A DNA stretch of 64,000 nt from Lachnospiraceae bacterium (lineage in GTDB: Bacteria > Bacillota > Clostridia > Lachnospirales > Lachnospiraceae): positions 1 to 64,000 of the forward strand of contig JAJQDT010000116.1 of assembly GCA_021202075.1 (NCBI GenBank), read 5' to 3'. Below, one piece after another: positions 1 to 64,000 of the stretch (the first letter of the stretch is position 1; every line of letters starts with the position of its first letter). A program made the translations under genes and the position numbers. The notes beneath the pieces are model-generated. The model saw nothing but the letters and a program-made list of their open reading frames with translations, did not search any database and had not been told where the DNA came from.

Positions 1-207
1 GTTCATATTGTGGGAAGGGCAGAGCTAATTTACCCTTCTGTCGCTCCAATCATTTAATCTTGGTTAAATTATAAGATTTTAACGGGTTGCTGTCAATCAC
101 TGTTCTGATTTCCTTTTTATGTTTTTATTACTGTTTTTGTTCTTGACGTTTTTGTTACCAACTCAGAGAGTGAAAAGTTCTGCAAGACTTACCTTATCTG
201 CCGCGCC

Positions 208-249
208 AGGCCGCGTCCGGCTTTAGTCGGAAAATTCCTTACGCGGCCT
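208..249 (+). repeat. Dispersed stem-hairpin repeat, family A, copy 1
   Basis: A perfect 9-bp outer stem (208-216 with 241-249) encloses a 5-bp GC hairpin with loop TTTA (217-230) and then the single strand AAAATTCCTT (231-240). It is followed by CTGTGTACATAAAA. The same plan recurs at 20463-20502 and, on the other strand, at 42653-42695, with different stem bases that still pair. This suggests selection on an RNA or DNA fold. No gene lies in 1-469 and apart from this element and a weak promoter I see nothing else there. Confidence 0.6.
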
Positions 250-410
250 GTGTACATAAAATAAACAGCTGCAGAATATAAAATGACGCTATTCGGAATT
301 CTTTGATTTTTGTGAAAGTTCAATGGCTTTATATTTTCACAATCAACAATATTTTCTCATTTTCTGAATCTTTATCCTTCACAAATCAGCAATTCATCTT
401 TGTTTATGAA

Positions 411-419
411 TGTTATACT
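411..419 (+). promoter_or_regulatory. Extended -10 promoter candidate for the DUF4143 gene
   Basis: TGTTATACT is an extended -10 box (TGn then TATACT), about 50 bases before the start codon. No good -35 box is visible at the right distance, which is tolerated for extended -10 promoters. Confidence 0.35.
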
Positions 420-469
420 TGCACTACTCCAAAATTTATGGTAATCTATGAAGCATGGAGGTACAGAAC

Positions 470-1690
470 ATGAGACTTCGACGTGAAATCTATTTAAAAC
501 AAATACGCCCTTATTACGACGCTGATCTGATAAAAGTGATTACCGGGGTCAGGCGCGCCGGCAAGTCTATCCTGCTTGACACGATCAGAGACGAGCTGAT
601 TGAGCAGGGCGTAGATGGCTCCCATATTATTTATATCAATTTCGAGGATATGGATTTCGAATATATCCAGAATGCTTCCGATTTAAATCAGGATATCAAA
701 ACCCGGATGAAAGATGACCGGAAGTATTATGTTTTTCTGGATGAAATTCAGCATATACAGAGTTTTGAAAAGGCCCTTGCCTCTTTTTTGGCGACCCTGA
801 ATATTTCTTTATTTGTAACCGGGAGCAATTCCACGCTGCTTTCAGGAGAATTGGCGACCTTGCTGACCGGGAGAACAATTGAATTTGAAATTTTGCCGTT
901 TACTTTTTCTGAGATGGCAGAGTATTACAAACTGAACAACCGCGAATTTACGGAGGATCTGATTTATGATTATATGAAGTGGGGCGGATTTCCGATGCGC
1001 TTTGATTTTACAGACGAGCCGTCCGTAAAGCGATATATTTCTACGCTGTACGAGAGCATTATCAGCAGAGACATTGTAAATAAAAAATCCCGAATCAGCA
1101 AAAAAGCGTTCCGTGATATTTCGCTGTATATTCTTGCAAATGCAGGAAAAGAATTTTCTGCCGAAAACATTGCGCAGTATTATCAGGCGAATAATGATGG
1201 CGAATTGTCCGTACGCACCATCTATACCTACCTGGATAAGATGAAAAAGGCATATCTGATCCACGGTGTGAGCAGATACAATCTGACCGGAAAAAAAGCG
1301 CTCGGCAACCGGGAAAAATATTATGCGGTTGACATGGGATTTCGCACGATCAATACAAACACGATTAATTACGAGGATACTTTTTTTCTGGAAAACATTG
1401 TATACAATGAACTTTTGACTCAGGGCTTCACCGTATTTACCGGAAAAACCTATAAATCCGAAATCGATTTTGTCGCAATCCGAAACGGGAAAAAATGTTT
1501 CATACAGGTCTCCTACCTGCTGGCAAGCCAGGAAACCATCAAACGGGAATTCAGTGCTTTCGCACCAATCACGGACGCTTCCCCTAAATACGTCCTTTCC
1601 CTTGACCGGATCGACCTCAGCCAAAACGGCATCGGGCATGTGAACCTTGTAGATTTTCTGCTGCACAGAGTGCAGCTGGCACTTACCTGA
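470..1690 (+). CDS. AAA-type ATPase with DUF4143 C-terminal domain
   Basis: A member of the widespread bacterial ATPase family with an N-terminal AAA domain and a C-terminal DUF4143 domain; its cellular role is unknown. Visible motifs are the Walker A loop GVRRAGKS at about residues 26-33 and a Walker B strand ending YVFLDEIQH near residue 90. The C-terminal part contains SEIDFV and, about ten residues on, CFIQVSY, reminiscent of a nuclease-like fold. I start it at 470 because GGAGG at 457-461 is ideally spaced for that ATG, whereas an in-frame ATG at 455 overlaps that site. The family is often multicopy and behaves as accessory cargo. The stop codon lies at the edge of a dispersed repeat fragment (1690-1713). 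Confidence 0.85.
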   Translation: MRLRREIYLKQIRPYYDADLIKVITGVRRAGKSILLDTIRDELIEQGVDGSHIIYINFEDMDFEYIQNASDLNQDIKTRMKDDRKYYVFLDEIQHIQSFEKALASFLATLNISLFVTGSNSTLLSGELATLLTGRTIEFEILPFTFSEMAEYYKLNNREFTEDLIYDYMKWGGFPMRFDFTDEPSVKRYISTLYESIISRDIVNKKSRISKKAFRDISLYILANAGKEFSAENIAQYYQANNDGELSVRTIYTYLDKMKKAYLIHGVSRYNLTGKKALGNREKYYAVDMGFRTINTNTINYEDTFFLENIVYNELLTQGFTVFTGKTYKSEIDFVAIRNGKKCFIQVSYLLASQETIKREFSAFAPITDASPKYVLSLDRIDLSQNGIGHVNLVDFLLHRVQLALT

Positions 1691-1713
1691 AATCGTTCTT
1701 AAACGTCCAATTA
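1690..1713 (+). repeat. Fragment of dispersed repeat family C
   Basis: About 24 bases match the 3' part of the two longer copies at 17043-17118 and 52703-52777 (AAATCGTTCTTAA followed by a CG-C-ATT pattern). It begins on the last base of the upstream stop codon. A small hairpin, AATCGC-TTC-GCGATT, follows at 1718-1732. Confidence 0.45.
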
Positions 1714-1756
1714 CAAAAATCGCTTCGCGATTGAAAAAGCCGGAGGATACCATTTT

Positions 1757-3064
1757 ATGAAAGTAGTTATCGCGATTGATTCACTGAAAGGAAGCCTCTC
1801 TTCCATAGAGGCAGGAGAAGCCATAAGAGAAGGAATTTTGCGTGCAAAGCCGGACGCAGACGTGGTCATTAAGCCGCTGGCCGACGGAGGGGAGGGCACC
1901 ACAGACGCCCTGATCGAAGGGCTGAAGGGAGAACGCGTCCCGCTGACGGTCACGGGACCGTTCGGACGACCTGTAGACTGCTATTACGGATATCTGAAGG
2001 AGAGCCGGACCGCTGTGATGGAGATGGCTTCCGCAGCCGGCATCACGCTGGAGCCGATACGGGATCCGATGAGAGCCACCACCCGGGGTGTGGGCGAAAT
2101 GATTCTGCACGCCATTGAAAACGGATGCCGGAATTTTATCATTGGCATCGGCGGAAGCGCCACAAACGACGGCGGCATCGGAATGCTGGAAGCGCTTGGC
2201 TATGAATTTTGGGATCAGAATGGCGATGATGTCGGGGATGGCGGACAGGCTCTCGCGAAGGTATCGTCCTTTTCGGATAAAAATGCGGATCCCCGCTTGA
2301 AGGAGTGCCGCTTCCGCGTGGCCTGCGACGTGACCAATCCACTCTGCGGACCGATGGGCGCTACCTATATCTATGGTCCCCAGAAGGGCGTCACAAAAGA
2401 TTTGCTGGAGTCGCTCGACCGTGGTATGGCCAATTTCGCGCGGGTTGTGACAGCCAGTGTAAAAATAGAACGAAATGGGATTTTATCACCCGATATGGAT
2501 ATTACAGTTGAAAATTCATCCCAGATGAATGCCGTGTCAGATTTCACAGAACTGCCATACACAGGTAAAGAAACGAGCTTCATGAAAATACCAGCCAGGA
2601 TGGAAGAACCGAATTTCGCTGAAAGGCCTGATATGACGGAAGAACCGGATTTCGCTCAAATGCCGGGCGCCGGCGCGGCCGGCGGGCTGGGATTCGCCCT
2701 GCTGCGGTTCCTGAACGCTGATCTGACGCCGGGCGTGGAACTGATCCTGAGCGCCACAGGGCTGGAAAAAGAGGTGGCAGACGCTGACGTAGTGGTCACC
2801 GGTGAGGGACGCCTGGATCATCAGACCGCCATGGGCAAAGCCCCGATCGGCGTAGCAAAGCTGGGCAAACAATATGGAGCAAAGGTAATTGCTTTCGCCG
2901 GGAGTATCGCCCCGGGCGCGGAGGCATGCAACGCGGCCGGGATTGACGCGTTCTTCCCTATTCTCCGGAGCGTATGCACACTTGAAGAAGCCATGAATCC
3001 GCAGACAGCGAAAGAAAACATGGCCCGAACCGCAGAGCAGGTATTTCGGCTTCTGCCGGATTAA
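1757..3064 (+). CDS. Glycerate kinase (GlxK/GarK family) with a repeat-bearing insert
   Basis: Glycerate 2- or 3-kinase, phosphorylating D-glycerate with ATP in the cytoplasm. Family signatures are KPLADGGEGT near residues 39-48, GIGGSATNDGG near 130-140, the PGAGAAGGLG loop near 303-312 and VTGEGRLDHQT near 347-357. The protein has 435 residues against about 380 usual for the family. The excess is residues 234-302, just before PGAGAAGGLG: a hydrophilic stretch holding EEPNFA and EEPDFA, encoded by a 19-base sequence repeated at 2602 and 2638 (36-base period). The insert lies between two conserved blocks, so activity may be kept. GGAGG at 1742-1746 serves the start. It sits alone behind the DUF4143 gene. 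Confidence 0.9.
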   Translation: MKVVIAIDSLKGSLSSIEAGEAIREGILRAKPDADVVIKPLADGGEGTTDALIEGLKGERVPLTVTGPFGRPVDCYYGYLKESRTAVMEMASAAGITLEPIRDPMRATTRGVGEMILHAIENGCRNFIIGIGGSATNDGGIGMLEALGYEFWDQNGDDVGDGGQALAKVSSFSDKNADPRLKECRFRVACDVTNPLCGPMGATYIYGPQKGVTKDLLESLDRGMANFARVVTASVKIERNGILSPDMDITVENSSQMNAVSDFTELPYTGKETSFMKIPARMEEPNFAERPDMTEEPDFAQMPGAGAAGGLGFALLRFLNADLTPGVELILSATGLEKEVADADVVVTGEGRLDHQTAMGKAPIGVAKLGKQYGAKVIAFAGSIAPGAEACNAAGIDAFFPILRSVCTLEEAMNPQTAKENMARTAEQVFRLLPD

Positions 3065-3165
3065 AAATGTCCTCACACCTTTTTCAATCTCTATTTTAGC
3101 ACAAAACAAAGTGTACAATTGTTCGATTTTATGGTAAACTCTTGTCAGATGCAAAGCAAGTATTA

Positions 3166-3195
3166 TTCATTTTCAAATAATATTGAAAATATAAT
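3166..3195 (+). promoter_or_regulatory. Candidate promoter for the DUF4869 pair
   Basis: A consensus -10 box TATAAT lies at 3190-3195, with a weak -35 (TTCATT, 3166-3171) 18 bases away. An inverted repeat, TTTTCAA and TTGAAAA, occupies the spacer and could bind a repressor. Confidence 0.35.
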
Positions 3196-3241
3196 AGATA
3201 CACCGCTGATCAATTAATTAGTAATTCCACAGGAGGTCATT

Positions 3242-3682
3242 ATGCTGTCTATCTATTACGGGGATATGCCGCAGGCAATTTATAACCCGGTAATTTTTTT
3301 TAAAAACACGTATACCGATGACTGGATTACGGATGAATTATCAAAAAAAATGATTGAAGATATAGATAAATCCATTGTTCTGGGAGCGAGGATTATTGAC
3401 TCACCAGTGCTAGGCGGCATCACCCCCAGAGAATTATCCGGCGGTGTAAAAACGCTGATCTCCATCTATAAGGCTCCAGACAAAATCTTTAACGCTTCCG
3501 CGTGTGGCGATAATTGCGCGAAATGGATTCTCAAAATTGGTGAACTGCAGGATATCACCATCAACCTTCGTCATCTGATGGATTTCGGAGATATTGAATT
3601 CAAGGCAAAAATATTAAACACCAATCAGGTTGTACATGATATGGATGAACTTTTGCCAATAGCAGGAATGATTGTCAGGTAA
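3242..3682 (+). CDS. DUF4869 family protein
   Basis: A 146-residue protein that I recognise as DUF4869-like from its opening MLSIYYGDMPQAIYNP and the FGDIEFKAKIL segment. The function is unknown. From memory, members of this family in Clostridia usually sit next to a P-loop protein of the kind found immediately downstream, so the two probably form one two-gene module. AGGAGG at 3231-3236 is a strong ribosome binding site. No membrane segment or signal peptide is seen. The family assignment was not checked by profile search. Confidence 0.7.
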   Translation: MLSIYYGDMPQAIYNPVIFFKNTYTDDWITDELSKKMIEDIDKSIVLGARIIDSPVLGGITPRELSGGVKTLISIYKAPDKIFNASACGDNCAKWILKIGELQDITINLRHLMDFGDIEFKAKILNTNQVVHDMDELLPIAGMIVR

Positions 3683-3790
3683 ATATAAAACTGCCAGGGA
3701 AACTATGATGTCCTGGGATGAAAAAATTCCGACATTATGCTTCTGCAACAAACACAGCCATAATAAACTATCAGGGAGTATTAATTTGCC

Positions 3791-4288
3791 ATGAAGGGAA
3801 GCTACCAGATTGTCGTATCAAACGCCAACATACGATATGATTTTACCATTAAAAGAAATATTACCATCATCAAAGGCGACAGTGCCACCGGAAAAACCAC
3901 ACTGGTCGAGATGGTCAGAGAGTTTTACGAATCCGGCGCAGACAGCGGCATTGATTTGCGCTGTGAACGTCCTTGCAGAACTCTCGGAGGACGGGACTGG
4001 AAGCTTCTCCTTACATCCATTCATGAGACAATTGTCTTTATAGATGAAGATAATGCCTTCCTGCCAACAGTGGAATTTGCAGAAGCCATACGCAACTCTG
4101 ATAATTACTACGTTCTTGTGACAAGGGAGGGGCTTCCGAATCTTCCATACAGCGTAGAGGAAATTTACGGGATCCGCCAGTCTGGAAAATATGCCGGATT
4201 GAAGCCGGTATTTAATGAATTTTATCATATCTATGGAGAAGCCGCCTCACATATAATGCCGATTCGGCCGAAACAGATTATCACATAA
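3791..4288 (+). CDS. P-loop NTPase partner of DUF4869, probably truncated
   Basis: A 165-residue protein with a Walker A motif GDSATGKTT near residues 29-37 and a Walker B-like strand IVFIDEDNAF near 81-90. Relatives that I remember are considerably longer, with a C-terminal half containing an EDSNSGYEF-type motif. Here the frame ends soon after HIYGEAASHIMPIRPK, and the opposite-strand plsC begins only 8 bases later. I therefore read it as a 3'-truncated gene whose tail was lost in a rearrangement, although a naturally short version is possible. The ribosome binding site is GGGAG, rather far from the ATG. The role of the pair is unknown. Confidence 0.6.
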   Translation: MKGSYQIVVSNANIRYDFTIKRNITIIKGDSATGKTTLVEMVREFYESGADSGIDLRCERPCRTLGGRDWKLLLTSIHETIVFIDEDNAFLPTVEFAEAIRNSDNYYVLVTREGLPNLPYSVEEIYGIRQSGKYAGLKPVFNEFYHIYGEAASHIMPIRPKQIIT

Positions 4289-4296
4289 AAATATAT

Positions 4297-5013
4297 TTAC
4301 ACGCCCCCGCACTCGGCAATCTTCGCCTCGATCCGCGACTTCACCATCTCCGCGATCTGCGGCGTTTTCATGTCCTTATACTCCTTGTACGGGATCGGAT
4401 CCAGGAAATGCGCCTGCACGGTCACCCGCTCAATGGAGCCCGTATCAAATGCCTTGTAAGAATCTATCAGCGCCACGGGCACGATCGGGCACTGCGCTTT
4501 CGTCGCGCTCTTAAAGCTGCCGCCCTTAAAATCCAGAAGGTGGTTGCCGTTGCGGCTGCGCGTACCCTCGGCAAAAACAATGTATTTTTTCCCTTTCTTT
4601 ACATCCTCCGCCACCTGCAGAACGACCTTCAGGCCCTGCCGGGCATCCGAGCGGTCCAGAGCGAGCGCGTCGAGGCAGATGATAATCTGCTTCAGAAGCG
4701 GAATGTTCACCAGTTCTTTTTTCAAAACAGCACTAACCGGCTTCTGGTGCAGGCAAATCACTACCATGACGTCAAAAAGTCCCTGATGGTTCGGGTACAG
4801 GATATACCCGCCTTCCTTCGGCAAATTCTCCACACCACTTGACACAACATCCACCCGGCCGCCTTTGATGCCGCGCTCCGCAATCTCGTGAATGACGGCA
4901 TACCGCTCTTCTTCCGTGTACCGCTCCGGGTGCGCCGCTCTCGTCAGCAGCTGATACAAAACCCGCGGCACATGCACAATGTTCACAATCAGCATCCAGA
5001 TAATCCGCTTCAT
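4297..5013 (-). CDS. plsC: 1-acyl-sn-glycerol-3-phosphate acyltransferase
   Basis: A membrane-associated acyltransferase that makes phosphatidic acid from lysophosphatidic acid in phospholipid synthesis. The catalytic HX4D box is NHQGLFD (His76, Asp81), and the substrate-binding block FAEGTRSR is at about residues 147-154. The first 20 residues are hydrophobic (a membrane anchor), and the length of 238 is normal. It is transcribed away from the LOG-HAD gene's end, with 147 bases between them that contain only a small hairpin (TACGATC-GAT-GATCGTA, near 5097-5113). Other acyltransferases of this superfamily are possible, but the motifs fit PlsC well. Confidence 0.85.
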   Translation of the reverse strand: MKRIIWMLIVNIVHVPRVLYQLLTRAAHPERYTEEERYAVIHEIAERGIKGGRVDVVSSGVENLPKEGGYILYPNHQGLFDVMVVICLHQKPVSAVLKKELVNIPLLKQIIICLDALALDRSDARQGLKVVLQVAEDVKKGKKYIVFAEGTRSRNGNHLLDFKGGSFKSATKAQCPIVPVALIDSYKAFDTGSIERVTVQAHFLDPIPYKEYKDMKTPQIAEMVKSRIEAKIAECGGV

Positions 5014-5160
5014 TTCTTCATCCTCCCTGGCTTAACTCTCACATCCGTATCTCCCACCCCTGAAAACCAGATCTGAAATTCGGATCCGGCACAGAATACG
5101 ATCGATGATCGTACCCATAATCTCAGACCAATGGGACTGCACACGACTCGCATAAACATA

Positions 5161-6507
5161 TCACAGAATCATTTTCAGTTCCGGAAAGCTTTCAATTTCC
5201 GCATCCGAATCATCCACTGTCCCAAATCCATATTTTGCATATATAAATGGTACTTCTGCTTTTTTTGAGGCGTCGCAGTCCCCCTGTGTATCGCCGACAT
5301 AAACCGGCCGTTTCAGATGGTTGCGCTCCGCCAGCAGCCGGATGTTTTCGTCCTTGCTTTTTCCGGTATTTCCAAAGCACTCAAAATCCGTGACATAAGC
5401 TCCAAGTGCAGTTTTTTTAAGGAACAGTTCAATGTATCCCTTCTGGCAGTTGCTGACGATGAAGACCGGCACGTGCTCCGAAAGCTCCCGGATGGTCTTC
5501 TGCACGCCCGGATAGCAGATGGCGCATTCTTCGTGTAGTTCTTTCTCTGTCTCCGGATTTCGTTCCCCTGAATGAGGATTCGGCTTCTCCGGCATTTTAT
5601 GGTTGGCGCACCCTTCCATCTGCTCGAGCGCCTGCTGCTCATAGACGCAGCAGACGTCCATAATCCGATAGCGGTGCTCCGGTGTCAGCTCCGGCAGTAG
5701 ATTGTCCGCAATCACGTCCATCGTCCGTCCGAACAGAGCCTGCAGCATCCCGGGCGTTACGGTCTTGTCCGGGCAGCCGTTCTCACGCACCGCCCGCGTC
5801 CAGGCTTTTGCGACAATCCCGGTAGAATCCCAGAGCGTGCCGTCCACGTCAAGTATGATTCCATCCGTCTTTTTTAGTGCCTTTGATATTTTTAATGCCT
5901 TCGGCTTATTTTCGGCTTTTGTATTTTTCATATTCGTTGTTTCGTCTGCTATCTCTACACAATTGCCAGGCAGCTCGTTTTCCAGCTCTTTCAGCAGCGC
6001 CTTGCACTCTGTAAAATACTTTATTTCATCCAGCGCCCCATAGTCCAGAAAGCCTTCCTCACGATTTTTCTCCAGCATCGCACGCATGGGGTCGTAATAA
6101 CCAAACGCATTCAGAAGCGCAATGGGCTTATCCAGCTCGCCCAGCATTTTCAGGCAGAGCGTTCCAAAAAATTCATCGTATGTACCAATGCCGCCGGGCA
6201 ATACCGCGAAGCCATCCGCGATGGACTCCATCGTCGATTTCCGATTGCTCATTGTATCCGTATGAAGCACTTCCTTACAGCCAGGATACGTCATCTCCTC
6301 TGTATCAAAGATCTTCGGTACGACGGCAATGATCCCGCCTCCATTTGCAGTGACGCCCTCCGCCACTTTCCCCATGATGCCTTCGTTATAGCCGCCATAC
6401 ACAAGGGTATGGCCTCTTTTTGCCAGAAGTGTCCCGAACTCATATCCAAGGTCAAAATACTTTTGATCCAGGTGTCTGGAGGAGGCGCAATATACTGCTA
6501 TTTTCAT
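5161..6507 (-). CDS. Fusion of LOG-family nucleotide phosphoribohydrolase and HAD phosphatase
   Basis: Two enzymes in one chain of 448 residues. Residues 1-185 are a LOG/TIGR00730 domain (hydrolysis of nucleoside 5'-monophosphates to base plus ribose 5-phosphate) with the PGGIGTYDE motif at 104-112. Residues about 215-448 are a HAD hydrolase with DVDGT (220-224), VSN (351-353) and GDTQGD (405-410), resembling phosphoglycolate or pyrophosphate phosphatases. A charged linker (about 190-212) joins them. A further hydrophilic insert (about 303-326) interrupts the HAD cap. A fused phosphatase could act on the ribose phosphate released or supply the substrate, but this is inference. The ATG lies directly downstream of the MarR gene, so the two may be cotranscribed. 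Confidence 0.85.
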   Translation of the reverse strand: MKIAVYCASSRHLDQKYFDLGYEFGTLLAKRGHTLVYGGYNEGIMGKVAEGVTANGGGIIAVVPKIFDTEEMTYPGCKEVLHTDTMSNRKSTMESIADGFAVLPGGIGTYDEFFGTLCLKMLGELDKPIALLNAFGYYDPMRAMLEKNREEGFLDYGALDEIKYFTECKALLKELENELPGNCVEIADETTNMKNTKAENKPKALKISKALKKTDGIILDVDGTLWDSTGIVAKAWTRAVRENGCPDKTVTPGMLQALFGRTMDVIADNLLPELTPEHRYRIMDVCCVYEQQALEQMEGCANHKMPEKPNPHSGERNPETEKELHEECAICYPGVQKTIRELSEHVPVFIVSNCQKGYIELFLKKTALGAYVTDFECFGNTGKSKDENIRLLAERNHLKRPVYVGDTQGDCDASKKAEVPFIYAKYGFGTVDDSDAEIESFPELKMIL

Positions 6508-6570
6508 GTGTGATTCTCCTCGATCATAAAGCCTGCAGGCATTTGCGAAACGCCGGAACCCGCAATTCCT

Positions 6571-7257
6571 CTACAGCAGCCAGACATCCGGGTCTCTCCG
6601 GGGAGTCGTGTTTCCTGCAGTATCGTTTTCTAAAGCACGTCTGCCCTTGTCTTCATTTTCTGTCTCTTCTGGTTCGGAAGATATAGAGTCGTCTGCCAAT
6701 TTTGTACCGGCCGGTTTCCGCGGGCGGTTTCCCCGTACGCTCTCTGCCCCAGCCGGTTTCCGTGGTCGGCTTCTCCGCACGCTCTCTGTCTCAAACGCCG
6801 GCCTGTCCAGCAGTTCACAGACATTCGGGAACCCGTCGCTGCTCTCCTGTTCCGCACTCAGACTGAGCTTATGGACGATTTCGCAAAATGCCGCTCGTTC
6901 CTCTTCCGACAGAGTACCCAGCAGCCATTGATAAAAGGCCTCCTCCGCAGACGCATCGGAATCCTTGATTTGCTGTGCCTGTTTAGCCGGATACAAAATC
7001 TGGCTGCGCGCATCCGCCGGATTGTTCTTTCGCGCCAGATAGCCTTTTTTCTCAAGATTCACCACCCGGCGCGCCACCGCGCCTTTATCCATGCCCAGCG
7101 TTTCACCGGCCGTTTTTTGCTGGATGCCCGGCTGCTCTCTGACCAGGCGGACCAGGTCGGACTCCGCCGGTCCAAGCCCTTCCTCGCGCATCACACGCAT
7201 CGATAAGCGGTTCGCAGTCTGCGCGATTTTTGCGATTTCATTTCCAGTCCCACTCAT
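6571..7257 (-). CDS. MarR-family transcriptional regulator with Arg/Pro-rich repeat tail
   Basis: A winged-helix DNA-binding protein. The HTH region covers roughly residues 30-80 (QQKTAGETLGMDKGAVARRV followed by a wing with RKNNPADARS). The start is placed at 7257 because an AAGGAGG site lies just upstream; a longer in-frame version reaches 7383 but would translate a decayed 24-base tandem array. The C-terminal tail of about 80 residues is not part of the normal MarR fold and holds a duplicated RPRKPAG unit coded by two 42-base repeats (6710-6751, 6752-6793). The tail is basic and then acidic, and probably disordered. The target is unknown; a self-regulated locus with the LOG-HAD gene is plausible. 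Confidence 0.8.
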   Translation of the reverse strand: MSGTGNEIAKIAQTANRLSMRVMREEGLGPAESDLVRLVREQPGIQQKTAGETLGMDKGAVARRVVNLEKKGYLARKNNPADARSQILYPAKQAQQIKDSDASAEEAFYQWLLGTLSEEERAAFCEIVHKLSLSAEQESSDGFPNVCELLDRPAFETESVRRSRPRKPAGAESVRGNRPRKPAGTKLADDSISSEPEETENEDKGRRALENDTAGNTTPRRDPDVWLL

Positions 7258-7275
7258 CCCGACATCCTCCTTACG

Positions 7276-7396
7276 TTCCATCCTGCGCAGCTCTCTATGT
7301 TCTATCCCACGCAGTTTTCTCCAGTCTTTCTGCGCAGCTTTCTTCATTCTATCCTGCACGACTCTCTCCGTTCTGTTCCGCACAGGCTTTCATTAA
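7276..7396 (-). repeat. Decayed tandem array, period about 24, upstream of marR
   Basis: Five units start at 7276, 7300, 7325, 7347 and 7371, each following the pattern TTC-ATCC-GCGCAG-TCTCT on the plus strand. They lie in the 5' leader of the MarR gene, ending next to its ribosome binding site. Unit lengths are 24, 25, 22, 24 and about 26, so they are not kept in frame. Confidence 0.55.
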
Positions 7397-7407
7397 GGCG
7401 CAGATCC

Positions 7408-7884
7408 TTACTTCATCATTGCGTTTACTCTGGACTCAATGTTCTTATTAAAGTTAATAACCTCATGTACATATTCTGTGTTCATATAGCTCGATGTGAT
7501 GATAAAATCCGCAGTGGAGCGGTTATTCGCCATCGGTATATCATAGACCTGGGCGATCCGCAGCAAAGCCTTGACATCCGGGTCGTGCGGCTGCGCCTCG
7601 AGCGGATCGGAAAAGAATATAACCAGATCAATTCTGCCCTCAACAATCTTAGCGCCAATCTGCTGGTCGCCGCCAAGCGGACCGCTGTTATAGCCTTTTA
7701 CCGGAAGCCCGGTATTTTCTGCAATCAGCTTCGCGGTCGTACCGGTACCGCACAGAAAATGCTGCTGCAGGATTTTCTTGTTCTTCTTACACCAGGATAC
7801 CAGCTCGCTTTTCTTGCCATCATGAGCAATCAGTGCGATCCGTTTCTGCTTTTCAATTGTAAATGGAATATATTCATTCTTCAT
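7408..7884 (-). CDS. mgsA: Methylglyoxal synthase
   Basis: Converts dihydroxyacetone phosphate to methylglyoxal plus phosphate, a bypass of lower glycolysis under phosphate limitation or sugar excess. The family pattern is clear: AHDGKK at 20-25, phosphate-binding GTGTTAKL at 46-53, [10 protein letters not shown] at 68-77 with Asp73 (catalytic Asp71 in E. coli), and [15 protein letters not shown] with His100 (His98 in E. coli). The length of 158 is normal. A good AGGAGG site precedes the ATG. It is separated from marR by the tandem array and preceded by an intergenic dispersed repeat (family D). Confidence 0.93.
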
Positions 7885-7931
7885 AATAAAATCCTCCTCA
7901 TATATCTTGTATATTCATACGTCATGTCACA

Positions 7932-7978
7932 TGTTTATTCCCGCGAAACAACGAGCCAGGCAGCTGGAGTCATAAAGG
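7932..7978 (-). repeat. Dispersed repeat family D, copy 1
   Basis: A 47-base sequence reading CCTTTATGACTCC-GCTGCCTG-CTCGTTG-TTCGCGG-AATAAA on the minus strand, identical at 42 of 47 positions to 39812-39858. It lies in the leader of mgsA. A similar CAAGGCC block lies upstream in both copies. The rest of the 7885-8204 gap holds no gene that I can support. Confidence 0.6.
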
Positions 7979-8204
7979 AATCTGACGGCCTTGTTGGCAT
8001 GTTATAACATATTTTGAAGCAGTGAAGCTCCCTGTGCATCACTGGTTTGACAAACTCGCCAGTCTGCCAAACCATGCACGGCACTATACGGGGTTTTTCT
8101 GTTTTCGTCAAGAGAATACACATTTTTTTCACAATTTAGGAGGATTCCCCGGCCGGTTTTTCACTGATTCCAGCCTGATTTCGAATGGGGAGCCGCGCAG
8201 CTTT

Positions 8205-9605
8205 TTATCCGAATTCTTCGCAGACTTTCCGTCCAACATACACGCCGCTCGCGGAGGCGTGGGAGAGCGAGTGGGTCACGCCGCTGCCGTCGCCGATGAC
8301 ATACAGACCTTTGTATTTTGTCTCCAGATTCCCGTCGATCTCGACTTCCATATTGTAAAACTTCACTTCCACGCCGTAAAGGAGGGTATCGTCGTTCGCC
8401 GTGCCCGGAGCGATTTTATCCAGCGCGTAGATCATCTCAATGATCCCATCCAGAATCCGCTTGGGGAGCACCAGGCTTAAGTCCCCCGGCGTCGCCTGAA
8501 GGGTCGGGCGCACCAGTCCCTCTTCGATGCGGGAAACCGTGCTGCGGCGGCCTCGAACCAGGTCGCCGAACCGCTGGACAATCACCCCGCCGCCGAGCAT
8601 ATTGGAGAGCCGCGCGATGCTCTCTCCGTAGCCGTTGCTGTCCTTGAACGGCTCGGAAAAATGCTTCGCCACCAGAAGCGCGAAGTTCGTATTCTCCGTG
8701 CGCATCTCCTCCGATTCGTAGCTGTGTCCATTGACCGTGATGATGCCGTTCGTATTTTCATTTACAACAATCCCGTAAGGGTTCATGCAGAAGGTGCGCA
8801 CCCGGTCTTCAAACTTCTCGGTTCGATAGACAATCTTACTCTCGTAAAGCTCATCCGTCAGATGCGAAAAAATGACCGCCGGAAGCTCCACCCGCACGCC
8901 AATGTCCACACGGTTGGACTTCGTCGGAATCTCCATCGATTCACAGATATTCTCCATCCACTTACTGCCGCTGCGGCCGACGGAGATGACACAGCTTCGG
9001 CAGTAAAATACCGTTCCTGCATGCTGCTGCGGGCTGTTTTCTTCCACGTGCACAACATATCCATCCTCCGTCTTCTCCACGCACTCCACCGGCGTGTCAA
9101 AATAAAACGTAACCCGGTCTTTGAGGAACGCATACAGATTCTCCAGCACGGTATAATTGATGTCCGTTCCCAGATGGCGCACGGATGCGTCCAGGAGGCT
9201 CAGCTTGTTCTGCATACAGAGCTTTTTGAACTTCGTCCCGGCAGTCGAGTACATCTTCGTGCCTGCCCCGCCGTATTTCATATTGATCTCATCCACATAG
9301 TACATCAGCTCCAGCGCTTTTTCCTTGCCAATATATTGGTAAAGCGTCCCGCCAAAGTCGTTCGTCACATTGTATTTCCCGTCCGAAAACGCGCCCGCCC
9401 CGCCGAATCCGCTCATAATTGAGCAGGTCGCGCAGCCGACACAGGACTTGATTTTCTTACCGTCAATCGGGCATTTCCGCCGTTCGAGCGCATACCCCTT
9501 CTCAAACACTGCCACCCGCAGATCCGGCCTTTGCACCGCCATCTCATACGCCGCAAAAATCCCGCCCGGACCGGCTCCGATAATAATCACATCAAAATCC
9601 GTCAT
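8205..9605 (-). CDS. FAD-dependent dehydrogenase (COG2509 type)
   Basis: A flavoprotein of the uncharacterised COG2509 family. The N-terminal dinucleotide-binding loop is IIIGAGPGGIFAAYEM, followed by a conserved Cys-rich segment SCVGCATCSIMSGFGG (about residues 53-68) that recurs in this family. The C-terminal GDGSGVTHSLSHASASG closes the FAD site. The length of 466 fits. I place the start at 9605, with GGAG upstream, rather than at an ATG seven codons earlier. The substrate is unknown. It stands alone between mgsA and the symporter terminator. Confidence 0.85.
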   Translation of the reverse strand: MTDFDVIIIGAGPGGIFAAYEMAVQRPDLRVAVFEKGYALERRKCPIDGKKIKSCVGCATCSIMSGFGGAGAFSDGKYNVTNDFGGTLYQYIGKEKALELMYYVDEINMKYGGAGTKMYSTAGTKFKKLCMQNKLSLLDASVRHLGTDINYTVLENLYAFLKDRVTFYFDTPVECVEKTEDGYVVHVEENSPQQHAGTVFYCRSCVISVGRSGSKWMENICESMEIPTKSNRVDIGVRVELPAVIFSHLTDELYESKIVYRTEKFEDRVRTFCMNPYGIVVNENTNGIITVNGHSYESEEMRTENTNFALLVAKHFSEPFKDSNGYGESIARLSNMLGGGVIVQRFGDLVRGRRSTVSRIEEGLVRPTLQATPGDLSLVLPKRILDGIIEMIYALDKIAPGTANDDTLLYGVEVKFYNMEVEIDGNLETKYKGLYVIGDGSGVTHSLSHASASGVYVGRKVCEEFG

Positions 9606-9754
9606 CCTGCTCCACCCCCATAGCATATGTTCCGTCTAAATCTTACCATACTTGTCTGAAATTTGCACCTGCGTATTTCATCTTTTCAGGAATTTTTTAT
9701 ATTCCATTAAGAGGCAACCGCACCATGCAGCAAGTGGTCAACTGTGATAAAGTG

Positions 9755-9784
9755 AAAAAAGCCGGCAGTCTTTCGACCACCGGC
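9755..9784 (-). terminator. Rho-independent terminator of the AGCS symporter gene
   Basis: On the minus strand, GCCGG-TGGTC-GAAA-GACTG-CCGGC forms a 10-bp stem (with two G-T pairs and a GAAA tetraloop) followed by TTTTTT, 16 bases after the stop codon. Confidence 0.9.
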
Positions 9785-9799
9785 ACCCAACTCTTTTCC

Positions 9800-11302
9800 T
9801 CAGATACCTTCTTTCGCGAGCTTCTCCTCCTGCTCCTTCTGGATCTCCGGGAATGCGGAGAGCATCGGCTTCTCCTTTTTCCCTTTCAGCACACGGTTCA
9901 CATAATTCTGCGTGATCTGGTAAACCAGCGGGGACAGGACGAGCACACCGATCAGGTTCGGGATCATCATCAGACCGTTGAAGGTGTCAGCCAGATCCCA
10001 GGCAAGGTTGTCGCCCATCACAGCGCCGCCATAGATGGCGATGACAAATACCACACGATAAATGATCGTATATTTCTCGCCGAACAGGAACTCGCAGGCC
10101 TTTGTGCCGTAATGGCTCCAGCCAAGGACCGTCGAGAACGCGAACAGCATAATCGCGACCGCCACGAACGCTGCGCCGATCTGCCCAAAGTGCATCGAAA
10201 ATACCTGCGCGATAATATTTGCCTTGGTCAGAGTGACTCCGGCATACTCCTCCACGCATACGCCCGTCTCCAGGTCAACCAGTCCGGAGGAGAGCAGCGC
10301 AAACGCCGTCAGCGTACATACAATGATCGTATCAGCGAACACCTCGAAGATGCCCCACATGCCCTGGCGAACCGGCTCGCTCACATTTGAGTTCGAGTGA
10401 ACCATAACCGAAGAGCCGAGACCGGCCTCATTCGAGAACACGCCGCGCTTCATACCCTGCTCGATCGCCAGCTTGATGCCATAGCCGACCACGCCGCCAC
10501 CGGCAGCCTTCAGCGCGAACGCGCCGCTGAAAATCGCTCCAAACACCGCGCCAACCTGTGAGATATTTGTAATCAGGATCACGATCGTACCAACTATGTA
10601 GAGAACCACCATGAACGGAACGATTTTCTCCGTCACAGACGCGATTCTCTTCAAACCGCCGACAATCACCAGACCCGCAAGAATCAGGACCACAACACCG
10701 GTCAGCCACGTCGGCACGCCAAATACGGACTCCATATTACCGGAAATCGAGTTCACCTGCGTCATATTTCCGATACCAAAGGACGCCAGGAAACAGAACA
10801 CCGAGAACAGCACCGCCAGCACCGCGCCGACGCCCTTGCACCCGGGCTTTGCGCCAAGTCCGTCTCTTAAGTAATACATCGCGCCGCCGGACCACTCGCC
10901 CGCGCTGTTTTTCCTGCGGTAGTAGATACCGAGCACGTTCTCAGAATAGTTCGTCATCATGCCAAAAAACGCGATCAGCCACATCCAGAACACCGCGCCC
11001 GGGCCGCCGACCATGATCGCGCCCGCCACGCCGACGATGTTGCCGGTGCCGACCGTCGCCGCCAGCGCAGTACACAGCGACTGGAACTGCGAAATCGACT
11101 TATCCTGCGTATGCCCGATGACATCCTTGTCGCTGAAAATCGCTCCAATCGTCCGTTTCATCCAGTGCCCGATGTGAGTAATCTGGAAAAACTTCGTCAG
11201 GCAAGTCATCAGCACGCCGACAAACGCCAGAAGAATCAGCGCGGGCCAGCCCCAGACGATATTATTCACGACACTGTTTACACTTGATACCACTTCCAAC
11301 AT
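9800..11302 (-). CDS. Sodium:alanine/glycine symporter (AGCS family)
   Basis: An integral membrane carrier that takes up alanine or glycine with Na+. The family blocks are visible: GAGPGAVFWMW-like segment (VGGPGAVFWMWLIAFFG near residues 97-113), SNEAGLGSS near 291-299, and the conserved GWSHYG near 403-408. About ten to eleven hydrophobic helices and a length of 500 are normal. GAGGAGG lies 6-12 bases before the ATG. The leader of about 250 bases contains a strong terminator-like hairpin (11470-11510), so expression may be controlled by attenuation. Confidence 0.92.
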   Translation of the reverse strand: MLEVVSSVNSVVNNIVWGWPALILLAFVGVLMTCLTKFFQITHIGHWMKRTIGAIFSDKDVIGHTQDKSISQFQSLCTALAATVGTGNIVGVAGAIMVGGPGAVFWMWLIAFFGMMTNYSENVLGIYYRRKNSAGEWSGGAMYYLRDGLGAKPGCKGVGAVLAVLFSVFCFLASFGIGNMTQVNSISGNMESVFGVPTWLTGVVVLILAGLVIVGGLKRIASVTEKIVPFMVVLYIVGTIVILITNISQVGAVFGAIFSGAFALKAAGGGVVGYGIKLAIEQGMKRGVFSNEAGLGSSVMVHSNSNVSEPVRQGMWGIFEVFADTIIVCTLTAFALLSSGLVDLETGVCVEEYAGVTLTKANIIAQVFSMHFGQIGAAFVAVAIMLFAFSTVLGWSHYGTKACEFLFGEKYTIIYRVVFVIAIYGGAVMGDNLAWDLADTFNGLMMIPNLIGVLVLSPLVYQITQNYVNRVLKGKKEKPMLSAFPEIQKEQEEKLAKEGI

Positions 11303-11469
11303 AACTTCTTCCTCCTCAGACTTTTTTCAGAACTGTCATACAGATTGCAAGCCTCAATTCTATGAATGGACATATCAACCCGGTGTTCATAAATTTGTCC
11401 GACAGGGAAATTCAGAACATCTTCCTTTTGGGCAAAACAGCACCCGGCTTCCGGCAGCCCCAAACATAG

Positions 11470-11510
11470 AAAAACGCAGGTGAAATCTGAACAATCAGCC
11501 TTCACCTGCG
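11470..11510 (-). terminator. Terminator-like hairpin in the AGCS leader (possible attenuator)
   Basis: On the minus strand a 10-bp stem CGCAGGTGAA/TTCACCTGCG encloses a second stem CTGA-TTGT-TCAG, followed by TTTTT. It lies between the putative promoter (11553-11581) and the symporter start at 11302. That position fits a conditional terminator or the end of a small leader RNA. I looked for glycine-riboswitch signatures and did not find them. Confidence 0.6.
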
Positions 11511-11552
11511 AAGCAATCATCCTTTGTAATAGCCGTTCCGAAATTTGAATCT

Positions 11553-11581
11553 ATACTAACACACTCTCTGCGGTTTGTAAA
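11553..11581 (-). promoter_or_regulatory. Candidate promoter for the AGCS leader
   Basis: The minus strand reads TTTACA, 17 bases, TAGTAT. The transcript would start about 40 bases before the leader hairpin and about 250 before the start codon. Confidence 0.45.
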
Positions 11582-11788
11582 GGAGCGAATTTTGCAAAAA
11601 GCGGAAAATTTTCGAAAAAGCAGGGGGCAGAATCGTTTTTCACGCAAATATTTTTGATTTATAACTCCCAGGCAAAAAATAATTTCTGCACACTTCCCTT
11701 TTAAGAATTTGTCCAACATATATTTCATTACATAGTTTATAATATCTTCATATCATTTTTCTGACAATTATTTTGACAATTTGACGAT

Positions 11789-11834
11789 AGTATTGCAATT
11801 TTAGTATTGCAAATATAATTAGTTGTGTTAAAAT
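11789..11834 (+). promoter_or_regulatory. Promoter and direct-repeat operator of the small peptide gene
   Basis: TTGCAA (11807-11812) and TAAAAT (11829-11834) are separated by 16 bases. The -35 region lies in the second of two identical 10-base repeats AGTATTGCAA (11789-11798, 11803-11812), 14 bases apart, which could bind a regulator. Confidence 0.5.
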
Positions 11835-11836
11835 AA

Positions 11837-11867
11837 CTTTGTTACTGCCTCTATACTGGTAACAGAG
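11837..11867 (+). promoter_or_regulatory. 5' hairpin next to the ribosome binding site of the small peptide
   Basis: CTTTGTTAC (11837-11845) pairs with GTAACAGAG (11859-11867), 9 bp with one G-T pair. The 3' arm ends inside the start of the GAGAGGGGG ribosome binding site, so the fold could limit translation, as in many type I toxin messages. Confidence 0.5.
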
Positions 11868-11880
11868 AGGGGGTGATACT

Positions 11881-11967
11881 ATGTCTGCTTTAATTTCTTT
11901 GTTAATCTCGATTGCAGCTGACGTTATTGCAAATTGCATTAACAAGTGGCTGGACAACGAAGATTAA
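11881..11967 (+). CDS. 28-residue hydrophobic peptide, type I toxin-like
   Basis: An independent mini-gene encoding one hydrophobic helix (MSALISLLISIAADVIANC) followed by a charged amphipathic end containing KWLD. A very strong purine-rich site (AGAGAGGGGGTG) lies 5-10 bases before the ATG. Promoter, 5' hairpin, ORF and a near-perfect terminator fit within 260 bases. The size and the layout (hydrophobic helix, then W-L-D and a charged tail) resemble Fst/Ldr-type membrane toxins, and I recall similar KWLD peptides in many Clostridia. No antisense RNA was identified, so the toxin role is inference. Confidence 0.65.
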   Translation: MSALISLLISIAADVIANCINKWLDNED

Positions 11968-12004
11968 TCGGAAAAGGCTACCTCGCCCGAAAAGAAAAGA
12001 GGGA

Positions 12005-12045
12005 GAAACCCCGGAGTGCACCACCACTCCGGGGTTTCATTTTTT
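12005..12045 (+). terminator. Terminator of the small peptide gene
   Basis: A perfect 13-bp stem, GAAACCCCGGAGT with ACTCCGGGGTTTC, with an 8-base loop and then ATTTTTT. It lies 37 bases after the peptide stop codon. Confidence 0.92.
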
Positions 12046-12150
12046 GTCTGCATTAATTTCTTTGATTGCACCCTTACTTTAACACACATCCCTGATTTAT
12101 GCAAGCATTTTTTTTGCAGAAGAAGGAGCATTTTTTTGATCACAGTACCT

Positions 12151-13695
12151 CTATTTCAGCACCATACAGGACTGCGGCCCCAGAACAATCCTTCCTTCCT
12201 CCACATCTGTGCTGCCGATGGAGAAGAGAATTTCTTTATCTTCCGCTTCCACCGGTGCGCTCACGGACTGCCCGGAAGGGTTCAGCGCGACCAGAATGGC
12301 GCCCCGGCGGTACACGAACGGAAGCTTCCCCGCCACGGCATAGACGACTTCAAACTCAGCGTCCGCCTGCAGCTCTTCCTCCTGATGGCGGAGACTGAGC
12401 AGGGCCTTGACCGTATTCAGCAGAGAGGTTTCGTCCGCCTCCTGCGCCGCCACATTCGGAGCGTCGGAAGATGGGTCGACCGGCAGATACAGCGCGTCGG
12501 TCGGACAGGTGGAGAACCCGGCGTTCTTCTCCTGGTTCCACTGCATCGGGGTGCGGGAGCCAGTGCGGAAATAACCGCCCTCCTTTGTCGGAACATCGAG
12601 ATAGCGCATCCCGATCTCATCGCCGTAGTAAATAAACGGTATGCCCGGCATCGTGAAAAGAAACGTGTACGCGATTTTCAGCTCCGAATCGTCCAGATTA
12701 TTTTTCACGCGCCTGGTATCATGATTGCCGGTGATCAGGCAGTAATAGCCGTTCTCCCTCGTCGCCTCATAGCGCGGAACGTACTCGTCCAGGAAACGCA
12801 TGATGTCGCCCTTTGCGTCCTTTTTGAAAAAGCTGTTGTCCTCGCCGGTCTCATAATCGCGAAACAGCGAATTGTAGCCGTTGCCGCCCCAGTTAAGATA
12901 AAAGTCCATATGGAAGCCGCTGCGGTTCAGCGCCTGCCCGGGCGCGTTCCACTCCGACACCATCGCCGCATCCGGATATTCCTCATCCAGCATGCTCCGC
13001 ACATCGCTCCAGACGGCGCAGGTGCCGGATTTTTCCTTATCATCATTTTTGACCAGCGAGTCCGCCATATCCACGCGGAATCCGTCGCATCCGTGATCCA
13101 GCCAGAAACGCATCACATCCTTGATGGCCTCGCGCGTCGCCAGGCAGTCCGGGTGATCCATCGGCAGCTGCCACTCCTCCTTCGGATCCGGATTCAAAAA
13201 TCCGTAATTCAGCGCAGGCTGGCTCTTGAAAAAGTTCAGTACGTACACACCGTCCCGCTCGGTCTCACCGCCAATGTAAAGAAATCCCTTCGCCGGCTGG
13301 AAGGCCGCATTCGTCCAGATATAGCGGTTCGAATATTCATTTTTCTCCGCCTTCTGGCTCTCCTTAAACCAAACATGCTCCTCTGACGTATGCCCCGGCA
13401 CCAGATCCAGAAGCACATGGATGCCCCTTTTGTGCGCCTCGCCGAACAGACGGTACAGATCGCTGTTCGTTCCATATCGCGGCGCGACCTTCTTATAATC
13501 GCGCACGTCATAGCCCGCATCACTGAACGGCGAATCGTAGCATGGATTGATCCACAGCGCATTGCAGCCCAGACCTTTTATATAGTCCAGCTTCTCAATA
13601 ATTCCATTTATATCTCCGATTCCATCCCCGTTCGTGTCATAAAATGACTGCGGGTAAATTTCATAAAACACGGCGTCCTTTAACCACTTCGGCAT
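12151..13695 (-). CDS. GH13 alpha-glucosidase/alpha-amylase family enzyme
   Basis: A cytoplasmic glycoside hydrolase (no signal peptide) of the oligo-1,6-glucosidase/trehalose-6-phosphate hydrolase type. The start FYEIYPQSFYDTNGDGIGD is typical. Catalytic residues are the nucleophile Asp209 in DGFRVDMAD, acid/base Glu248 in MVSEWN and Asp326 in GNHDTRR. GNHDTRR differs from the usual NHD-Q pattern, so substrate preference (isomaltose, sucrose, maltose or other) cannot be fixed. The length of 514 is normal. It is monocistronic, with AGGAGG just before the ATG. Confidence 0.88.
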   Translation of the reverse strand: MPKWLKDAVFYEIYPQSFYDTNGDGIGDINGIIEKLDYIKGLGCNALWINPCYDSPFSDAGYDVRDYKKVAPRYGTNSDLYRLFGEAHKRGIHVLLDLVPGHTSEEHVWFKESQKAEKNEYSNRYIWTNAAFQPAKGFLYIGGETERDGVYVLNFFKSQPALNYGFLNPDPKEEWQLPMDHPDCLATREAIKDVMRFWLDHGCDGFRVDMADSLVKNDDKEKSGTCAVWSDVRSMLDEEYPDAAMVSEWNAPGQALNRSGFHMDFYLNWGGNGYNSLFRDYETGEDNSFFKKDAKGDIMRFLDEYVPRYEATRENGYYCLITGNHDTRRVKNNLDDSELKIAYTFLFTMPGIPFIYYGDEIGMRYLDVPTKEGGYFRTGSRTPMQWNQEKNAGFSTCPTDALYLPVDPSSDAPNVAAQEADETSLLNTVKALLSLRHQEEELQADAEFEVVYAVAGKLPFVYRRGAILVALNPSGQSVSAPVEAEDKEILFSIGSTDVEEGRIVLGPQSCMVLK

Positions 13696-13945
13696 CTTTG
13701 GTCCTCCTCATCCGGTATAATTGTCTGATATCTTTCTTCGGTATTGAAACGCATCCACGCATTTTCTTAATCCTGCCGCTGACATCTTTTGTCCGATATA
13801 ACTGCAAAGGCCAGGCGGTGCTCATCCGGCGAATGAATTCAGCTCCGATTTTCTGCATGATTGCAATGCCGTATGATACTATATTGGGATTCGGATTGCA
13901 AGCAAAAAAATAATTTTTTTGATTTCGAAAAAGCTTCCGAAAAAG

Positions 13946-14842
13946 CTATTCGTTATGAAAAACGTTCCCTGTCTTATTTTTTGCAGCCTCCCTCTCCCAC
14001 GGAGCCGGCGCATCCGGTGAAAACAGCTCCGGTGCGGCCAGATACTGATTCAGCTCCGCACCGATGAACCAGAGGTACATACACACATAAAGCCACAGCA
14101 TGACTACCACCAGTGTCGTCAGGCTGCCGTAAATGACCGACATATTCGCAGAAAAATCCAGATAGATAGAAAAAATGAAGGAGAAAATGCTCCAGGAAAC
14201 AGAGGCAAACACCGCGCCGGGAAGCTGACCGGATATCCGCATCCGTTTCCCGGGGAGGTAGCTGTACATCAGCACAAAAAGCCCGGTCAGGATCAGCATC
14301 GTTAAAAGTGCCGGGAGGATGGTGCCAAAATCAGGCAGATACCGAAACAGGATCACACGCTCGAAGACATAGTCACGGGCGCTGTACCCGACCACCAGAA
14401 TCACAACGCTGAACCCAAGCGCCGCCACAAGCGCGATAATATACGCCGCCGACCGCAGCCGCACCATAAAATAGTTTCCTTCCTCCTCGATCTGGTAAAT
14501 CGTGTTCAGCCCGTCCGCCATCCCCAGCACACTCTTGCCTGCTGTCCAGACGGCCGCGACCACGGTTCCGGAAACCAGTGCAATCGACTGGCTGTAGATC
14601 GAATCCACAACCGGTTCGATCAGGCTGCGCACTTCAAACGGCGTCACATCCTCCAGCGCCACCACAAGCTCATCCGCCGAGATCGAAGTATATTTGAGTA
14701 ACGTCAAAAGCAGCATCAGAATCGGAAAGCAGCTCATCATCAGGAAAAACGCCGCCTCCGCTGAGTGTGCCCGCACCTGATCCCGGCTCACCTTCTTCAA
14801 AACATTTCTCACAAATCGGATTGTGTTATGTCTCTTTTCCAT
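13946..14842 (-). CDS. YihY/BrkB family membrane protein
   Basis: An inner-membrane protein of the YihY (formerly 'RNase BN') family with about six transmembrane helices. The conserved N-terminal SAEAAFFLMMSCFPILMLLL and the C-terminal LWLYVCMYLWFIGAELNQYL are characteristic. The length of 298 is normal. The molecular role is unknown; transport or envelope functions have been proposed for the family. No neighbour suggests a substrate. Confidence 0.88.
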   Translation of the reverse strand: MEKRHNTIRFVRNVLKKVSRDQVRAHSAEAAFFLMMSCFPILMLLLTLLKYTSISADELVVALEDVTPFEVRSLIEPVVDSIYSQSIALVSGTVVAAVWTAGKSVLGMADGLNTIYQIEEEGNYFMVRLRSAAYIIALVAALGFSVVILVVGYSARDYVFERVILFRYLPDFGTILPALLTMLILTGLFVLMYSYLPGKRMRISGQLPGAVFASVSWSIFSFIFSIYLDFSANMSVIYGSLTTLVVVMLWLYVCMYLWFIGAELNQYLAAPELFSPDAPAPWEREAAKNKTGNVFHNE

Positions 14843-15071
14843 CTTTCGCTCCCTTGTTTTGCCCGCAAACCCCTGTACAGTAATCTACCCATATGTTACT
14901 GCATCTGCTCACTGCATATAAGAACCTGTCAAAAAATACCTTTCACTATGCATCTTGCACCGCCTGACGCGTGAATCGCAAACCATAAAAGCCTCGACGC
15001 AGTCCGGGTTAAAAACAATTGCTCGGTTCCACGTCAGCAAACACGAAACTCTCAGATGACTGACCGCTGCA

Positions 15072-16877
15072 TCACCATGATTTCCCGTAATAATACTCCA
15101 GAATATCCGTATAATCTGCCCCGTCAGCCGCCATCTGCGCCGCACCGTACTGGCTCATCCCATTTCCGTGACCATAGCCACCGCCATAAATATTCACCAC
15201 GTCCCCCTCAAAATACAAGTTATCAGAAAAACCAGTCCCGACATATCCCTCAGAACCCGTTTCATCAAAAGAGTCCGATTCATTGCTCCGCTGTGAAACT
15301 CGTTCACCCAAAGAAGCCAATTCATGATTCTCTCCTAAATCCGTTTCTCCAAAAGAATCCGATTCATGCAGCTCCTCCGCATCTATCTTACCGGAAGACT
15401 CACAATCTGCATCAATATAGAAAAACGCACTTGGAAGCAGCTGCAGATTCGAGACGGCCGTCCCATCCATCAGCACCACTTCCTCTCCATCCGGAGAAAG
15501 GAACTGCCGGATGGCATATTCTCCCTCGATTTCCAGCGTTTCCCCATCAGCCACAACACGAAGCCGCCCGGCCTGTCCGCTCCCGCTGCGCTCCTCCACC
15601 ACAAGCTCATCAAGAATATCCGCCCGAATCTCATATTCCTCCGCCAGCTTATCAAGAATCCGGGACACGGGAATCGCCACGCTCCAGCGCAGCCACGCCG
15701 AACCATACTCCGCACCACCCTCCGGAGCTTCCTGGAGAAACTTACGAAACGCTTCTTCCTCATTCAAATCGGTTCTGCCTTCGGAAAGGCAGGAGGTCGA
15801 ATAGTATAAAACCTCATCCGCCGACAGCACTACCCCGGCGGTCGCATCCACAGCTTCCCGGGAGCTTTCTGTACACTTCCGGTTATTATATACTTGAAAT
15901 TTCACGCTGTCATCCAAATCCGCAATCTTTTTTTCATTTATTTCATTTTCCACCACATGAGCCAATTCCGCTTCCGATTCAATCTCTAAGCCTGTTCCCG
16001 GCTCACTTCCTGCTTCACTTTCTGATTCATTCTTTGATTCCTTCTCAGATTCATTTTCTGCCACAGAGCGCGTATCTGACCATTGCTCATCCAGATAATT
16101 ATCTGCTGCGGAATTCTTCATGCAAAGCAGCGCGTAGGTCCGCGCACAGACCGCCTGCGCTTTCTGTGCTTCCCTGGGAAAATCTGACGGCATCTCACTC
16201 GAAACGACGGCGTACAGATATTCCTCCAGCGGCAGAACATTTACCAGCGCCAGTCCTTCCTCCAGCCGGTAAAGATACAATATCCCGGTATATTCAGGGC
16301 TGCCGTCCGCGCGCTCCAGGCTCGTCACAGTCAGTGTTCCTCCGACTCCCGGGGTCAGCTGCAGGATCTCTCCCTCCTGCAAATCCCCCGCGGCAACCGT
16401 ATATTCGGTGCCTGCTCCTACGAAGAATGCCCCGGTTGCGGCATCAATGATTGCGATACCACTGGCTGAGTCATCGCTGGCTGCGCCATCGCTGGCTATG
16501 GTTCCACTTTCTACATAGATACCATCAGAACCGCAAACGGTTATCACATCAAAGGTGTCATTCTCATACGCATTATCCAGGATTCGCACCCGAATGTCAA
16601 GGGATTCTGTATCAACCATCCCGAGCAGAGAATCTTCCTTAGAATCGTCAGTATCTTGCGTCGTTTCATCCGCCTCATTCCCGGCCGGATCGCTATTCTG
16701 CGTCGTTTCATCTGCCTCATTCCCGGCCGGATCGCCGGCCTCATCCCCCGTCAGGATCACTGTCCCGTTCACGGCCTGCTCTCCCTCTTCAAAGGATTGG
16801 TACAGCAGATAAAAAGAAAGCACGATCGTCCCGGCCAGAAATGCCAGCTCCAGGATAAACAAAAGCGTTTGCTTCAT
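15072..16877 (-). CDS. SpoIID/LytB-domain protein with three low-complexity inserts
   Basis: A membrane-anchored, exported protein related to sporulation protein SpoIID, a peptidoglycan lytic transglycosylase. A single N-terminal helix anchors it; GGAGGAG is properly spaced for the start at 16877 (601 residues). The SpoIID blocks are LPLEEYLYAVVSSEMP (about 215-230), QKAQAVCARTYAL (about 238-250) and YGHGNGMSQYGA (about 568-579). Three acidic, Ser/Glu-rich stretches interrupt it: residues about 47-82 (two DPAGNEADETTQ units, 42-base repeats at 16658 and 16700), about 271-316, and about 501-546. Normal SpoIID proteins lack them and are about 300-400 residues long. The predicted target is cell-wall glycan. 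Confidence 0.85.
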   Translation of the reverse strand: MKQTLLFILELAFLAGTIVLSFYLLYQSFEEGEQAVNGTVILTGDEAGDPAGNEADETTQNSDPAGNEADETTQDTDDSKEDSLLGMVDTESLDIRVRILDNAYENDTFDVITVCGSDGIYVESGTIASDGAASDDSASGIAIIDAATGAFFVGAGTEYTVAAGDLQEGEILQLTPGVGGTLTVTSLERADGSPEYTGILYLYRLEEGLALVNVLPLEEYLYAVVSSEMPSDFPREAQKAQAVCARTYALLCMKNSAADNYLDEQWSDTRSVAENESEKESKNESESEAGSEPGTGLEIESEAELAHVVENEINEKKIADLDDSVKFQVYNNRKCTESSREAVDATAGVVLSADEVLYYSTSCLSEGRTDLNEEEAFRKFLQEAPEGGAEYGSAWLRWSVAIPVSRILDKLAEEYEIRADILDELVVEERSGSGQAGRLRVVADGETLEIEGEYAIRQFLSPDGEEVVLMDGTAVSNLQLLPSAFFYIDADCESSGKIDAEELHESDSFGETDLGENHELASLGERVSQRSNESDSFDETGSEGYVGTGFSDNLYFEGDVVNIYGGGYGHGNGMSQYGAAQMAADGADYTDILEYYYGKSW

Positions 16878-17042
16878 CCAGCTCCTCCGCGCAGCGCATC
16901 CGGACAAAGGTATCCGCAAAATACCCTCCGGCGCCTGCTTCTGATATATAATGATTCAAAACAGCAGACGGTCCGCGGCTGTTCTGAACTGTTATCATTA
17001 TATTTTTAAAAGGACAAAGCTATACGTGCTGATTCCTGAAAA

Positions 17043-17118
17043 ACATCCTAACCCGGATAAACCGGAGCCAAAATTTTGCCATTTTGTGCAAAAAATCGTT
17101 CTTAAGCGCCTGATTGGG
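17043..17118 (+). repeat. Dispersed repeat family C, copy 1
   Basis: A 76-base sequence with CGGATAAACCGG, a small TTTTGC/GCAAAA hairpin and ATCGTT-TAAG-GCCT-AT near its end. It is about 83 per cent identical to 52703-52777 by eye. It lies in the 468-base gap between the Gly-rich peptide gene and the SpoIID gene, where I see no other gene. Confidence 0.6.
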
Positions 17119-17177
17119 TAAGAATTATTTTGTCGCTGACTTTATATATTTTCCTGTCAATCCTTTCGCACCATAAA

Positions 17178-17198
17178 GGGCGGCTCACAGAGCCGCCC
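17178..17198 (-). terminator. GC-rich hairpin, possible terminator of the Gly-rich peptide gene
   Basis: A perfect 9-bp stem GGGCGGCTC/GAGCCGCCC with a 3-base loop. On the minus strand only TTTATGG follows, so termination would be weak. Confidence 0.45.
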
Positions 17199-17345
17199 GG
17201 CAAAATCCTGTTATTTTCTTATTGTACGATGCCTGAATATCTTATACATCCTGCGCCATCCGACGCTCGAATGGAAACGCTCTCTGCTTCACGTTTTGGC
17301 GGCGATATCGCAAGCTGTAAAAACACCGGTGCAGCCTGCATACAA

Positions 17346-17591
17346 TTATAATACAAACGCCGCGATCACACCAATCACCGCAAGGATGCAAAAAAACGGA
17401 AAGCTGCAGCATCCTCTGCGCGGATAACCGTAACCGCCCCATCCTCTGCGCGGTGGCGGGGGCATTCCCGGACCGCCCCGGAAACCGCCGCCCGGTCCTC
17501 CTGGGCCTCCGCGACCACCTCCCGGACCACCTGGCCCACCTCCTGGACCGCCCGGTCCGCCGCCATGTCCTCCTCCTGCTCTTCCTGGCAT
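17346..17591 (-). CDS. Small Gly/Pro-rich membrane peptide
   Basis: An 81-residue protein. Residues 1-48 are almost entirely Gly with Pro, Arg and His (repeats of GGPGGPGG), then come MPPPPRRGWGGYGYPRRGCC and a single C-terminal membrane helix (about residues 61-81). AGGAG lies 7 bases before the ATG, which favours this frame over an overlapping longer one. Similar Gly-rich, tail-anchored peptides occur in Clostridia, but I cannot name a function. The N-terminal coding DNA is itself a short GC-rich tandem repeat. Confidence 0.65.
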   Translation of the reverse strand: MPGRAGGGHGGGPGGPGGGPGGPGGGRGGPGGPGGGFRGGPGMPPPPRRGWGGYGYPRRGCCSFPFFCILAVIGVIAAFVL

Positions 17592-17790
17592 AATTTTTCT
17601 CCTTTCTGGATCCTGAATTTCCTGACCATTACATTACCCGGACATTTCTGCCAACAAATGATAAATCCCCTGTCTGCCACCATTCTATACGATACAATAT
17701 TCCGCAAAAATGGCACATTCTTTTAAGCATGTCATATCCGAACCATACAGTACAAAACCTCATCACTGCAATATCCGACAAAATTGTCCT

Positions 17791-18252
17791 CTACCTCATA
17801 CGCACCTTAAACTCCTGCTCCGCCTCTCTGCGCTGATCCTTCTTCGCGATATCCTGCCGCTTGTCATACAGCTTTTTACCCTTCGCGAGACCGATCTCAA
17901 CCTTCACGAGACTTCCCTTGAAATACACGCGCAGGGGGACCAATGTGTACCCCTTCACGGCAATTTTCCCCGCCATCCGGCCGATCTCCTGCTTATGAAG
18001 CAGCAGCTTCTTTGTGCGCAGCGGATCCTTATTGAAAATATTTCCCTTCTCATATGGGCTGATGTGCATCCCGTAAATCAGCACCTCTCCATTCTCAACC
18101 CGCACGAATGATTCTTTGATGCTGCATTTTCCCAGGCGCAGCGACTTCACCTCCGTGCCGTGAAGCGCCACACCGGCCTCATAGGTCTCTTCAATAAAAT
18201 AATCATGATATGCTTTTTTATTATTCGCAATCAGTTTAATGGATTCTCCCAT
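17791..18252 (-). CDS. smpB: SsrA-binding protein SmpB
   Basis: Binds tmRNA and brings it to stalled ribosomes for trans-translation. The sequence matches the family throughout: [49 protein letters not shown], and the basic C-terminal helix [16 protein letters not shown]. The length of 153 is normal. It follows secG on the same strand. The rnr gene that often lies between them in Firmicutes is absent, as is a recognisable ssrA nearby. Confidence 0.95.
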
Positions 18253-18339
18253 TCTTTGTTACTCCCGTAATCCGGATTTCCCTGCTATATGAGAAAAAAA
18301 CGCTTATCATTTCTCCTAAAATCCAGGAATTCAATTAAA

Positions 18340-18376
18340 AGAAAAGGACTCATGCATTCTCTTTTGCATCAGTCCT
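18340..18376 (-). terminator. Terminator after secG
   Basis: On the minus strand AGGACTGATGCA pairs with TGCATGAGTCCT (12 bp, one mismatch), followed by TTTTCTTTT. It separates secG from smpB, so the two are probably not one simple operon. Confidence 0.8.
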
Positions 18377-18386
18377 CTTTACCCTG

Positions 18387-18626
18387 CTAGAAACCAAGAT
18401 TCAAAATAACCGCAATCACGATAAATCCGGCTGCGAGCCATTTTGTAATCCTGACAATCGCTCCCTCCATGGAACGGGATTTATTCTGGCTCCAATAGGT
18501 ATTGCCCATACCACCAATCGATCCGAGCCCTTCCTCTTTTCCCTGCTGAGCAAGCACAAGCACTGTCAACGCAATGCATATCAGTATAAAAATAACCGTT
18601 AAAATAATTCTGATTACCGTCGCCAC
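18387..18626 (-). CDS. secG: Preprotein translocase subunit SecG
   Basis: A small subunit of the SecYEG export channel with two transmembrane helices, a loop containing LAQQGKEEGLGSIGG, and the conserved GMGNTYWSQNKSRSMEG. I start it at the GTG at 18626 because AGGAGG ends 7 bases upstream. An ATG eight codons earlier would put that site inside the gene. This gives 79 residues, typical for the family. Confidence 0.9.
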   Translation of the reverse strand: MATVIRIILTVIFILICIALTVLVLAQQGKEEGLGSIGGMGNTYWSQNKSRSMEGAIVRITKWLAAGFIVIAVILNLGF

Positions 18627-18882
18627 GACCACACCTCCTATGTCAAACATGGACAGTCTACCACATCAAAGTCCGGATTGCAAGAGAATTTTTATAATTT
18701 CGCGCGGAATTTACCACTTGCTGCGTGGTCAGAGCTTATCCCACACGAAGTGAGGGATGCCTCCCGGCGATGAAAAAAAACGTAAAGATTGCAAGCATCC
18801 GGTCAGATTACCAGCTCCAGATGATTCGGAGGAATCACGCTTCAAAATTTTATAAAAAATTAAGAATATTTTTTCTGAATTT

Positions 18883-18891
18883 TGATATAAT
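18883..18891 (+). promoter_or_regulatory. Extended -10 promoter for the structured RNA
   Basis: TGATATAAT is a perfect extended -10 (TGn then TATAAT). Transcription would begin near 18898, at the start of the hairpin series. There is no clear -35. Confidence 0.55.
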
Positions 18892-18897
18892 AGAAGC

Positions 18898-19051
18898 GAA
18901 GATATCTGCTCAAGCACTTGTCTTCATATGCATTGCATTCACTTTTTAATAGTGTTTTAGGTCGACGAGACCGCAAATGGAAGGATAATTTGACCGACGA
19001 GGTCACTCTGGTTCGCCAGAGCAGGGTATGGTTAGCGCCGTACCCTTTTTT
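18898..19051 (+). ncRNA. Structured RNA upstream of the MazF/PemK-like gene
   Basis: About 150 bases with successive hairpins: GAAGA/TCTTC (18897-18925), CACT/AGTG (18940-18954), GGTC-GACGA-GACC (18960-18972), GACC-GACGA-GGTC (18992-19004), CTCTGG-TTCG-CCAGAG (19006-19021), then a terminator GGGTATGG/CCGTACCC with TTTTTT (19024-19051). The third and fourth share the loop GACGA while their stems are swapped, and they could also pair with each other. The toxin-like gene starts 26 bases after the T-run. Promoter, RNA, terminator and then protein is the layout of type III toxin-antitoxin loci. It could instead be a leader attenuator. Confidence 0.6.
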
Positions 19052-19077
19052 CATCTAATGCACAGTACAGGGAGATA

Positions 19078-19755
19078 ATGATTTTGAACGAATACTTAAA
19101 AGCACAAAATAAAGTCAATGAAAGCATCATAAAATGTTCTTTTCCTATTGATGAAATTGACCGTTTTTCCAAATCGGATTATCGCTGGGCTGACAATCGC
19201 TCAAAAAATTTTCAATTTCGCACAGTGCGAAAAGGTGAAATTTATCAGTTCGAGTTTGGCAAAAATTTTATTCCTGAAATGTCTTATGAACATCGCGGCC
19301 TCGTGATTGGAATTAAAAAAAAGTTGCTCTATGTACTTCCAATCTTTTCCTACAATGTACAAAAGCACACGGATGTGTACCACCCTGTAGATTTTCCTAA
19401 TTCTACAAGCGATATGTTCTTGCTTAAAAGCAGTGAATTTTCATTTATATCACATGATTCTGTGTTAAAGCTGAATGATCTGCGCACTGTAAGCATAAAT
19501 CGCATATTATATAAACAGAGCGGGCAAATTTCCCCATCCTCAGATACATACAAGCAGATTGAAACGCTGGTATTGAAAAAATACTTTCCAAGTTTCCAAT
19601 ATGATTTTGAACAGAGTTTGCAATCCATTCTGGCCTTACAGGAAAACATCTCCAATCTGGAAGCTGACAAAAACAATTTGACAGAAGAAAATGAAAAACT
19701 AAAAGCAGAAATTGAATCTCTCAAAAAGAAACTCGTCTCTATGGCTGAACAATAA
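19078..19755 (+). CDS. MazF/PemK-like protein with C-terminal coiled coil
   Basis: A 225-residue protein. Residues about 50-172 look like the MazF/PemK/ToxN RNase barrel: RKGEIYQFEFGKNFIPEM, then EHRGLVIGI, and the late strand DSVLKLNDLRTVSINRI. Residues about 180-222 form a clear leucine/glutamate coiled coil (ISNLEADKNNLTEENEKLK), which classical MazF lacks. If active it would be an endoribonuclease. No small protein antitoxin lies next to it; instead a structured RNA with its own terminator immediately precedes it. The start is uncertain: AGGGAG is only 3 bases from the ATG at 19078, whereas a TTG at 19084 is better spaced. The gene is AT-richer than its neighbours, which fits acquired DNA. 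Confidence 0.7.
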   Translation: MILNEYLKAQNKVNESIIKCSFPIDEIDRFSKSDYRWADNRSKNFQFRTVRKGEIYQFEFGKNFIPEMSYEHRGLVIGIKKKLLYVLPIFSYNVQKHTDVYHPVDFPNSTSDMFLLKSSEFSFISHDSVLKLNDLRTVSINRILYKQSGQISPSSDTYKQIETLVLKKYFPSFQYDFEQSLQSILALQENISNLEADKNNLTEENEKLKAEIESLKKKLVSMAEQ

Positions 19756-19863
19756 AATGGAGAAATAGCTTGTATTTTATTACGTTTCGTGTAAAATTAA
19801 ATATAGAAATCAGGAAAAGAATTCCGATTCATGATATCGTTTGTATCAGCGGAGGTGACCGAT

Positions 19864-20418
19864 ATGGCTTCCCGCCAGGAAAAGCATTTTAAAAATTATG
19901 AGTTTAAGCAGGTGCCCCGTGCCTCAGGCAAGGGATATAAAAACGTCTATAAATACATCGGAGATTACTATACCTGGGATATTCCTACACAAGGGCTTCG
20001 TCGCGAACGGCAGTGTTTTGTGCTGCTGGAGGTGATCTCCTTAATCCTTTATTTCGGCGCCGCAGTGCAGAATGCAGAGCAAAACAGGCTCGCCATCGTT
20101 GCTGTTCCCTCTATCTGTTCCCTGGCAGCCTGGGTATTTGAGCTCATTGCGATCGGATTTTTTTCTTTTGTGAAGCTGCCCTTAAAAGAAGAGGACTATA
20201 AGCGGGTTGACAGCACCTTTTTTCTCACCTTTCCGCTCCGGGCACTCTTCCTGACTGTTGCGACTGTCGGATGTATTATTTACACAATCAGAAATTCCGC
20301 CGGAATGCAGAGCTGGCTGCTCTCTCTGGTCTATGCCGTCTGCGCCGTACTTGCATTGGTTCTGATGATTCGTTACCAAAAATTAAAGGCCAGAAAAAAG
20401 GTCATTCTGGCGGAATGA
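19864..20418 (+). CDS. Four-helix membrane protein of unknown function
   Basis: A 184-residue protein with a basic N-terminal domain of about 55 residues (KHFKNYEFKQVP, YKYIGDYYTWDIP) and four predicted transmembrane helices, in two pairs with a charged loop between them. I do not recognise the family. The start at 19864 is set by GGAGGTG 8 bases upstream; an in-frame ATG eleven codons earlier lacks a site. It follows the MazF-like gene on the same strand by 108 bases, so cotranscription is possible. A repeat of family A and a terminator follow. Confidence 0.7.
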   Translation: MASRQEKHFKNYEFKQVPRASGKGYKNVYKYIGDYYTWDIPTQGLRRERQCFVLLEVISLILYFGAAVQNAEQNRLAIVAVPSICSLAAWVFELIAIGFFSFVKLPLKEEDYKRVDSTFFLTFPLRALFLTVATVGCIIYTIRNSAGMQSWLLSLVYAVCAVLALVLMIRYQKLKARKKVILAE

Positions 20419-20462
20419 AAAAGAATCGGAAGGGGGAACCCTCTCACCCTATCCGCTGCGCA

Positions 20463-20502
20463 AGCCGGGTGCGGCTTCAGCCGCAAAACTCCTTGCCCGG
20501 CT
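20463..20502 (+). repeat. Dispersed stem-hairpin repeat, family A, copy 2
   Basis: Outer stem AGCCGGGT/GCCCGGCT (8 bp) encloses GCGGC-TTCA-GCCGC (20471-20484) and the single strand AAAACTCCTT (20485-20494). CTGTGCATAAAA follows, as in copy 1, and runs directly into a terminator. Confidence 0.65.
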
Positions 20503-20510
20503 CTGTGCAT

Positions 20511-20553
20511 AAAAAGCTCCCGCATGCCTATTTCCGCGCACCGGGAGCTTTTT
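20511..20553. terminator. Bidirectional terminator between convergent genes
   Basis: AAAAAGCTCCC and GGGAGCTTTTT form an 11-bp stem with T-runs on both strands, between the four-helix membrane gene (+) and the SDR gene (-). Confidence 0.88.
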
Positions 20554-20572
20554 GATAAGACGCCTGGATTTC

Positions 20573-21283
20573 TTACCACGGCATAATGTTTCTCTGATAG
20601 TCGATAAACATATGCTCTCTGGAAATCTGGTCGATCTCCTCATTGATCTTGATCAGTGCTGCTGCGCTGTCCGCCGGCTCTACCTCAGCCACGTCGCCGC
20701 CGCCCATCTTTGTCTTGAGCCAGCCCGGATGCAGGCATACCACGCGCGCGCCCGGAATACTCTCATCAAAGTATCTCTGCAAAATCACGCAGGCCATGTT
20801 CTCCGCGCATTTCGACATTCCGTAGCTATATTCCTGTGAGCGGTGATTGTTTGTAATGCTCGCAGCCTCGGAGGTCACGCACACGATAGCGGTGCTGCTC
20901 TTGATTTCCGGAAGGAGCTCCTTGATCACACGCAGGAAGCCGACTGCGTTGATGTTTACAATCAGCGGAATCGCGTCGAGATCGGTCTCCTCAAGCGGGA
21001 CACGGTCTTTTGCGCGGATGACACCGGCGCAGCTGTAGATGGAATCCACGCCTTTAAGTGTCTCCTTTATCATGCCAACGGTTTTCTGTACTGCCTCGGT
21101 CGAAGAAATGTCGCACGGGAAAAATTTCAGATTCTTCCCCAGATCGGAGGCTTCCAGCTCTTCCATATACGGATTCCGGTTTAAATCCATCGCCCATACA
21201 TGATCGCCTTTCTCCAGATGCTGTTTCACGATCTGCATGCCAAGTCCTCCCGCGCCGCCTGTTACTACTACGTTTTTGCTCAT
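20573..21283 (-). CDS. Short-chain dehydrogenase/reductase
   Basis: A 236-residue SDR oxidoreductase. The cofactor loop is TGGAGGLG (residues 8-15) and the catalytic motif is YGMSK (Tyr-x-x-x-Lys) with an upstream VTSEA serine. After the active site comes VVCLHPGWLKTKMGG, typical of the family. Asp at the end of the second strand (AMDLNRNP) suggests NAD(H) preference. The substrate is unknown. The start at 21283 follows an AAGGAACGAGG site. It is directly downstream of the MFS gene, so the two may be one unit handling a sugar or polyol. Confidence 0.85.
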   Translation of the reverse strand: MSKNVVVTGGAGGLGMQIVKQHLEKGDHVWAMDLNRNPYMEELEASDLGKNLKFFPCDISSTEAVQKTVGMIKETLKGVDSIYSCAGVIRAKDRVPLEETDLDAIPLIVNINAVGFLRVIKELLPEIKSSTAIVCVTSEAASITNNHRSQEYSYGMSKCAENMACVILQRYFDESIPGARVVCLHPGWLKTKMGGGDVAEVEPADSAAALIKINEEIDQISREHMFIDYQRNIMPW

Positions 21284-21402
21284 GATACCTCGTTCCTTTC
21301 TGTTATTTTTGTGAGAGCACCGCATCGCAAAATTTCTGTAACACGATACTCTGAACATTTGTTATCATTATATCTTTTCATTCCAGAAGATTTCCTTTTC
21401 GT

Positions 21403-22614
21403 TCAGTTATTGCCCCGTGCCTGGAAATCTGACTCAATGGTACGGATCCTTCCACTGAAAACAATCAGGAGCACCACGACAACCGCCATAGGCAGCATCA
21501 TAAATTTCCACATTGTGCGGTAACCCAGTGCTTCCACAACAAAGCCTGCCGCAACCGGACCGGCCAGATTGCCAAGATCCTGTCCGATATACGCCATGTT
21601 GCTCGCAGCTCCGCGCCGGGCGGACGGTACGCATTTCATCGCCAGCGCCTGCAGGGTCGGCAGTGCGGTTCCATAGCCGAACGCCGCGATGGCTGCCGCT
21701 ATCAGGAACATCGCCAGATTGGTCGCAAGACTGATGATAAACAGGGACAGCGCAAAGCAGACCGCCGCCGGAATCATGACCTTCACTACACCAAACTTAT
21801 CGCTGAGTTTTCCGACAATCGGTCTGGAAACCAGCATGACGCAGGCATAAACCGTAAAGTACAGGCCAATATTTACAACACCCATGTTGGTTCCGTAAAT
21901 AGCAATAAACGAGCTGACTGTAAAGTAGGTTCCCACGAACAGGAAGAGCAGCACAGCCGGAATGATCGCCTCAATTGCCGCAACGCCGGAAAGCGTAATC
22001 TTAAATGTCTTATGCTCCTTCTCCGGAATCCTTGCAAGCCCGGTCGCAGCCACACCCAACACCACACAGCAGGCCGCAAGGAAGAAGGTGTTATTATAAC
22101 CGATATAGCGGTAAATCGTAAGTCCGATCGTCGGTCCAATCGCCTGGCATGCGCCCTGCGCCAGGGAAAAGATACCGATTCCTGACCCAAACTTCTCCGC
22201 CGGAAGTGTGTCTGACGCGATGGCCAGACAGCCGGTCGCAGTAAATGCTCTCGCAGTGCCCTCGAGCAGACGGAAGAACATGAGCATCGGCATCGATGAC
22301 GAAATTCCAAAACCGATATAGCAGAATGCCATCAGCGCCATCGAGCCCATCAGGAGCTTCTTACGGCTGAAGCTGTCCATCGCCGGTCCGGAAAATAATT
22401 TGAAAAACAACGCGGTCGCGGAAAAGAGTCCGGCCAGAAGCCCCACCGCCGTCGCCGCCGCGCCCAGGTAATCGGCGTACTTCGCGATCAGAGTATTCAC
22501 CATCTGCTGACCAAGATTCATCATCGCGTTTGCGATGAAAATACTGATAAACGCCGCGTTCCAGATTTTTCCGCCGCTCGCGTCTCCATTTTTGTTTTTA
22601 GCTGCTGTCTGCAT
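21403..22614 (-). CDS. MFS transporter
   Basis: A 403-residue major facilitator with twelve hydrophobic segments. Visible MFS features are DSFSRKKLLMG after helix 2, matching the loop 2-3 motif, and the repeated VGKLSDKFGVVKVMI in the second half. The substrate cannot be read from sequence. Upstream lie a family A repeat and a TGCACA-type site shared with neighbouring minus-strand genes, which suggests common control by the AraC regulator at 24479. Confidence 0.85.
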   Translation of the reverse strand: MQTAAKNKNGDASGGKIWNAAFISIFIANAMMNLGQQMVNTLIAKYADYLGAAATAVGLLAGLFSATALFFKLFSGPAMDSFSRKKLLMGSMALMAFCYIGFGISSSMPMLMFFRLLEGTARAFTATGCLAIASDTLPAEKFGSGIGIFSLAQGACQAIGPTIGLTIYRYIGYNNTFFLAACCVVLGVAATGLARIPEKEHKTFKITLSGVAAIEAIIPAVLLFLFVGTYFTVSSFIAIYGTNMGVVNIGLYFTVYACVMLVSRPIVGKLSDKFGVVKVMIPAAVCFALSLFIISLATNLAMFLIAAAIAAFGYGTALPTLQALAMKCVPSARRGAASNMAYIGQDLGNLAGPVAAGFVVEALGYRTMWKFMMLPMAVVVVLLIVFSGRIRTIESDFQARGNN

Positions 22615-22665
22615 TTGTAGCCTGCCTCCTTTTCCTGTCCCACATCGTTTTTTTGCGGAATGCCG

Positions 22666-22707
22666 GCCGCGCCTTCGTGCTTTAGCCCGAATTTCTAATG
22701 GCGTGGC
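22666..22707 (+). repeat. Stem-hairpin repeat, family A-like, copy 4
   Basis: Outer stem GCCGCGCC/GGCGTGGC (8 bp, one G-T) encloses CGTGC-TTTA-GCCCG (one mismatch) and the single strand AATTTCTAAT (22690-22699). The topology, spacer length and TTTA loop are those of copy 1. It lies in the leader of the MFS gene. Confidence 0.5.
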
Positions 22708-22786
22708 TATCCATTTCCTGTCGATACAAAATCTGTTTTCAGTTGTTAACTTTATTTTAAATGGAGCCCTCGGTTTTTCGTATGCG

Positions 22787-22807
22787 CCAAATTTAAGAAA
22801 TTGTGCA
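22787..22807 (-). promoter_or_regulatory. Candidate AraC-type regulator site A
   Basis: The minus strand reads TGCACAATTTCTTAAATTTG with a G following, matching the site at 24045-24065 at 19 of 21 bases. It lies about 30 bases before a possible -10 (TAAAAT) of the MFS gene. Confidence 0.45.
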
Positions 22808-22838
22808 CTTTACAATGAAAGCGTCCTACACATTTCAT

Positions 22839-23963
22839 CTACCCTTCCACAAACACCATGGAAGCCGGGCACACGTCCCGCGCGGCGACTCCCATGTATT
22901 GCAGGGAACCGTCGGCCCGGAGCAGAAATCTGGATATCACTTTTTCAAACACGTTTGTGACAAACAAAAACTGCCGGTCCGGGGAAAAACGCAGGATATT
23001 CGGCGCACCGTCCGGATTTTCCACGACAAACTGCAGGGCCATCGTGCCGTCTTTGTCAAGGCCGACGATGGCAATCACATTCTCGCCGCGAAGCCCGACA
23101 TACAAATGCAGCCCTTCCTCATCCATCACGATATCTGAAGGCATGATGGATTCATTGATGGGCCTTGGAAGCACATTCAGCTTCTGCATTCGCGATAACT
23201 TTCCTTTTCCGTCATAGGAAAATGCGTGTACGCAGGTGCTGCCCTCCATGTCCGCGTAAAAAACCGGAATGCGCGGATGGCAGATCCCATACCGAGGCGC
23301 TTCCCGCGAAGAAACCGAAATCTGGTCAAGCAGAACCAGCTTTTCCTCCCCATAATCAATTGCCAGAGAAAGAACACTGTCAAAGCCCTTATCGCAGGCG
23401 AAAAACAGATTCTTTCCCGGCGCTTTGCGGATGCAGTGTGTGCGGGTCATCTGTCCTTTGTAGGTCTTGTTCCGTTTCTTCGGAAGATATGCATCGGTCG
23501 CGCAGTCAAAATCTCCGTCCTTTTTCATCCGCATTAGAATGATATGTGATTCATCCTGAACCAGGCGCTCAGAGAACGAGCCATCCGATTTTTTTGTAAC
23601 TGTGCTCGTATGGCCAAACCCACCGTGGTGAGGAATCAGAAGGTATTCCTCTGTATCATCCCCGCAAATCCACGGCGGGTTAGGGCCAAGGGAGGAAGTC
23701 CGATCCGCGATTTGAACTTCATTACCGGACTCACTCAGCTTCAGCTTCACCAGCTCATCCGCAAATACGCCGTCCGCATAGGCGTCCGATTCATTCGTCG
23801 CGTAAACATAATTTCCCAACACATCATTTCCAAGAAAGCTCGCTGCGATTTCCCCGCAGGAATGCGACAGAAATGTAAGGGTGCCTGTCGCAGATTCATA
23901 ATCATAAAGAGAGAAGCCCTTTTCGCCGGGGCCGGGGCTCCAGTTGCCAACAATTACTTTCAT
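22839..23963 (-). CDS. Lactonase-family seven-bladed beta-propeller protein
   Basis: A 374-residue protein of the 6-phosphogluconolactonase-like propeller family (PF10282). Typical blade motifs include GFSLYDYESATGTLTFL, LHLYVGLRGENVIAIV and NILRFSPDRQFLFVTN. Substrates in this family include 6-phosphogluconolactone and other sugar lactones, but most members are untested. The start at 23963 is chosen by GAGGAG 8 bases upstream; a longer in-frame extension has no family similarity. A paralogue lies at 38377. It sits in a run of minus-strand hydrolase and transport genes. Confidence 0.82.
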   Translation of the reverse strand: MKVIVGNWSPGPGEKGFSLYDYESATGTLTFLSHSCGEIAASFLGNDVLGNYVYATNESDAYADGVFADELVKLKLSESGNEVQIADRTSSLGPNPPWICGDDTEEYLLIPHHGGFGHTSTVTKKSDGSFSERLVQDESHIILMRMKKDGDFDCATDAYLPKKRNKTYKGQMTRTHCIRKAPGKNLFFACDKGFDSVLSLAIDYGEEKLVLLDQISVSSREAPRYGICHPRIPVFYADMEGSTCVHAFSYDGKGKLSRMQKLNVLPRPINESIMPSDIVMDEEGLHLYVGLRGENVIAIVGLDKDGTMALQFVVENPDGAPNILRFSPDRQFLFVTNVFEKVISRFLLRADGSLQYMGVAARDVCPASMVFVEG

Positions 23964-24044
23964 ACCATCTCTCCTCGCTTTGCTGTTTATCACGATTTTT
24001 TTTCCGTTCTTAGCATATCTTTTTCCCGTCTTTTCCCAAAGAGC

Positions 24045-24065
24045 CCAAATTGAAGAAAATGTGCA
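24045..24065 (-). promoter_or_regulatory. Candidate AraC-type regulator site B
   Basis: The minus strand reads TGCACATTTTCTTCAATTTG with a G following, 19 of 21 bases shared with site A. It lies about 80 bases before the lactonase start, upstream of a possible -10 (TATGCT). Confidence 0.45.
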
Positions 24066-24267
24066 GAAATTTAATGTGTATAATACCATTGTCCTGCGTG
24101 TCACTGGCACAAAGTAAAACGATTTACGTCGTTTACTATACGTCCTGATTTTCGTTGAAAAACAAGGACACAGACACCGAGCGCGGTGACAATGGATATG
24201 CAAGAGCGCGAAGCGTGAAGGAATCCGCAGTAACATACTCTATGCCGCCCAAATCTTATATCTCTGC

Positions 24268-24318
24268 ACAAAAAAAGCCAAAATCACTCCCGGTTTTTCT
24301 GAGACGTGTTTTGGCTTT
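24268..24318 (-). terminator. Terminator after the AraC regulator gene
   Basis: On the minus strand AAAGCCAAAA pairs with TTTTGGCTTT across a 25-base loop and is followed by TTTT. It lies in the 515-base gap between lactonase and regulator, which also holds site B and a family B repeat. Confidence 0.7.
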
Positions 24319-24430
24319 GCACGGATTAAACTCTTCTGCTTATATTGTTGATGTCAGAATCCAATCGATTTCCATCATTGGTACGAATGATTCCCCCGGT
24401 ATTGCATTTTAATAGCTTTTGTTAAATATA

Positions 24431-24472
24431 CGCACTTCGCAACGAGTGCGAAGTACTGTCCTGAATCGTTGC
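24431..24472 (-). repeat. Dispersed repeat family B, copy 1
   Basis: 42 bases matching 55563-55604 at 35 positions, with every difference a transition. ACTTCGCA/TGCGAAGT forms an 8-bp hairpin, and the loop AACGA can also pair with the downstream TCGTT. It begins 7 bases after the stop codon of the regulator gene. Confidence 0.6.
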
Positions 24473-24478
24473 AAATTT

Positions 24479-26086
24479 TTATTTTAATTTCCGGAATTCC
24501 GTCGGCGTCATCCCGACAATCTGCTTGAAGCGCTTGCTGAAGTAGCGCTGCTCCTGGAATCCGACTGAGAGTGCGATTTCATAAATCGTATCATCGGTCT
24601 CCAGAAGCTTCGACTTCGCTATCTTCATGCGATAATCGGTGATATAATCCGTCATGCTCATACCGATCTGCTTCTTGAACAGGTGGGAAAAATATACCGG
24701 GCTCAGATTCACGACCTCCGCCAGCTTTTCCGCAGAAATCGGATGATTATAGTTTGCCTTGATGTATTTAATCGCCTTTCTCAGGGTACGGACGTTCTGC
24801 TTCTCCATATCATCCATCAAAAGCTCAAACATCTGCCGGAACTGCTGCTTCAGATTCTGTTTGTAGATATCCAGCGTATAGGAATAATTGAGCGTCTTTT
24901 TTACCAGCTCACATTCCTCCGCCACACTCATATAATTCGCAAGCTGCGCCCCATTCACCTCGAAAAAATAATCCACAAAGGAATGAATATAGCCGCGGGT
25001 CTTATAATCTGAAAGCACATAATCCGGAAGGGCAAACAGATCGTCAATCCCTTTTTCCAGATCCTGATAGTTCAGCGTGTCGCATGCCAGGCGCAGAGCA
25101 TCTACGATTTTCCGCATATTCTCATCATAATTTTCCTGAATCGAGTTTTTCTTATTCCAGTAAAGGACACGGCTCGTCCCCTTCTGCAGCCGGGTCCATG
25201 CCGCGCGGAACGCTTCATCGCGGGATTTCTGCACCATTGCAAAATCCGCGTAGCCGCTTCCCACACAGAGCGTGACCGTCGTCGCATAATTTTTTCTCGT
25301 ATATTCATCAACCCTGGTCCAGACAGATTCAAACGTGTCCGTGATATTCTTTTCAAACTCCGGCGCGTAATTAATGATGGACAGAACACCATTAAACCGA
25401 AAGTCAAACATCATGTCATAGCAATACTCGTAGATGGCGTCATTCACGGCCATCTCAACCTCCTGCTGCATCGGCGTCAGATCATAGAAAAACTCCCGGT
25501 TTTTGAAATTCGGCATCGCGCCCAGGGTCTGATCAAAGCGGAAAAACAAAATGCGGAAGATCCCGTCCTGAAACCGCGTGTTCATAATATGATTGGCAAA
25601 GGTGTAATCCCGCGCCAGATCGCTGTCCTCGAACATCAGCTCCCAGAAATAAAGCGAGCGCATGGCGACACAGTTCTCGTGCTGAATCTGCGGAAGCGTG
25701 ACCGTACGAATCACCTCGGAAAGCTTCGGCAGCTGCGCGTTCAGCTCCTTTATATCCAGCGGCCAGGCAAGATAACCCCAGATGCGGGCATTCACATTCA
25801 GAAGCTGATACATCAGGATCGTATCCCTCGGATCGCCGATTATCAGGATCTGGCAATTGTCCTTCAGCTCATGCACCTTACTAACAAATACCGCCATATC
25901 CATATCCACAAATTCACTGTCCACGATCAGCAGCCGCGGCAGATGAACCGTAAACTGACGAAAAAGTTCTTCATTGGATTGCACCCATGAGACCACTTTC
26001 ATCTTGTTCTTTTCAAATTCTGCCCCTGCCTTCAGGCATTCAATCAGTTCCTCTCTCTTTGTCGCCACCATAACCCGTATCTGCAT
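24479..26086 (-). CDS. AraC-family regulator with receiver-like N-terminus (YesN type)
   Basis: A 535-residue regulator. Residues 1-125 look like a response-regulator receiver (PRLLIVDSEFVDMD with the candidate phospho-acceptor Asp). The last 100 residues are a double helix-turn-helix AraC domain (IKANYNHPISAEKLAEVVNL, then IYEIALSVGFQEQRYFSKRF). The middle is a long linker of YesN-type length. No histidine kinase is present in the window, so signalling may be orphan or the receiver may be degenerate. The start follows AAGGGGGA. It most likely controls the adjacent minus-strand catabolic genes. Confidence 0.85.
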   Translation of the reverse strand: MQIRVMVATKREELIECLKAGAEFEKNKMKVVSWVQSNEELFRQFTVHLPRLLIVDSEFVDMDMAVFVSKVHELKDNCQILIIGDPRDTILMYQLLNVNARIWGYLAWPLDIKELNAQLPKLSEVIRTVTLPQIQHENCVAMRSLYFWELMFEDSDLARDYTFANHIMNTRFQDGIFRILFFRFDQTLGAMPNFKNREFFYDLTPMQQEVEMAVNDAIYEYCYDMMFDFRFNGVLSIINYAPEFEKNITDTFESVWTRVDEYTRKNYATTVTLCVGSGYADFAMVQKSRDEAFRAAWTRLQKGTSRVLYWNKKNSIQENYDENMRKIVDALRLACDTLNYQDLEKGIDDLFALPDYVLSDYKTRGYIHSFVDYFFEVNGAQLANYMSVAEECELVKKTLNYSYTLDIYKQNLKQQFRQMFELLMDDMEKQNVRTLRKAIKYIKANYNHPISAEKLAEVVNLSPVYFSHLFKKQIGMSMTDYITDYRMKIAKSKLLETDDTIYEIALSVGFQEQRYFSKRFKQIVGMTPTEFRKLK

Positions 26087-26248
26087 AGTTTCCCCCTTGC
26101 GCATTCCTCTTCCCGAACATTACCGCATACTTCTGCATCATCCCGCACCGAAGCCACGTTATTTTGCATTCTCTGTCCCTGACACTTTCTGCACCTGATT
26201 TTTACCATACAAACCCGGCTGCCGGACTTTCCTGTCCACTAAAACAGG

Positions 26249-26315
26249 CGGAGAGCGTCTCTCTGTGTAAATATCGTTTTGTTCCCTGATATTTTATCAC
26301 AGTTGACGCTCTCCG
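26249..26315 (-). terminator. Long imperfect hairpin after the Opp operon
   Basis: CGGAGAGCGTC/GACGCTCTCCG (11 bp) encloses CTGTG/CACAG and AAATATC/GATATTT, about 23 pairs in all, followed on the minus strand by CCTGTTTTAG. It probably ends the Opp transcript; the T-run is short. Confidence 0.6.
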
Positions 26316-26354
26316 TCCAGTGAGGGAGGATAAAACATTGATACTGTTTATAGC

Positions 26355-27311
26355 TTACAGATTATTGATTTCTTTTGCCCGGCAGCAGGAAATAAAGTGT
26401 CCCGGAAGGATCTCTTCGAGTTCCTGCGGCTGGTGGCATTTTTCTGTCGCGTACGGGCAGCGCGCCGCGAACCGGCAGCCCGGCTTCGGGTCAATCGGAG
26501 ATACGATCTCGCCCTGCAACGGTATTCTCTTTTTCTCTGAGTGAATGTCGATGGTCGGGATCGCGGAAAGCAGCGCTTTGGAGTACGGGTGAAGCGTGTT
26601 CTCAAACAGCTCGTCCGACTCACAGGTCTCTACCAGCTGACCAAGGTACATCACACAGATGTTATCCGATATATGCTTTACTACTGACATATCATGAGTG
26701 ATGAACATATATGTCAGCTTCTCGCTTTCCTGCAGATCCATCAGCAGGTTCAGCACCTGTGCCTGGATGGAAACGTCCAGCGCGGACACCGGCTCATCAC
26801 ATACGATAAATTTCGGATGCAGCGCCAGCGCGCGTGCGATCCCGACTCTCTGTCGTCTGCCGCCGTCCAGCTCTCTGGGGTAAGCCAGCGCCAGACGATC
26901 CTCAATACCGACGAGCTTCATCAGACGCTCGGTCTCGTCATCCAGCGCAGACCCGGTAAACTTACCGGAGAGCTTCAGCGGCTCTTCAATCGTCTGGCGG
27001 ATGGTCATTCTCGGGTTCAGCGAGGAATACGGATCCTGGAAGATGATCTGCATATCATCGCGCAGGTCGTTGATTCCTTTTTTATCCAGATGAGTAACAT
27101 CCTTTCCTTCAAAGATAATCTTGCCATCCGTGCTCTCCTGCAGATGGATGATGGTTCTTCCGAGGGTGGATTTTCCGCAGCCGGACTCTCCTACCACCCC
27201 CATCGTCTTTCCTTCGTCAATCGTAAAGCTGACATCGTCTACCGCATGCACCTTTCCCCTGGGAGAGCTAAAATATTTTTTGAGGTGTTGTATTTCCAAT
27301 AATGTACTCAT
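26355..27311 (-). CDS. Oligopeptide-type ABC transporter, ATP-binding protein (OppF/DppF)
   Basis: The second of the paired ATPases of an Opp/Dpp importer. Walker A is GESGCGKST (41-49) and Walker B IVCDEPVSALD. The signature is LDGGRRQR (148-155), where most ABC proteins have LSGGQ; this variant occurs in some Opp-type subunits. The C-terminal Cys-rich block with CRFAARCPYATEKC is typical of OppD/F. It closes the five-gene operon and is followed by a hairpin. Confidence 0.9.
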   Translation of the reverse strand: MSTLLEIQHLKKYFSSPRGKVHAVDDVSFTIDEGKTMGVVGESGCGKSTLGRTIIHLQESTDGKIIFEGKDVTHLDKKGINDLRDDMQIIFQDPYSSLNPRMTIRQTIEEPLKLSGKFTGSALDDETERLMKLVGIEDRLALAYPRELDGGRRQRVGIARALALHPKFIVCDEPVSALDVSIQAQVLNLLMDLQESEKLTYMFITHDMSVVKHISDNICVMYLGQLVETCESDELFENTLHPYSKALLSAIPTIDIHSEKKRIPLQGEIVSPIDPKPGCRFAARCPYATEKCHQPQELEEILPGHFISCCRAKEINNL

Positions 27312-27363
27312 TTTTTCATGGCCTCCTTATATGTCCTGCATCGAATTTTGATGCGGGACGCAG

Positions 27364-27404
27364 GCCTCGCCTTCGCACAACGTGCGAACTCTAATTGGCG
27401 AGGC
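27364..27404 (+). repeat. Stem-hairpin repeat, family A-like, copy 5
   Basis: A perfect 8-bp outer stem GCCTCGCC/GGCGAGGC encloses TTCGCAC-AAC-GTGCGAA and the single strand CTCTAATT. It is placed across the oppD stop codon, so one arm encodes the last residues (SLAN) of OppD. Confidence 0.55.
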
Positions 27405-28377
27405 TCTCCTTCAGGTTGCAGCACTTGCAGGTATGGCCCGGTGTAAGCTCTGTCACCGGAATCTCACCGCGCCGGCAGGCGTCGGTCGCATAAGGACATC
27501 TCGGGCTGAAATTGCAGCCCTGCGGCAGATCAGACGGATCCGGCGGCAGCCCAGCGATCGGGGAAAGTCTCTTGACATGCGAGTTCAGATCCGGAATTGC
27601 GCCAAAGAGTCCTTTGGTGTACGGATGGGTCGGATGATCAAAGACATCCTCCTTTGTACCGTACTCAATGACCTCGCCCGCATAGACAACTGCCACATCG
27701 TCACAGACCTCTGCAACGACGCCAAGGTCATGTGTGATCATAATCATCGCTGTGTTAAACTGATTTTTTAAGTCGTTGATCATATCGAGCACCTGCGCCT
27801 GAATGGTCACGTCCAATGCGGTCGTCGGCTCATCGGCGAGCAGCAGATCCGGATTGCACGCCAGCGCCATCGCGATAACGACACGCTGCTTCATGCCGCC
27901 GGAAAACTGATGCGGATACTCTCTTGCACGGTTCTCCGCGATGCCCACCTTCTCCAGCATTTTGATTGCTTCCGCTGTTGCCTGCGCGTTACTCATGTGT
28001 TCATTGTGCGTCTTTACAACCTCCGCGATCTGATCCGCCACCCGTTTTACCGGATTCAGTGCAGTCATCGGGTCCTGGAAAATCATGGAGATTTTTCTGC
28101 CGCGGAGCTTTCTCATATTCTTTTCACTGATCTTCAGGATATCTTCCCCGTCAAGGTAGACCTCGCCGCCGGCGATTCTGCCGCCGGGATTCGGAAGAAT
28201 CCGAAGGATTGCCTTTGCGATGGAGGTTTTGCCGGCTCCGGTCTCCCCCACCAGTCCAATGGTACGTCCGCGCTGCAGGCTGAAGGAGACGCCATTTACG
28301 GCATGAATAATTTTACCTTCGGAAGTGTATTCCACTGCAAGATTTTTTACCTGCAGAAATTCTTCGTTGTTATTCAT
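27391..28377 (-). CDS. Oligopeptide-type ABC transporter, ATP-binding protein (OppD/DppD)
   Basis: The first ATPase of the importer. Walker A is GETGAGKTS (44-52), the signature FSGGMKQR and Walker [13 protein letters not shown]. The C-terminal Cys-rich block ([17 protein letters not shown]) is characteristic. Its length of 328 is normal. It pairs with the downstream OppF-like subunit at 26355, and the two are separated by only 79 bases that contain a dispersed repeat. Its stop codon lies inside that repeat. Confidence 0.92.
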
Positions 28378-28390
28378 TGTCTTCCCCTCC

Positions 28391-29263
28391 TTATTGCTTC
28401 AGTGTCGGATCCAGTGCGTCGCGCAGCGCGTCGCCGAACAGGTTAAATCCAAGTGTAAACAGACAGATGAACAGGCCCGGGAACAATACCAGATGCGGAT
28501 ACAGCGTTATGTAATTTCTTCCTGCTGTCAGCATCGCGCCCCACTCCGATGTGGGCGGCTGAACGCCAAGTCCGATGTAGCTCAGGCCGGTCGCCATCAG
28601 AATGTTTGCCGAAATACGACTCGCCGTGGTAACGATCATCGGCGACATGGCGTTTGGAATTACATGCTTTACGATAATCCGGAAATTCGAACATTTGATG
28701 GACTGCGCGGCTTCAATGTATTCCATCTCACGTACAGAAAGGATGTTCGCACGCATCATTCGCGCCATAGCCGGAATCGTGGTTACGCTCAGTGCGATGA
28801 TGGTCTGTACAAAGCCAGCTCCCAGAACTGCGGAGATGATAATTGCAAACAGCATGGACGGCAGCGCCTGAATCACATCAAGGATTCTCATCATAATGTT
28901 GTCAACCTGACCGCCGAAATAACCGGATATGGAGCCCAGGATTACACCGATGATCAGTGCGCTGACCACAGATACCACGCCAATAGTGATGGAATAACGG
29001 CCGCCGTACAGAAGTCTGGTGAAAATGTCTCTGCCCAGGTCATCCGTGCCGCACAGGTGTGCCAGGGACGGGGTCTGGAACTGAGCGAGGATATCGATTG
29101 CCGCCGGATCATACTGTGTCAGGAACGGTGCAAAAATTGCTGCCAGACACAAAACCAGGATCAGGACGATTCCGATAATAGCGATCGGGTTTTTCATAAG
29201 ACGAAGGAAAACCGCTTTGGACGCACTGTTCTTTTTTGCTTTTTCTGAACTATTCTTGCTCAT
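28391..29263 (-). CDS. Oligopeptide-type ABC transporter permease (OppC/DppC)
   Basis: An inner-membrane permease of about 290 residues with six helices and the binding-protein-dependent transport signature ARMMRANILSVREMEYIEAA. The N-terminal charged stretch before helix 1 is typical of OppC. I start it at 29263 because AGGAGG is well spaced there; it then overlaps the end of the upstream permease by 14 bases, indicating translational coupling. Confidence 0.9.
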   Translation of the reverse strand: MSKNSSEKAKKNSASKAVFLRLMKNPIAIIGIVLILVLCLAAIFAPFLTQYDPAAIDILAQFQTPSLAHLCGTDDLGRDIFTRLLYGGRYSITIGVVSVVSALIIGVILGSISGYFGGQVDNIMMRILDVIQALPSMLFAIIISAVLGAGFVQTIIALSVTTIPAMARMMRANILSVREMEYIEAAQSIKCSNFRIIVKHVIPNAMSPMIVTTASRISANILMATGLSYIGLGVQPPTSEWGAMLTAGRNYITLYPHLVLFPGLFICLFTLGFNLFGDALRDALDPTLKQ

Positions 29264-30212
29264 CCTTTTTCCTCCTCTTCTTTCCGCCCTCATACTGAGA
29301 CTTAATCCGCGGATCCACAAACGCGTAAAGCAGGTCTACAATCAGCATTACGATACTGAACAGTGCCGCAATAAAAATCACGGAGCCTTCCACTGCGTAA
29401 TAGTCGCGGTTTGAAATCGAGCTTGTCATATACATTCCGATGCCCGGAATGGAGAATACACTTTCAATTACCATCGTACCGCCAATCATCATACCAAAGG
29501 TTGATCCGGCTGAGGTAATGATCGGGATCAGCGCGTTCGGCAACGCATGACCGAAAATCACTTTCATCTCCGATACGCCCTTTGCCCGGGCGGTCGTTAC
29601 ATAATCAGAACGGATAACCTCCAGCATACTCGACCGCGCCAGTCTGGCATTGCTTGCGAATCCGGCTACACCGTTTGCCACAATCGGCAGGATGTAATAC
29701 TGAAAACCGCCGATACCAAATGCAGGCAGCCATCCAAGGTTCAAAGCAAAGACGATTACCAGCATCAGGCCCAGCCAGAAGCTCGGCATCGACGCGCCAA
29801 CCAGAGAAATAATCAGGATCAGGCGGTCTGCGATGGAATCCTGCTTTACCGCTGCGAGAATTCCGAACGGTACGCCTACTATAATACCAAGAACTACCGT
29901 TCCAAATGCGATGATCATTGTCCGCGGAAGTCTCTCCAGAATATCCGCCAGTACGGAGCTGCTGTAAACATAAGAGGTTCCGAAGTCTCCATGCAGAATA
30001 GACCAAAGATAATTGCCCAGGCGTACAATATAAGGATCATTTAAACCGTGAAGCTCACGATACGCCTCCAGCTGTTCCTGCGTGGCCGAGCTTCCCAGCA
30101 CAATCTGCGCGATATCCCCGGGGACAAAATACATCAGTGTGAATACGAGGATTGTCACAGCCAAGAGGATGGGAATCATCCATAAAATTCTTTTTAAAAT
30201 ATATTTTCCCAT
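29250..30212 (-). CDS. Oligopeptide-type ABC transporter permease (OppB/DppB)
   Basis: The partner permease of 320 residues. The start MGKYILKRILWMIPILL and the periplasmic loop with LGLNDPY-like HGLNDPYIVRLGNYLW are typical of OppB. The EAA-type loop reads RSDYVTTARAKGVSE. It lies 90 bases after the binding-protein gene, and its end overlaps the next permease. Confidence 0.92.
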   Translation of the reverse strand: MGKYILKRILWMIPILLAVTILVFTLMYFVPGDIAQIVLGSSATQEQLEAYRELHGLNDPYIVRLGNYLWSILHGDFGTSYVYSSSVLADILERLPRTMIIAFGTVVLGIIVGVPFGILAAVKQDSIADRLILIISLVGASMPSFWLGLMLVIVFALNLGWLPAFGIGGFQYYILPIVANGVAGFASNARLARSSMLEVIRSDYVTTARAKGVSEMKVIFGHALPNALIPIITSAGSTFGMMIGGTMVIESVFSIPGIGMYMTSSISNRDYYAVEGSVIFIAALFSIVMLIVDLLYAFVDPRIKSQYEGGKKRRKKDEQE

Positions 30213-30302
30213 AGCACCACTCTCTTTTTAAGAGACGGGACCATTTTGCAGGTCCCGTCGGTTGTCATGCACATGTTACTGTTACTTACGATTCATCATG
30301 CT

Positions 30303-31880
30303 TTATTCATACACGCAGCATCCCGGAAGCAGGTAGCTGCCCTTCATATAGTCAAAGCTGCTGATGACGCCTTCTCTGGCGATTACGTAAACATTTCCTG
30401 TGTACAGGCCGTAGCAGTATGCGTTTTCTTCCAGATAGCTCTCAAATGCGTCTACAGTTTCCTCTGAATGGGTGTCCGGAGAAAGCACGGTCTCAAGCAG
30501 GCTCTGCAGCTCATCATCCGCGATGAAGTTTGCGGTTACGCCGCCGTCAAAACTTCTGTTATCAAACAGCAGGCTCCACGGGAAGGTTACATAGTCGTCG
30601 GTTCCCTTGATATCCAGAATCAGGTCAAACTGTGTGTCATCAAGCTTATAGGTCTGATACAGCGCATCCTCTACTGCAACGATTTCAGAATTGATGCCAA
30701 TCTGAAGAAGCTCAGCCTGGATGACCTGCGCTACCTTATCCAGATTGTTGGTCGGCAGAGTCAGGATCTTAAGGGTGACGCCAGAAACATCTACACCAGA
30801 CTCAGCAAGCTTTTCCTGAGCGGTTTCTACATTGTACTCATAATAATCTCTCTCATCCCATGCGTCGTCATAGTCTCCGGAGAGCGGATTTGCCATTGCG
30901 GAAAGAGTGGTTCCATAGCCGCCTGTCGCTGCGATCATGCAGGAAGAAGCATCAATTGCGTAATAAATAGCTTCTCTAAGCTCTACGCTCTGGGAAAGGA
31001 TACTGTTCTCAGACATACTCGGAAGAATCGAATACATCACGTTGCTATTCAGCTCTTCCACCTGATAGCCGCTGGTTGCCGTGCCGTCCGCATAGAAGGA
31101 ACTGATTACAGATGTGTCCATGTAATGTGCAACATCAATCTCGCCGGTCTGCAGTGCGGTTGCCATCTGGGTCGCCTCAGTGACTACCTTGTATGTAATG
31201 GTATCAACATTCTGGGTTGAAACAACACTTCTTACGCTATCATCCGTCTGCCAGTAGTTCTCATTCTTCACAAGTGTCAGGGTAGAACCTGCGATCATGT
31301 TTTCTACGGAATACGCTGCCGTCGTTACCGGCTTTGTCGCCATGCCATCGCCGCTTGCCTCATAAGCAGCCTGGGAGATGACCGGGACTACATCCAGGAT
31401 ATACTCGATCGTACCGAGAGGGTTGTCCGTCAGCTTGATCTCTACTGTGTAATCATCAATTGCGGTAACGGAATCCAGATAGGAATTGATTTTCTCATAG
31501 TTACCTGTCTCTTTCATCTCCGTGGCCGCCCACGCGTAATCCGCTGCCGTGATTGCATTTCCCTCGGAGTCTGTGATGTAATCATACATCTCTACATCAT
31601 AGGTAAGATCATCGACCTTTGTGATCTCCTTCGCACATTCCAGCTCCATGTCCTCCAGCTCCGCGCCGAAATCCTTTCTCACTGCCATGTACTCATAGAA
31701 TGTGTAACGCACTGCGGTTCTTCCGTTGCTCACCGTACCGAACGGAGAAATGTCGCTCCAGTCTACACTTACACCAATTGTTACACTGTCCGCCGTTCCT
31801 TCGGACGCCATCGCGTACTGCATCGGGCTAAGACACATTGCCACTGCCATCCCTGCTGCTAAAATACTTTTTTTGTTCAT
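30303..31880 (-). CDS. Extracellular solute-binding protein, family 5 (Opp/Dpp type)
   Basis: The substrate-capturing protein of the importer, 525 residues. A Sec signal peptide ends near YAMA (about residue 25). The only early Cys does not fit a lipobox (VAMC), so it may not be a lipoprotein, which is unusual for a Gram-positive binding protein. The body follows family 5 (SPFGTVSNGRTAVRYTFYEY and YAIDASSCMIAATGGYGT). Family members bind peptides, nickel or oligosaccharide-like ligands; here the hydrolase-rich neighbourhood suggests a plant-derived conjugate, but this is inference. It is the first gene of the operon. Confidence 0.88.
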   Translation of the reverse strand: MNKKSILAAGMAVAMCLSPMQYAMASEGTADSVTIGVSVDWSDISPFGTVSNGRTAVRYTFYEYMAVRKDFGAELEDMELECAKEITKVDDLTYDVEMYDYITDSEGNAITAADYAWAATEMKETGNYEKINSYLDSVTAIDDYTVEIKLTDNPLGTIEYILDVVPVISQAAYEASGDGMATKPVTTAAYSVENMIAGSTLTLVKNENYWQTDDSVRSVVSTQNVDTITYKVVTEATQMATALQTGEIDVAHYMDTSVISSFYADGTATSGYQVEELNSNVMYSILPSMSENSILSQSVELREAIYYAIDASSCMIAATGGYGTTLSAMANPLSGDYDDAWDERDYYEYNVETAQEKLAESGVDVSGVTLKILTLPTNNLDKVAQVIQAELLQIGINSEIVAVEDALYQTYKLDDTQFDLILDIKGTDDYVTFPWSLLFDNRSFDGGVTANFIADDELQSLLETVLSPDTHSEETVDAFESYLEENAYCYGLYTGNVYVIAREGVISSFDYMKGSYLLPGCCVYE

Positions 31881-32013
31881 TTTTTCTTCCTTTCCTCACT
31901 TCACCTGTGTCTCAGGCGTGAATTTTTTTGATGGTTGTATAATATCACAGGAAAATCTCCTTAAAAATTACGCTATTTTTAGATTATGTGGAGAATTTCA
32001 AGTTATGCGAAAT

Positions 32014-32025
32014 GAAAATTGTGCA
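32014..32025 (-). promoter_or_regulatory. Candidate AraC-type regulator site C
   Basis: The minus strand reads TGCACAATTTTC, the core of sites A and B, upstream of the Opp operon. A possible extended -10 (TGATATTAT) lies nearer the start. Weaker match than A and B. Confidence 0.3.
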
Positions 32026-32034
32026 CATTCTGCA

Positions 32035-32072
32035 GCACTGCCCCGCGCGAAGCGCATCGGAATGGGCAGTGC
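32035..32072. repeat. Stem-hairpin element with family A topology
   Basis: A perfect 9-bp stem GCACTGCCC/GGGCAGTGC encloses GCGC-GAA-GCGC and the single strand ATCGGAAT. The shape matches family A, but sequence similarity is weak. It lies in the 301-base gap before the Opp operon. Confidence 0.4.
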
Positions 32073-32181
32073 GTTCTGCCGCCGACCGCAGGGAGGGGCG
32101 TTTCCATGCATCCCAATCCGACCGCGCCTCATTCCATTCCCCTGGCATCCGCATCGGATTCTGACCGGCTCTGGAGAACTC

Positions 32182-33639
32182 TCAGGACAGCTCGTCACAC
32201 ATTTCCAGAATCACCGGGGTAATCCTCTCCTCGGTCACTCCATCCTTTACTTTGGATGTGTAAAAAGCAAAGGTTCTTCGGTCATACCCGGATTTGTCCG
32301 GCAGATAGCCAATGCGTTCACCAGCATGAGTCACAATCACCAAGTTCTCAAAGGGCACTGCCTCCTTCAGACGCATGCCGATCTCCGCCACCAGCTCCGC
32401 ATTCATGCTCAGGAGCGCCACCTGAGAAGGGTTCGCTGCGTGAGAAGAATCCGCCTTCTGAGAAGCGATATCCGTCACTGACGCAGATTCATCGCCGTTC
32501 GCCGAAGAAAGATTTTCCGATCTGACATAGCCGCCCGCAGCCGAAAAACAATTCTGAACATCCTTCATTGTGAGCACCATCAGCTTCAGCCGCAGATTCT
32601 GTGGTTCCGCATCCAGAATATCCAGCTCGATGCTGTGATTGCCCGGGATGATCATCCCGGCCGTGCCGTCCTTGCGAACCAGCTTCTGTCCCGGAAGAGA
32701 GACCGTCCGTTCTACTACATCAAAATCTATATCCTCCGCAAACTCCTCCGGTTGAATGGAATTCATGATTTTGATAATATCCACCGCATGCCGTTCAGCC
32801 AGAGCCTCGCAGCGGTCCCATGCCTCATAGCCGAGAGCCACTGATGCGTGTGATTTATCGTGATTGTACTTATAATAGTCAGAGCCGAAAATCGGGTTTA
32901 CATTCGCCGCCGCGCCGCTGCACCAGAGAAAAACCGCGCCATCCTCCTGATACCGCTCCTCCAGATATGCGCTGGTCATTCCGGGCAGGTCGCCCGCCAT
33001 GAGAAACTTTTTGTGTTCCTGATCCATCTGCATATAGCAGCAGGTTCCGTGGACGCCAAAGTTAATCCACTGCGCAATGATGCGGTCATTCAGATCCCGC
33101 ACCTGCAGCAGCGCGACAGTATGATCACATGGTCCGGTAAAATCCATGCCCTGTCCCCAGGTACCGTCCTCAAACTGCTCATCCCGGCAGACATTGACAT
33201 AGCTCTCACCGGTATGATAGCAGATCTTTGCCGGGCGCATGGTATCCAGGGCGGCTCCGACCGCTTTCACCGTCTGTGCAATCACCAGATCCCCATAGGC
33301 CATGACCCATTTCATCTTCTCCGGGTCGCCAATGTTTCCATCATGCGTGTTATCAAAGGTCGGCGCCTCATGAGAATGCGTCGCCGCAAAGCACAGATTT
33401 TCTTTTTTGAATCCATAGGCCTCGCCAAGTGCACGGCACATATCCGCCGACCGGCTCATATCCGCCGCGTCATACGTAATCAGAGCCATCTTGTCCTGCC
33501 CGTTGTCCAGCACAAGCGCCCTTACATAAAGGTCCTGATAGACCCCCTCAAACTCAATTGGCAGGAAGGATGGCGCCGGATACATGGATTCCGGCGGAGT
33601 GATACATTCCTTCCCTGCTGATGCCATTAACTTGCCCAT
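32182..33639 (-). CDS. Neutral/alkaline ceramidase-like hydrolase
   Basis: A 485-residue cytoplasmic relative of neutral ceramidase (amidase of N-acyl sphingosine) and similar uncharacterised bacterial enzymes. Signatures are the metal-binding [10 protein letters not shown] near residues 84-93, [11 protein letters not shown] near 193-203, and [10 protein letters not shown] near 439-448. There is no signal peptide, so the substrate is probably not host ceramide; many family members act on unknown amides or esters. Residues about 362-405 form a hydrophilic Ser/Asn/Ala-rich insert. The start follows AGGAGG. It is upstream of nothing but the Opp operon and downstream of two esterases on the same strand. 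Confidence 0.7.
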
Positions 33640-33670
33640 TTGTCTGCCTCCTACTTCATTTATAGTATTT

Positions 33671-35311
33671 TCAGTCCCGCAGCAGCTCACGCAGCCTCTG
33701 ATCATGATTGACTCTCTGTCCGCAGTTCCGGTCAAAAATCATCGTCGGGGTATCCTCTGTACTCACCTTATCCCACTGCGGAACATTGCCGCCGTTGGGA
33801 TCCCCGTGCCGCGCCATATTTACCCAGGCGGAGCAGATAATTTCCTCCAGCTGCTCACTGACCCCCGGTTCAAACGCTGCTTCTATATAAGATGTATTAT
33901 GGAACACATAAGGAAGCTCCGAACAGTGCCAGGCGACTGTACCGCCGCCGATGGCCGACTCCTTTTTAAAGAGCCAGTTCCAGACGTCTGCTCCGATCGT
34001 GATACGCTTTTCGACAAGCCCCAGCTGACCGTTGCGCTCCCACGCGTCCATAAATAACACATCCGCCGGATTGTTTTCCGGGTACACCCGCCGGAATTCC
34101 TGAAGAATTTCATCCGCCCGTTCGCCCCAGCGCTCCCGGCAGTGCCGAAGAGTCTGGGCTTCGCTCCACTGATTCTTATGTAAATATACGCGTTTCTGTC
34201 CTGTTCGCGCATCCGATTCAGATATCCTGTTCGGATTGCTTTGCAAATCCGGATTTTCGTTCTGCTCTGCAAATTGATTTCGCTCAAACAGGTTGGAACG
34301 TCCTTCCCCGAAGACATTTCCAATCATCATCGGGATCTGCTTTGTCTCTGGGCGGAACCCATCGTGCAAGGTGTTTCCTATGAGAAAACTGCCGTCCTCG
34401 ACCGGCTCCCACCGATAGCTGCCGGTCAGGCCGGTTTCCCGGTTCAGCCGATCCTGCGCGTTCAAAGCCGCTGCAGCGAGATCCCAGTACGGTACCTTCT
34501 CAATTTCATGAATGGTCTCCTGATTCAGTCTAAGTTCCTCAACCACCAGCGCCGTCAGACGCTGCGCAAGCCTCCGTTTCGTCCAGCCGCAAGGAATCTC
34601 CTGCTCCTTGATTCCGCCGCTGTCAATCGCGGCCTTCTGAAACAGCCCATCCGCTTCCGGGCATTGCATTGCACATAGAATTTTCGAGACGCCTCCGGAC
34701 TGACCGAACACCATAACATTTTGAGCATCCCCGCCAAACGCGCCGATATTCTCCTTCACCCAGCGCAGAAGAAGCAGAATGTCCGCAAACCCGCAGCAGG
34801 AGGACTGACGGTATTCTTCCCCATATTCCGAAAGATCCAGCCCGGACAGACAGTTCAGGCGGTGGTTAAAGGACACCACCACGTCACCGAATTTCGAAAG
34901 CTCCTCCCCATCATATGCGTACTGCTCCACACTTGAGCCGCCAAACCATCCGCCGCCATGCATCCAGACCATCACTGGCTTCTTCGCCTCAGGTTCCAGC
35001 GACTGCGTCCAGATATTCAGATACTGGCAGTCCTCATCCTGCGGCATATAATAATGCGGATCAACCTGCGCGTCGTCCGGAATGGGCGTCGTCAGCTCCG
35101 GGCACACATAGCCGTAGGTTACCGCAGATTTTACACCCTCCCAGGAATCAATCGGTTCCGGCATATGGAACCGCCGGGTGTTCGCATATTTGATTCCTCT
35201 GAAAATATAGGTATCACCCTTTTTCAGACCGGCAATCTTTCCTTTCGGCGTATCGGCAATTGGCGCCTCACTCGAAACAAGCACGCCTTCCTTCAACCGA
35301 TCACAAAACAT
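33671..35311 (-). CDS. Carboxylesterase type B, paralogue 1
   Basis: An alpha/beta-hydrolase esterase of 546 residues. Family blocks are [32 protein letters not shown] (oxyanion hole) and the nucleophile elbow FGQSGG with Ser205; most relatives have GESAG. It has no signal peptide, so it is likely cytoplasmic. Compared with the adjacent paralogue it carries about 29 extra residues near 344-375 (Asn/Glu/Ser-rich). The two genes are about 120 bases apart and probably arose by duplication. Probable substrates are acyl or aryl esters imported by the nearby transporters. Confidence 0.85.
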
Positions 35312-35435
35312 AGGTGTTCTCCTTTCTTCCCCTCTTGTTCAACCCCGTCATTTACCATTTTATTTCCGATCATAACTCACACGTGTGCGGTTCACTGCTC
35401 TATTGGCCACCGCACATCATCTGACCTCTCAAAGC

Positions 35436-37073
35436 TCACACATGCGCCCGCGGTCCGCCGCCGTACGTGCGGACCGGTCCTTTTCCTCCGGGGCCGAGCG
35501 CGCCGGCCTTTTCCACCAGATCGACCAGCTTCTCGTCGTGATTTTCACGCACCTCGCTCTTCCGGTCAAAAACCATCGTAAGGAATCGATCCTTTGTCAC
35601 CGTCTCCCACTCAGGAAGCCCGGTGTGATTCGGGTCATTCGTATACGCAAACGCAACCAGCGCTCCCGCCATCTCATCCTGCACACGCTCAGAAACCCCC
35701 GGCACATACTCGGATTCAAAATACTCTGCATGATGGAAAATATATGCCTCGTCCGCATTGTGCCATGGAGCGCTGCCTCCGTAGCAGGGCATATCCAGCG
35801 AGAAAATCCAGTTCCAGGTCGGCCCGCAGCCCTGTTCGGCGCGCATCCGGCAAAGATTCCGGTGCGGCTTTCTCATAAACACGTCCACATACAATGCCTG
35901 AGCCTCCCCTTTATCCGGATAGGCCTTTAAAAACTGTTCCGTAATGTCCGCCGCATATTTTCCATAGCGCTCGCTCAGCTGTGCGACGGTCGTCTCCCGG
36001 CTCCAGGTATTGATATCTCCCAGCCGGTCGTTGTGATGACACGAGGAAGTGAATTCTCCCAGCACGCTTCCCGCCAGCATGGGAATGGCTTTTGTCTCCT
36101 CCCGGAAGCGCACGCCATCCTCCTGCGGATTTCCGAAAAAGTTCTTATTATCAACAGGCGGCGTCCACTGAAGCCGTGCCCCTGTGCGCTCGATAAACCG
36201 GTCATAACAGTAATTGGTTGCCTTTGCGAGCTGATAATAAGGAATGGTCTCAATCTCACCAATGGTCTCCTCATTCAGTCCCAGATACTCTGCAATGTCC
36301 CGCGCCACGAGCGCTGCGTTTTCATGCGTAAAATACGTGTCCTTTCCGGTGCCGCTGTGGATAGAAACCTTCTGATACAGCCCGTCCGCCGCCGGCATCT
36401 GCATCAGCTCCAGAATCTTAAATCCCCCGCCCGACTGTCCGAACAGCATGACATTGTCCGGATCTCCCCCAAAACCGCGGATATTCTCTTTTACCCATTT
36501 CAGCGACTGCACCAGATCCATCATCCCCGCGTAGCCGGAATCCTTATATTCCTCCCCGTAGGAGGACAGATCCAGATAACCCAGCACATTCAGCCGGTGA
36601 TTGACCGACACGACCACTACTCTGCCCCATTTCGCCAGTTCTTCCCCGTCGTATGCGGTGATTTCAATGGCAGACCCATGCTCCTGTCCGCCGCCGTGGA
36701 TCCATACCATGACCGGCATCTTTTTCTCCCGGCCAATCTCCGGCGTCCAGATATTCAGATTCTGGCAGAATTCACTCTGCGGATACCAGTAATGCGGCTC
36801 GGTAAACGCATCGCCCGGAATCCGTGTGCTGATTTCATCCGGCACCGGCCCGTAAGCCACCGCCGCCTTTACTCCTTCCCAGCAGTCCGGCTCTTCCGGA
36901 AGATGAAACCGCCTTGCCTTCGCGTATTCAATCCCCCGAAATATAAAACAGCCATCTGTCCAGGTTCCTCTCAGTTTTCCGTATTTCGTCTCAACCACCG
37001 GAAAATCCGGATTACTGATCGCCTGATGGATTAAACGTTTTGGATACACACCCTCGCCCCCTTCTATTCTCAT
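35436..37073 (-). CDS. Carboxylesterase type B, paralogue 2
   Basis: 545 residues, aligning along its length with the next gene at 33671. Motifs are FRGIEYA, QNLNIWTPE, VMVWIHGGGQEHGS, LFGQSGGG (nucleophile Ser) and a late His in ALVAFAYTNDPNH-like sequence. It lacks the insert seen in paralogue 1 and so gives an internal control for it. It has no signal peptide. The 155-base gap upstream holds nothing that I recognise beyond a start-proximal region. Confidence 0.85.
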   Translation of the reverse strand: MRIEGGEGVYPKRLIHQAISNPDFPVVETKYGKLRGTWTDGCFIFRGIEYAKARRFHLPEEPDCWEGVKAAVAYGPVPDEISTRIPGDAFTEPHYWYPQSEFCQNLNIWTPEIGREKKMPVMVWIHGGGQEHGSAIEITAYDGEELAKWGRVVVVSVNHRLNVLGYLDLSSYGEEYKDSGYAGMMDLVQSLKWVKENIRGFGGDPDNVMLFGQSGGGFKILELMQMPAADGLYQKVSIHSGTGKDTYFTHENAALVARDIAEYLGLNEETIGEIETIPYYQLAKATNYCYDRFIERTGARLQWTPPVDNKNFFGNPQEDGVRFREETKAIPMLAGSVLGEFTSSCHHNDRLGDINTWSRETTVAQLSERYGKYAADITEQFLKAYPDKGEAQALYVDVFMRKPHRNLCRMRAEQGCGPTWNWIFSLDMPCYGGSAPWHNADEAYIFHHAEYFESEYVPGVSERVQDEMAGALVAFAYTNDPNHTGLPEWETVTKDRFLTMVFDRKSEVRENHDEKLVDLVEKAGALGPGGKGPVRTYGGGPRAHV

Positions 37074-37228
37074 TATCGTACTTGTTCATAACCCCGCCTA
37101 TAATAAATGCTTTCCCACCAACCATGTCTTTTCCGTTCTGATAAACAACGACTCCCTGATTCCGCCCGGCTGAAAATCTGCAGCGGCCTTGCAGTCCTTC
37201 CTGACACAAATACTTTCACCTGTCCGTA

Positions 37229-38251
37229 TTATTTGCTTACCCGTGTCCGCCAGAAGTTCACCGCATCCGCCAGCCAGCCGTCTGCCTCCGTATGAAAGCC
37301 CTTGCCAAAATTGTGCGGCGCATCCGCGACCCTCACAAACTGATGAGGAACCTTTTTCTCTGTGAGCGCCTGCGCCATCTGTTCCGAATGACAGATCGGC
37401 ACCTTTTCATCCAGCTCGCCGTGAATCAGGAAGACCGGCGGATAGTCTGCGTCAATCAACTGCGTCGGGCAGATACCTTCATATTTGCCAGCAAGCGGCG
37501 CGAACGCACAGACAACCGCGCCCGGAGAAAGCAAGCCTCCCGTTCGGTATCCACACCTCTCCGCGCCCGGAGATTGTATGCCGCCCGTTCGATATCCCCA
37601 CGCTTCCGTACCCCAAAGCGCTGCCGACACGCCGCCGGAGGAAAATCCAAAGACGGAATAATCCTCTGCATCCGGAAAACTCTGAATCATGCAGGAAACA
37701 GCGGCTCCCATGTCCTTCATCATGTCAGAGAGAAACGCATGCTCCTTCTTGGTGAAGCAGCTCTTTTCAGCTTCTGTACCGGCTGCTTTCCTTTTTCCCG
37801 CAAAGTCCGTCCCTGCTGTACAGATGTCTGACAGGGAAATATCTGTCATCGTGCGGTGTCTCCAGACCGCCACATTCACTCCCAACCGATCCAGCTCCAC
37901 CGCAATTGGCACCCCGGCGCTCTTAAACAAATCGACCGTCACAAAATCCCCCGCCGGAATCACAAAGCACCACGGACTGCCCGGATGGCGGTGAAACAGG
38001 AAAATGCCGGTGCCAGCTTCCCCGTCAAGGTCAAAGTAAACCTCTTTTCCTGTTTCCAGTTCCTCAAAAATCAGATTGAGTGAAATCATCGCGTTATAGG
38101 CATTGCGCTCTCCCAGATCAAAGATCGTCTTCGAAGTGTTCTGCTCCGTCATTTCTCCTGGAAGGCAGATATCCAGAATCTTCTTTAATTCCGGATAGTT
38201 CCGGCAAAGCTCCATAATTTCATCAAACCTGGTTTCCATAGTAAATGTCAT
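37229..38251 (-). CDS. Alpha/beta hydrolase with a duplicated coding segment
   Basis: About 340 residues, probably a cytoplasmic esterase or peptidase of the dienelactone-hydrolase/prolyl-oligopeptidase type. The nucleophile elbow is FGFSSGG, the acid lies in GELDEKVP and the His in DAPHNFG. Just after the elbow, where the fold needs a short helix, two GYRTGG-SPGA units occur, encoded by perfect-length 45-base repeats (37517-37561, 37562-37606). This position is risky for the fold, so activity is uncertain. The start is unclear: ATG at 38251 has only a weak GAGG upstream; GTG at 38269 is an alternative. Confidence 0.7.
   Translation of the reverse strand: MTFTMETRFDEIMELCRNYPELKKILDICLPGEMTEQNTSKTIFDLGERNAYNAMISLNLIFEELETGKEVYFDLDGEAGTGIFLFHRHPGSPWCFVIPAGDFVTVDLFKSAGVPIAVELDRLGVNVAVWRHRTMTDISLSDICTAGTDFAGKRKAAGTEAEKSCFTKKEHAFLSDMMKDMGAAVSCMIQSFPDAEDYSVFGFSSGGVSAALWGTEAWGYRTGGIQSPGAERCGYRTGGLLSPGAVVCAFAPLAGKYEGICPTQLIDADYPPVFLIHGELDEKVPICHSEQMAQALTEKKVPHQFVRVADAPHNFGKGFHTEADGWLADAVNFWRTRVSK
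37517..37606 (-). repeat. Two 45-base tandem repeats inside a hydrolase gene
   Basis: Units at 37517 and 37562 both begin CGCGCCCGGAGA and end with a CCCGTTCG-TATCC block. They encode GYRTGG-SPGAER-like segments in frame. Confidence 0.8.
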
Positions 38252-38376
38252 GATTCTTTTCAACCTCACATCCGTAAAATCAAATCATATTCTGCTGTAT
38301 TATTTCTCAAGCTTTCACTCTGCCCGGCAGTCTGGCAAGCTTTCAGATAATAATTGTAATGTTTCAGAAAAGCTTT

Positions 38377-39474
38377 TCAGGAAACATAAAACCCGATTGC
38401 CGCCGGATGCTTCATCTGCACACACTCTTCCCTTTCCCTCAGTGTTCCGTCTTCCTCTACCGTCAGTGTGTAAACCGCGTTGTCGTTATGTCCCGCAATC
38501 ATGATAAACCGTTCATCTGGTGTGAAGTGCACACCGCGCGGATCCTTGCCTGTCAGCTCAAGCTTCTGAAGCAGCTGAAGACCTCCTGTTCTTTCATCCA
38601 CCGCATAGACCAGCGCATACCCTTTTCCTCTCACAAAGTCGTAGAGGATCGGCTTTTCCGGATGGAACAGCAGCTCCGACTGGTTATCGCCTTCCGAGAA
38701 AACTTCATCTGTATCAAGCAGCGCCTTCTCCTCCACAAGGCAGATATCCTCCGTGTCGCTGACATCATACTGCGCGATCACCGGCCGATTCTGATAATTC
38801 ACATACAGATACGGCAGCGTCGGGTGGAACGCGCCGACCCGGGCGCCATCCCGGTTCGCACCGGACGGAATCGAGCGCAGATAATGCAGCTTCTCTTTCT
38901 GGTCATCCAGTTCAAAGAAATACACCCGGTTCCCTTCCAGATCATTTTCTGCATATAAATTCGTGTGCGGCCTCTGATACGCCTTATGCAGCATCGTCCG
39001 CGGACTTGGACCATCCTTGTGCCATCCCACATCACAGAGCCTTCCCAGACTTCCGTCCGCTTTCAGCTGGTAAAGGCTCGTCACCGAATCATGAGAAATC
39101 AGCCTGCTTTCAAAACCGCCATCTTCGTTCTGAACGACAATTTTCACGATATCCCCCACCGCAAAATGTGTGATGACCGCATACTCACCGCCCTCAGCTA
39201 TCGTAATAAAAGAAGGATTTGCTGATAACGTATCACGACACTCCAGCTCCGTCAATTCCCCATTTTCTGGATTGATCTGAAATACATATACATATCCCAT
39301 ATCCTGTTCATCGGTTGCCAGCAAGCGATCCTTATTTACACAGATGCATCCGGCGTTCACCTGCGACGCCACGGTTTTTAAATAATGAAGCGCTCCAGTC
39401 TTCTCATCATACGCACAGATATGGATTCCCTCCGAACCACTGTAATTAAAACTCCCTATGTACGCATATCCCAT
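38377..39474 (-). CDS. Lactonase-family beta-propeller protein, paralogue
   Basis: 365 residues, PF10282-like. Blades are visible as YAYIGSFNYSGSEGIHIC, YVYVFQINPENGELTEL, LPYLYVNYQNRPVIAQY and PRGVHFTPDERFIMIAG. It is a distant paralogue of the protein at 22839. It may open a sugar or aromatic lactone; the family is mostly untested. Cytoplasmic. It is the first gene of the minus-strand hydrolase run and has a TGCACA-type site upstream. Confidence 0.83.
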   Translation of the reverse strand: MGYAYIGSFNYSGSEGIHICAYDEKTGALHYLKTVASQVNAGCICVNKDRLLATDEQDMGYVYVFQINPENGELTELECRDTLSANPSFITIAEGGEYAVITHFAVGDIVKIVVQNEDGGFESRLISHDSVTSLYQLKADGSLGRLCDVGWHKDGPSPRTMLHKAYQRPHTNLYAENDLEGNRVYFFELDDQKEKLHYLRSIPSGANRDGARVGAFHPTLPYLYVNYQNRPVIAQYDVSDTEDICLVEEKALLDTDEVFSEGDNQSELLFHPEKPILYDFVRGKGYALVYAVDERTGGLQLLQKLELTGKDPRGVHFTPDERFIMIAGHNDNAVYTLTVEEDGTLREREECVQMKHPAAIGFYVS

Positions 39475-39614
39475 TCCCCTGCTCCTTTCTTATTTTGCTG
39501 TCTTTTGCTCCAGTCAACGCCCTCAGGATGCTTCCGTTCTTGGACAAAAGGCACAAAATCTGTCTTTTCCTCATCGTAGCAGATGAAATGTTGATTTTCT
39601 GTAGTTATATTTTT

Positions 39615-39627
39615 GAATATGTGCAAA
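39615..39627 (-). promoter_or_regulatory. Candidate AraC-type regulator site D
   Basis: The minus strand reads TTTGCACATATTC, resembling the 5' half of sites A and B, about 140 bases before the lactonase paralogue. Weak match. Confidence 0.25.
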
Positions 39628-39748
39628 ATTTTTGGTTCGTACAGGTGAACACACATACATTGAATTGATACCAAATTCTGAAAAATGTAATTTTTTCGTT
39701 TCAACAGCGAGCAGTCGCCAAATATCAGTGCAAGCCATATCATAAGGT

Positions 39749-39858
39749 GTCGGCAAGGCCAGCGGACACTGAGTGCCAGTGGCACTCATTTAGCGCCGAC
39801 CGAAGCGTAGACCTTTATGACTCCGGCTGCCTGTCTCGTTGCTTCGCGGAAATAAAAA
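39749..39858 (+). repeat. Composite hairpin and dispersed repeat family D, copy 2
   Basis: GTCGGC/GCCGAC (39749-39800) encloses the near-palindrome TGAGTGCCAGTGGCACTCA (39770-39788). It is followed by the 47-base family D repeat at 39812-39858, 42 of 47 identical to 7932-7978. It lies in the 511-base gap before the MATE gene, which also contains site D. Confidence 0.55.
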
Positions 39859-39985
39859 GGGGCTTAACAAAATATACAATTTCTTTAATCTGAACCATTC
39901 GAAACACCCCTGCTGATAAGCTAAAATAAATCCTGACTTAATATTGCTGCTTTTTAAGTTTTTGAGATTAGAGAGGTACTAAACT

Positions 39986-41359
39986 ATGGAAGCAAAAGCA
40001 CAGAAAAAGATAGGTCTGGATCTGACCGAGGGCTCGATTTTAAGGGGGCTTCTCATTTTCGCTGTCCCGATTGTACTTACCAATGTCATCCAGCAGTTTT
40101 ATTCCCTGGTAGATCTGATGGTGATCGGACAATTTGTCGGGAGTACGGGAACCGCGGGAGTCTCATCAGGAGGCGAGATTGCAGATCTGGTGATGCCGGT
40201 AGCGACCGCGTTCGCGAGCGCCGGACAGATTTATATTGCGCAGCTGGTCGGCTCCAGACAGATCGACCAGACAAAAAAAGGCGCCGGGACGCTGATTACG
40301 CTGATGCTTCTTATTTCGACTGCGTTTATGATTATCACAATTGTATTCTGCGGTCCGATTTTACGCCTGATTAATTGCCCGGAGGCGGCGTTTGAGCAGG
40401 CCCGGGCTTATATGATCATTACGGCAATCGGTATGCCGTTTATTTATGGTTATAATGCGGTGTGCGGCATTTTGCGGGGAATGGGCGAATCCAGAAAGCC
40501 ATTGCTTTTTATCAGTGTGGCAGCGGTTATCAATATCGTACTGGATGTGGTTTTGGTGGTTCTGTTTCGGATGGATGCGGCCGGAACTGCGATTGCGACA
40601 ACCCTTGCACAGGTAGGCGCATTCACAGCAGCGTTTTTGTTTATGAACAAACATAAAAAAGAATTTGATTTTGAGCTGCGCTTGTCTTATTTCAGGCTGG
40701 ATCGCCATGCAACCAGAGTTATTTTATATCAGGGGCTTCCGCAGGCCATCCGTTCTCTGCTGGTGCGGTTCTCGCTGCTCTGGGTGAACGCAAACATTAA
40801 CAGCTATGGGCTCACGGCTACCGCGACGAACGGCGTCGGCAATAAGATTCAGAAATTCCTGGATGTGTTTACCACCAGCCTCAACCAGGCGGCCGGTGCA
40901 ATGGTGGGACAGAACCTCGGAGCCAGAAAACAGGAGCGGGCCGGGAAAACCATCTGGTGTACGTTCGCCTGTACAATGACGGTTGCTGTTTCCCTGACAG
41001 CCATGTCACTGCTGATTCCACGGGAAATATTCGGACTTTTCACAAAGGATCCGGAGGTCCTGGAGATGGGCGTGGTCTTTATGCACATGCTGATAGCCTA
41101 TTATTTTTGCTCCGCGGTTGTCACCGCTTTTCAGGCGATGGTGGTCGGATGCGGATTCGCATCCCTGAACTTCGCAATCGGCATTCTGGACGGCGTAATT
41201 TCCAAAATCGGTCTCAGCATTCTGTTCGCGACTGTGATGGGAATGGGAGTGTACGGTTATTTCTGGGCAATCGGATTTTCGAGAGTGCTGCCGGGAGTCA
41301 TCTGTATTGCTTTCTTTATCAGCGGAAAATGGAAAAAACGGAAATTGCTGACGGAGTGA
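39986..41359 (+). CDS. MATE-family efflux transporter
   Basis: A 457-residue multidrug/Na+ or H+ antiporter with twelve helices. The N-terminal signature VPIVLTNVIQQFYSLVDLMV and the mid-protein YQGLPQAIRSLL-type repeat are typical. The ribosome binding site AGAGAGG lies upstream. Substrate unknown. It is followed on the same strand by the aldose epimerase, with 117 bases between them, so cotranscription is possible but not obvious. Confidence 0.9.
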   Translation: MEAKAQKKIGLDLTEGSILRGLLIFAVPIVLTNVIQQFYSLVDLMVIGQFVGSTGTAGVSSGGEIADLVMPVATAFASAGQIYIAQLVGSRQIDQTKKGAGTLITLMLLISTAFMIITIVFCGPILRLINCPEAAFEQARAYMIITAIGMPFIYGYNAVCGILRGMGESRKPLLFISVAAVINIVLDVVLVVLFRMDAAGTAIATTLAQVGAFTAAFLFMNKHKKEFDFELRLSYFRLDRHATRVILYQGLPQAIRSLLVRFSLLWVNANINSYGLTATATNGVGNKIQKFLDVFTTSLNQAAGAMVGQNLGARKQERAGKTIWCTFACTMTVAVSLTAMSLLIPREIFGLFTKDPEVLEMGVVFMHMLIAYYFCSAVVTAFQAMVVGCGFASLNFAIGILDGVISKIGLSILFATVMGMGVYGYFWAIGFSRVLPGVICIAFFISGKWKKRKLLTE

Positions 41360-41476
41360 AGCAATTGAAATGGCTGAAATGATTGAATTGATTAACATGG
41401 AATTCTCGTGTACCTGAAATATAGTACTTAAAGTACTCAAATGGAAGCAAAACCAGTTGGATGGAGGATAACAAGA

Positions 41477-42574
41477 ATGGTAGAGAAAAAGGCGTTTGGC
41501 AGGCTTGGCGATGGGAGGATGGTATCTCTTTATCGGATTACAAATCAATACGGGGAATATGTGTCGCTTCTGGATTATGGCGCAACCATCTATGAGATTA
41601 TAGTAAGAGACCGGAACGGTCAATTAGGAGATGTGGTGCTTGGCGCACCGGGAGCAGACAGTCTGGAGACGTTTCCATTTATGGGAAGCACGATCGGGCG
41701 CTGCGCGAACCGAATCGCAAATGGGCGCTATGAGGCGGATGGGATACAATATCAGCTGGAACAGAATATGGGAAAACATTTCCTGCATGGCGGAAGTGGT
41801 AATTACGCAAAGAAACTGTTTTCCGGCTCGGTCGATGAGGCACTCCAGTCCGTGACCTTTTATTATAAGGACACTGGCGAGGGCGGTTTTACCTGCGATG
41901 CAGACGCGTATGTTACCTTCCGGTTCGATGAGGAGGCACGGCTCTCCATTATCTATGACTGGTCCGGCGAGGACACGACCATCTTGAATCCGACGAACCA
42001 TTCATATTTCAACCTAGCAGGGACAAAAGATGCGCGGGGGCAGAAGCTTAGAATCTGTTCCGGAAACCGCGTATCCAGAGATGAGGATGGAATTCCGGAC
42101 GGAGGAGAGATTCCGGTGAAAGGGACGGCCGCCGATTTTGAACAGATGTGGAGCATCTGTCAGGCGATGGAATCCGATAATACCGGGTATTTTGAAGACG
42201 CTGTCAAATTATATGACGAAGTTTATGTGATGAACGATAAAACCAGCCGGCCGGCTGCACAGGCGGCTTCCCAATCCGAAGCTGATCCGCAAAAAAACAG
42301 GCCCTTCCGGCTCCTGGCGGAGCTTTCTAGCCCGGAAACAGGGCGAACCCTTCATGTTTATTCTGATATGCCGTCGCTGGTCCTGTTTCTGATCCCGATT
42401 GAACCCGGCGTAACCGGAAAACACGGTCAGGTTTATGAAGGCTACTGTGGTGTCTGCCTTGAGACAGGCTTTGTCCCGAATGCAGTCAATTGCCCGCAAT
42501 TCGACTCCCCGTTATTCCACAAAGGAGAGCAGCTTCACTCCGTCACGGTGTATCAGTTTGGGACAGAGTGCTAA
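41477..42574 (+). CDS. galM: Aldose 1-epimerase (galactose mutarotase)
   Basis: Interconverts alpha and beta anomers of aldoses in the Leloir pathway. Characteristic blocks are LLDYGATIYEIIV, GSTIGRCANRIANGRY, the catalytic His in NPTNHSYFNLAG, and a late Glu in CLETGFVPNAVN. A hydrophilic stretch (NDKTSRPAAQAASQSEADPQ, about residues 254-273) extends a surface loop beyond the usual length. GGAGG 9 bases upstream fixes the start at 41477. A strong terminator follows. Confidence 0.92.
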   Translation: MVEKKAFGRLGDGRMVSLYRITNQYGEYVSLLDYGATIYEIIVRDRNGQLGDVVLGAPGADSLETFPFMGSTIGRCANRIANGRYEADGIQYQLEQNMGKHFLHGGSGNYAKKLFSGSVDEALQSVTFYYKDTGEGGFTCDADAYVTFRFDEEARLSIIYDWSGEDTTILNPTNHSYFNLAGTKDARGQKLRICSGNRVSRDEDGIPDGGEIPVKGTAADFEQMWSICQAMESDNTGYFEDAVKLYDEVYVMNDKTSRPAAQAASQSEADPQKNRPFRLLAELSSPETGRTLHVYSDMPSLVLFLIPIEPGVTGKHGQVYEGYCGVCLETGFVPNAVNCPQFDSPLFHKGEQLHSVTVYQFGTEC

Positions 42575-42596
42575 GGAAGATTCCTTACGCGCCCTT

Positions 42597-42651
42597 GCGC
42601 AAAAAACAGACGGAATTCTTTCATAGAAAGCGTTCCGTCTGTTTTTTGCGC
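42597..42651. terminator. Bidirectional terminator after galM
   Basis: GCGCAAAAAACAGACGGAA pairs with TTCCGTCTGTTTTTTGCGC (19 bp), with a second small stem CTTTC/GAAAG in the loop. T-runs lie inside both arms, so it can work on either strand. It directly follows family A repeat copy 3 when read on the minus strand. Confidence 0.85.
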
Positions 42652-42652
42652 A

Positions 42653-42695
42653 GGACTGCGAGAGGAATTTTTCCGGCTATCGCCGGACGCAGCCC
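42653..42695 (-). repeat. Dispersed stem-hairpin repeat, family A, copy 3
   Basis: On the minus strand, outer stem GGGCTGCG/CGCAGTCC (one G-T) encloses CCGGC-GATA-GCCGG and the single strand AAAAATTCCTCT, then TGCGCAAAAAA leading into the terminator. The order and spacing match copies 1 and 2. A 10-bp hairpin CGAGCAGGAG/CTCCTGCTCG follows at 42703-42734 on the plus strand. Confidence 0.62.
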
Positions 42696-42793
42696 GCGCG
42701 GGCGAGCAGGAGCCGACAAGTTGCCTCCTGCTCGATCACAGCAAAATGTGTAAATTTTCAACATAATCGGCCTCCGTTTCTTTTTCAAAAATA

Positions 42794-42827
42794 GTCAATT
42801 GACAGCCCAAAAAGTTAGAATTATAAT
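42794..42827 (+). promoter_or_regulatory. Consensus sigma-A promoter with overlapping palindrome (MarR operator)
   Basis: TTGACA (42799-42804), exactly 17 bases, TATAAT (42822-42827). The palindrome GTCAATTGAC (42794-42803) covers most of the -35 box, as expected for autorepression by the MarR protein encoded just downstream. Confidence 0.8.
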
Positions 42828-42862
42828 AATCAGGATTCTAGCAAAGGAGAATATCTATATCT

Positions 42863-43288
42863 ATGGAATTTCAAAATCTGCTTAATACGACACATTCCAT
42901 GCATCGAAAACTGGCCATGAAGATGATAGCAGATACCGGCCTGACTCCGGGACAGCCGAAGATACTGAATTATCTGTACTCACATGACGGAGCAAATCAG
43001 ACAGAGATTGCCGCCGCCTGTTTCATTGAAACCGCGTCGATGACTTCCGTGCTGAACGGGATGGAAGCGAAAGGCCTGGTGGAACGTCGGCGTCAGAATG
43101 GAAACCGGCGCACGTATTATATCTTTTTAACTGATAAGGGAAAGGAAATGTGCCGGATAATCGACGCTGCTTTTACGGAGATCAACGAAAAGGTGTTTGT
43201 CGGCATTTCTTCGGAGGATGTTTCATTTTTTATGGATGTTTTTGAAAGAGTTTATGAACAATTAGCAATTATGCTGGAGGAGTTATGA
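42863..43288 (+). CDS. MarR-family regulator of the MATE pump
   Basis: A 141-residue winged-helix repressor. The recognition helix region is QTEIAAACFIETASMTSVLN and the wing VERRRQNGNRRTYYIFLT. It overlaps the MATE gene by 4 bases (ATGA type), so the two are translationally coupled. A perfect promoter with an embedded palindrome lies upstream, so a MarR dimer probably blocks transcription until a ligand, perhaps a pump substrate, releases it. The ribosome binding site is AAAGGAG. Confidence 0.9.
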   Translation: MEFQNLLNTTHSMHRKLAMKMIADTGLTPGQPKILNYLYSHDGANQTEIAAACFIETASMTSVLNGMEAKGLVERRRQNGNRRTYYIFLTDKGKEMCRIIDAAFTEINEKVFVGISSEDVSFFMDVFERVYEQLAIMLEEL

Positions 43289-44661
43289 TGGATGCAAAAG
43301 AAACAGGATCAGAAAACAGAATGGGGACGCAACCGATTGGAAAACTATTGTTTACCATGGCTTTCCCATTGATTATATCCATGCTCGTACAGGCTTTTTA
43401 TAATATCGTGGACAGTCTGTATGTATCGCGGCTGAACCAGGCGGCATTTAATGCGGTTTCCCTGTCCTATCCGATCCAGAATATTATGAGCGCGATTGCT
43501 TCCGGCACCGGTATCGGTCTGGTCGCGCTGATCTCCCGGAGCCTGGGTGAAAAAGATTATAAAAAAGCAAATATGCTTGCGAATAATGGCGTTTTCCTCG
43601 CGCTCTGCAGCTACCTGCTCATGGTATTGTTTGCTTTTCTGGGGCTGGATGCGTTTTTCTATGCTCAGACAGATATTCCGGAAATCATCGCATATGGAAA
43701 AGCATATTTGACCATTTGCTGCATGTTTTCATTTGGACAATTCGGGCAGGTCGTTTTTGAGCGACTGCTGCAAAGTGTCGGGAAATCTCATTTCTCCATG
43801 TATATCCTGCTCACTGGAGCAATCCTTAATATAATACTCGATCCGGTTCTGATCTTTGGCTGGGGACCATTTCCTGAAATGGGGGTTGCCGGCGCCGCAG
43901 CAGCAACCGTGACCGGGCAGATCTGCAGCATGATGGTCGGGATCGTACTGAATTTGCGCTATAATAAAGAGATCAGGCTCCAATTCAGGGGCTTCCGTCC
44001 CAGCGGCGCCATGATTCTTTCGATTTATAAAATAGGCGTACCGTCCATGCTCACCATCGGCATCGGCTCTGTGATGACCTTTATGATGAACCGGCTTCTG
44101 ATCGCGATTGAATCTACCGCTACAGCTGCAGCCGTTTTCGGAGCGTATTTTAAAATTCAGAGCTTCTTTAATATGCCGGTAATCGGCCTTTCACATGGCA
44201 TGAATCCGATTATCGGTTATAATCTCGGCGCCGGAAAGAAAGACCGAATGCTCAAAACCTACCGTTTAAGCCTGGGCTGCTCGTTTGTTTACATGTTTCT
44301 GGGAACAATGGCTTTCATACTTATCCCCGGGAGGCTTCTTGGTATTTTCAATGCCTCTTCGCAAATGCTGGAAATCGGCGTTCCGGCATTTCGAATTATA
44401 GCGATCGCTTTTACCATTTCCGCATACAGTCTCGTTACATCACAGTTCTTCATGGCTTGCGGAAAAAGCTTTCTCGCCCTGCTCATGAGTGTGGCCAGAC
44501 AGCTGGTTGTGCTGATTCCACTGGCTTATCTGCTCGGTTACACGCTGGGATATTCTTACGTATGGTTTGCAATTCCAATTGGAGAGCTTGCTTCTGTCGC
44601 CATGGCTGTTTATGGAAGAATACATATTAAGAAGGCTATCTTTGACAAAATGAGATTATAG
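43285..44661 (+). CDS. MATE-family efflux transporter (MarR-linked)
   Basis: A 458-residue MATE antiporter: FPLIISMLVQAFYNIVDSLY at the N-terminus, GTGIGLVALISRSLGEKD after helix 2, and ILDPVLIFGWGPFPEMGVAG mid-protein. It is distinct from the MATE protein at 39986, so not a recent duplicate. Likely role: export of a toxic compound sensed by the MarR protein. No own promoter is seen. Confidence 0.92.
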   Translation: MMDAKETGSENRMGTQPIGKLLFTMAFPLIISMLVQAFYNIVDSLYVSRLNQAAFNAVSLSYPIQNIMSAIASGTGIGLVALISRSLGEKDYKKANMLANNGVFLALCSYLLMVLFAFLGLDAFFYAQTDIPEIIAYGKAYLTICCMFSFGQFGQVVFERLLQSVGKSHFSMYILLTGAILNIILDPVLIFGWGPFPEMGVAGAAAATVTGQICSMMVGIVLNLRYNKEIRLQFRGFRPSGAMILSIYKIGVPSMLTIGIGSVMTFMMNRLLIAIESTATAAAVFGAYFKIQSFFNMPVIGLSHGMNPIIGYNLGAGKKDRMLKTYRLSLGCSFVYMFLGTMAFILIPGRLLGIFNASSQMLEIGVPAFRIIAIAFTISAYSLVTSQFFMACGKSFLALLMSVARQLVVLIPLAYLLGYTLGYSYVWFAIPIGELASVAMAVYGRIHIKKAIFDKMRL

Positions 44662-44720
44662 CCAATCGGACAGGGAACGAATGATAAGGCCAGTGTCTCT
44701 TTCCATGACATATTCGCCCG

Positions 44721-44755
44721 AAAAAAGCCCTTCCGCATTACTGCGAAAGGGCTTT
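44721..44755. terminator. Terminator between convergent MATE and nitroreductase genes
   Basis: AAAGCCCTTCCGCA pairs with TGCGAAAGGGCTTT (one mismatch, loop TTAC). The minus strand has a TTTTTT run, so it fits the nitroreductase transcript best, and may also stop the MATE transcript. Confidence 0.85.
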
Positions 44756-44768
44756 CCTAATCGTTGCC

Positions 44769-45290
44769 TTACCACTTCTCAAAATGCACCTGGCTCTCCT
44801 CGTAGTCGGGATGCTCCCCTGCTTTCTCTTCTGCCGGATACCCAAATGCGATAATGGAGTGCGGGGTGACCGTCTCCGGCAGGGAGAACAGCTGTCTCTG
44901 CCGTTCGACCCGGTCCATCTGCGGCCAGGTGCCCAGCCACACCGATCCGATCCCCAGTCCCTCGGCCGCCAGTATCATGTTCTGTCCCGCGATGGCTCCA
45001 TCGATCACCCAGTAGTCCTTTGCGTGAGGGAACGCGCGCTCCAGATCGCCTAAAATCAGGATGCCCACGTCGCACCCGCGAAGCGGCCACGCAGGATTTC
45101 CATTTGCGTCCGCCATCTGGTTCAGCACCGCCTTGTCACGCACCACGAGGAAGCTCCAGTCGCGCGTATTCGCGCAGGTCGGGCCGCTCATCCCCGCTCT
45201 CAGTATCGTATGCAAATCCTCATCCGTGATTTTCTGATCAGTATATCTGCGGATGCTCCGTCTTTTTAAAACGCCCTCGGTGAGTTCCAT
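44769..45290 (-). CDS. Nitroreductase-family protein
   Basis: A 173-residue FMN-dependent oxidoreductase. The family start LKRRSIRRYTDQKITDEDL and the later GLGIGSVWLGTWPQMDRV with FGYPAEEK are typical of the small clostridial nitroreductases. These proteins reduce nitro compounds, quinones or other electrophiles with NAD(P)H. The ribosome binding site is AAGGAGA. Its leader is a decayed 40-base tandem array (45338-45576). Confidence 0.9.
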   Translation of the reverse strand: MELTEGVLKRRSIRRYTDQKITDEDLHTILRAGMSGPTCANTRDWSFLVVRDKAVLNQMADANGNPAWPLRGCDVGILILGDLERAFPHAKDYWVIDGAIAGQNMILAAEGLGIGSVWLGTWPQMDRVERQRQLFSLPETVTPHSIIAFGYPAEEKAGEHPDYEESQVHFEKW

Positions 45291-45337
45291 ATATGCATTC
45301 TCCTTCCATACACTTCTATAAATTCATAGCAGCTATT

Positions 45338-45576
45338 GCTTTTCGCATGTTGTTCGTAAATTCCGCGGCGATTTCCGCCGTTCGCGCATCTTCAGCAAAT
45401 TCCATAGCAACCATTGCTTTTCGCATGTCGTTCGCAAATCCGCTGGCGATTACCAGCTTTTCCATACATTTCCTGTGAATCCACTGACAGGTTCCAGCTT
45501 TTCACATATTTTTTGCAATTCCGTTGACAGTTCCCAGCTTTTCATATATTTTCTGTGGTTTTTTCGGCAATTCCCA
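45338..45576 (-). repeat. Decayed tandem array, period about 40, upstream of the nitroreductase gene
   Basis: Units starting GCTTTTC occur at 45338, 45416, 45456, 45497 and 45537 (gaps 78, 40, 41, 40; the first gap hides a diverged unit). Each continues with a CATATTTT-like block, then AATTCC-TGACAGTTCCCA. It fills almost the entire 290-base gap between GH3 and nitroreductase. Short open frames here are by-products of the repeat. Confidence 0.7.
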
Positions 45577-45580
45577 CACT

Positions 45581-47260
45581 TTACAGTCTCGCGTCCGGCA
45601 GCCCGCAGAACGCGTCCACCGGCGACACGCCCCTGAATTCGCTCTTCCCGAGCAGCTTGGCAATGACGGCTTCGATCATCGGACGATGGCAGCTGTAGGC
45701 GTTGATATAGGTCTTCACGCGCGGCACATCCTGCAGATGATACGGGTTGGAGAAGGATACGAAGATGTACGGCTCCTCCTCGCCATGACGCGGCACGTCC
45801 AGCGCGTGCTTCTTCGCCCAGAACAGGCGCACGGCGGTCTGGTTGGACGCGTGCTCGCAGTTCGCCAGATAAAGGGTCAGGCGGTTCTTCGGCAGGTCTT
45901 TTGTGCCGTGCAGCTCTTCTTTCTCTATGTCAAAACGCTCTGTCTCGAATCCGGCGGCCTGCAGCAGCTCCTCCGCGATCGCGGTCATGCTGCTCTCGAT
46001 GGGATAGTCCGGATCGCCCGGCGCGGCCAGGCAGCCCTCCGTGATCTCGTCCTTCCCGAGCGTCACCAGCCGGATCAGCGGATATTTCTCCGGTGTCAGC
46101 GGAAGCACATCCTGATTGTTTTTCACCAGCGTCACGCACTTGTCCGCGCACTCTGCCTGCCACTGCTTCGCCTCCGGCAGCATCGAAGAAGTCGGCGCTT
46201 TGCCCGCCACCTTCGCTTTCAGGGCAAGGATGCGCATCAGCGCTTCATCGAGCCGTTCTTCGGTGAGGAATCCGCTCGACAGCGCATCCAGCATATACTG
46301 GTAATCCTCATAAAAACCGGTTGTAAATACAACCATATCGCAGCCTGCCATGATCGCGGTCGGGATCGCCTCTTTGCGCGGCATCGCCTGTGTGAAACCG
46401 CTCATGATGGTCGCGTCTGTCGTAATCACGCCGTTGAAGCCGAATTTTTCGCGGAGAACGCCGGTCAGCAGCTCTTTGCTTAAGGAGCCCGGCAGGCAGT
46501 CCTCAAACCGCAGATCCGGATTGATATCCATCGCTACATTCGGCTGCACAATGTGGCCGACCATGACGCTCATCAGTCCATCTGCTATCAGCTGCTGGTA
46601 AATCGCGCCGTAGCTGTCGTACCACTCCTGCGCGGAAAGGCTGTTGTAGGTCGGGTGCAGATGCTGGTCGCGGAAGTCCACACCGTCCCCCGGATAATGC
46701 TTCGCGCAGGCCGCCATGCCATTCTCCTGCAGAGTGCGCACATACTGCGAGCAAAAGCTCTTCACCCGCTCAAAATCCGAGCCGCAGGTGCGCACATTCG
46801 TGATCGGATTCCGGTAATTCAGGTCGAGGTCGCAGACCGGCGAAAAGGTCCAGTTGATACCGACCGACTCGCCCTCCACCGCGCAGACCTTCGCAAACTT
46901 CTCCATCATGCCGATGTCGTCCGTCGCCGCCACGGTCAGCGGCCATCCGAAATACGTCCCATCGCTCAGGCCACCGGTACCGCCCTCCTCCAGATTCGCC
47001 GCCTTCAGAAGCGGAATCTTCGCCGCCTCATCCAGAGGCTCGAACCAGGCGCGGATATCCTTCGCCGGCGCCGGCCGGTAGAGAATCCCGCCCACATTGT
47101 AATCCTTCACCAGCGTTTTCAATTCCTCAGAGCCAAAGTCCTGCCCCATCACGCAGAACAGCTGGCCAACCTTCTGTTCCGGCGTCAGCGCGGCGAGCGT
47201 ATCCTCCACCCACTGCACCTGCTCATCGGTTAAATAAAATGGTTTTTCCTGTAAGTTCAT
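45581..47260 (-). CDS. GH3 beta-N-acetylhexosaminidase/beta-glucosidase family enzyme
   Basis: A cytoplasmic family 3 glycoside hydrolase, 559 residues. It has KHYPGDGVDFRDQH (compare KHFPGHG in NagZ-type enzymes) and the nucleophile Asp in NGVITTDATIMSG, plus a C-terminal domain. The NagZ-like pattern favours N-acetylglucosaminides, but other aryl or alkyl glucosides cannot be excluded. No signal peptide. The start at 47260 is close to a GGAG, with GGGAAGG slightly further upstream. Monocistronic. Confidence 0.85.
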   Translation of the reverse strand: MNLQEKPFYLTDEQVQWVEDTLAALTPEQKVGQLFCVMGQDFGSEELKTLVKDYNVGGILYRPAPAKDIRAWFEPLDEAAKIPLLKAANLEEGGTGGLSDGTYFGWPLTVAATDDIGMMEKFAKVCAVEGESVGINWTFSPVCDLDLNYRNPITNVRTCGSDFERVKSFCSQYVRTLQENGMAACAKHYPGDGVDFRDQHLHPTYNSLSAQEWYDSYGAIYQQLIADGLMSVMVGHIVQPNVAMDINPDLRFEDCLPGSLSKELLTGVLREKFGFNGVITTDATIMSGFTQAMPRKEAIPTAIMAGCDMVVFTTGFYEDYQYMLDALSSGFLTEERLDEALMRILALKAKVAGKAPTSSMLPEAKQWQAECADKCVTLVKNNQDVLPLTPEKYPLIRLVTLGKDEITEGCLAAPGDPDYPIESSMTAIAEELLQAAGFETERFDIEKEELHGTKDLPKNRLTLYLANCEHASNQTAVRLFWAKKHALDVPRHGEEEPYIFVSFSNPYHLQDVPRVKTYINAYSCHRPMIEAVIAKLLGKSEFRGVSPVDAFCGLPDARL

Positions 47261-47447
47261 ATGCTCCACCCTTCCCTTTACATCTGCCTTCCATTCGTAT
47301 CCCATTCGTTGTCTTTTTTGCTGCCTATATCATACTACAATTCTCATCGATTGTCCGATTCTTTTTTCAGGCCAATCTATGCGGAATCTGAATAGATGAA
47401 TTTGCATGGAGCCTCCTCTCCCGCCGAAAATAATGCCATTTTTTGCT

Positions 47448-47477
47448 TTGACTTTTTCAGAAAATAAATGGTATAAT
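47448..47477 (+). promoter_or_regulatory. Promoter of the small conserved protein
   Basis: TTGACT, 18 bases, TATAAT (47472-47477). The gap 47261-47601 otherwise holds only the leader of the small gene. Confidence 0.65.
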
Positions 47478-47601
47478 TTTATCATATTCAGAGTCATTAT
47501 TACTATATATCCGGTTAATTATGATATCTGCGTATCTCTATTCGGGCTCCGGCCGTAATAGGAAGCTTGGCATTCCCGGCCAGATAAGGATGTGTATAGG
47601 G

Positions 47602-47841
47602 ATGAAACGAGTGAAGGCAGCCTGCATTTGCCAGACCTTGCATTTTATGCTTAAGGAAGATCTTGGACATGATTATGCTGTAAAAATGGTTCAGGAGGAA
47701 GTCGCACAGTACAAGAGAACACTCGAGCGGAATCGGACGCAGTATAAAATCATCGACGAATCCGAACAGCCGGATGGTTCGATCATGCTCAAGGTGATTA
47801 AGCAGTATAACAACAGCCCGGTCGGCGATTATCTTAACTAA
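47602..47841 (+). CDS. Conserved small protein of unknown function
   Basis: 79 residues starting MKRVKAACICQTLHF. I recall close relatives in many Lachnospiraceae, always annotated as hypothetical. The middle (GHDYAVKMVQEEVAQYKRTL) is a charged helix and the C-terminal half a beta segment ending VIKQYNNSPVGDYLN. I place the start at 47602; a longer in-frame version begins at 47521 without family similarity. Promoter upstream is good and an 8-bp hairpin AACCTGTT/AACAGGTT follows at 47843-47862. Next to tRNA-Val. Confidence 0.7.
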   Translation: MKRVKAACICQTLHFMLKEDLGHDYAVKMVQEEVAQYKRTLERNRTQYKIIDESEQPDGSIMLKVIKQYNNSPVGDYLN

Positions 47842-47909
47842 GAACCTGTTAGAAAACAGGTTGAAAAGCAGCTGAAGTGAAAAAACAAATCAAAAATTTA
47901 AATTTCTCC

Positions 47910-47938
47910 TTGCAATCCGGTCAATTATCGTTTACTAT
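47910..47938 (+). promoter_or_regulatory. Promoter of tRNA-Val
   Basis: TTGCAA (47910-47915), 17 bases, TACTAT (47933-47938), about 10 bases before the tRNA 5' end. Confidence 0.65.
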
Positions 47939-47948
47939 AGATTGCAAT

Positions 47949-48021
47949 GGAGATATAGCTCAGTTGGGAGAGCATCTGCTTGACGTGTAGAGGGTCACAG
48001 GTTCGAGTCCTGCTATCTCCA
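47949..48021 (+). tRNA. tRNA-Val (GAC)
   Basis: Full cloverleaf of 73 bases. Acceptor stem GGAGATA/TATCTCC, D stem GCTC/GAGC, anticodon arm TCTGC-TTGACGT-GTAGA with anticodon GAC, T loop TTCGAGT. The T stem has an A-C mismatch at its outer pair (ACAGG/CCTGC). The CCA end is not encoded. A strong terminator follows. Confidence 0.93.
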
Positions 48022-48023
48022 TC

Positions 48024-48054
48024 AAAGAGCCGGGGATTGTGCCCCGGCTCTTTT
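48024..48054 (+). terminator. Terminator of tRNA-Val
   Basis: AAAGAGCCGGGG pairs with CCCCGGCTCTTT (12 bp) with loop ATTGTG, then T. It lies between the tRNA and the convergent AAA gene and may serve both. Confidence 0.9.
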
Positions 48055-48060
48055 GCAAAG

Positions 48061-49761
48061 TTATTCCTGTTTCTCGCTGGCTCGCCTGATCAGGCAGTCT
48101 TTCCCAAGAAACGCCGCGCCATAGCAAAGGATTGTCCGATATCCTTCAATCCGAAGGTTTCTCGCGTATTGCATCCGCTCAATCTGGTCGAGCGCTTCCT
48201 GACATTCACTCTCTAAGGTAGCGTTCTTCTTTTTTCCTGGCCACTTGGCCTCGATGACGATAGCTCGCCTGCGTCGACGCTCTTTGATGGTGATATCAGC
48301 TCTTCCTTTTCCCTGTTCTGAATTGGACTTTACCTCATATCCCGCCCCGGAGAACATACCTGCGACAAATGCGTGGTAAAAGTCCTCCTTATAATCATAA
48401 TAGCTGATGGTATCGAAAAGAATGTCCGAGACATCCTCCGTCAGTTTTTCGTCCTCTCCATTCCACCACTCATCGAAAAGCTCGCTGCGGTCTCTTTCTT
48501 TAATATTAGCCTCAAACCAGGCCTGCACGGTATCCTTGAAAACAGATTTCACCTCTTCATTCGGGATACGAAGAGAGATTTTTCCCTCCTGCGGGGTCAT
48601 TCCTTCCGGAAGCTCTTCAGGCAATACCTGTGTCAGATAACCGGTCAGATAGAGGATGCTCCAGAGGTTGTCTTCGGAGGAATGAGCAATATCATATGTT
48701 AAATCTTCCCGGATCCGCTCCTGAATCACGCCCCCGGAAAGCAGGGTTTCAAACTCTTCTTTTACATACATACCTGGCAGATCAATGAAACGCCGGATGA
48801 TGTTGTTATGGCTCGTGTCCAGCCAATGGTTCCCCGGCTTTGCTTTTACATCCTGACTAAGTGCCAATACATGGAGCATCACATCCCAGGGGCAATAAAT
48901 CTCCATTTTCCCAAAGCGGTAGCCATCATACCACCGTTTTACTTCAGGCAATGCTTCTGACAATTCCGCATCCGTGAGGATCTGCGCTACTTCTGTTTCC
49001 GTAAACCCAAAGCAATCCTGATATCTGATATCCGAAATAGAATTGGATACAAAATTGTTCGCACCGGTAAATATGCTTTCTTTTGCCACTCTTAAGCATC
49101 CAGTCACAACGGCAAATTTAAGATTCGGATTGGACTTCCACGACATCCCCAGAAGCACACGGATGACGTTCAGCATCTCATCATAATAGCCATTATCGCT
49201 GGCTTTCGCAAGGGGAACATCATATTCATCCACAAGCAGGATCACTTCTTTTCCATAATGTTTACGCATCATGCGCATCAAAAGCTCCAGCACGTTCTTG
49301 ACTTCGAAGAGCTCCCCTTTACGCATACACAGTCTGTCAAATGTCTCTTTATCCGAAGGCAATTGCTTCTCATCCTGCAGCAGATAAATATGCTCATTGC
49401 AAAGATTCGAGACTACAAATTTCAACATATCATAGGCATCCTGAAAATCAAGCCCGCTGACATCCTTCAGCGTCACAAAAATCACCGGCCACTGGTTCAT
49501 CCACTGCGCACACAGCTCCTGATTTCTAGAAATCTCCAGTCCTTCGAAAAGCTCACGGCTGTCTTTTCGGATGTCAAAAAAACTCGCAAGCATGCTCATC
49601 GCCAGTGTCTTTCCAAATCGGCGGGGACGGGTTATTAAATTCACCTGAAACGGAACATCCATCATTTCACTGATGAGGTGCGTTTTATCTATATAGTAGC
49701 AGTGCTCTTTACGCACTTTTTCAAAAAGATCTATGCCGTAAGGCAGAGGAATCATCGTCAT
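48061..49761 (-). CDS. AAA-ATPase-like protein with PD-(D/E)XK nuclease domain (DUF1703 type)
   Basis: A 566-residue two-domain protein. The N-terminal AAA-like domain starts PLPYGIDLFEKVRKE and has a loop PRRFGKTLAMSML in place of a classical Walker A, plus ILLVDEYDVPLAKA as Walker B. The C-terminal domain has GKGRADITI followed by RAIVIEAKW, a PD-(D/E)XK nuclease core. The family is common, often multicopy, and of unknown role. AGGAG precedes the ATG. It lies convergent to tRNA-Val, and accessory genes often accumulate next to tRNAs. Confidence 0.88.
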   Translation of the reverse strand: MTMIPLPYGIDLFEKVRKEHCYYIDKTHLISEMMDVPFQVNLITRPRRFGKTLAMSMLASFFDIRKDSRELFEGLEISRNQELCAQWMNQWPVIFVTLKDVSGLDFQDAYDMLKFVVSNLCNEHIYLLQDEKQLPSDKETFDRLCMRKGELFEVKNVLELLMRMMRKHYGKEVILLVDEYDVPLAKASDNGYYDEMLNVIRVLLGMSWKSNPNLKFAVVTGCLRVAKESIFTGANNFVSNSISDIRYQDCFGFTETEVAQILTDAELSEALPEVKRWYDGYRFGKMEIYCPWDVMLHVLALSQDVKAKPGNHWLDTSHNNIIRRFIDLPGMYVKEEFETLLSGGVIQERIREDLTYDIAHSSEDNLWSILYLTGYLTQVLPEELPEGMTPQEGKISLRIPNEEVKSVFKDTVQAWFEANIKERDRSELFDEWWNGEDEKLTEDVSDILFDTISYYDYKEDFYHAFVAGMFSGAGYEVKSNSEQGKGRADITIKERRRRRAIVIEAKWPGKKKNATLESECQEALDQIERMQYARNLRIEGYRTILCYGAAFLGKDCLIRRASEKQE

Positions 49762-49810
49762 TTTTCATCACTCCTTTCTTTCCTGGTTTTCACGGATTTC
49801 TTTTACATAG

Positions 49811-49839
49811 ATTCTACCATGCAAATTCAGAAATCACAA
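49811..49839 (-). promoter_or_regulatory. Promoter of the AAA/PD-(D/E)XK gene
   Basis: The minus strand reads TTGTGA, 17 bases, TAGAAT, about 50 bases before the ATG. The 286-base gap is otherwise AT-rich without visible features. Confidence 0.5.
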
Positions 49840-50047
49840 TAGAAAATCTTGACAACCGTTACCACAATTGCAGTCCCATTTTACTAATCCTTCCTTTTCT
49901 CTTATTCCATTCAAACGCAATAGTCAAAACTCTTTTTATGCCTCCCATTCTATCATATTCTTTTGCAGATTGCTGTACAAATTGTAATATATTTACATTG
50001 ATCATTTTCTCACATTTTGTAAAGTTAATGGTAATGTCTTTGTACCC

Positions 50048-50563
50048 TCAGATTTTTACCAATTCCAGAATCCGTTCGGCATAAACGGTCGGGCTCTCGT
50101 CATCGGATACATCTATGGAATAATCAAAATCCAGATACTGATCCGCATATTTTTCATAATCTTCACGCAGCATTTCTTCAATGCTTTTTCCTTCTTCTAC
50201 CATGAACGCCCTTTGGCTCCGGATTTCTCTGTTTACCACGGTATCTGCATCCGGCAGCAAGCGAATAATTATCCCATTTCTTCTCAACTGTTCGATCACG
50301 CCTGGATGAGAGGTTGACAGCGCACCTGTCGCAATTACATATCCATCCCATCCGGCAGCTTCTCTAAGAACATTGCCTTCCTCGCTATAGAACAGCCTTG
50401 CATGGGTGAACGGACTAACAAAATCGTCTTTTGGTATTTTAGCGAAAGCTCTCTCCTGCGCAATTTCATCAATATCCGCAAACCTATAGTCAGATATGGC
50501 TGCAATTGCTTTTCCTGTTTCGGTTTTACCTGCTCCAATCGTTCCGATTAATACAATATTCAT
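50048..50563 (-). CDS. Shikimate-kinase-like P-loop kinase
   Basis: A 171-residue small-molecule kinase. Walker A is GTIGAGKTE near residues 7-15, an ADIDEIAQERA segment matches the substrate-binding strand of the shikimate kinase family, and GYVIATGALS corresponds to the second Gly-rich loop. A RSQRAF lid follows. Shikimate or another hydroxylated acid is possible; no aromatic-pathway genes are close, so the substrate is open. Its promoter TTGACA lies about 85 bases upstream. Confidence 0.75.
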   Translation of the reverse strand: MNIVLIGTIGAGKTETGKAIAAISDYRFADIDEIAQERAFAKIPKDDFVSPFTHARLFYSEEGNVLREAAGWDGYVIATGALSTSHPGVIEQLRRNGIIIRLLPDADTVVNREIRSQRAFMVEEGKSIEEMLREDYEKYADQYLDFDYSIDVSDDESPTVYAERILELVKI

Positions 50564-50625
50564 GGGCCCTCTCTTTCTTCTCCGTGCTAAAGTTTTAAAT
50601 ACTATATGTAGTTTGTTCTATATGT

Positions 50626-50654
50626 AATTTAACATCATTTAAATAGTTTGTCAA
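50626..50654 (-). promoter_or_regulatory. Promoter of the P-loop kinase gene
   Basis: The minus strand reads TTGACA, 17 bases, TAAATT. Just downstream the 9-base TACATATAG occurs twice, 18 bases apart, a possible operator. Confidence 0.5.
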
Positions 50655-50763
50655 CATCTTTTATGTTCAAATATCGTTCTATTTGCATATAATAATTATT
50701 ATATTAATTTTCCTCTTAATCCGACTTAACAGAAACAGGTGGAATAATTTCCCATACAATAGC

Positions 50764-50812
50764 AAAAAGAGAGGCCTGAAAGATTCTTTATCTCTTTCTG
50801 GTCTCTCTTTAT
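50764..50812 (-). terminator. Terminator after the UbiD gene
   Basis: AAAGAGAGGCCTGAAAGA pairs with TCTTTCTGGTCTCTCTTT (18 positions, two imperfect) with a 9-base loop, followed by TT on the minus strand. It fills the centre of the 359-base gap. Confidence 0.75.
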
Positions 50813-50922
50813 TTCATTCTTTAAGCTTTGCCGGTTAGCATTTCATCCAAAAAACAGACATGGCATCCGCAAACCAGAGCGTCAGCGCTGGTATCAGCAG
50901 CATTACACCAGCCGGACTTATT

Positions 50923-52398
50923 TCAGAACAGCTCCGGCACCCAATGCTTCGGATCGACGTCCATGAATTTCGCGCGCTCGAAACGGTCCTTCTGGTCGTA
51001 AGGAACGGTGCAGTCGAAGATGGCTTTGCACGCGACGCCGGTCGCCCGGATATCCGGAGAGTAGGCCGGGCTGTTCGACGGGTCGAGCGGGTGGCACTGC
51101 ACGCCCGGGATCATGACGATGTCTTTGTCCGCCTGGAAACGGGTGGTCATCGCCCACATCACGTCCTTGATGTCGAACGGGTCGACGTCCTCATCCACGA
51201 GGAAGACGTGCTTGAGTTCCGCGAATGCAGAGAATGCAAGCAATCCTGCCTGACGCTGACGTCCCTCGTCGGACGGCATGGATTTCTTAAACTGCATGAT
51301 GGCAATGTATTTTCCGCCGCCGGAGGATGCGCAGTAAACGTTCAGAAGCTTGCCCGGCATTGCCTTTTCCACCATCGCGAGGATGCTCGCCTCGGTCGGG
51401 ATACCCGCCATAGAAACATGCTCCTCGGACGGTCCGATGCAGGTCTGCATGATCGGGTTTTTCCGCGTCGTCACGGCCTTTACCTTAATGACAGGGAGCG
51501 CCGCGTTCGCCGGTCCGCAGTAGCCCGGGAATTCCGGCATCGCCTTGCCTGTGCCTGAATTGATGTCCTCCTGGATGCGTCTGCCCGGGAGCACCTCTCC
51601 CTCGATCACGTACTCCGCATTTGCAATCGCACGCTCGTTGATGGTCAGGCATTTCACCAGCTCGACCGGCTGGTTGCGGATCGCGCCTGCGGCCTGCAGC
51701 TCGTCGTAGCCGAGCGGCGTTGTCGGCGGCTCGAAGCAGGAGGCAATCTCGATCGCCGGATCGACGCCGATCGAGATCGAGATCGGCAGCGGTTCGCCCT
51801 TCGCCTCGGCCAGCTCAAAGAAATGGCCGATGTGGCGCGCGCCCGGCTGGAAGAAGATGGATATCTCGTCCTTGCTCTGCAGGCACATCCGGTGAATCGT
51901 CACATCCGATGTCCCGGTCTCGGGGCTGGTCGCGTAGCACATGCCCAACGTGATATACGGGCCTGCGTCCTCCTCGGTGTTTGTCGGAGCCGGTACCAGC
52001 TTCCGCACATCAAAGTCCGGATCCGTCGCCAGATGCACGACCTCCTGGCACTTTGCCTGCTCCCGCGGGATCTCCACCGGCGGGATCGGGTTCGTCACGC
52101 TGTCCTTCAGCAAAAAGCCAAGCCTCTTCGGGTCGCAGTCCAGCAGCGCGCCCACTCTCTTGCGGCTCGCAAGCAGGCCAATCAGCACCTTCGCGTCCGG
52201 ATGGCCCTTCACATTGTTAAAAATCATCGCAGGACCTTCCTGCGTCGGGCGCTGCACCGTTCCGCCCGCACCCACATGGCGGTAGACGCCGGAGAGCTGC
52301 GCCATCGGCTCCACTTCCACATCTGTCTCTACCAGCTGCCCCGGCATGGTCTTTAAAAGCTCCAGCGCCGAGCGCAGATCGGTTACTTTGTTTGCCAT
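50923..52398 (-). CDS. lpdC: UbiD-family gallate decarboxylase (LpdC-like)
   Basis: A 491-residue UbiD-family decarboxylase that would use prenylated FMN to decarboxylate gallate (or protocatechuate/4-hydroxybenzoate) to the phenol. By memory it matches Lactobacillus plantarum LpdC closely: ETDVEVEP-LSGVYR-GAGGTVQRPTQEGPAM, FNNVKG, SDVTIHRM, NIPTEAS-type SMAGIPTEASIL, LVDEDVD and MTTRFQADKD. AGGAGG sets the start at 52398. UbiD enzymes need the prenyltransferase UbiX/LpdB, which is not in this window. The nearby tannase-like esterase would supply gallate. Confidence 0.88.
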   Translation of the reverse strand: MANKVTDLRSALELLKTMPGQLVETDVEVEPMAQLSGVYRHVGAGGTVQRPTQEGPAMIFNNVKGHPDAKVLIGLLASRKRVGALLDCDPKRLGFLLKDSVTNPIPPVEIPREQAKCQEVVHLATDPDFDVRKLVPAPTNTEEDAGPYITLGMCYATSPETGTSDVTIHRMCLQSKDEISIFFQPGARHIGHFFELAEAKGEPLPISISIGVDPAIEIASCFEPPTTPLGYDELQAAGAIRNQPVELVKCLTINERAIANAEYVIEGEVLPGRRIQEDINSGTGKAMPEFPGYCGPANAALPVIKVKAVTTRKNPIMQTCIGPSEEHVSMAGIPTEASILAMVEKAMPGKLLNVYCASSGGGKYIAIMQFKKSMPSDEGRQRQAGLLAFSAFAELKHVFLVDEDVDPFDIKDVMWAMTTRFQADKDIVMIPGVQCHPLDPSNSPAYSPDIRATGVACKAIFDCTVPYDQKDRFERAKFMDVDPKHWVPELF

Positions 52399-52420
52399 CG
52401 TCGTTTCCTCCTGTTCCCTT

Positions 52421-52520
52421 TTTCTTGCAGTTTTTACTCCTGAGCGTTTTTTTCTGCGTTTTGGCTCCTGATTCTGCTCATGAGCGCTTCTCGCAGCCTT
52501 TTCGCCTTTGAGCAGAAGTA
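52421..52520 (-). repeat. Possible decayed repeats upstream of lpdC
   Basis: Three GCAG/GCG-TTTT-CTCCTGA-like blocks begin near 52427, 52456 and 52493 on the plus strand. The periodicity is loose (29 and 37), so this is a tentative member of the leader-array group. Confidence 0.3.
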
Positions 52521-52702
52521 TCTCATAGCCACCCGCTGCTCCCACCGGTCACAGCGCGCAGTAAAAGAGCCACAATTTGCAAAATAACTGTATATTTATT
52601 TCCTGTATTTATCATTATAATTTGCTTTTATAATAAACTATATTGTATCTTTCCTGCCTGCGCATACGCACCATGCAGTAAAATGGCCGCGCAGCCTGAG
52701 AC

Positions 52703-52777
52703 AAATCCTGACTCGGATAAACCGGAATAAAAAATTTGCCATTTTGCGCAAAAATCGTTTGTAAGTGCCTAATCAGG
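52703..52777 (+). repeat. Dispersed repeat family C, copy 2
   Basis: About 75 bases, about 83 per cent identical to 17043-17118 by eye. Its end runs across the GH65 stop codon (TGA at 52773-52775). The remainder of the 374-base gap upstream of lpdC shows no gene. Confidence 0.6.
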
Positions 52778-55355
52778 CGGTCAGAACCTTCTCCAGCACC
52801 CGGTTTTCCCCGCACAGCTCCAGTTCGATCGGCGCTGCTGCGGATGCGCCGCCCATCTGCAGCCCGGAGACCGGACGCGCCTGTCCATTGGAGGACGCTT
52901 CGCATGCGGCCCCCGCCGTCAGATTCGTGACCGTGACGCTCTGCCCGTCATCTTTTCTTACTACCTCGACCTGCAGATTCTGCCCCCGGAAGATCAGCGT
53001 ATAGACCAGACGCCCCCATTCTTTTGGAAGAACCGGGTCGATGCGAAGCTTTCCGCCAAGCATCCGCAGGCCGCCGAACCCGTACACAACACCCTGCCAG
53101 ATACCGCCGAACGAAGCCGTATGGATGCCCGCATCCGAGGTCGTCATCACCGGCCCCAGGTCAATCTGCGCGGACTTTTCAAAGAAATCATAAGCCTGAT
53201 CCATCTCTCTCATATCCGCCGCGAGTACCGCGTGGGTGCAAAGAGACAGAGAGGAGTCATGCAGCGTCCGCGCCGCGTAGTACTCCCAGGTCGCCGCCTT
53301 GACTTCATGCGGGAACAGATCCTCGAGCAGGAAAAACAGTACGAGGACATCCGCCTGCTTGCTGACCTGGATTTGATTGATCTGCGTCAGGTTGTAATCG
53401 CGGAACAGCCCATTCACAAAGTCCTGCGCCTTATATTTGGAAAGGTCGATGTCCTTAAGCGTCAGGTAGGTGGAATCCTGCGGCAGCACCCCACACTCGT
53501 TCGGAACCGGCAAAAATACCTTGTCCACCTTCGAGACCCACTGCTGATAGTATGCGTCAAGATCAAGCTTCTGATTCAGAGCGGCAAACAACGCCGGATT
53601 GCCTTCCCGCAGCTGCTCATAATACTCCATCGCCTTGCGGATGTTCCAGACCGCGAGGTAATTGGTAAACGCGTTGTCGGTCTTGTGCTCCTTGTACTCA
53701 TCCGGGCCGACCACATCACAGATATGGTAAAGCCCATCGTCTGTCACCGTCTCCGAAAACTCTGTCACTCCGGTCTCGGGGTTCACGCTCTCGTGAATCT
53801 GGCGGCATTTATCCTCCAGGCGCGACACCCAGAACCGGGCCGTGTCAAAAATCAGCTCATATCCGTATCGGTCCATATAGTCCTGGTCGCCGGTGATCGC
53901 GTAATATTGCCACACCCCAAATGCGACATCCGCTGTGATATGCTGCTCGATGAATCCGGACCAGACCTTGATCGGCAGTCCCGTGATAATATCAACATCC
54001 TGATACTCCGGCGTGACCTCGCCGTCGTCCAGCCACGCGGACTCCCACGGGAACATGGCGCCCTGATAGCCGTTGTGCTTTGCCTTCGCATGCGCGCCCG
54101 GCAGCGAATAATAACGGTATTCCTCCAGCTTTCGCGCGGCCTCCGGCTGCGTAAACGCATAGTAAGGCAGCAGGAAAATCTCCGTATCCCAGAAGCAGTG
54201 GCCCCGGTAGCCCTCGCCGGAAAGTCCCTTCGCGCCGATGTTCATGCGGCTGTCATGAGCCGGAAGCATCAGGCGCATATGATACTGCGCGAAGCGGATC
54301 GCAAACTGATCGAAATCAGCAGCCCCGCACGCATCATCTTCCGGCGAAGCATCGTCTTCTGCCTGCACCGGGGAGCATCCCCGCCCATTGGCCGGGATAT
54401 CCTCCGAACTGCTGCAGGAGGGCATTTCTATATCTGCTCCCTCGATGGTGATCGGCACACGATCCCACACCTGCTCCTTCCAGGCGTTCGCCGTCTCCTG
54501 CGCAAGCCGCCCATAGCCCGCTTCCACCTGCTTTTTCAGCTCATTCAGAGAAAACTGCTGCAACTCCTGCACGGTCATCCCCTGCACATCCAGATCCCGT
54601 GTTGTATAGACGTTGCAGTGCTTTTCAATAACCAGCGTTTCTCCTTTTTTCACGTTCAGCTCATATCCGCCGTAGGCCCTGCGCAGCTCCATATAAATCT
54701 GTGTCGGCACATCCAGAGCCTTTCCATCCTTCGCAAAGCTGTGCGCCGTGTTCAGCACGAAAGTAATCCCGGATTCCGTCGTCTTCGGGACATACTGGAT
54801 ATAACGGTTCTCGTAAAAACGCTTGTCCCCGTCCGTAAAATGCTGCGCGCCGGTGTTTGTCACCCGCCCGTCGATACCGGATTTGATTTTCAGATCCACG
54901 TCTCCCAAAAGCGGCGTAATCTCCACGCGGATGGCGAACTCGTGCAGCCTCGTCAGCGACACCGTCCGCAGGAAAATGAGACGCACCCAGTCTCCCTGCG
55001 GAGACGTCCAGAGCACCTCCCTTTTCAGCTCCGCCGTCCGGATGTTCAGCTCCTTCGTGTAGGTCTCAATGTGTCCCTGCTCCAGCGTAAAGCGGTCGCC
55101 ATTGATCCACAGCTCGATCGCAGTCATATCCGCCGCATTCGGCAGCTCCGTCACAGCCGTCGGATCACACTTATTGAACGTACCGTTGATCAGCAGATCC
55201 CGCGTCTCATTCAGATACCGCTCCTCGGCGGCGCTGCGAAGCCCCAGATAGCCGTTGCCAAGCGACATGATTGCTTCCGTCTTTCCCAGATGCGCGGAAT
55301 CAAAACAATCCTCCCGCAGGATCCACTCATTGACTTTACTGTAATCCATCCCCAT
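52773..55355 (-). CDS. GH65 family disaccharide phosphorylase
   Basis: An 860-residue glycoside phosphorylase of the maltose/kojibiose/trehalose/nigerose type, cleaving a disaccharide with phosphate to give glucose 1-phosphate. It has the N-terminal domain (SLGNGYLGLRSAAEE), the (alpha/alpha)6 barrel with GYRGHCFWDTEIFLLP, the catalytic Glu in VVGPDEYKEHKTDNAF, and phosphate-binding DSSLSLCTHA. The exact disaccharide cannot be read. Residues about 310-346, between the N-terminal and barrel domains, form an acidic insert (CSSSEDIPANG, QAEDDASPEDD). GGGAG precedes the ATG. A beta-phosphoglucomutase is not seen nearby. Confidence 0.9.
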   Translation of the reverse strand: MGMDYSKVNEWILREDCFDSAHLGKTEAIMSLGNGYLGLRSAAEERYLNETRDLLINGTFNKCDPTAVTELPNAADMTAIELWINGDRFTLEQGHIETYTKELNIRTAELKREVLWTSPQGDWVRLIFLRTVSLTRLHEFAIRVEITPLLGDVDLKIKSGIDGRVTNTGAQHFTDGDKRFYENRYIQYVPKTTESGITFVLNTAHSFAKDGKALDVPTQIYMELRRAYGGYELNVKKGETLVIEKHCNVYTTRDLDVQGMTVQELQQFSLNELKKQVEAGYGRLAQETANAWKEQVWDRVPITIEGADIEMPSCSSSEDIPANGRGCSPVQAEDDASPEDDACGAADFDQFAIRFAQYHMRLMLPAHDSRMNIGAKGLSGEGYRGHCFWDTEIFLLPYYAFTQPEAARKLEEYRYYSLPGAHAKAKHNGYQGAMFPWESAWLDDGEVTPEYQDVDIITGLPIKVWSGFIEQHITADVAFGVWQYYAITGDQDYMDRYGYELIFDTARFWVSRLEDKCRQIHESVNPETGVTEFSETVTDDGLYHICDVVGPDEYKEHKTDNAFTNYLAVWNIRKAMEYYEQLREGNPALFAALNQKLDLDAYYQQWVSKVDKVFLPVPNECGVLPQDSTYLTLKDIDLSKYKAQDFVNGLFRDYNLTQINQIQVSKQADVLVLFFLLEDLFPHEVKAATWEYYAARTLHDSSLSLCTHAVLAADMREMDQAYDFFEKSAQIDLGPVMTTSDAGIHTASFGGIWQGVVYGFGGLRMLGGKLRIDPVLPKEWGRLVYTLIFRGQNLQVEVVRKDDGQSVTVTNLTAGAACEASSNGQARPVSGLQMGGASAAAPIELELCGENRVLEKVLTA

Positions 55356-55498
55356 TTTTCTTCTCCCGTATCAAAACGTTCCGTCCTGCTTTCTGTTCTT
55401 TTGCCAGATGGCAAGACAGCCGTTTCAACTAAATCTGCTGGTTTTCTCTCCGATTCTGTTTACTGGGCGCACGAACTGTTCCGTACCTCCACAGCTAC

Positions 55499-55541
55499 GG
55501 GAAAAGTCCATTTAAAATCACTGCTCGATGGGACTTTTCCC
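55499..55541. other. 11-bp hairpin in the leader of the GH65 gene
   Basis: GGGAAAAGTCC pairs with GGACTTTTCCC across a 21-base loop. No T-run follows on either strand, so it may be a regulatory fold rather than a terminator. Confidence 0.4.
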
Positions 55542-55562
55542 TGTACTATTAACGTTATCATC

Positions 55563-55604
55563 CGTACTTCACAGCAAGCGCGAAGTACTATCCTGAATCG
55601 TTAC
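55563..55604 (-). repeat. Dispersed repeat family B, copy 2
   Basis: 42 bases, 35 identical to 24431-24472. GTACTTC/GAAGTAC forms the hairpin. As in copy 1 it lies just after a stop codon of a minus-strand gene (tannase-like, 15 bases away). Confidence 0.6.
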
Positions 55605-55618
55605 TTCGTTTTCATTTC

Positions 55619-57433
55619 TCACCTGCAGATGCTCTCAATCCAGTCGCAGACCTCGCCCGGATAATCCGCCTCGCAGTGCGGTTTGTCCCAGACCAGCGCG
55701 TAATCGACCGGCTTACCCGCGTTCGCCAGCTCAAGGGCGAGCGTCATACCGATGATAAAAGAGGTATCCGCATCGCTCGCGCCGACCCGCACACGATAGT
55801 ATTTCGCCTGATCCGACGTTTCATCCGTGCCGATGAAATTCAGCGGATTATTCAGATATTTTTGATGAGTCAGCGCCTTGTCGCCCGCAGCCAGGACGTA
55901 CGCCGGATAATACTTCGCATACTCCTCCGGGAACTGCTCCTTCAGCTCAGCGATCGCCCCGGCGATTTCCGTATTAAAATGTACAAACGGCTGCTCCGCA
56001 GTTCCATACACTTTGTTCTCTCCGCTCTGGCAGGACAGAATATCGAACGAGGTGCAGGGTTTCATCCTGCGGCGATGGTTCAGCACATAGGTATCCAGAT
56101 CCGATATCGAAGCCTTTGCCCCGTCCCAGGAAAGCCAGCCACTCTTGTCCTTCCCCTGCAGCGTCACGGTCTCCGGCTCAAACGGCGGCGGCGTCGGCGC
56201 ACCCTTCGGCGGGCGGGAAAGCATATCGCCCAGTGTCGGCGGTTCTGCCGATCCGTCCATTGGAGGTTTACTCAGCGCCACACCCGGGCCTGCGTGCCCC
56301 TGCAGCAGACTGATGTCCTCCTCCGGGCCGCCCACAGGCGGCTTGTTCAGAGCCACGCCAGGTCCTGCGTGTCCCTGCATCAGGGCGACATCGTCCGGCT
56401 CGCCGTCCTTGTCATCATCCCCGCCAACCGGCGCCATCGCTTCGTAAGTATAATTTCCTTTTATATAATCCTCTACGGAATACTCCTCCAGGAGCTCGCC
56501 CGCAGACAGCTTCGCCAGGAATTTTGTCGCGGAATCATCAATCCTTGCCATCAGATACTCATAAGCGCTGCCGCTCCTGCCGTCAGTGTCCAGAACTATC
56601 GGCGCTCCGGTGGACGGATCGGTCAAACCGAGGCTGTTGAAGTATTCAATATAACGTTCGCGAAGCTTTGCAGAAAGCGCTTCCTCAAACGGTGTCATCA
56701 CACCCGCCGGTCCTGCCGGAGACGGCTCGTTCTCTTTGTCAGCCGAGAACATCCACTCGTATGCCAGATCTGCGTGCTCCAGGTCAATGATCGGGCAGTA
56801 GATCTGTGAGGCGTAGACGTCGTCGCGTTCGTCCATAAATGCGCCCGACTCCTCCAGGTAAGAATCATAGTTTTTGTTATTACCAGTCACGCCCAGCAGC
56901 GTCGACATCGCGCCGCCCGCGCTCCAGCCGACCGAGATGATTTTTTCCATATTTCCCGGCAGCACGTCTGCATTGTGACGCAGAAAGCGGATGACCGTCT
57001 TTAAATCCACCAGGTTGGACGGGATTTTCCCGCAGAACTTTCCATCTGCGTCTTTCGACTCACGCCCGCGATTCCCGCAGGTCACATAGACAAAGCCGCG
57101 CTCCAGATACTGCGGACCGAAGCAGCGCGGGCCGCCCAGCCACATGTGCGGCATCTGCATATAACCGGCTGAATTGTTATTCATAATCACCGGAGCCGTC
57201 GCGGCCGTGAAGCCGTTCATGCTTCCCTCCGGGTCAATCACGCCGCCTTCCTTCATATAAGGTGCCGGAACAAAAATGCTGAGCCGCTGGAACTTCGGAG
57301 TCGTCGCCTTCAGCGTATAAAGCACATCCTCCAGGCACCAGCAATTGTACTTCTCATCAAAAAACCACTGGTCTCTGACATCAGCCAGCTCCAGCGTTTT
57401 ATTGATAATGGGAATTGATTCAGGCATTTGCAA
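55619..57433 (-). CDS. Tannase-like esterase (bacterial subtype B family) with repeat insert
   Basis: 604 residues, alpha/beta-hydrolase. It follows L. plantarum-type tannase: LSIFVPAPYM, ATAPVIMNNNSAGYM, ERGFVYVTCGNRGRES, NLVDLKTVIRFLRHN, YCPIIDLEHADLAYEW, and a C-terminal RVGASDADTSFI with WDKPHCEADY. The nucleophile is Ser171 in GWSAGG; the Asp is in GASDADTS and the His is 586. Tannases hydrolyse galloyl esters to gallate. There is no signal peptide. Residues about 334-427, in the lid region, are an insert with two QGHAGPGVAL-KPP units spaced 25 residues (75 bases). Next to lpdC's neighbourhood, which supports a galloyl substrate; other aryl esters are possible. Confidence 0.72.
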   Translation of the reverse strand: MQMPESIPIINKTLELADVRDQWFFDEKYNCWCLEDVLYTLKATTPKFQRLSIFVPAPYMKEGGVIDPEGSMNGFTAATAPVIMNNNSAGYMQMPHMWLGGPRCFGPQYLERGFVYVTCGNRGRESKDADGKFCGKIPSNLVDLKTVIRFLRHNADVLPGNMEKIISVGWSAGGAMSTLLGVTGNNKNYDSYLEESGAFMDERDDVYASQIYCPIIDLEHADLAYEWMFSADKENEPSPAGPAGVMTPFEEALSAKLRERYIEYFNSLGLTDPSTGAPIVLDTDGRSGSAYEYLMARIDDSATKFLAKLSAGELLEEYSVEDYIKGNYTYEAMAPVGGDDDKDGEPDDVALMQGHAGPGVALNKPPVGGPEEDISLLQGHAGPGVALSKPPMDGSAEPPTLGDMLSRPPKGAPTPPPFEPETVTLQGKDKSGWLSWDGAKASISDLDTYVLNHRRRMKPCTSFDILSCQSGENKVYGTAEQPFVHFNTEIAGAIAELKEQFPEEYAKYYPAYVLAAGDKALTHQKYLNNPLNFIGTDETSDQAKYYRVRVGASDADTSFIIGMTLALELANAGKPVDYALVWDKPHCEADYPGEVCDWIESICR

Positions 57434-57470
57434 ACCCTCCTTTTTTGTCTGATTGAAAACGACTCTTCCA

Positions 57471-57710
57471 TAAAGCAGATCCGGTCATTTCCATCGTTAT
57501 CAGGTTACCACTTTCATTCAACATCCGGCGGCTGTGTCAGTCACGCCTGTCCGAACATTATTTAAATTTTACATCAGACAGATATGTCTGTCATACAGAT
57601 CCGATTATGATTTTAATTATGCATCAGCAGACATCTGCGCCTGTCCTGTTCATCATATTATTACTTGTATTCTACATCAAACGGCCGCGTCGGTCATACT
57701 GCATTTTTTA
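57471..57710 (-). repeat. Decayed tandem array, period about 50, upstream of the tannase-like gene
   Basis: Units begin ACATC or GCATC followed by a C/A-G-rich block at 57521, 57571, 57621 and 57674, with a more diverged one near 57471. Each contains a GTCATAC- or GTCCTG-like centre and an AT-rich end. The array fills most of the 390-base gap between the tannase-like and esterase genes; no ORF here is convincing. Confidence 0.6.
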
Positions 57711-57823
57711 CGGTCTTTCATGCAAGAATTTCATTAGTGCCGGCAATTCCCCTTTGTATTGCTTCAGAAGAATCGGGACACAGCATCCGTGTGACCGGCA
57801 GCCGGCGCTGTCATTTCACACTG

Positions 57824-58786
57824 TCATTTTAGATTCCGATCCAGCCAGCCCCAGAGCACCTTCATATTCCAGTCGCTGGAGTATTCCTTGTCCTCATGAT
57901 CCGCGTTCGGCAGCGGTACAAACTCCACGCGCCCCGCTCCCAGCTTCTGGCAGATCGCATTGACAAAATTCACGCTCTGCATAAACGGAACCAGGCGGTC
58001 CATGCAGCCATGTTCCACCAGCATCGGCGCCATCTTTTCATTGATGTAGGTAGCCGGATTTGCTTTCGCCAACCACTCATCCGACAGCTCCGACAGCGCT
58101 CCGCCCATATAGCTGCTCTCCGCGGATTCCGGCGTATCATGGTCAGCAAAGCTCACACCATTCGCGCGCGCCTGGTCATCCATCGGACGAAAATCCATCG
58201 GGCCAAACTGGTCGACCGCCGCCTGTACCGTGCAGTCGCCATCGAGAACCAGATCCTCCTCACCCGGGAACTGTCCGTTCGGGATATTCATGCCCATGAT
58301 CGCCGCCAGATTGCCTCCCGCGCTCCCGCCGAGCGCACAGATTCGATCGGGATCGATGAAATATTGTTTCGCATTTCGTCGAAGGAAACGAAATGCCTCC
58401 CTGCAGTCCAGAACTGCCGCCGGGAAGATCGCCTCACCGCTCAGCCGATACTCCACGGATGCGATCGCATAGCCATGCTCCAGTCCCTTCAGATACGTGT
58501 CCATATGATCATCGCGCTTATCTCCCATACCGAATCCGCCGCCGTGGAGATGTACCACCAGCGGGAACGGACCATCCCCCTCGTCCGGCAGGTACAGATC
58601 CAGGCACTGCGCCTTCGACTGGTTTGCGTACGGGATATCCAGGTATTTGCGCTTCACCCAGCTGATATCCGCCATCTTCATCTCAAATCCGCCGCCCGGC
58701 TCACCCTCCGGGGCATCGGAGAAACGAAGGGAACCTTCCAGGCTGTCGTAATCCTCTACGCCAAACGCTTTCTTTTCTTCGCTCAT
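57824..58786 (-). CDS. Alpha/beta hydrolase, HSL-type esterase
   Basis: A 320-residue cytoplasmic esterase of the hormone-sensitive-lipase family. The oxyanion block HLHGGGFGMGDKRDD and nucleophile elbow GGSAGGN are clear, followed by the acid (MLVEHGCMDRLVP) and His in NADHEDKEYS. The start at 58786 follows a GTGAGG site. It may remove acyl or aryl groups from sugars. It lies directly after the sugar ABC permease gene, so it may be cotranscribed with the transporter. Confidence 0.85.
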   Translation of the reverse strand: MSEEKKAFGVEDYDSLEGSLRFSDAPEGEPGGGFEMKMADISWVKRKYLDIPYANQSKAQCLDLYLPDEGDGPFPLVVHLHGGGFGMGDKRDDHMDTYLKGLEHGYAIASVEYRLSGEAIFPAAVLDCREAFRFLRRNAKQYFIDPDRICALGGSAGGNLAAIMGMNIPNGQFPGEEDLVLDGDCTVQAAVDQFGPMDFRPMDDQARANGVSFADHDTPESAESSYMGGALSELSDEWLAKANPATYINEKMAPMLVEHGCMDRLVPFMQSVNFVNAICQKLGAGRVEFVPLPNADHEDKEYSSDWNMKVLWGWLDRNLK

Positions 58787-58955
58787 ATTTGCCTCACTTT
58801 CTAATTCCCATCCGGCCACGCAGCGCTGTTAAACGCATTTCAAGCCACATCTAAAACGAATACTCTGCCTCAGATGTTTAGCGCAGCCGAATTAGCTTTT
58901 ATTATTATAAAACAGGCCAGATAAAGAAACAAGTGGGCCGTGTAATGATTCTTTC

Positions 58956-59963
58956 TCAGGCGGCTTTCTTTCCTTCTTTATGCACACGCACAACTGCCTT
59001 CGGGCTGCTCTTGATCGCGTCGAAGCTGATCGCCAACAGCAGAATGATACCCTTGACCGTGTACTGCGTGTAGCTTCCCCAGCCGGCCAGCTGCATACCG
59101 TTTGAAATCATCTGCATGACGAAAATACCTGCTACCATACCGACCACATTTCCCTTGCCGCCCATCATGCTGATGCCGCCGATGATCGCTGCAGTCAGAC
59201 AGGTAATCTCCGTGCCGGGGCCTGTCGTCGCAGATGTCATGTTCTGCTGTGACAGCATGTCCAGCGTCGCAATCGCGAAAATCGCTCCGGTAAGGGAAAA
59301 GCAAAGCGTCTGAATCAGGTCCGCCCGGATACCGGACAGACGCGCGCATTCCTTGTTGCCGCCGACCGCGAGGATATCCCGTCCAAAATGTGTTTTGTTG
59401 AGAACCACCCATGTAACCGCTACAACCAAGATCGCCAGATAAACATCCAGCGGAAGTCCAAAGACCTTTGTTTTATAGAGAGCCCGGAACGCGTCCGGCA
59501 TACCCGAGTAGGATTTCGAGGATGTAATGGTATAGGCAATTCCTTTGAATACCTCACTGGTGGCGATCGTGACAATCAGCGGAAACAGGTGTAGCTTCGA
59601 CGCAATCAGCCCGTTCAGCGTTCCCATCAGGAATCCCAGCACAATTCCGATCGGCCATACAATCCACCACGGAAGGCTCGTTTCCACCATAATTATACCG
59701 GAAACGCAGCCTACCACTGCCATCTGATAGCCAACCGACAGGTCAATGCCACCGCCAATCATAACAAAGCAGATGCCCATGCCTGCAATCACAATATAGG
59801 TACTCTGTGTCACAAGGTTATAAAGATTTCTTGCAGATAAAAATCTTGAGTTGAAAATGGAGAAAAAGATAACCAACACGACCAGAATGATATAGACCGT
59901 TCCCTCCCGATACAGATAGGATCCGGCCGCTTTCAGCTTTGCCCCGAATGAGTTATCCTGCAT
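58956..59963 (-). CDS. Ribose-type ABC sugar transporter, permease (RbsC family)
   Basis: A 335-residue permease with about ten helices. The family signature GGIDLSVGYQMAVVGCVSGI and LGFLMGTLNGLI followed by LSQQNMTS-GPGTEITCLTAAIIGG are typical of RbsC/XylH/MglC. GAGGAGG sets the start at 59963. It forms an importer with the ATPase (60050) and the binding protein (61797), both upstream on the same strand. Substrate: a monosaccharide, not determinable from sequence. Confidence 0.92.
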   Translation of the reverse strand: MQDNSFGAKLKAAGSYLYREGTVYIILVVLVIFFSIFNSRFLSARNLYNLVTQSTYIVIAGMGICFVMIGGGIDLSVGYQMAVVGCVSGIIMVETSLPWWIVWPIGIVLGFLMGTLNGLIASKLHLFPLIVTIATSEVFKGIAYTITSSKSYSGMPDAFRALYKTKVFGLPLDVYLAILVVAVTWVVLNKTHFGRDILAVGGNKECARLSGIRADLIQTLCFSLTGAIFAIATLDMLSQQNMTSATTGPGTEITCLTAAIIGGISMMGGKGNVVGMVAGIFVMQMISNGMQLAGWGSYTQYTVKGIILLLAISFDAIKSSPKAVVRVHKEGKKAA

Positions 59964-60049
59964 ATTGTCTGTCCTCCTCGTTATAAGCAAACTGCGCCCT
60001 TTCTTCCATGAGTCTTGACGCATCCATACACAATCCGTCTCTTAACACA

Positions 60050-61522
60050 TCACTCCGAAAGTCCCGACGCGAGCTGCAGCACACGTTCCTGCGAAAATTC
60101 TTCCTTTGCCAGCTCTCCCGCGACGCGGCCCTCGCAAAGCACGATGATCCGATCCGACATACCGAGGATTTCTTCCATATCGGAGGAAATCATGATCAAT
60201 CCCTTTCCTGCCTCGGCCAGCCGGTTCATCAGCTGATAAATCTCCTGCTTCGCTCCAACATCAATCCCTTTTGTCGGCTCATCAAAAATCAGAACCTCCG
60301 GGTCAGCCGCGAGCGATTTTGCCAGCACGACCTTCTGCTGATTGCCGCCGGAAAGGTTCATTACCATTTCTTTGATATGAGGCACCTTGATACTCAGCTC
60401 TGTGCGGTATTCCTCGGCGAGCTCCCTGTTTTTCTTCTGATTGATAAATCCAAAATGCGTCACCTTTTTGAGTCCGGAAAGGGATGTATTAAAAAGCACA
60501 GTGTTGTGCAGGATCACCCCCTGCTCCTTCCGATCCTCCGGAATCAGCGCAATTCCACGGTCAATCGCCTCAGCGGGTGATTTAACGGATACCTTTTTCC
60601 CTTCCAGAAAAAGCTCGCCGCTCTCCATCCGTTTCGCACCGCAGACCAGCTCCATGCTCTCTGTGCGCCCCGAGCCGACCAGTCCGGCAAAGCCGAGTAT
60701 CTCCCCCCGGTGCAGAGAAAAGCTGATATTTTCCACGCTGTTTCCGGTGAGATTTTTTGCATCCAGCAGCACCTCGCCGGGCTCACTGACTCTGCTCGGG
60801 AAGTTCTCGTTCAGTTCTCTGCCTACCATCAGGCTCACCAGCTCTCTGCGGTTGGTATCCGCCGTCCGCAGCGTTTTAACAAAACACCCGTCACGCAGGA
60901 CAGAAATCCGTTCCGTGATCTGGAATACCTCCTCCATGCGATGGGAGATATAGATCACCGTCACACCCTGTTTCTTCAGTTTTTCGATAATGCTAAAAAG
61001 AATCTCCACCTCATGAGTAGCGAGAGGGGCAGTCGGCTCATCCATAATCATGATTTTTGCATCATTCGAAATCGCCTTCGCGATCTCTACCATCTGCTGA
61101 CTGGCCGGCGAGAGCTGAGAAACCTTCAAGGATGGATCCAGTTCGAATCCATATTCATCAAACAGCTTCTGCGCCATCCCCGCGAGTCTCTTTTTGCTGT
61201 AAATTCTTCCGGTTCGGCTTCCCATATAAATATTCTCAGCCACCGTCATCGGGGTCACAAGATTCACATCCTGATAGATGACGGCTACGCCCATCTGCAC
61301 CGCAAGCGCCGGAGTCATCTGCTCAAATTCTCTTTCGTCAAAGCAAATCCTTCCGCCCCCATCCGGAGCAATCGCGCCTGCAATAATTTTAATCAACGTT
61401 GATTTTCCGGCTCCGTTTTCCCCCAGAAGCGCATGGATTTCGCCGTCCTCAAAGGTCAGGGAGACGTCATCCAGAGCCCGGACACCCGGATAGGTTTTGC
61501 TGATGTGTTCAAGTTTAAGCAT
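60050..61522 (-). CDS. Ribose-type ABC sugar transporter, ATP-binding protein (RbsA/MglA family)
   Basis: 490 residues with two fused ATPase halves. The first has GENGAGKST near 33-41, LSPASQQMVEIAKAI signature and IMIMDEPTAPL. The second has a degenerate Walker A (GLVGSGRTE) but an intact NLSGGNQQKVVLAKSL signature, as usual for RbsA. A normal start. It lies between the binding protein and permease genes of the operon. Confidence 0.93.
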   Translation of the reverse strand: MLKLEHISKTYPGVRALDDVSLTFEDGEIHALLGENGAGKSTLIKIIAGAIAPDGGGRICFDEREFEQMTPALAVQMGVAVIYQDVNLVTPMTVAENIYMGSRTGRIYSKKRLAGMAQKLFDEYGFELDPSLKVSQLSPASQQMVEIAKAISNDAKIMIMDEPTAPLATHEVEILFSIIEKLKKQGVTVIYISHRMEEVFQITERISVLRDGCFVKTLRTADTNRRELVSLMVGRELNENFPSRVSEPGEVLLDAKNLTGNSVENISFSLHRGEILGFAGLVGSGRTESMELVCGAKRMESGELFLEGKKVSVKSPAEAIDRGIALIPEDRKEQGVILHNTVLFNTSLSGLKKVTHFGFINQKKNRELAEEYRTELSIKVPHIKEMVMNLSGGNQQKVVLAKSLAADPEVLIFDEPTKGIDVGAKQEIYQLMNRLAEAGKGLIMISSDMEEILGMSDRIIVLCEGRVAGELAKEEFSQERVLQLASGLSE

Positions 61523-61796
61523 AGGGTTCCCCCTTTTTCATTAATCGGATAAACGGAGTGCCCGCACCCCTGTCCGCCTGACGCGGGTCGCAAAGCTGTC
61601 AAAATACTCTTTGCTCCCCTGTGTATCTGAACGGGGAAAGGTCTTACCGGCCTTTCCCCAAAGCTGCCGCATTATGGTTCCTTGTCTTTGCAAGGCAGCC
61701 CGCCTGCAGGCGCATGTCCCTGCCCGTATCCGGCAGATACACGTCGGGCCATATGGCATTGGTTACAAATGACAGATCAGATTACCGCTACTGCCA

Positions 61797-63359
61797 TCAC
61801 TCCTGCGGAGTAAAAGTCCCTGCTTCCTCATCAATCGTGATAACGCAGTCGCCGCTCTCACTATCGATGAAAGACCAGAGCCCCGGAACCGCATATTCGG
61901 AGGAGGTATCCACATTCGCCAGCCCAGTCACCGTCACGGTCTCGCCATCCTGCGTATAAGTACCTGCGTATACATCCGTCACCATCTCGCTGCCCGGCAG
62001 ATAATACTGACAGGTGCCGTCCTCATACAGGTCAAACTCCAGCGTTTCGGTTCCAAACGCGCCCTCATAGTCGCACAGGTAAATCGTTGCGCCTTCCGGT
62101 GCTTCTGCCGCCGCATCCGCCGCTTCTGTCTCATCCTCGCTCTCCAAAGCGCTCTCATTATAGCCGTTCTCGGAATCCCAGTAAACCGTCAGGCCTTCCT
62201 GTGAAAGAACATCCTCATAAGTATACGCTACAATCTGAGATTCGGAATCGAAGAATACCAGCTCCGACACACCGTCATTCTGCTCCGCCTCAATCGGATA
62301 GTACAGTCCGATGCTGTTCGGATTGCTCTTGCCGTAATCTACGCCTTCCTCTCCAAACATGACGGAGTAAGCCAGGTTTGCCAAGGTGGTCGCCGCGTCG
62401 CCGCCGCCAAACTGGCATGCACCGCGGAATACGCTTGCGGTACCCGCTTCATCGGAAACCGAACCGATCAGGTACTCATACTCGTCACCCATAACGCCTG
62501 CGGAGAAGAACGCAAATTCTTCCTGTTCCTCCTCGGAATAGGTATCCATGATATACTGGCTGCCCGCAGTAGACACCAGCGAATTGTAACCGATGATCAC
62601 ACGCACATTCGGGTTATCCGTAAGCACCCCCGCCACTACGGAACGGTTGTCTCCGGAAATATCCATCTCTGTCGTGCACGCATCCAGGCTCTCCACGCGC
62701 TCCGCAATCATCTCACAGTAAACCGGGTTCTCCACCTTATCAGCTTCGTCTACTACATCGCCGACCAGATTAACATACTCGCCATCCTCATTCTTCAGGT
62801 ACGGCTCAATGATCTGCGCCTCACCCGCACAGCGGCTCTTCGCGTCATCACTGATCGTCGAACTCAAAAATGCCACATCCCAGTCGCCGTCCGGATCCAT
62901 GTTTTCCTCCACCCAGGTCTTAGTGATGGATGCCACATACATACCGATCATATACTCATCATCCGCAGATACCGCATCATAGCAATCTTCTGAGATTGAG
63001 CCGGTGCCACCGCTGATCACAATTTTGGCCCCATAATCTCTTGCTTCCTGAAGCACATCCTCCAGCGTCTCTATCTCACATGGAAGCACGACGATCATTT
63101 CCGCCTCCATCAGCGAGAAGTTCTGAATCTGCTGTGTCTGTGTCGAAACGCTGTCATCCGCGGATACCACCTGCACCTCATAGCCGAGCGGCTCAAACAG
63201 CTCCGTCAGCGCTTCAGCCTCCAACTCACTGATGCTGCTGGACATATTCTGCATGCAGACGCCGATCAGTCCGCTTCCCTCCGCGCTCGCGGCGGTGCCC
63301 ATCCCAAGGGCCGCTGTCAGGGTCATCACTGTCATTCCCAAAATGAACCTTCTCTTCAT
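61797..63359 (-). CDS. Sugar ABC transporter binding protein fused to a C-terminal beta domain
   Basis: 520 residues. A signal peptide ends near AASA (about residue 26); no lipobox is seen. The body is a type 1 periplasmic binding fold (GLIGVCMQNMSSSISELE, later IVSGGTGSISEDCYDAVSADDE). After residue about 385 there is an acidic linker (ALESEDETEAADAAAEAPEG) and then about 95 residues with alternating strands (EFDLYEDGTCQYYLPG, VYAGTYTQDGETVTVTG) that RbsB-type proteins lack. The extra domain may bind the cell wall or sense ligand; unknown. AGGAGG sets the start. First gene of the operon. The 274-base gap after it holds no clear gene. Confidence 0.85.
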   Translation of the reverse strand: MKRRFILGMTVMTLTAALGMGTAASAEGSGLIGVCMQNMSSSISELEAEALTELFEPLGYEVQVVSADDSVSTQTQQIQNFSLMEAEMIVVLPCEIETLEDVLQEARDYGAKIVISGGTGSISEDCYDAVSADDEYMIGMYVASITKTWVEENMDPDGDWDVAFLSSTISDDAKSRCAGEAQIIEPYLKNEDGEYVNLVGDVVDEADKVENPVYCEMIAERVESLDACTTEMDISGDNRSVVAGVLTDNPNVRVIIGYNSLVSTAGSQYIMDTYSEEEQEEFAFFSAGVMGDEYEYLIGSVSDEAGTASVFRGACQFGGGDAATTLANLAYSVMFGEEGVDYGKSNPNSIGLYYPIEAEQNDGVSELVFFDSESQIVAYTYEDVLSQEGLTVYWDSENGYNESALESEDETEAADAAAEAPEGATIYLCDYEGAFGTETLEFDLYEDGTCQYYLPGSEMVTDVYAGTYTQDGETVTVTGLANVDTSSEYAVPGLWSFIDSESGDCVITIDEEAGTFTPQE

Positions 63360-63495
63360 AGCGCAAAATCCTCCTGTTTGCAAAATCCGTGTTACAGTTA
63401 CTTCCTTATTCTGTCACCCCATTTTCCAGAATAGCTTCCCTGTGCCATATAACCATTGTATGGTCTGTAAAACCGTTCCAAATCTTGTCCGGGTA

Positions 63496-64000
63496 TTATT
63501 TGCCCATCGGCGGCTTTTTCTCACCAACCGACTTGCGGATCTCCGGCATATACTTCTCTACATCCATCAAAAGGATTCCGATGATCAGGAGAACCGCCAG
63601 AATCATTCCCAGCCAGCCAAAGCCAAAGCGGACAATGTTTACAACCTTATCCGGCTGAACCTCAGCCATCGCGTCGTACCCCGCCATCGCCAGCAGGAAC
63701 GCCGGCAATGCCTGTCCGAGACCCATACCGATCTTAGAGCCGATCGACTGAGAGGAAGCCATAAAGCCCTCCGACCGGATTCCGGTCTTCCACTCGCCAT
63801 AGTCCGCAGAATCCGCGCAGAACGCGTAGAGTCCGGCAAACATCGGGCTGATGCCAAGAGAACGAATCACGGTACCGGCAAGAAGCATGTTTACGTTCGC
63901 GCCCGCCAGTCCGGTGATGAGAAATCCAATCGCAAGAATAATTCCGCATCCAACCAGGAAAAGCCGTTTGGAAAACTTGTTGGAAATATAAGGCATAAAC
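63496..64000 (-). CDS. GPH-family (MelB-type) glycoside/hexuronide:cation symporter, partial
   Basis: The C-terminal part of a gene that continues beyond the right edge. The hallmark ADSADYGEWKTGIRSEG is the loop in the second half of MelB-type symporters, followed by helices and a charged tail (YMPEIRKSVGEKKP). It would carry a disaccharide or glycuronide with Na+ or H+. It precedes the sugar ABC operon on the same strand. Confidence 0.85.
   Translation of the reverse strand, partial: FMPYISNKFSKRLFLVGCGIILAIGFLITGLAGANVNMLLAGTVIRSLGISPMFAGLYAFCADSADYGEWKTGIRSEGFMASSQSIGSKIGMGLGQALPAFLLAMAGYDAMAEVQPDKVVNIVRFGFGWLGMILAVLLIIGILLMDVEKYMPEIRKSVGEKKPPMGK

Follow-up and report, generated by a model that had tools for sequence, protein, structure and literature searches.

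A conserved hairpin RNA paired with the gene of a MazF-fold coiled-coil protein in Lachnospiraceae: a candidate RNA-controlled module

A structured RNA of about 155 nucleotides, ended by an intrinsic terminator and followed by the gene of a coiled-coil protein with a predicted MazF-like fold, was found in a 64,000-nucleotide stretch of DNA from a Lachnospiraceae bacterium (contig JAJQDT010000116.1, hereafter the window; the genome comprises 5.55 Mb in 173 contigs). We consider it likely, with a probability of roughly 60%, that this locus is an RNA-protein module in which the MazF-fold protein is bound and kept inactive by an RNA transcribed from its own promoter. The evidence points to an RNA antitoxin that follows type III-like logic and has a new RNA architecture, because RNA and gene form a conserved unit, the core of the RNA changes slowly and RNAs outlive the gene.

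The order in the window is promoter, structured RNA (18898-19051), terminator and MazF-fold coiled-coil gene (about 19084-19755), as listed in Table 1. A preliminary description of this DNA had reported the promoter, the run of hairpins, the terminator with six T and a gene beginning 26 bases beyond it, and all of these proved to be real. The upstream neighbours of the unit, smpB and secG, lie on the minus strand. Of 50 copies, 35 have an exact TATAAT at 20 to 80 nt 5' of the RNA core, against 4.2 expected from shuffles, and 46 do when up to one mismatch is accepted. Reading by eye, we saw TTGACA at the -35 position of the RNA copies labelled Erysipelotrichaceae and Oscillospiraceae. A CTGG(A/T)T or TAGATT-like element recurs 5' of the RNA in Lachnospiraceae loci (L011, L013 and L016, for example), some 17 nt ahead of a box resembling TGTATAAT and at the usual position of the -35 box; it is possibly an activator site. 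Most relatives have AAGGAG or a similar sequence in the place of the window's ribosome-binding site. An alternative ATG start at 19078 would give a protein of 225 aa; TTG is the probable start, since most relatives start at the aligned codon and the spacing from GGGAG fits it better.

Table 1. Parts of the RNA-gene unit, in positions of the window
Feature	Position	Strand	Remark or basis
Extended -10 promoter element TGATATAAT	18883..18891	+	Read from window sequence
HP1, 5' hairpin	18898..18925	+	Structure kept, sequence varies; outside pair model
HP2, short A/U-rich hairpin CACT..AGTG	18940..18954	+	Outside pair model
HP3, GACGA pentaloop, first GACRA unit	18960..18972	+	Covariation and loop counts
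A-rich conserved linker, consensus GAAAGGAUAAUUU	18973..18991	+	Alignment
HP4, GACGA pentaloop, second GACRA unit	18992..19004	+	Loop and stem counts
HP5, CTCTGG/CCAGAG, loop variable	19006..19021	+	Covariation
HP6, intrinsic terminator and T run (six T), RNA end	19023..19051	+	Fold and covariation
Ribosome-binding site GGGAG	19070..19074	+	Read from window sequence
MazF-fold coiled-coil protein gene	19084..19755	+	Probable start TTG 19084, 223 aa

The RNA accompanies the gene throughout the close family. Three genomes of the same genus encode proteins 72-79% identical to that of the window, all three with the same RNA, and one of these genes is in two parts lying in different frames. A model of the RNA built from four sequences was run on the 66 loci of a protein-led scan of genome contigs. 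Of the 54 close-family loci, 51 gave a match 5' of the gene, as did the window (E 5e-38 to 1.4e-8); the other three (L048, L058 and L061) lack one and have their beginning no more than 51 nt from a contig end. The covariance search proposed in the preliminary description therefore found the RNA upstream of every close homologue with readable upstream DNA (51/51 loci and the window). That description had also named homologues without a conserved upstream RNA as evidence against its proposal. Such homologues exist in a distant MazF-like clade only (L062-L073, 23-30% identity), where none of the 12 loci matched the RNA model, and in none of the 52 assessable loci of the close family.

Covariation was measured on 50 copies of the RNA, 48 of them distinct, leaving aside L037 and L074, whose RNAs miss a part. 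The structure that it supports consists of four nested helices, HP3 to HP6, in which 97.7% of the pair cells are standard and 18 of the 24 pairs show double changes. These affect 4/4 pairs in HP3 (99.0% of cells paired), 6/6 in HP5 and 5/9 in HP6 (100% of cells paired). The stem of HP4 is GACC/GGTC in 46 copies and GGCC/GGCC, GTCC/GGAC, GGTC/GACC or AGTC/GACT in one copy each, so that double changes from GACC/GGTC to GTCC/GGAC or AGTC/GACT are evident by eye. None of 500 shuffles reached any of five covariation measures, and sliding the partners by 1-3 columns lowered pairing to 25-48%, in an alignment that was fitted to the structure and is biased towards it. A scan for further pairs, such as those of a pseudoknot, was noisy. 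The hairpins, on whose conservation in related genomes the preliminary description had made its proposal depend, are thus kept, with covariation backing four helices.

The window RNA folds far better than its shuffles (z -5.1), and HP1, which folds in the window RNA and in those of three relatives, gave z values of -1.3 to -3.8. Towards its 5' end the RNA is more variable than elsewhere; in the alignment, by eye, HP2 is present in many Lachnospiraceae copies and missing from several divergent ones. From HP3 on, the RNAs of six pairs of relatives differ by 1.0 to 16.8%, at dS values of 0.25 to 1.94, the highest of which is near saturation; a seventh pair, with 12.6% RNA difference, yielded no dS. 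The RNA core hence changes far less than synonymous sites in these pairs. The gene is itself under purifying selection, with dN/dS of 0.06-0.15 in the six pairs yielding a value.

The two GACRA loops are near-invariant (47/50 copies for HP3 and 48/50 for HP4), being GACGA or GACAA with GATGA and GGCGA as exceptions. GACAA occurs in HP3 of 22 copies and in HP4 of 7, and 33 of the 50 copies have their two loops 32 nt apart (range 28-34). The preliminary description had read the arms of these two hairpins as swapped, allowing them to fold singly or to pair with each other; this is possible in only 6 of the 50 copies, and we rejected it as a conserved feature.

The protein comprises an N-terminal region of about 45 residues, the MazF-like fold and the coiled-coil tail. 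The similarity to an RNase fold assumed beforehand was borne out by the fold comparison, which gives the protein the ToxN/Kid/MazF fold of type III toxins, ToxN itself not being among the best 50 matches of either comparison, which does not count against the resemblance. Sequence profiles were less telling: the 17 Pfam families found for the window protein at E up to 10 do not include ToxN_toxin (PF13958), and PemK_toxin (PF02452) scored 13.8 bits, below its gathering score of 23.1. Comparison with profiles of the relatives' MazF proteins was uninformative, and sequence searches of the PDB gave weak or coiled-coil matches only. The position that we take to be the active-site threonine of MazF is Phe in the clade of the window protein. 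Besides this locus, the genome of the window holds six PemK-family and four ToxN-family matches, some partial; two of the four matches to the ToxN profile (PF13958) are short pieces on one contig.

RNA and gene are not lost alike. Counting genes of at least 180 aa as intact in the protein-led set, 39 of the 52 RNAs have an intact gene, which starts 12-63 nt downstream in 38 loci and about 250 nt downstream in L026. Oribacterium sp. KHPX15 (L015) and Kineothrix sp. MSJ-39 (L025) are among the carriers of full-length copies. In the other 13 loci the gene is broken and the RNA still present, one of them (L074) having lost an RNA unit too. A second set of 25 loci was found through the RNA; by tblastn the gene is at least partly present in 15 and absent in 10. 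Some of these 10 loci (L075, L117, L118 and L083) keep a few codons, as seen by eye, and nowhere else in the 10 genomes did a relative of the protein appear at E up to 0.01, with a query that did find genes in another search. In the 10 solitary RNAs, of which 9 are distinct, 93.9% of the pairs are kept and 13 pairs show double changes; one measure, that of further pair types, was reached by 41 of 500 shuffles. HP3 is lost in L081/L082 and L083, and an exact TATAAT upstream is kept by at least four (L075, L076, L117 and L082). No close-family gene without the RNA was met among the 52 assessable loci. That the RNA often occurs without the gene and the close-family gene never without the RNA matches the prediction for an RNA antitoxin, with the reservation that solitary RNAs may be young relics and that the RNA-led search is blind to decayed RNAs.

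Decayed second copies of the RNA were seen at 1680-1960 of L052 (E 8.5e-5) and at 1803-1950 of L057 (E 0.015); the former comes with what looks by eye like a gene remnant, and beyond it lie a pair of DUF6290 and ParE_toxin genes and, next, a full RNA-gene unit. In L122 (1501-3049) a solitary RNA adjoins opposite-strand genes matching PtuB and PtuA of the Septu defence system.

According to the RNA-antitoxin reading, a single promoter would give rise to a short RNA mostly ending at its own terminator, and occasional read-through would provide the mRNA of the MazF-fold protein. The RNA would present two pentaloop hairpins of GACRA type (GNRA-like, P22-boxB-like), separated by about 32 nt, together with two rigid stems. 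The protein is probably a dimer, and the two loops may be its binding sites, an arrangement that would suit a dimer. A strict need for both hairpins is disfavoured, since L037 has an intact gene (187 aa) with an RNA lacking HP3. Binding of the RNA would neutralise the protein, and a shortage of RNA, upon phage take-over or loss of the locus, would leave free protein to damage the RNA of the cell or the phage. A defence role of the module, RNase toxicity of the protein and the ends of the transcripts are likewise what we infer. In a fuller form, which we hold tentatively and at somewhat less than even odds, this would be a new family of RNA antitoxins in which paired boxB-like (GNRA-type) pentaloop hairpins replace tandem pseudoknots and neutralise a MazF-lineage protein, the hairpins would feed back on read-through, and the solitary RNA of many Lachnospiraceae would confer immunity against the module.

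The main rival is a purely cis-acting leader, in which the boxB-like hairpins serve as a binding site, for the protein itself or for some other factor, through which terminator read-through is adjusted in the manner of an autoregulatory attenuator or antiterminator; the protein would then need no RNA antitoxin. It shares the anatomy of promoter, leader, terminator and gene, and boxB of phage P22, described in excerpts of PMC12550061 as an antitermination hairpin, has the same GACRA loop (GACAA). Moreover, in 31 of 50 RNAs cut before the 3' arm of the terminator, the 5' arm pairs upstream with a mean probability above 0.5. However, no covarying antiterminator stood out in the noisy scan, and 10 of 25 genomes retain the RNA, mostly with its pairs intact, where at most stray codons of the gene are left. 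We therefore regard a leader of this kind as unlikely, at about one chance in a handful.

Another explanation takes RNA and protein as a stable particle with a different job, such as an RNA chaperone, a target-recognising nuclease or an sRNA regulator, the protein being no toxin. The Phe at the presumed active-site position, the additional coiled coil and the RNAs without a gene in many genomes would suit it. The unit is, however, patchily spread: strong RNAs (E 4.7e-12 or better) were found in 4/47 genomes of the genus, 17/397 of the family and 9/392 of the order sample, overlapping samples that together hold 25 distinct genomes with the RNA, and in 1/299 of the phylum sample, namely the window's own genome. 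Such surveys, in which few candidates are scored for each genome, can miss weak RNAs. This patchiness, the frequent decay of the gene and the varied settings look toxin- or defence-like, as do the relic beside the ParE_toxin gene and the solitary RNA beside the Septu-like genes, and we judge the particle improbable. In the order survey 32 of the 392 genomes reached E 0.01; the 23 weaker matches were not counted, and the nine that were viewed (L084-L092) look like plain terminators, one of them beside a tRNA.

The flanking genes bear on a type II MazF-like toxin neutralised by its own coiled coil or by an unlinked protein, with an independent RNA. When the 333 ORFs of 90 aa or more that flank the unit in 55 loci were clustered, the protein turned up in 50 loci and every other family was confined to at most four; one member of a four-locus family, in L040, is a phage integrase. 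RNA and gene thus travel together as a mobile two-part unit. No adjacent protein antitoxin recurs among ORFs of this size, many antitoxins being shorter. The distant homologues without the RNA speak for a type II toxin, as do two matches to the protein in plasmids (25-28% identity, 75-79% query cover, E 6e-3 and 0.6), both annotated as type II PemK/MazF toxins; the linkage of RNA and gene in all assessable close-family loci and the lack of a recurring antitoxin-like gene of at least 90 aa speak against it, and make it very improbable.

That the hairpins are merely the coding sequence of a short leader peptide, in a frame UUGACCGAC.. open to the end of the RNA in 34 of the 44 copies with exact UUGACCGAC, can be dismissed, as stops occur in the remaining 10 copies, from several lineages, and the stems covary.

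No Rfam 15 family reached threshold for the window RNA or five diverse relatives, so that the Rfam search advised in the preliminary description returned no known family and we rejected a known riboswitch or other Rfam RNA. A lax search of 18650-19120 gave four unrelated weak matches, abiF (RF03085) not among them.

Type III systems (ToxIN, CptIN, TenpIN) resemble the unit in having a protein of ToxN/Kid/MazF fold and a Rho-independent terminator between RNA and gene. They differ from it in the protein: that of the window shows no ToxN_toxin match at E up to 10 and has an N-terminal region and a coiled-coil tail. Instead of a run of identical tandem repeats, whose absence had been noted beforehand, the RNA has only two diverged GACRA hairpin units, and covariation supports plain hairpins here, in contrast to the pseudoknots of the solved type III antitoxins. 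The initial proposal of a type III-like or otherwise RNA-neutralised system is strengthened by the conserved unit of RNA, terminator and RNase-fold gene and by RNAs that outlive the gene. As the ToxN profile does not match the protein and neither repeats nor pseudoknot are decisive, we do not file the unit as ToxIN, CptIN or TenpIN. Judged by this evidence it would work in the manner of a type III module, and we describe it as a MazF-fold module under probable RNA control, whose RNA family is new.

By analogy, the closest worked precedents are ToxIN/CptIN and AbiF/RCd22, where a terminator-bearing RNA is described as neutralising the toxin by direct binding (PMC5086642, PMC4627078 and PMC12373285, in excerpts). 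In the AbiF system the abiF motif (RF03085) of 36-37 nt occurs twice in RCd22, a terminator precedes the toxin gene and the RNA is the main transcript (PMC12373285). AbiF is of HEPN type, in contrast to the MazF fold here, and the window RNA has no Rfam match. MazEF/PemIK differ too: the window protein falls below the Pfam cut-off, has an RNA partner, an N-terminal region of about 45 residues and a coiled coil, and lacks a recurrent protein antitoxin gene of at least 90 aa. The GACAA pentaloop is common to this RNA and P22 boxB, in which it adopts a GNRA-like fold with a looped-out C contacting the N peptide (PMC12550061); here, two such hairpins lie in a bacterial RNA, without N peptide. AvcID is called type III with a deaminase as its toxin, a use of the term wider than ToxN (PMC10511110).

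The RNA family appears new, and may overlap with the candidate RNAs HMP2_3156, HMP2_5421 and HMP2_14852 (106, 68 and 38 bp), which lie upstream of ToxN-annotated genes in Clostridiales and Leptotrichia (PMC8040213, in excerpts). Among the open PMC papers listed, titles and abstract openings revealed no description of this RNA-protein pair. ToxIN, CptIN, TenpIN, AbiF and AvcID are described in the papers cited as proteins held by RNA antitoxins. If our reading is true, a hairpin RNA holding a MazF-lineage protein would extend RNA control of this fold to a different RNA recognition, and the frequent gene-less RNAs, in a module that sits in gut bacteria, would permit a direct test of solitary RNA antitoxins as immunity.

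Neither the phage collection nor, with an E limit of 1e-3, the viral contigs yielded a match to the protein, and the RNA had none in plasmids. In phages the RNA gave a 30-base match over the terminator in two records of one phage. In viral contigs a 16-base hairpin pattern had 39 matches, of which the RNA model then retained seven at E up to 0.01, with 23.7 bits as the highest score; all seven were rejected as seeming coding coincidences or, for L130 and L165, a phage intergenic hairpin. In these two (about 9470-9532 and 8158-8220, respectively) a 522-residue open frame, presumably of a TROVE/Ro60 protein, precedes a TTTGACCGACAAGGTC hairpin, possibly by chance. Rfam families at threshold in the window are tRNA and GA-cis only, the GA-cis RNA (RF02987) lying at 32031-32109 on the plus strand with 40.1 bits, above its gathering score. 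In L049, Skipping-rope RNAs (RF02924) flank the RNA-gene unit at 2525-2604 and 3641-3737.
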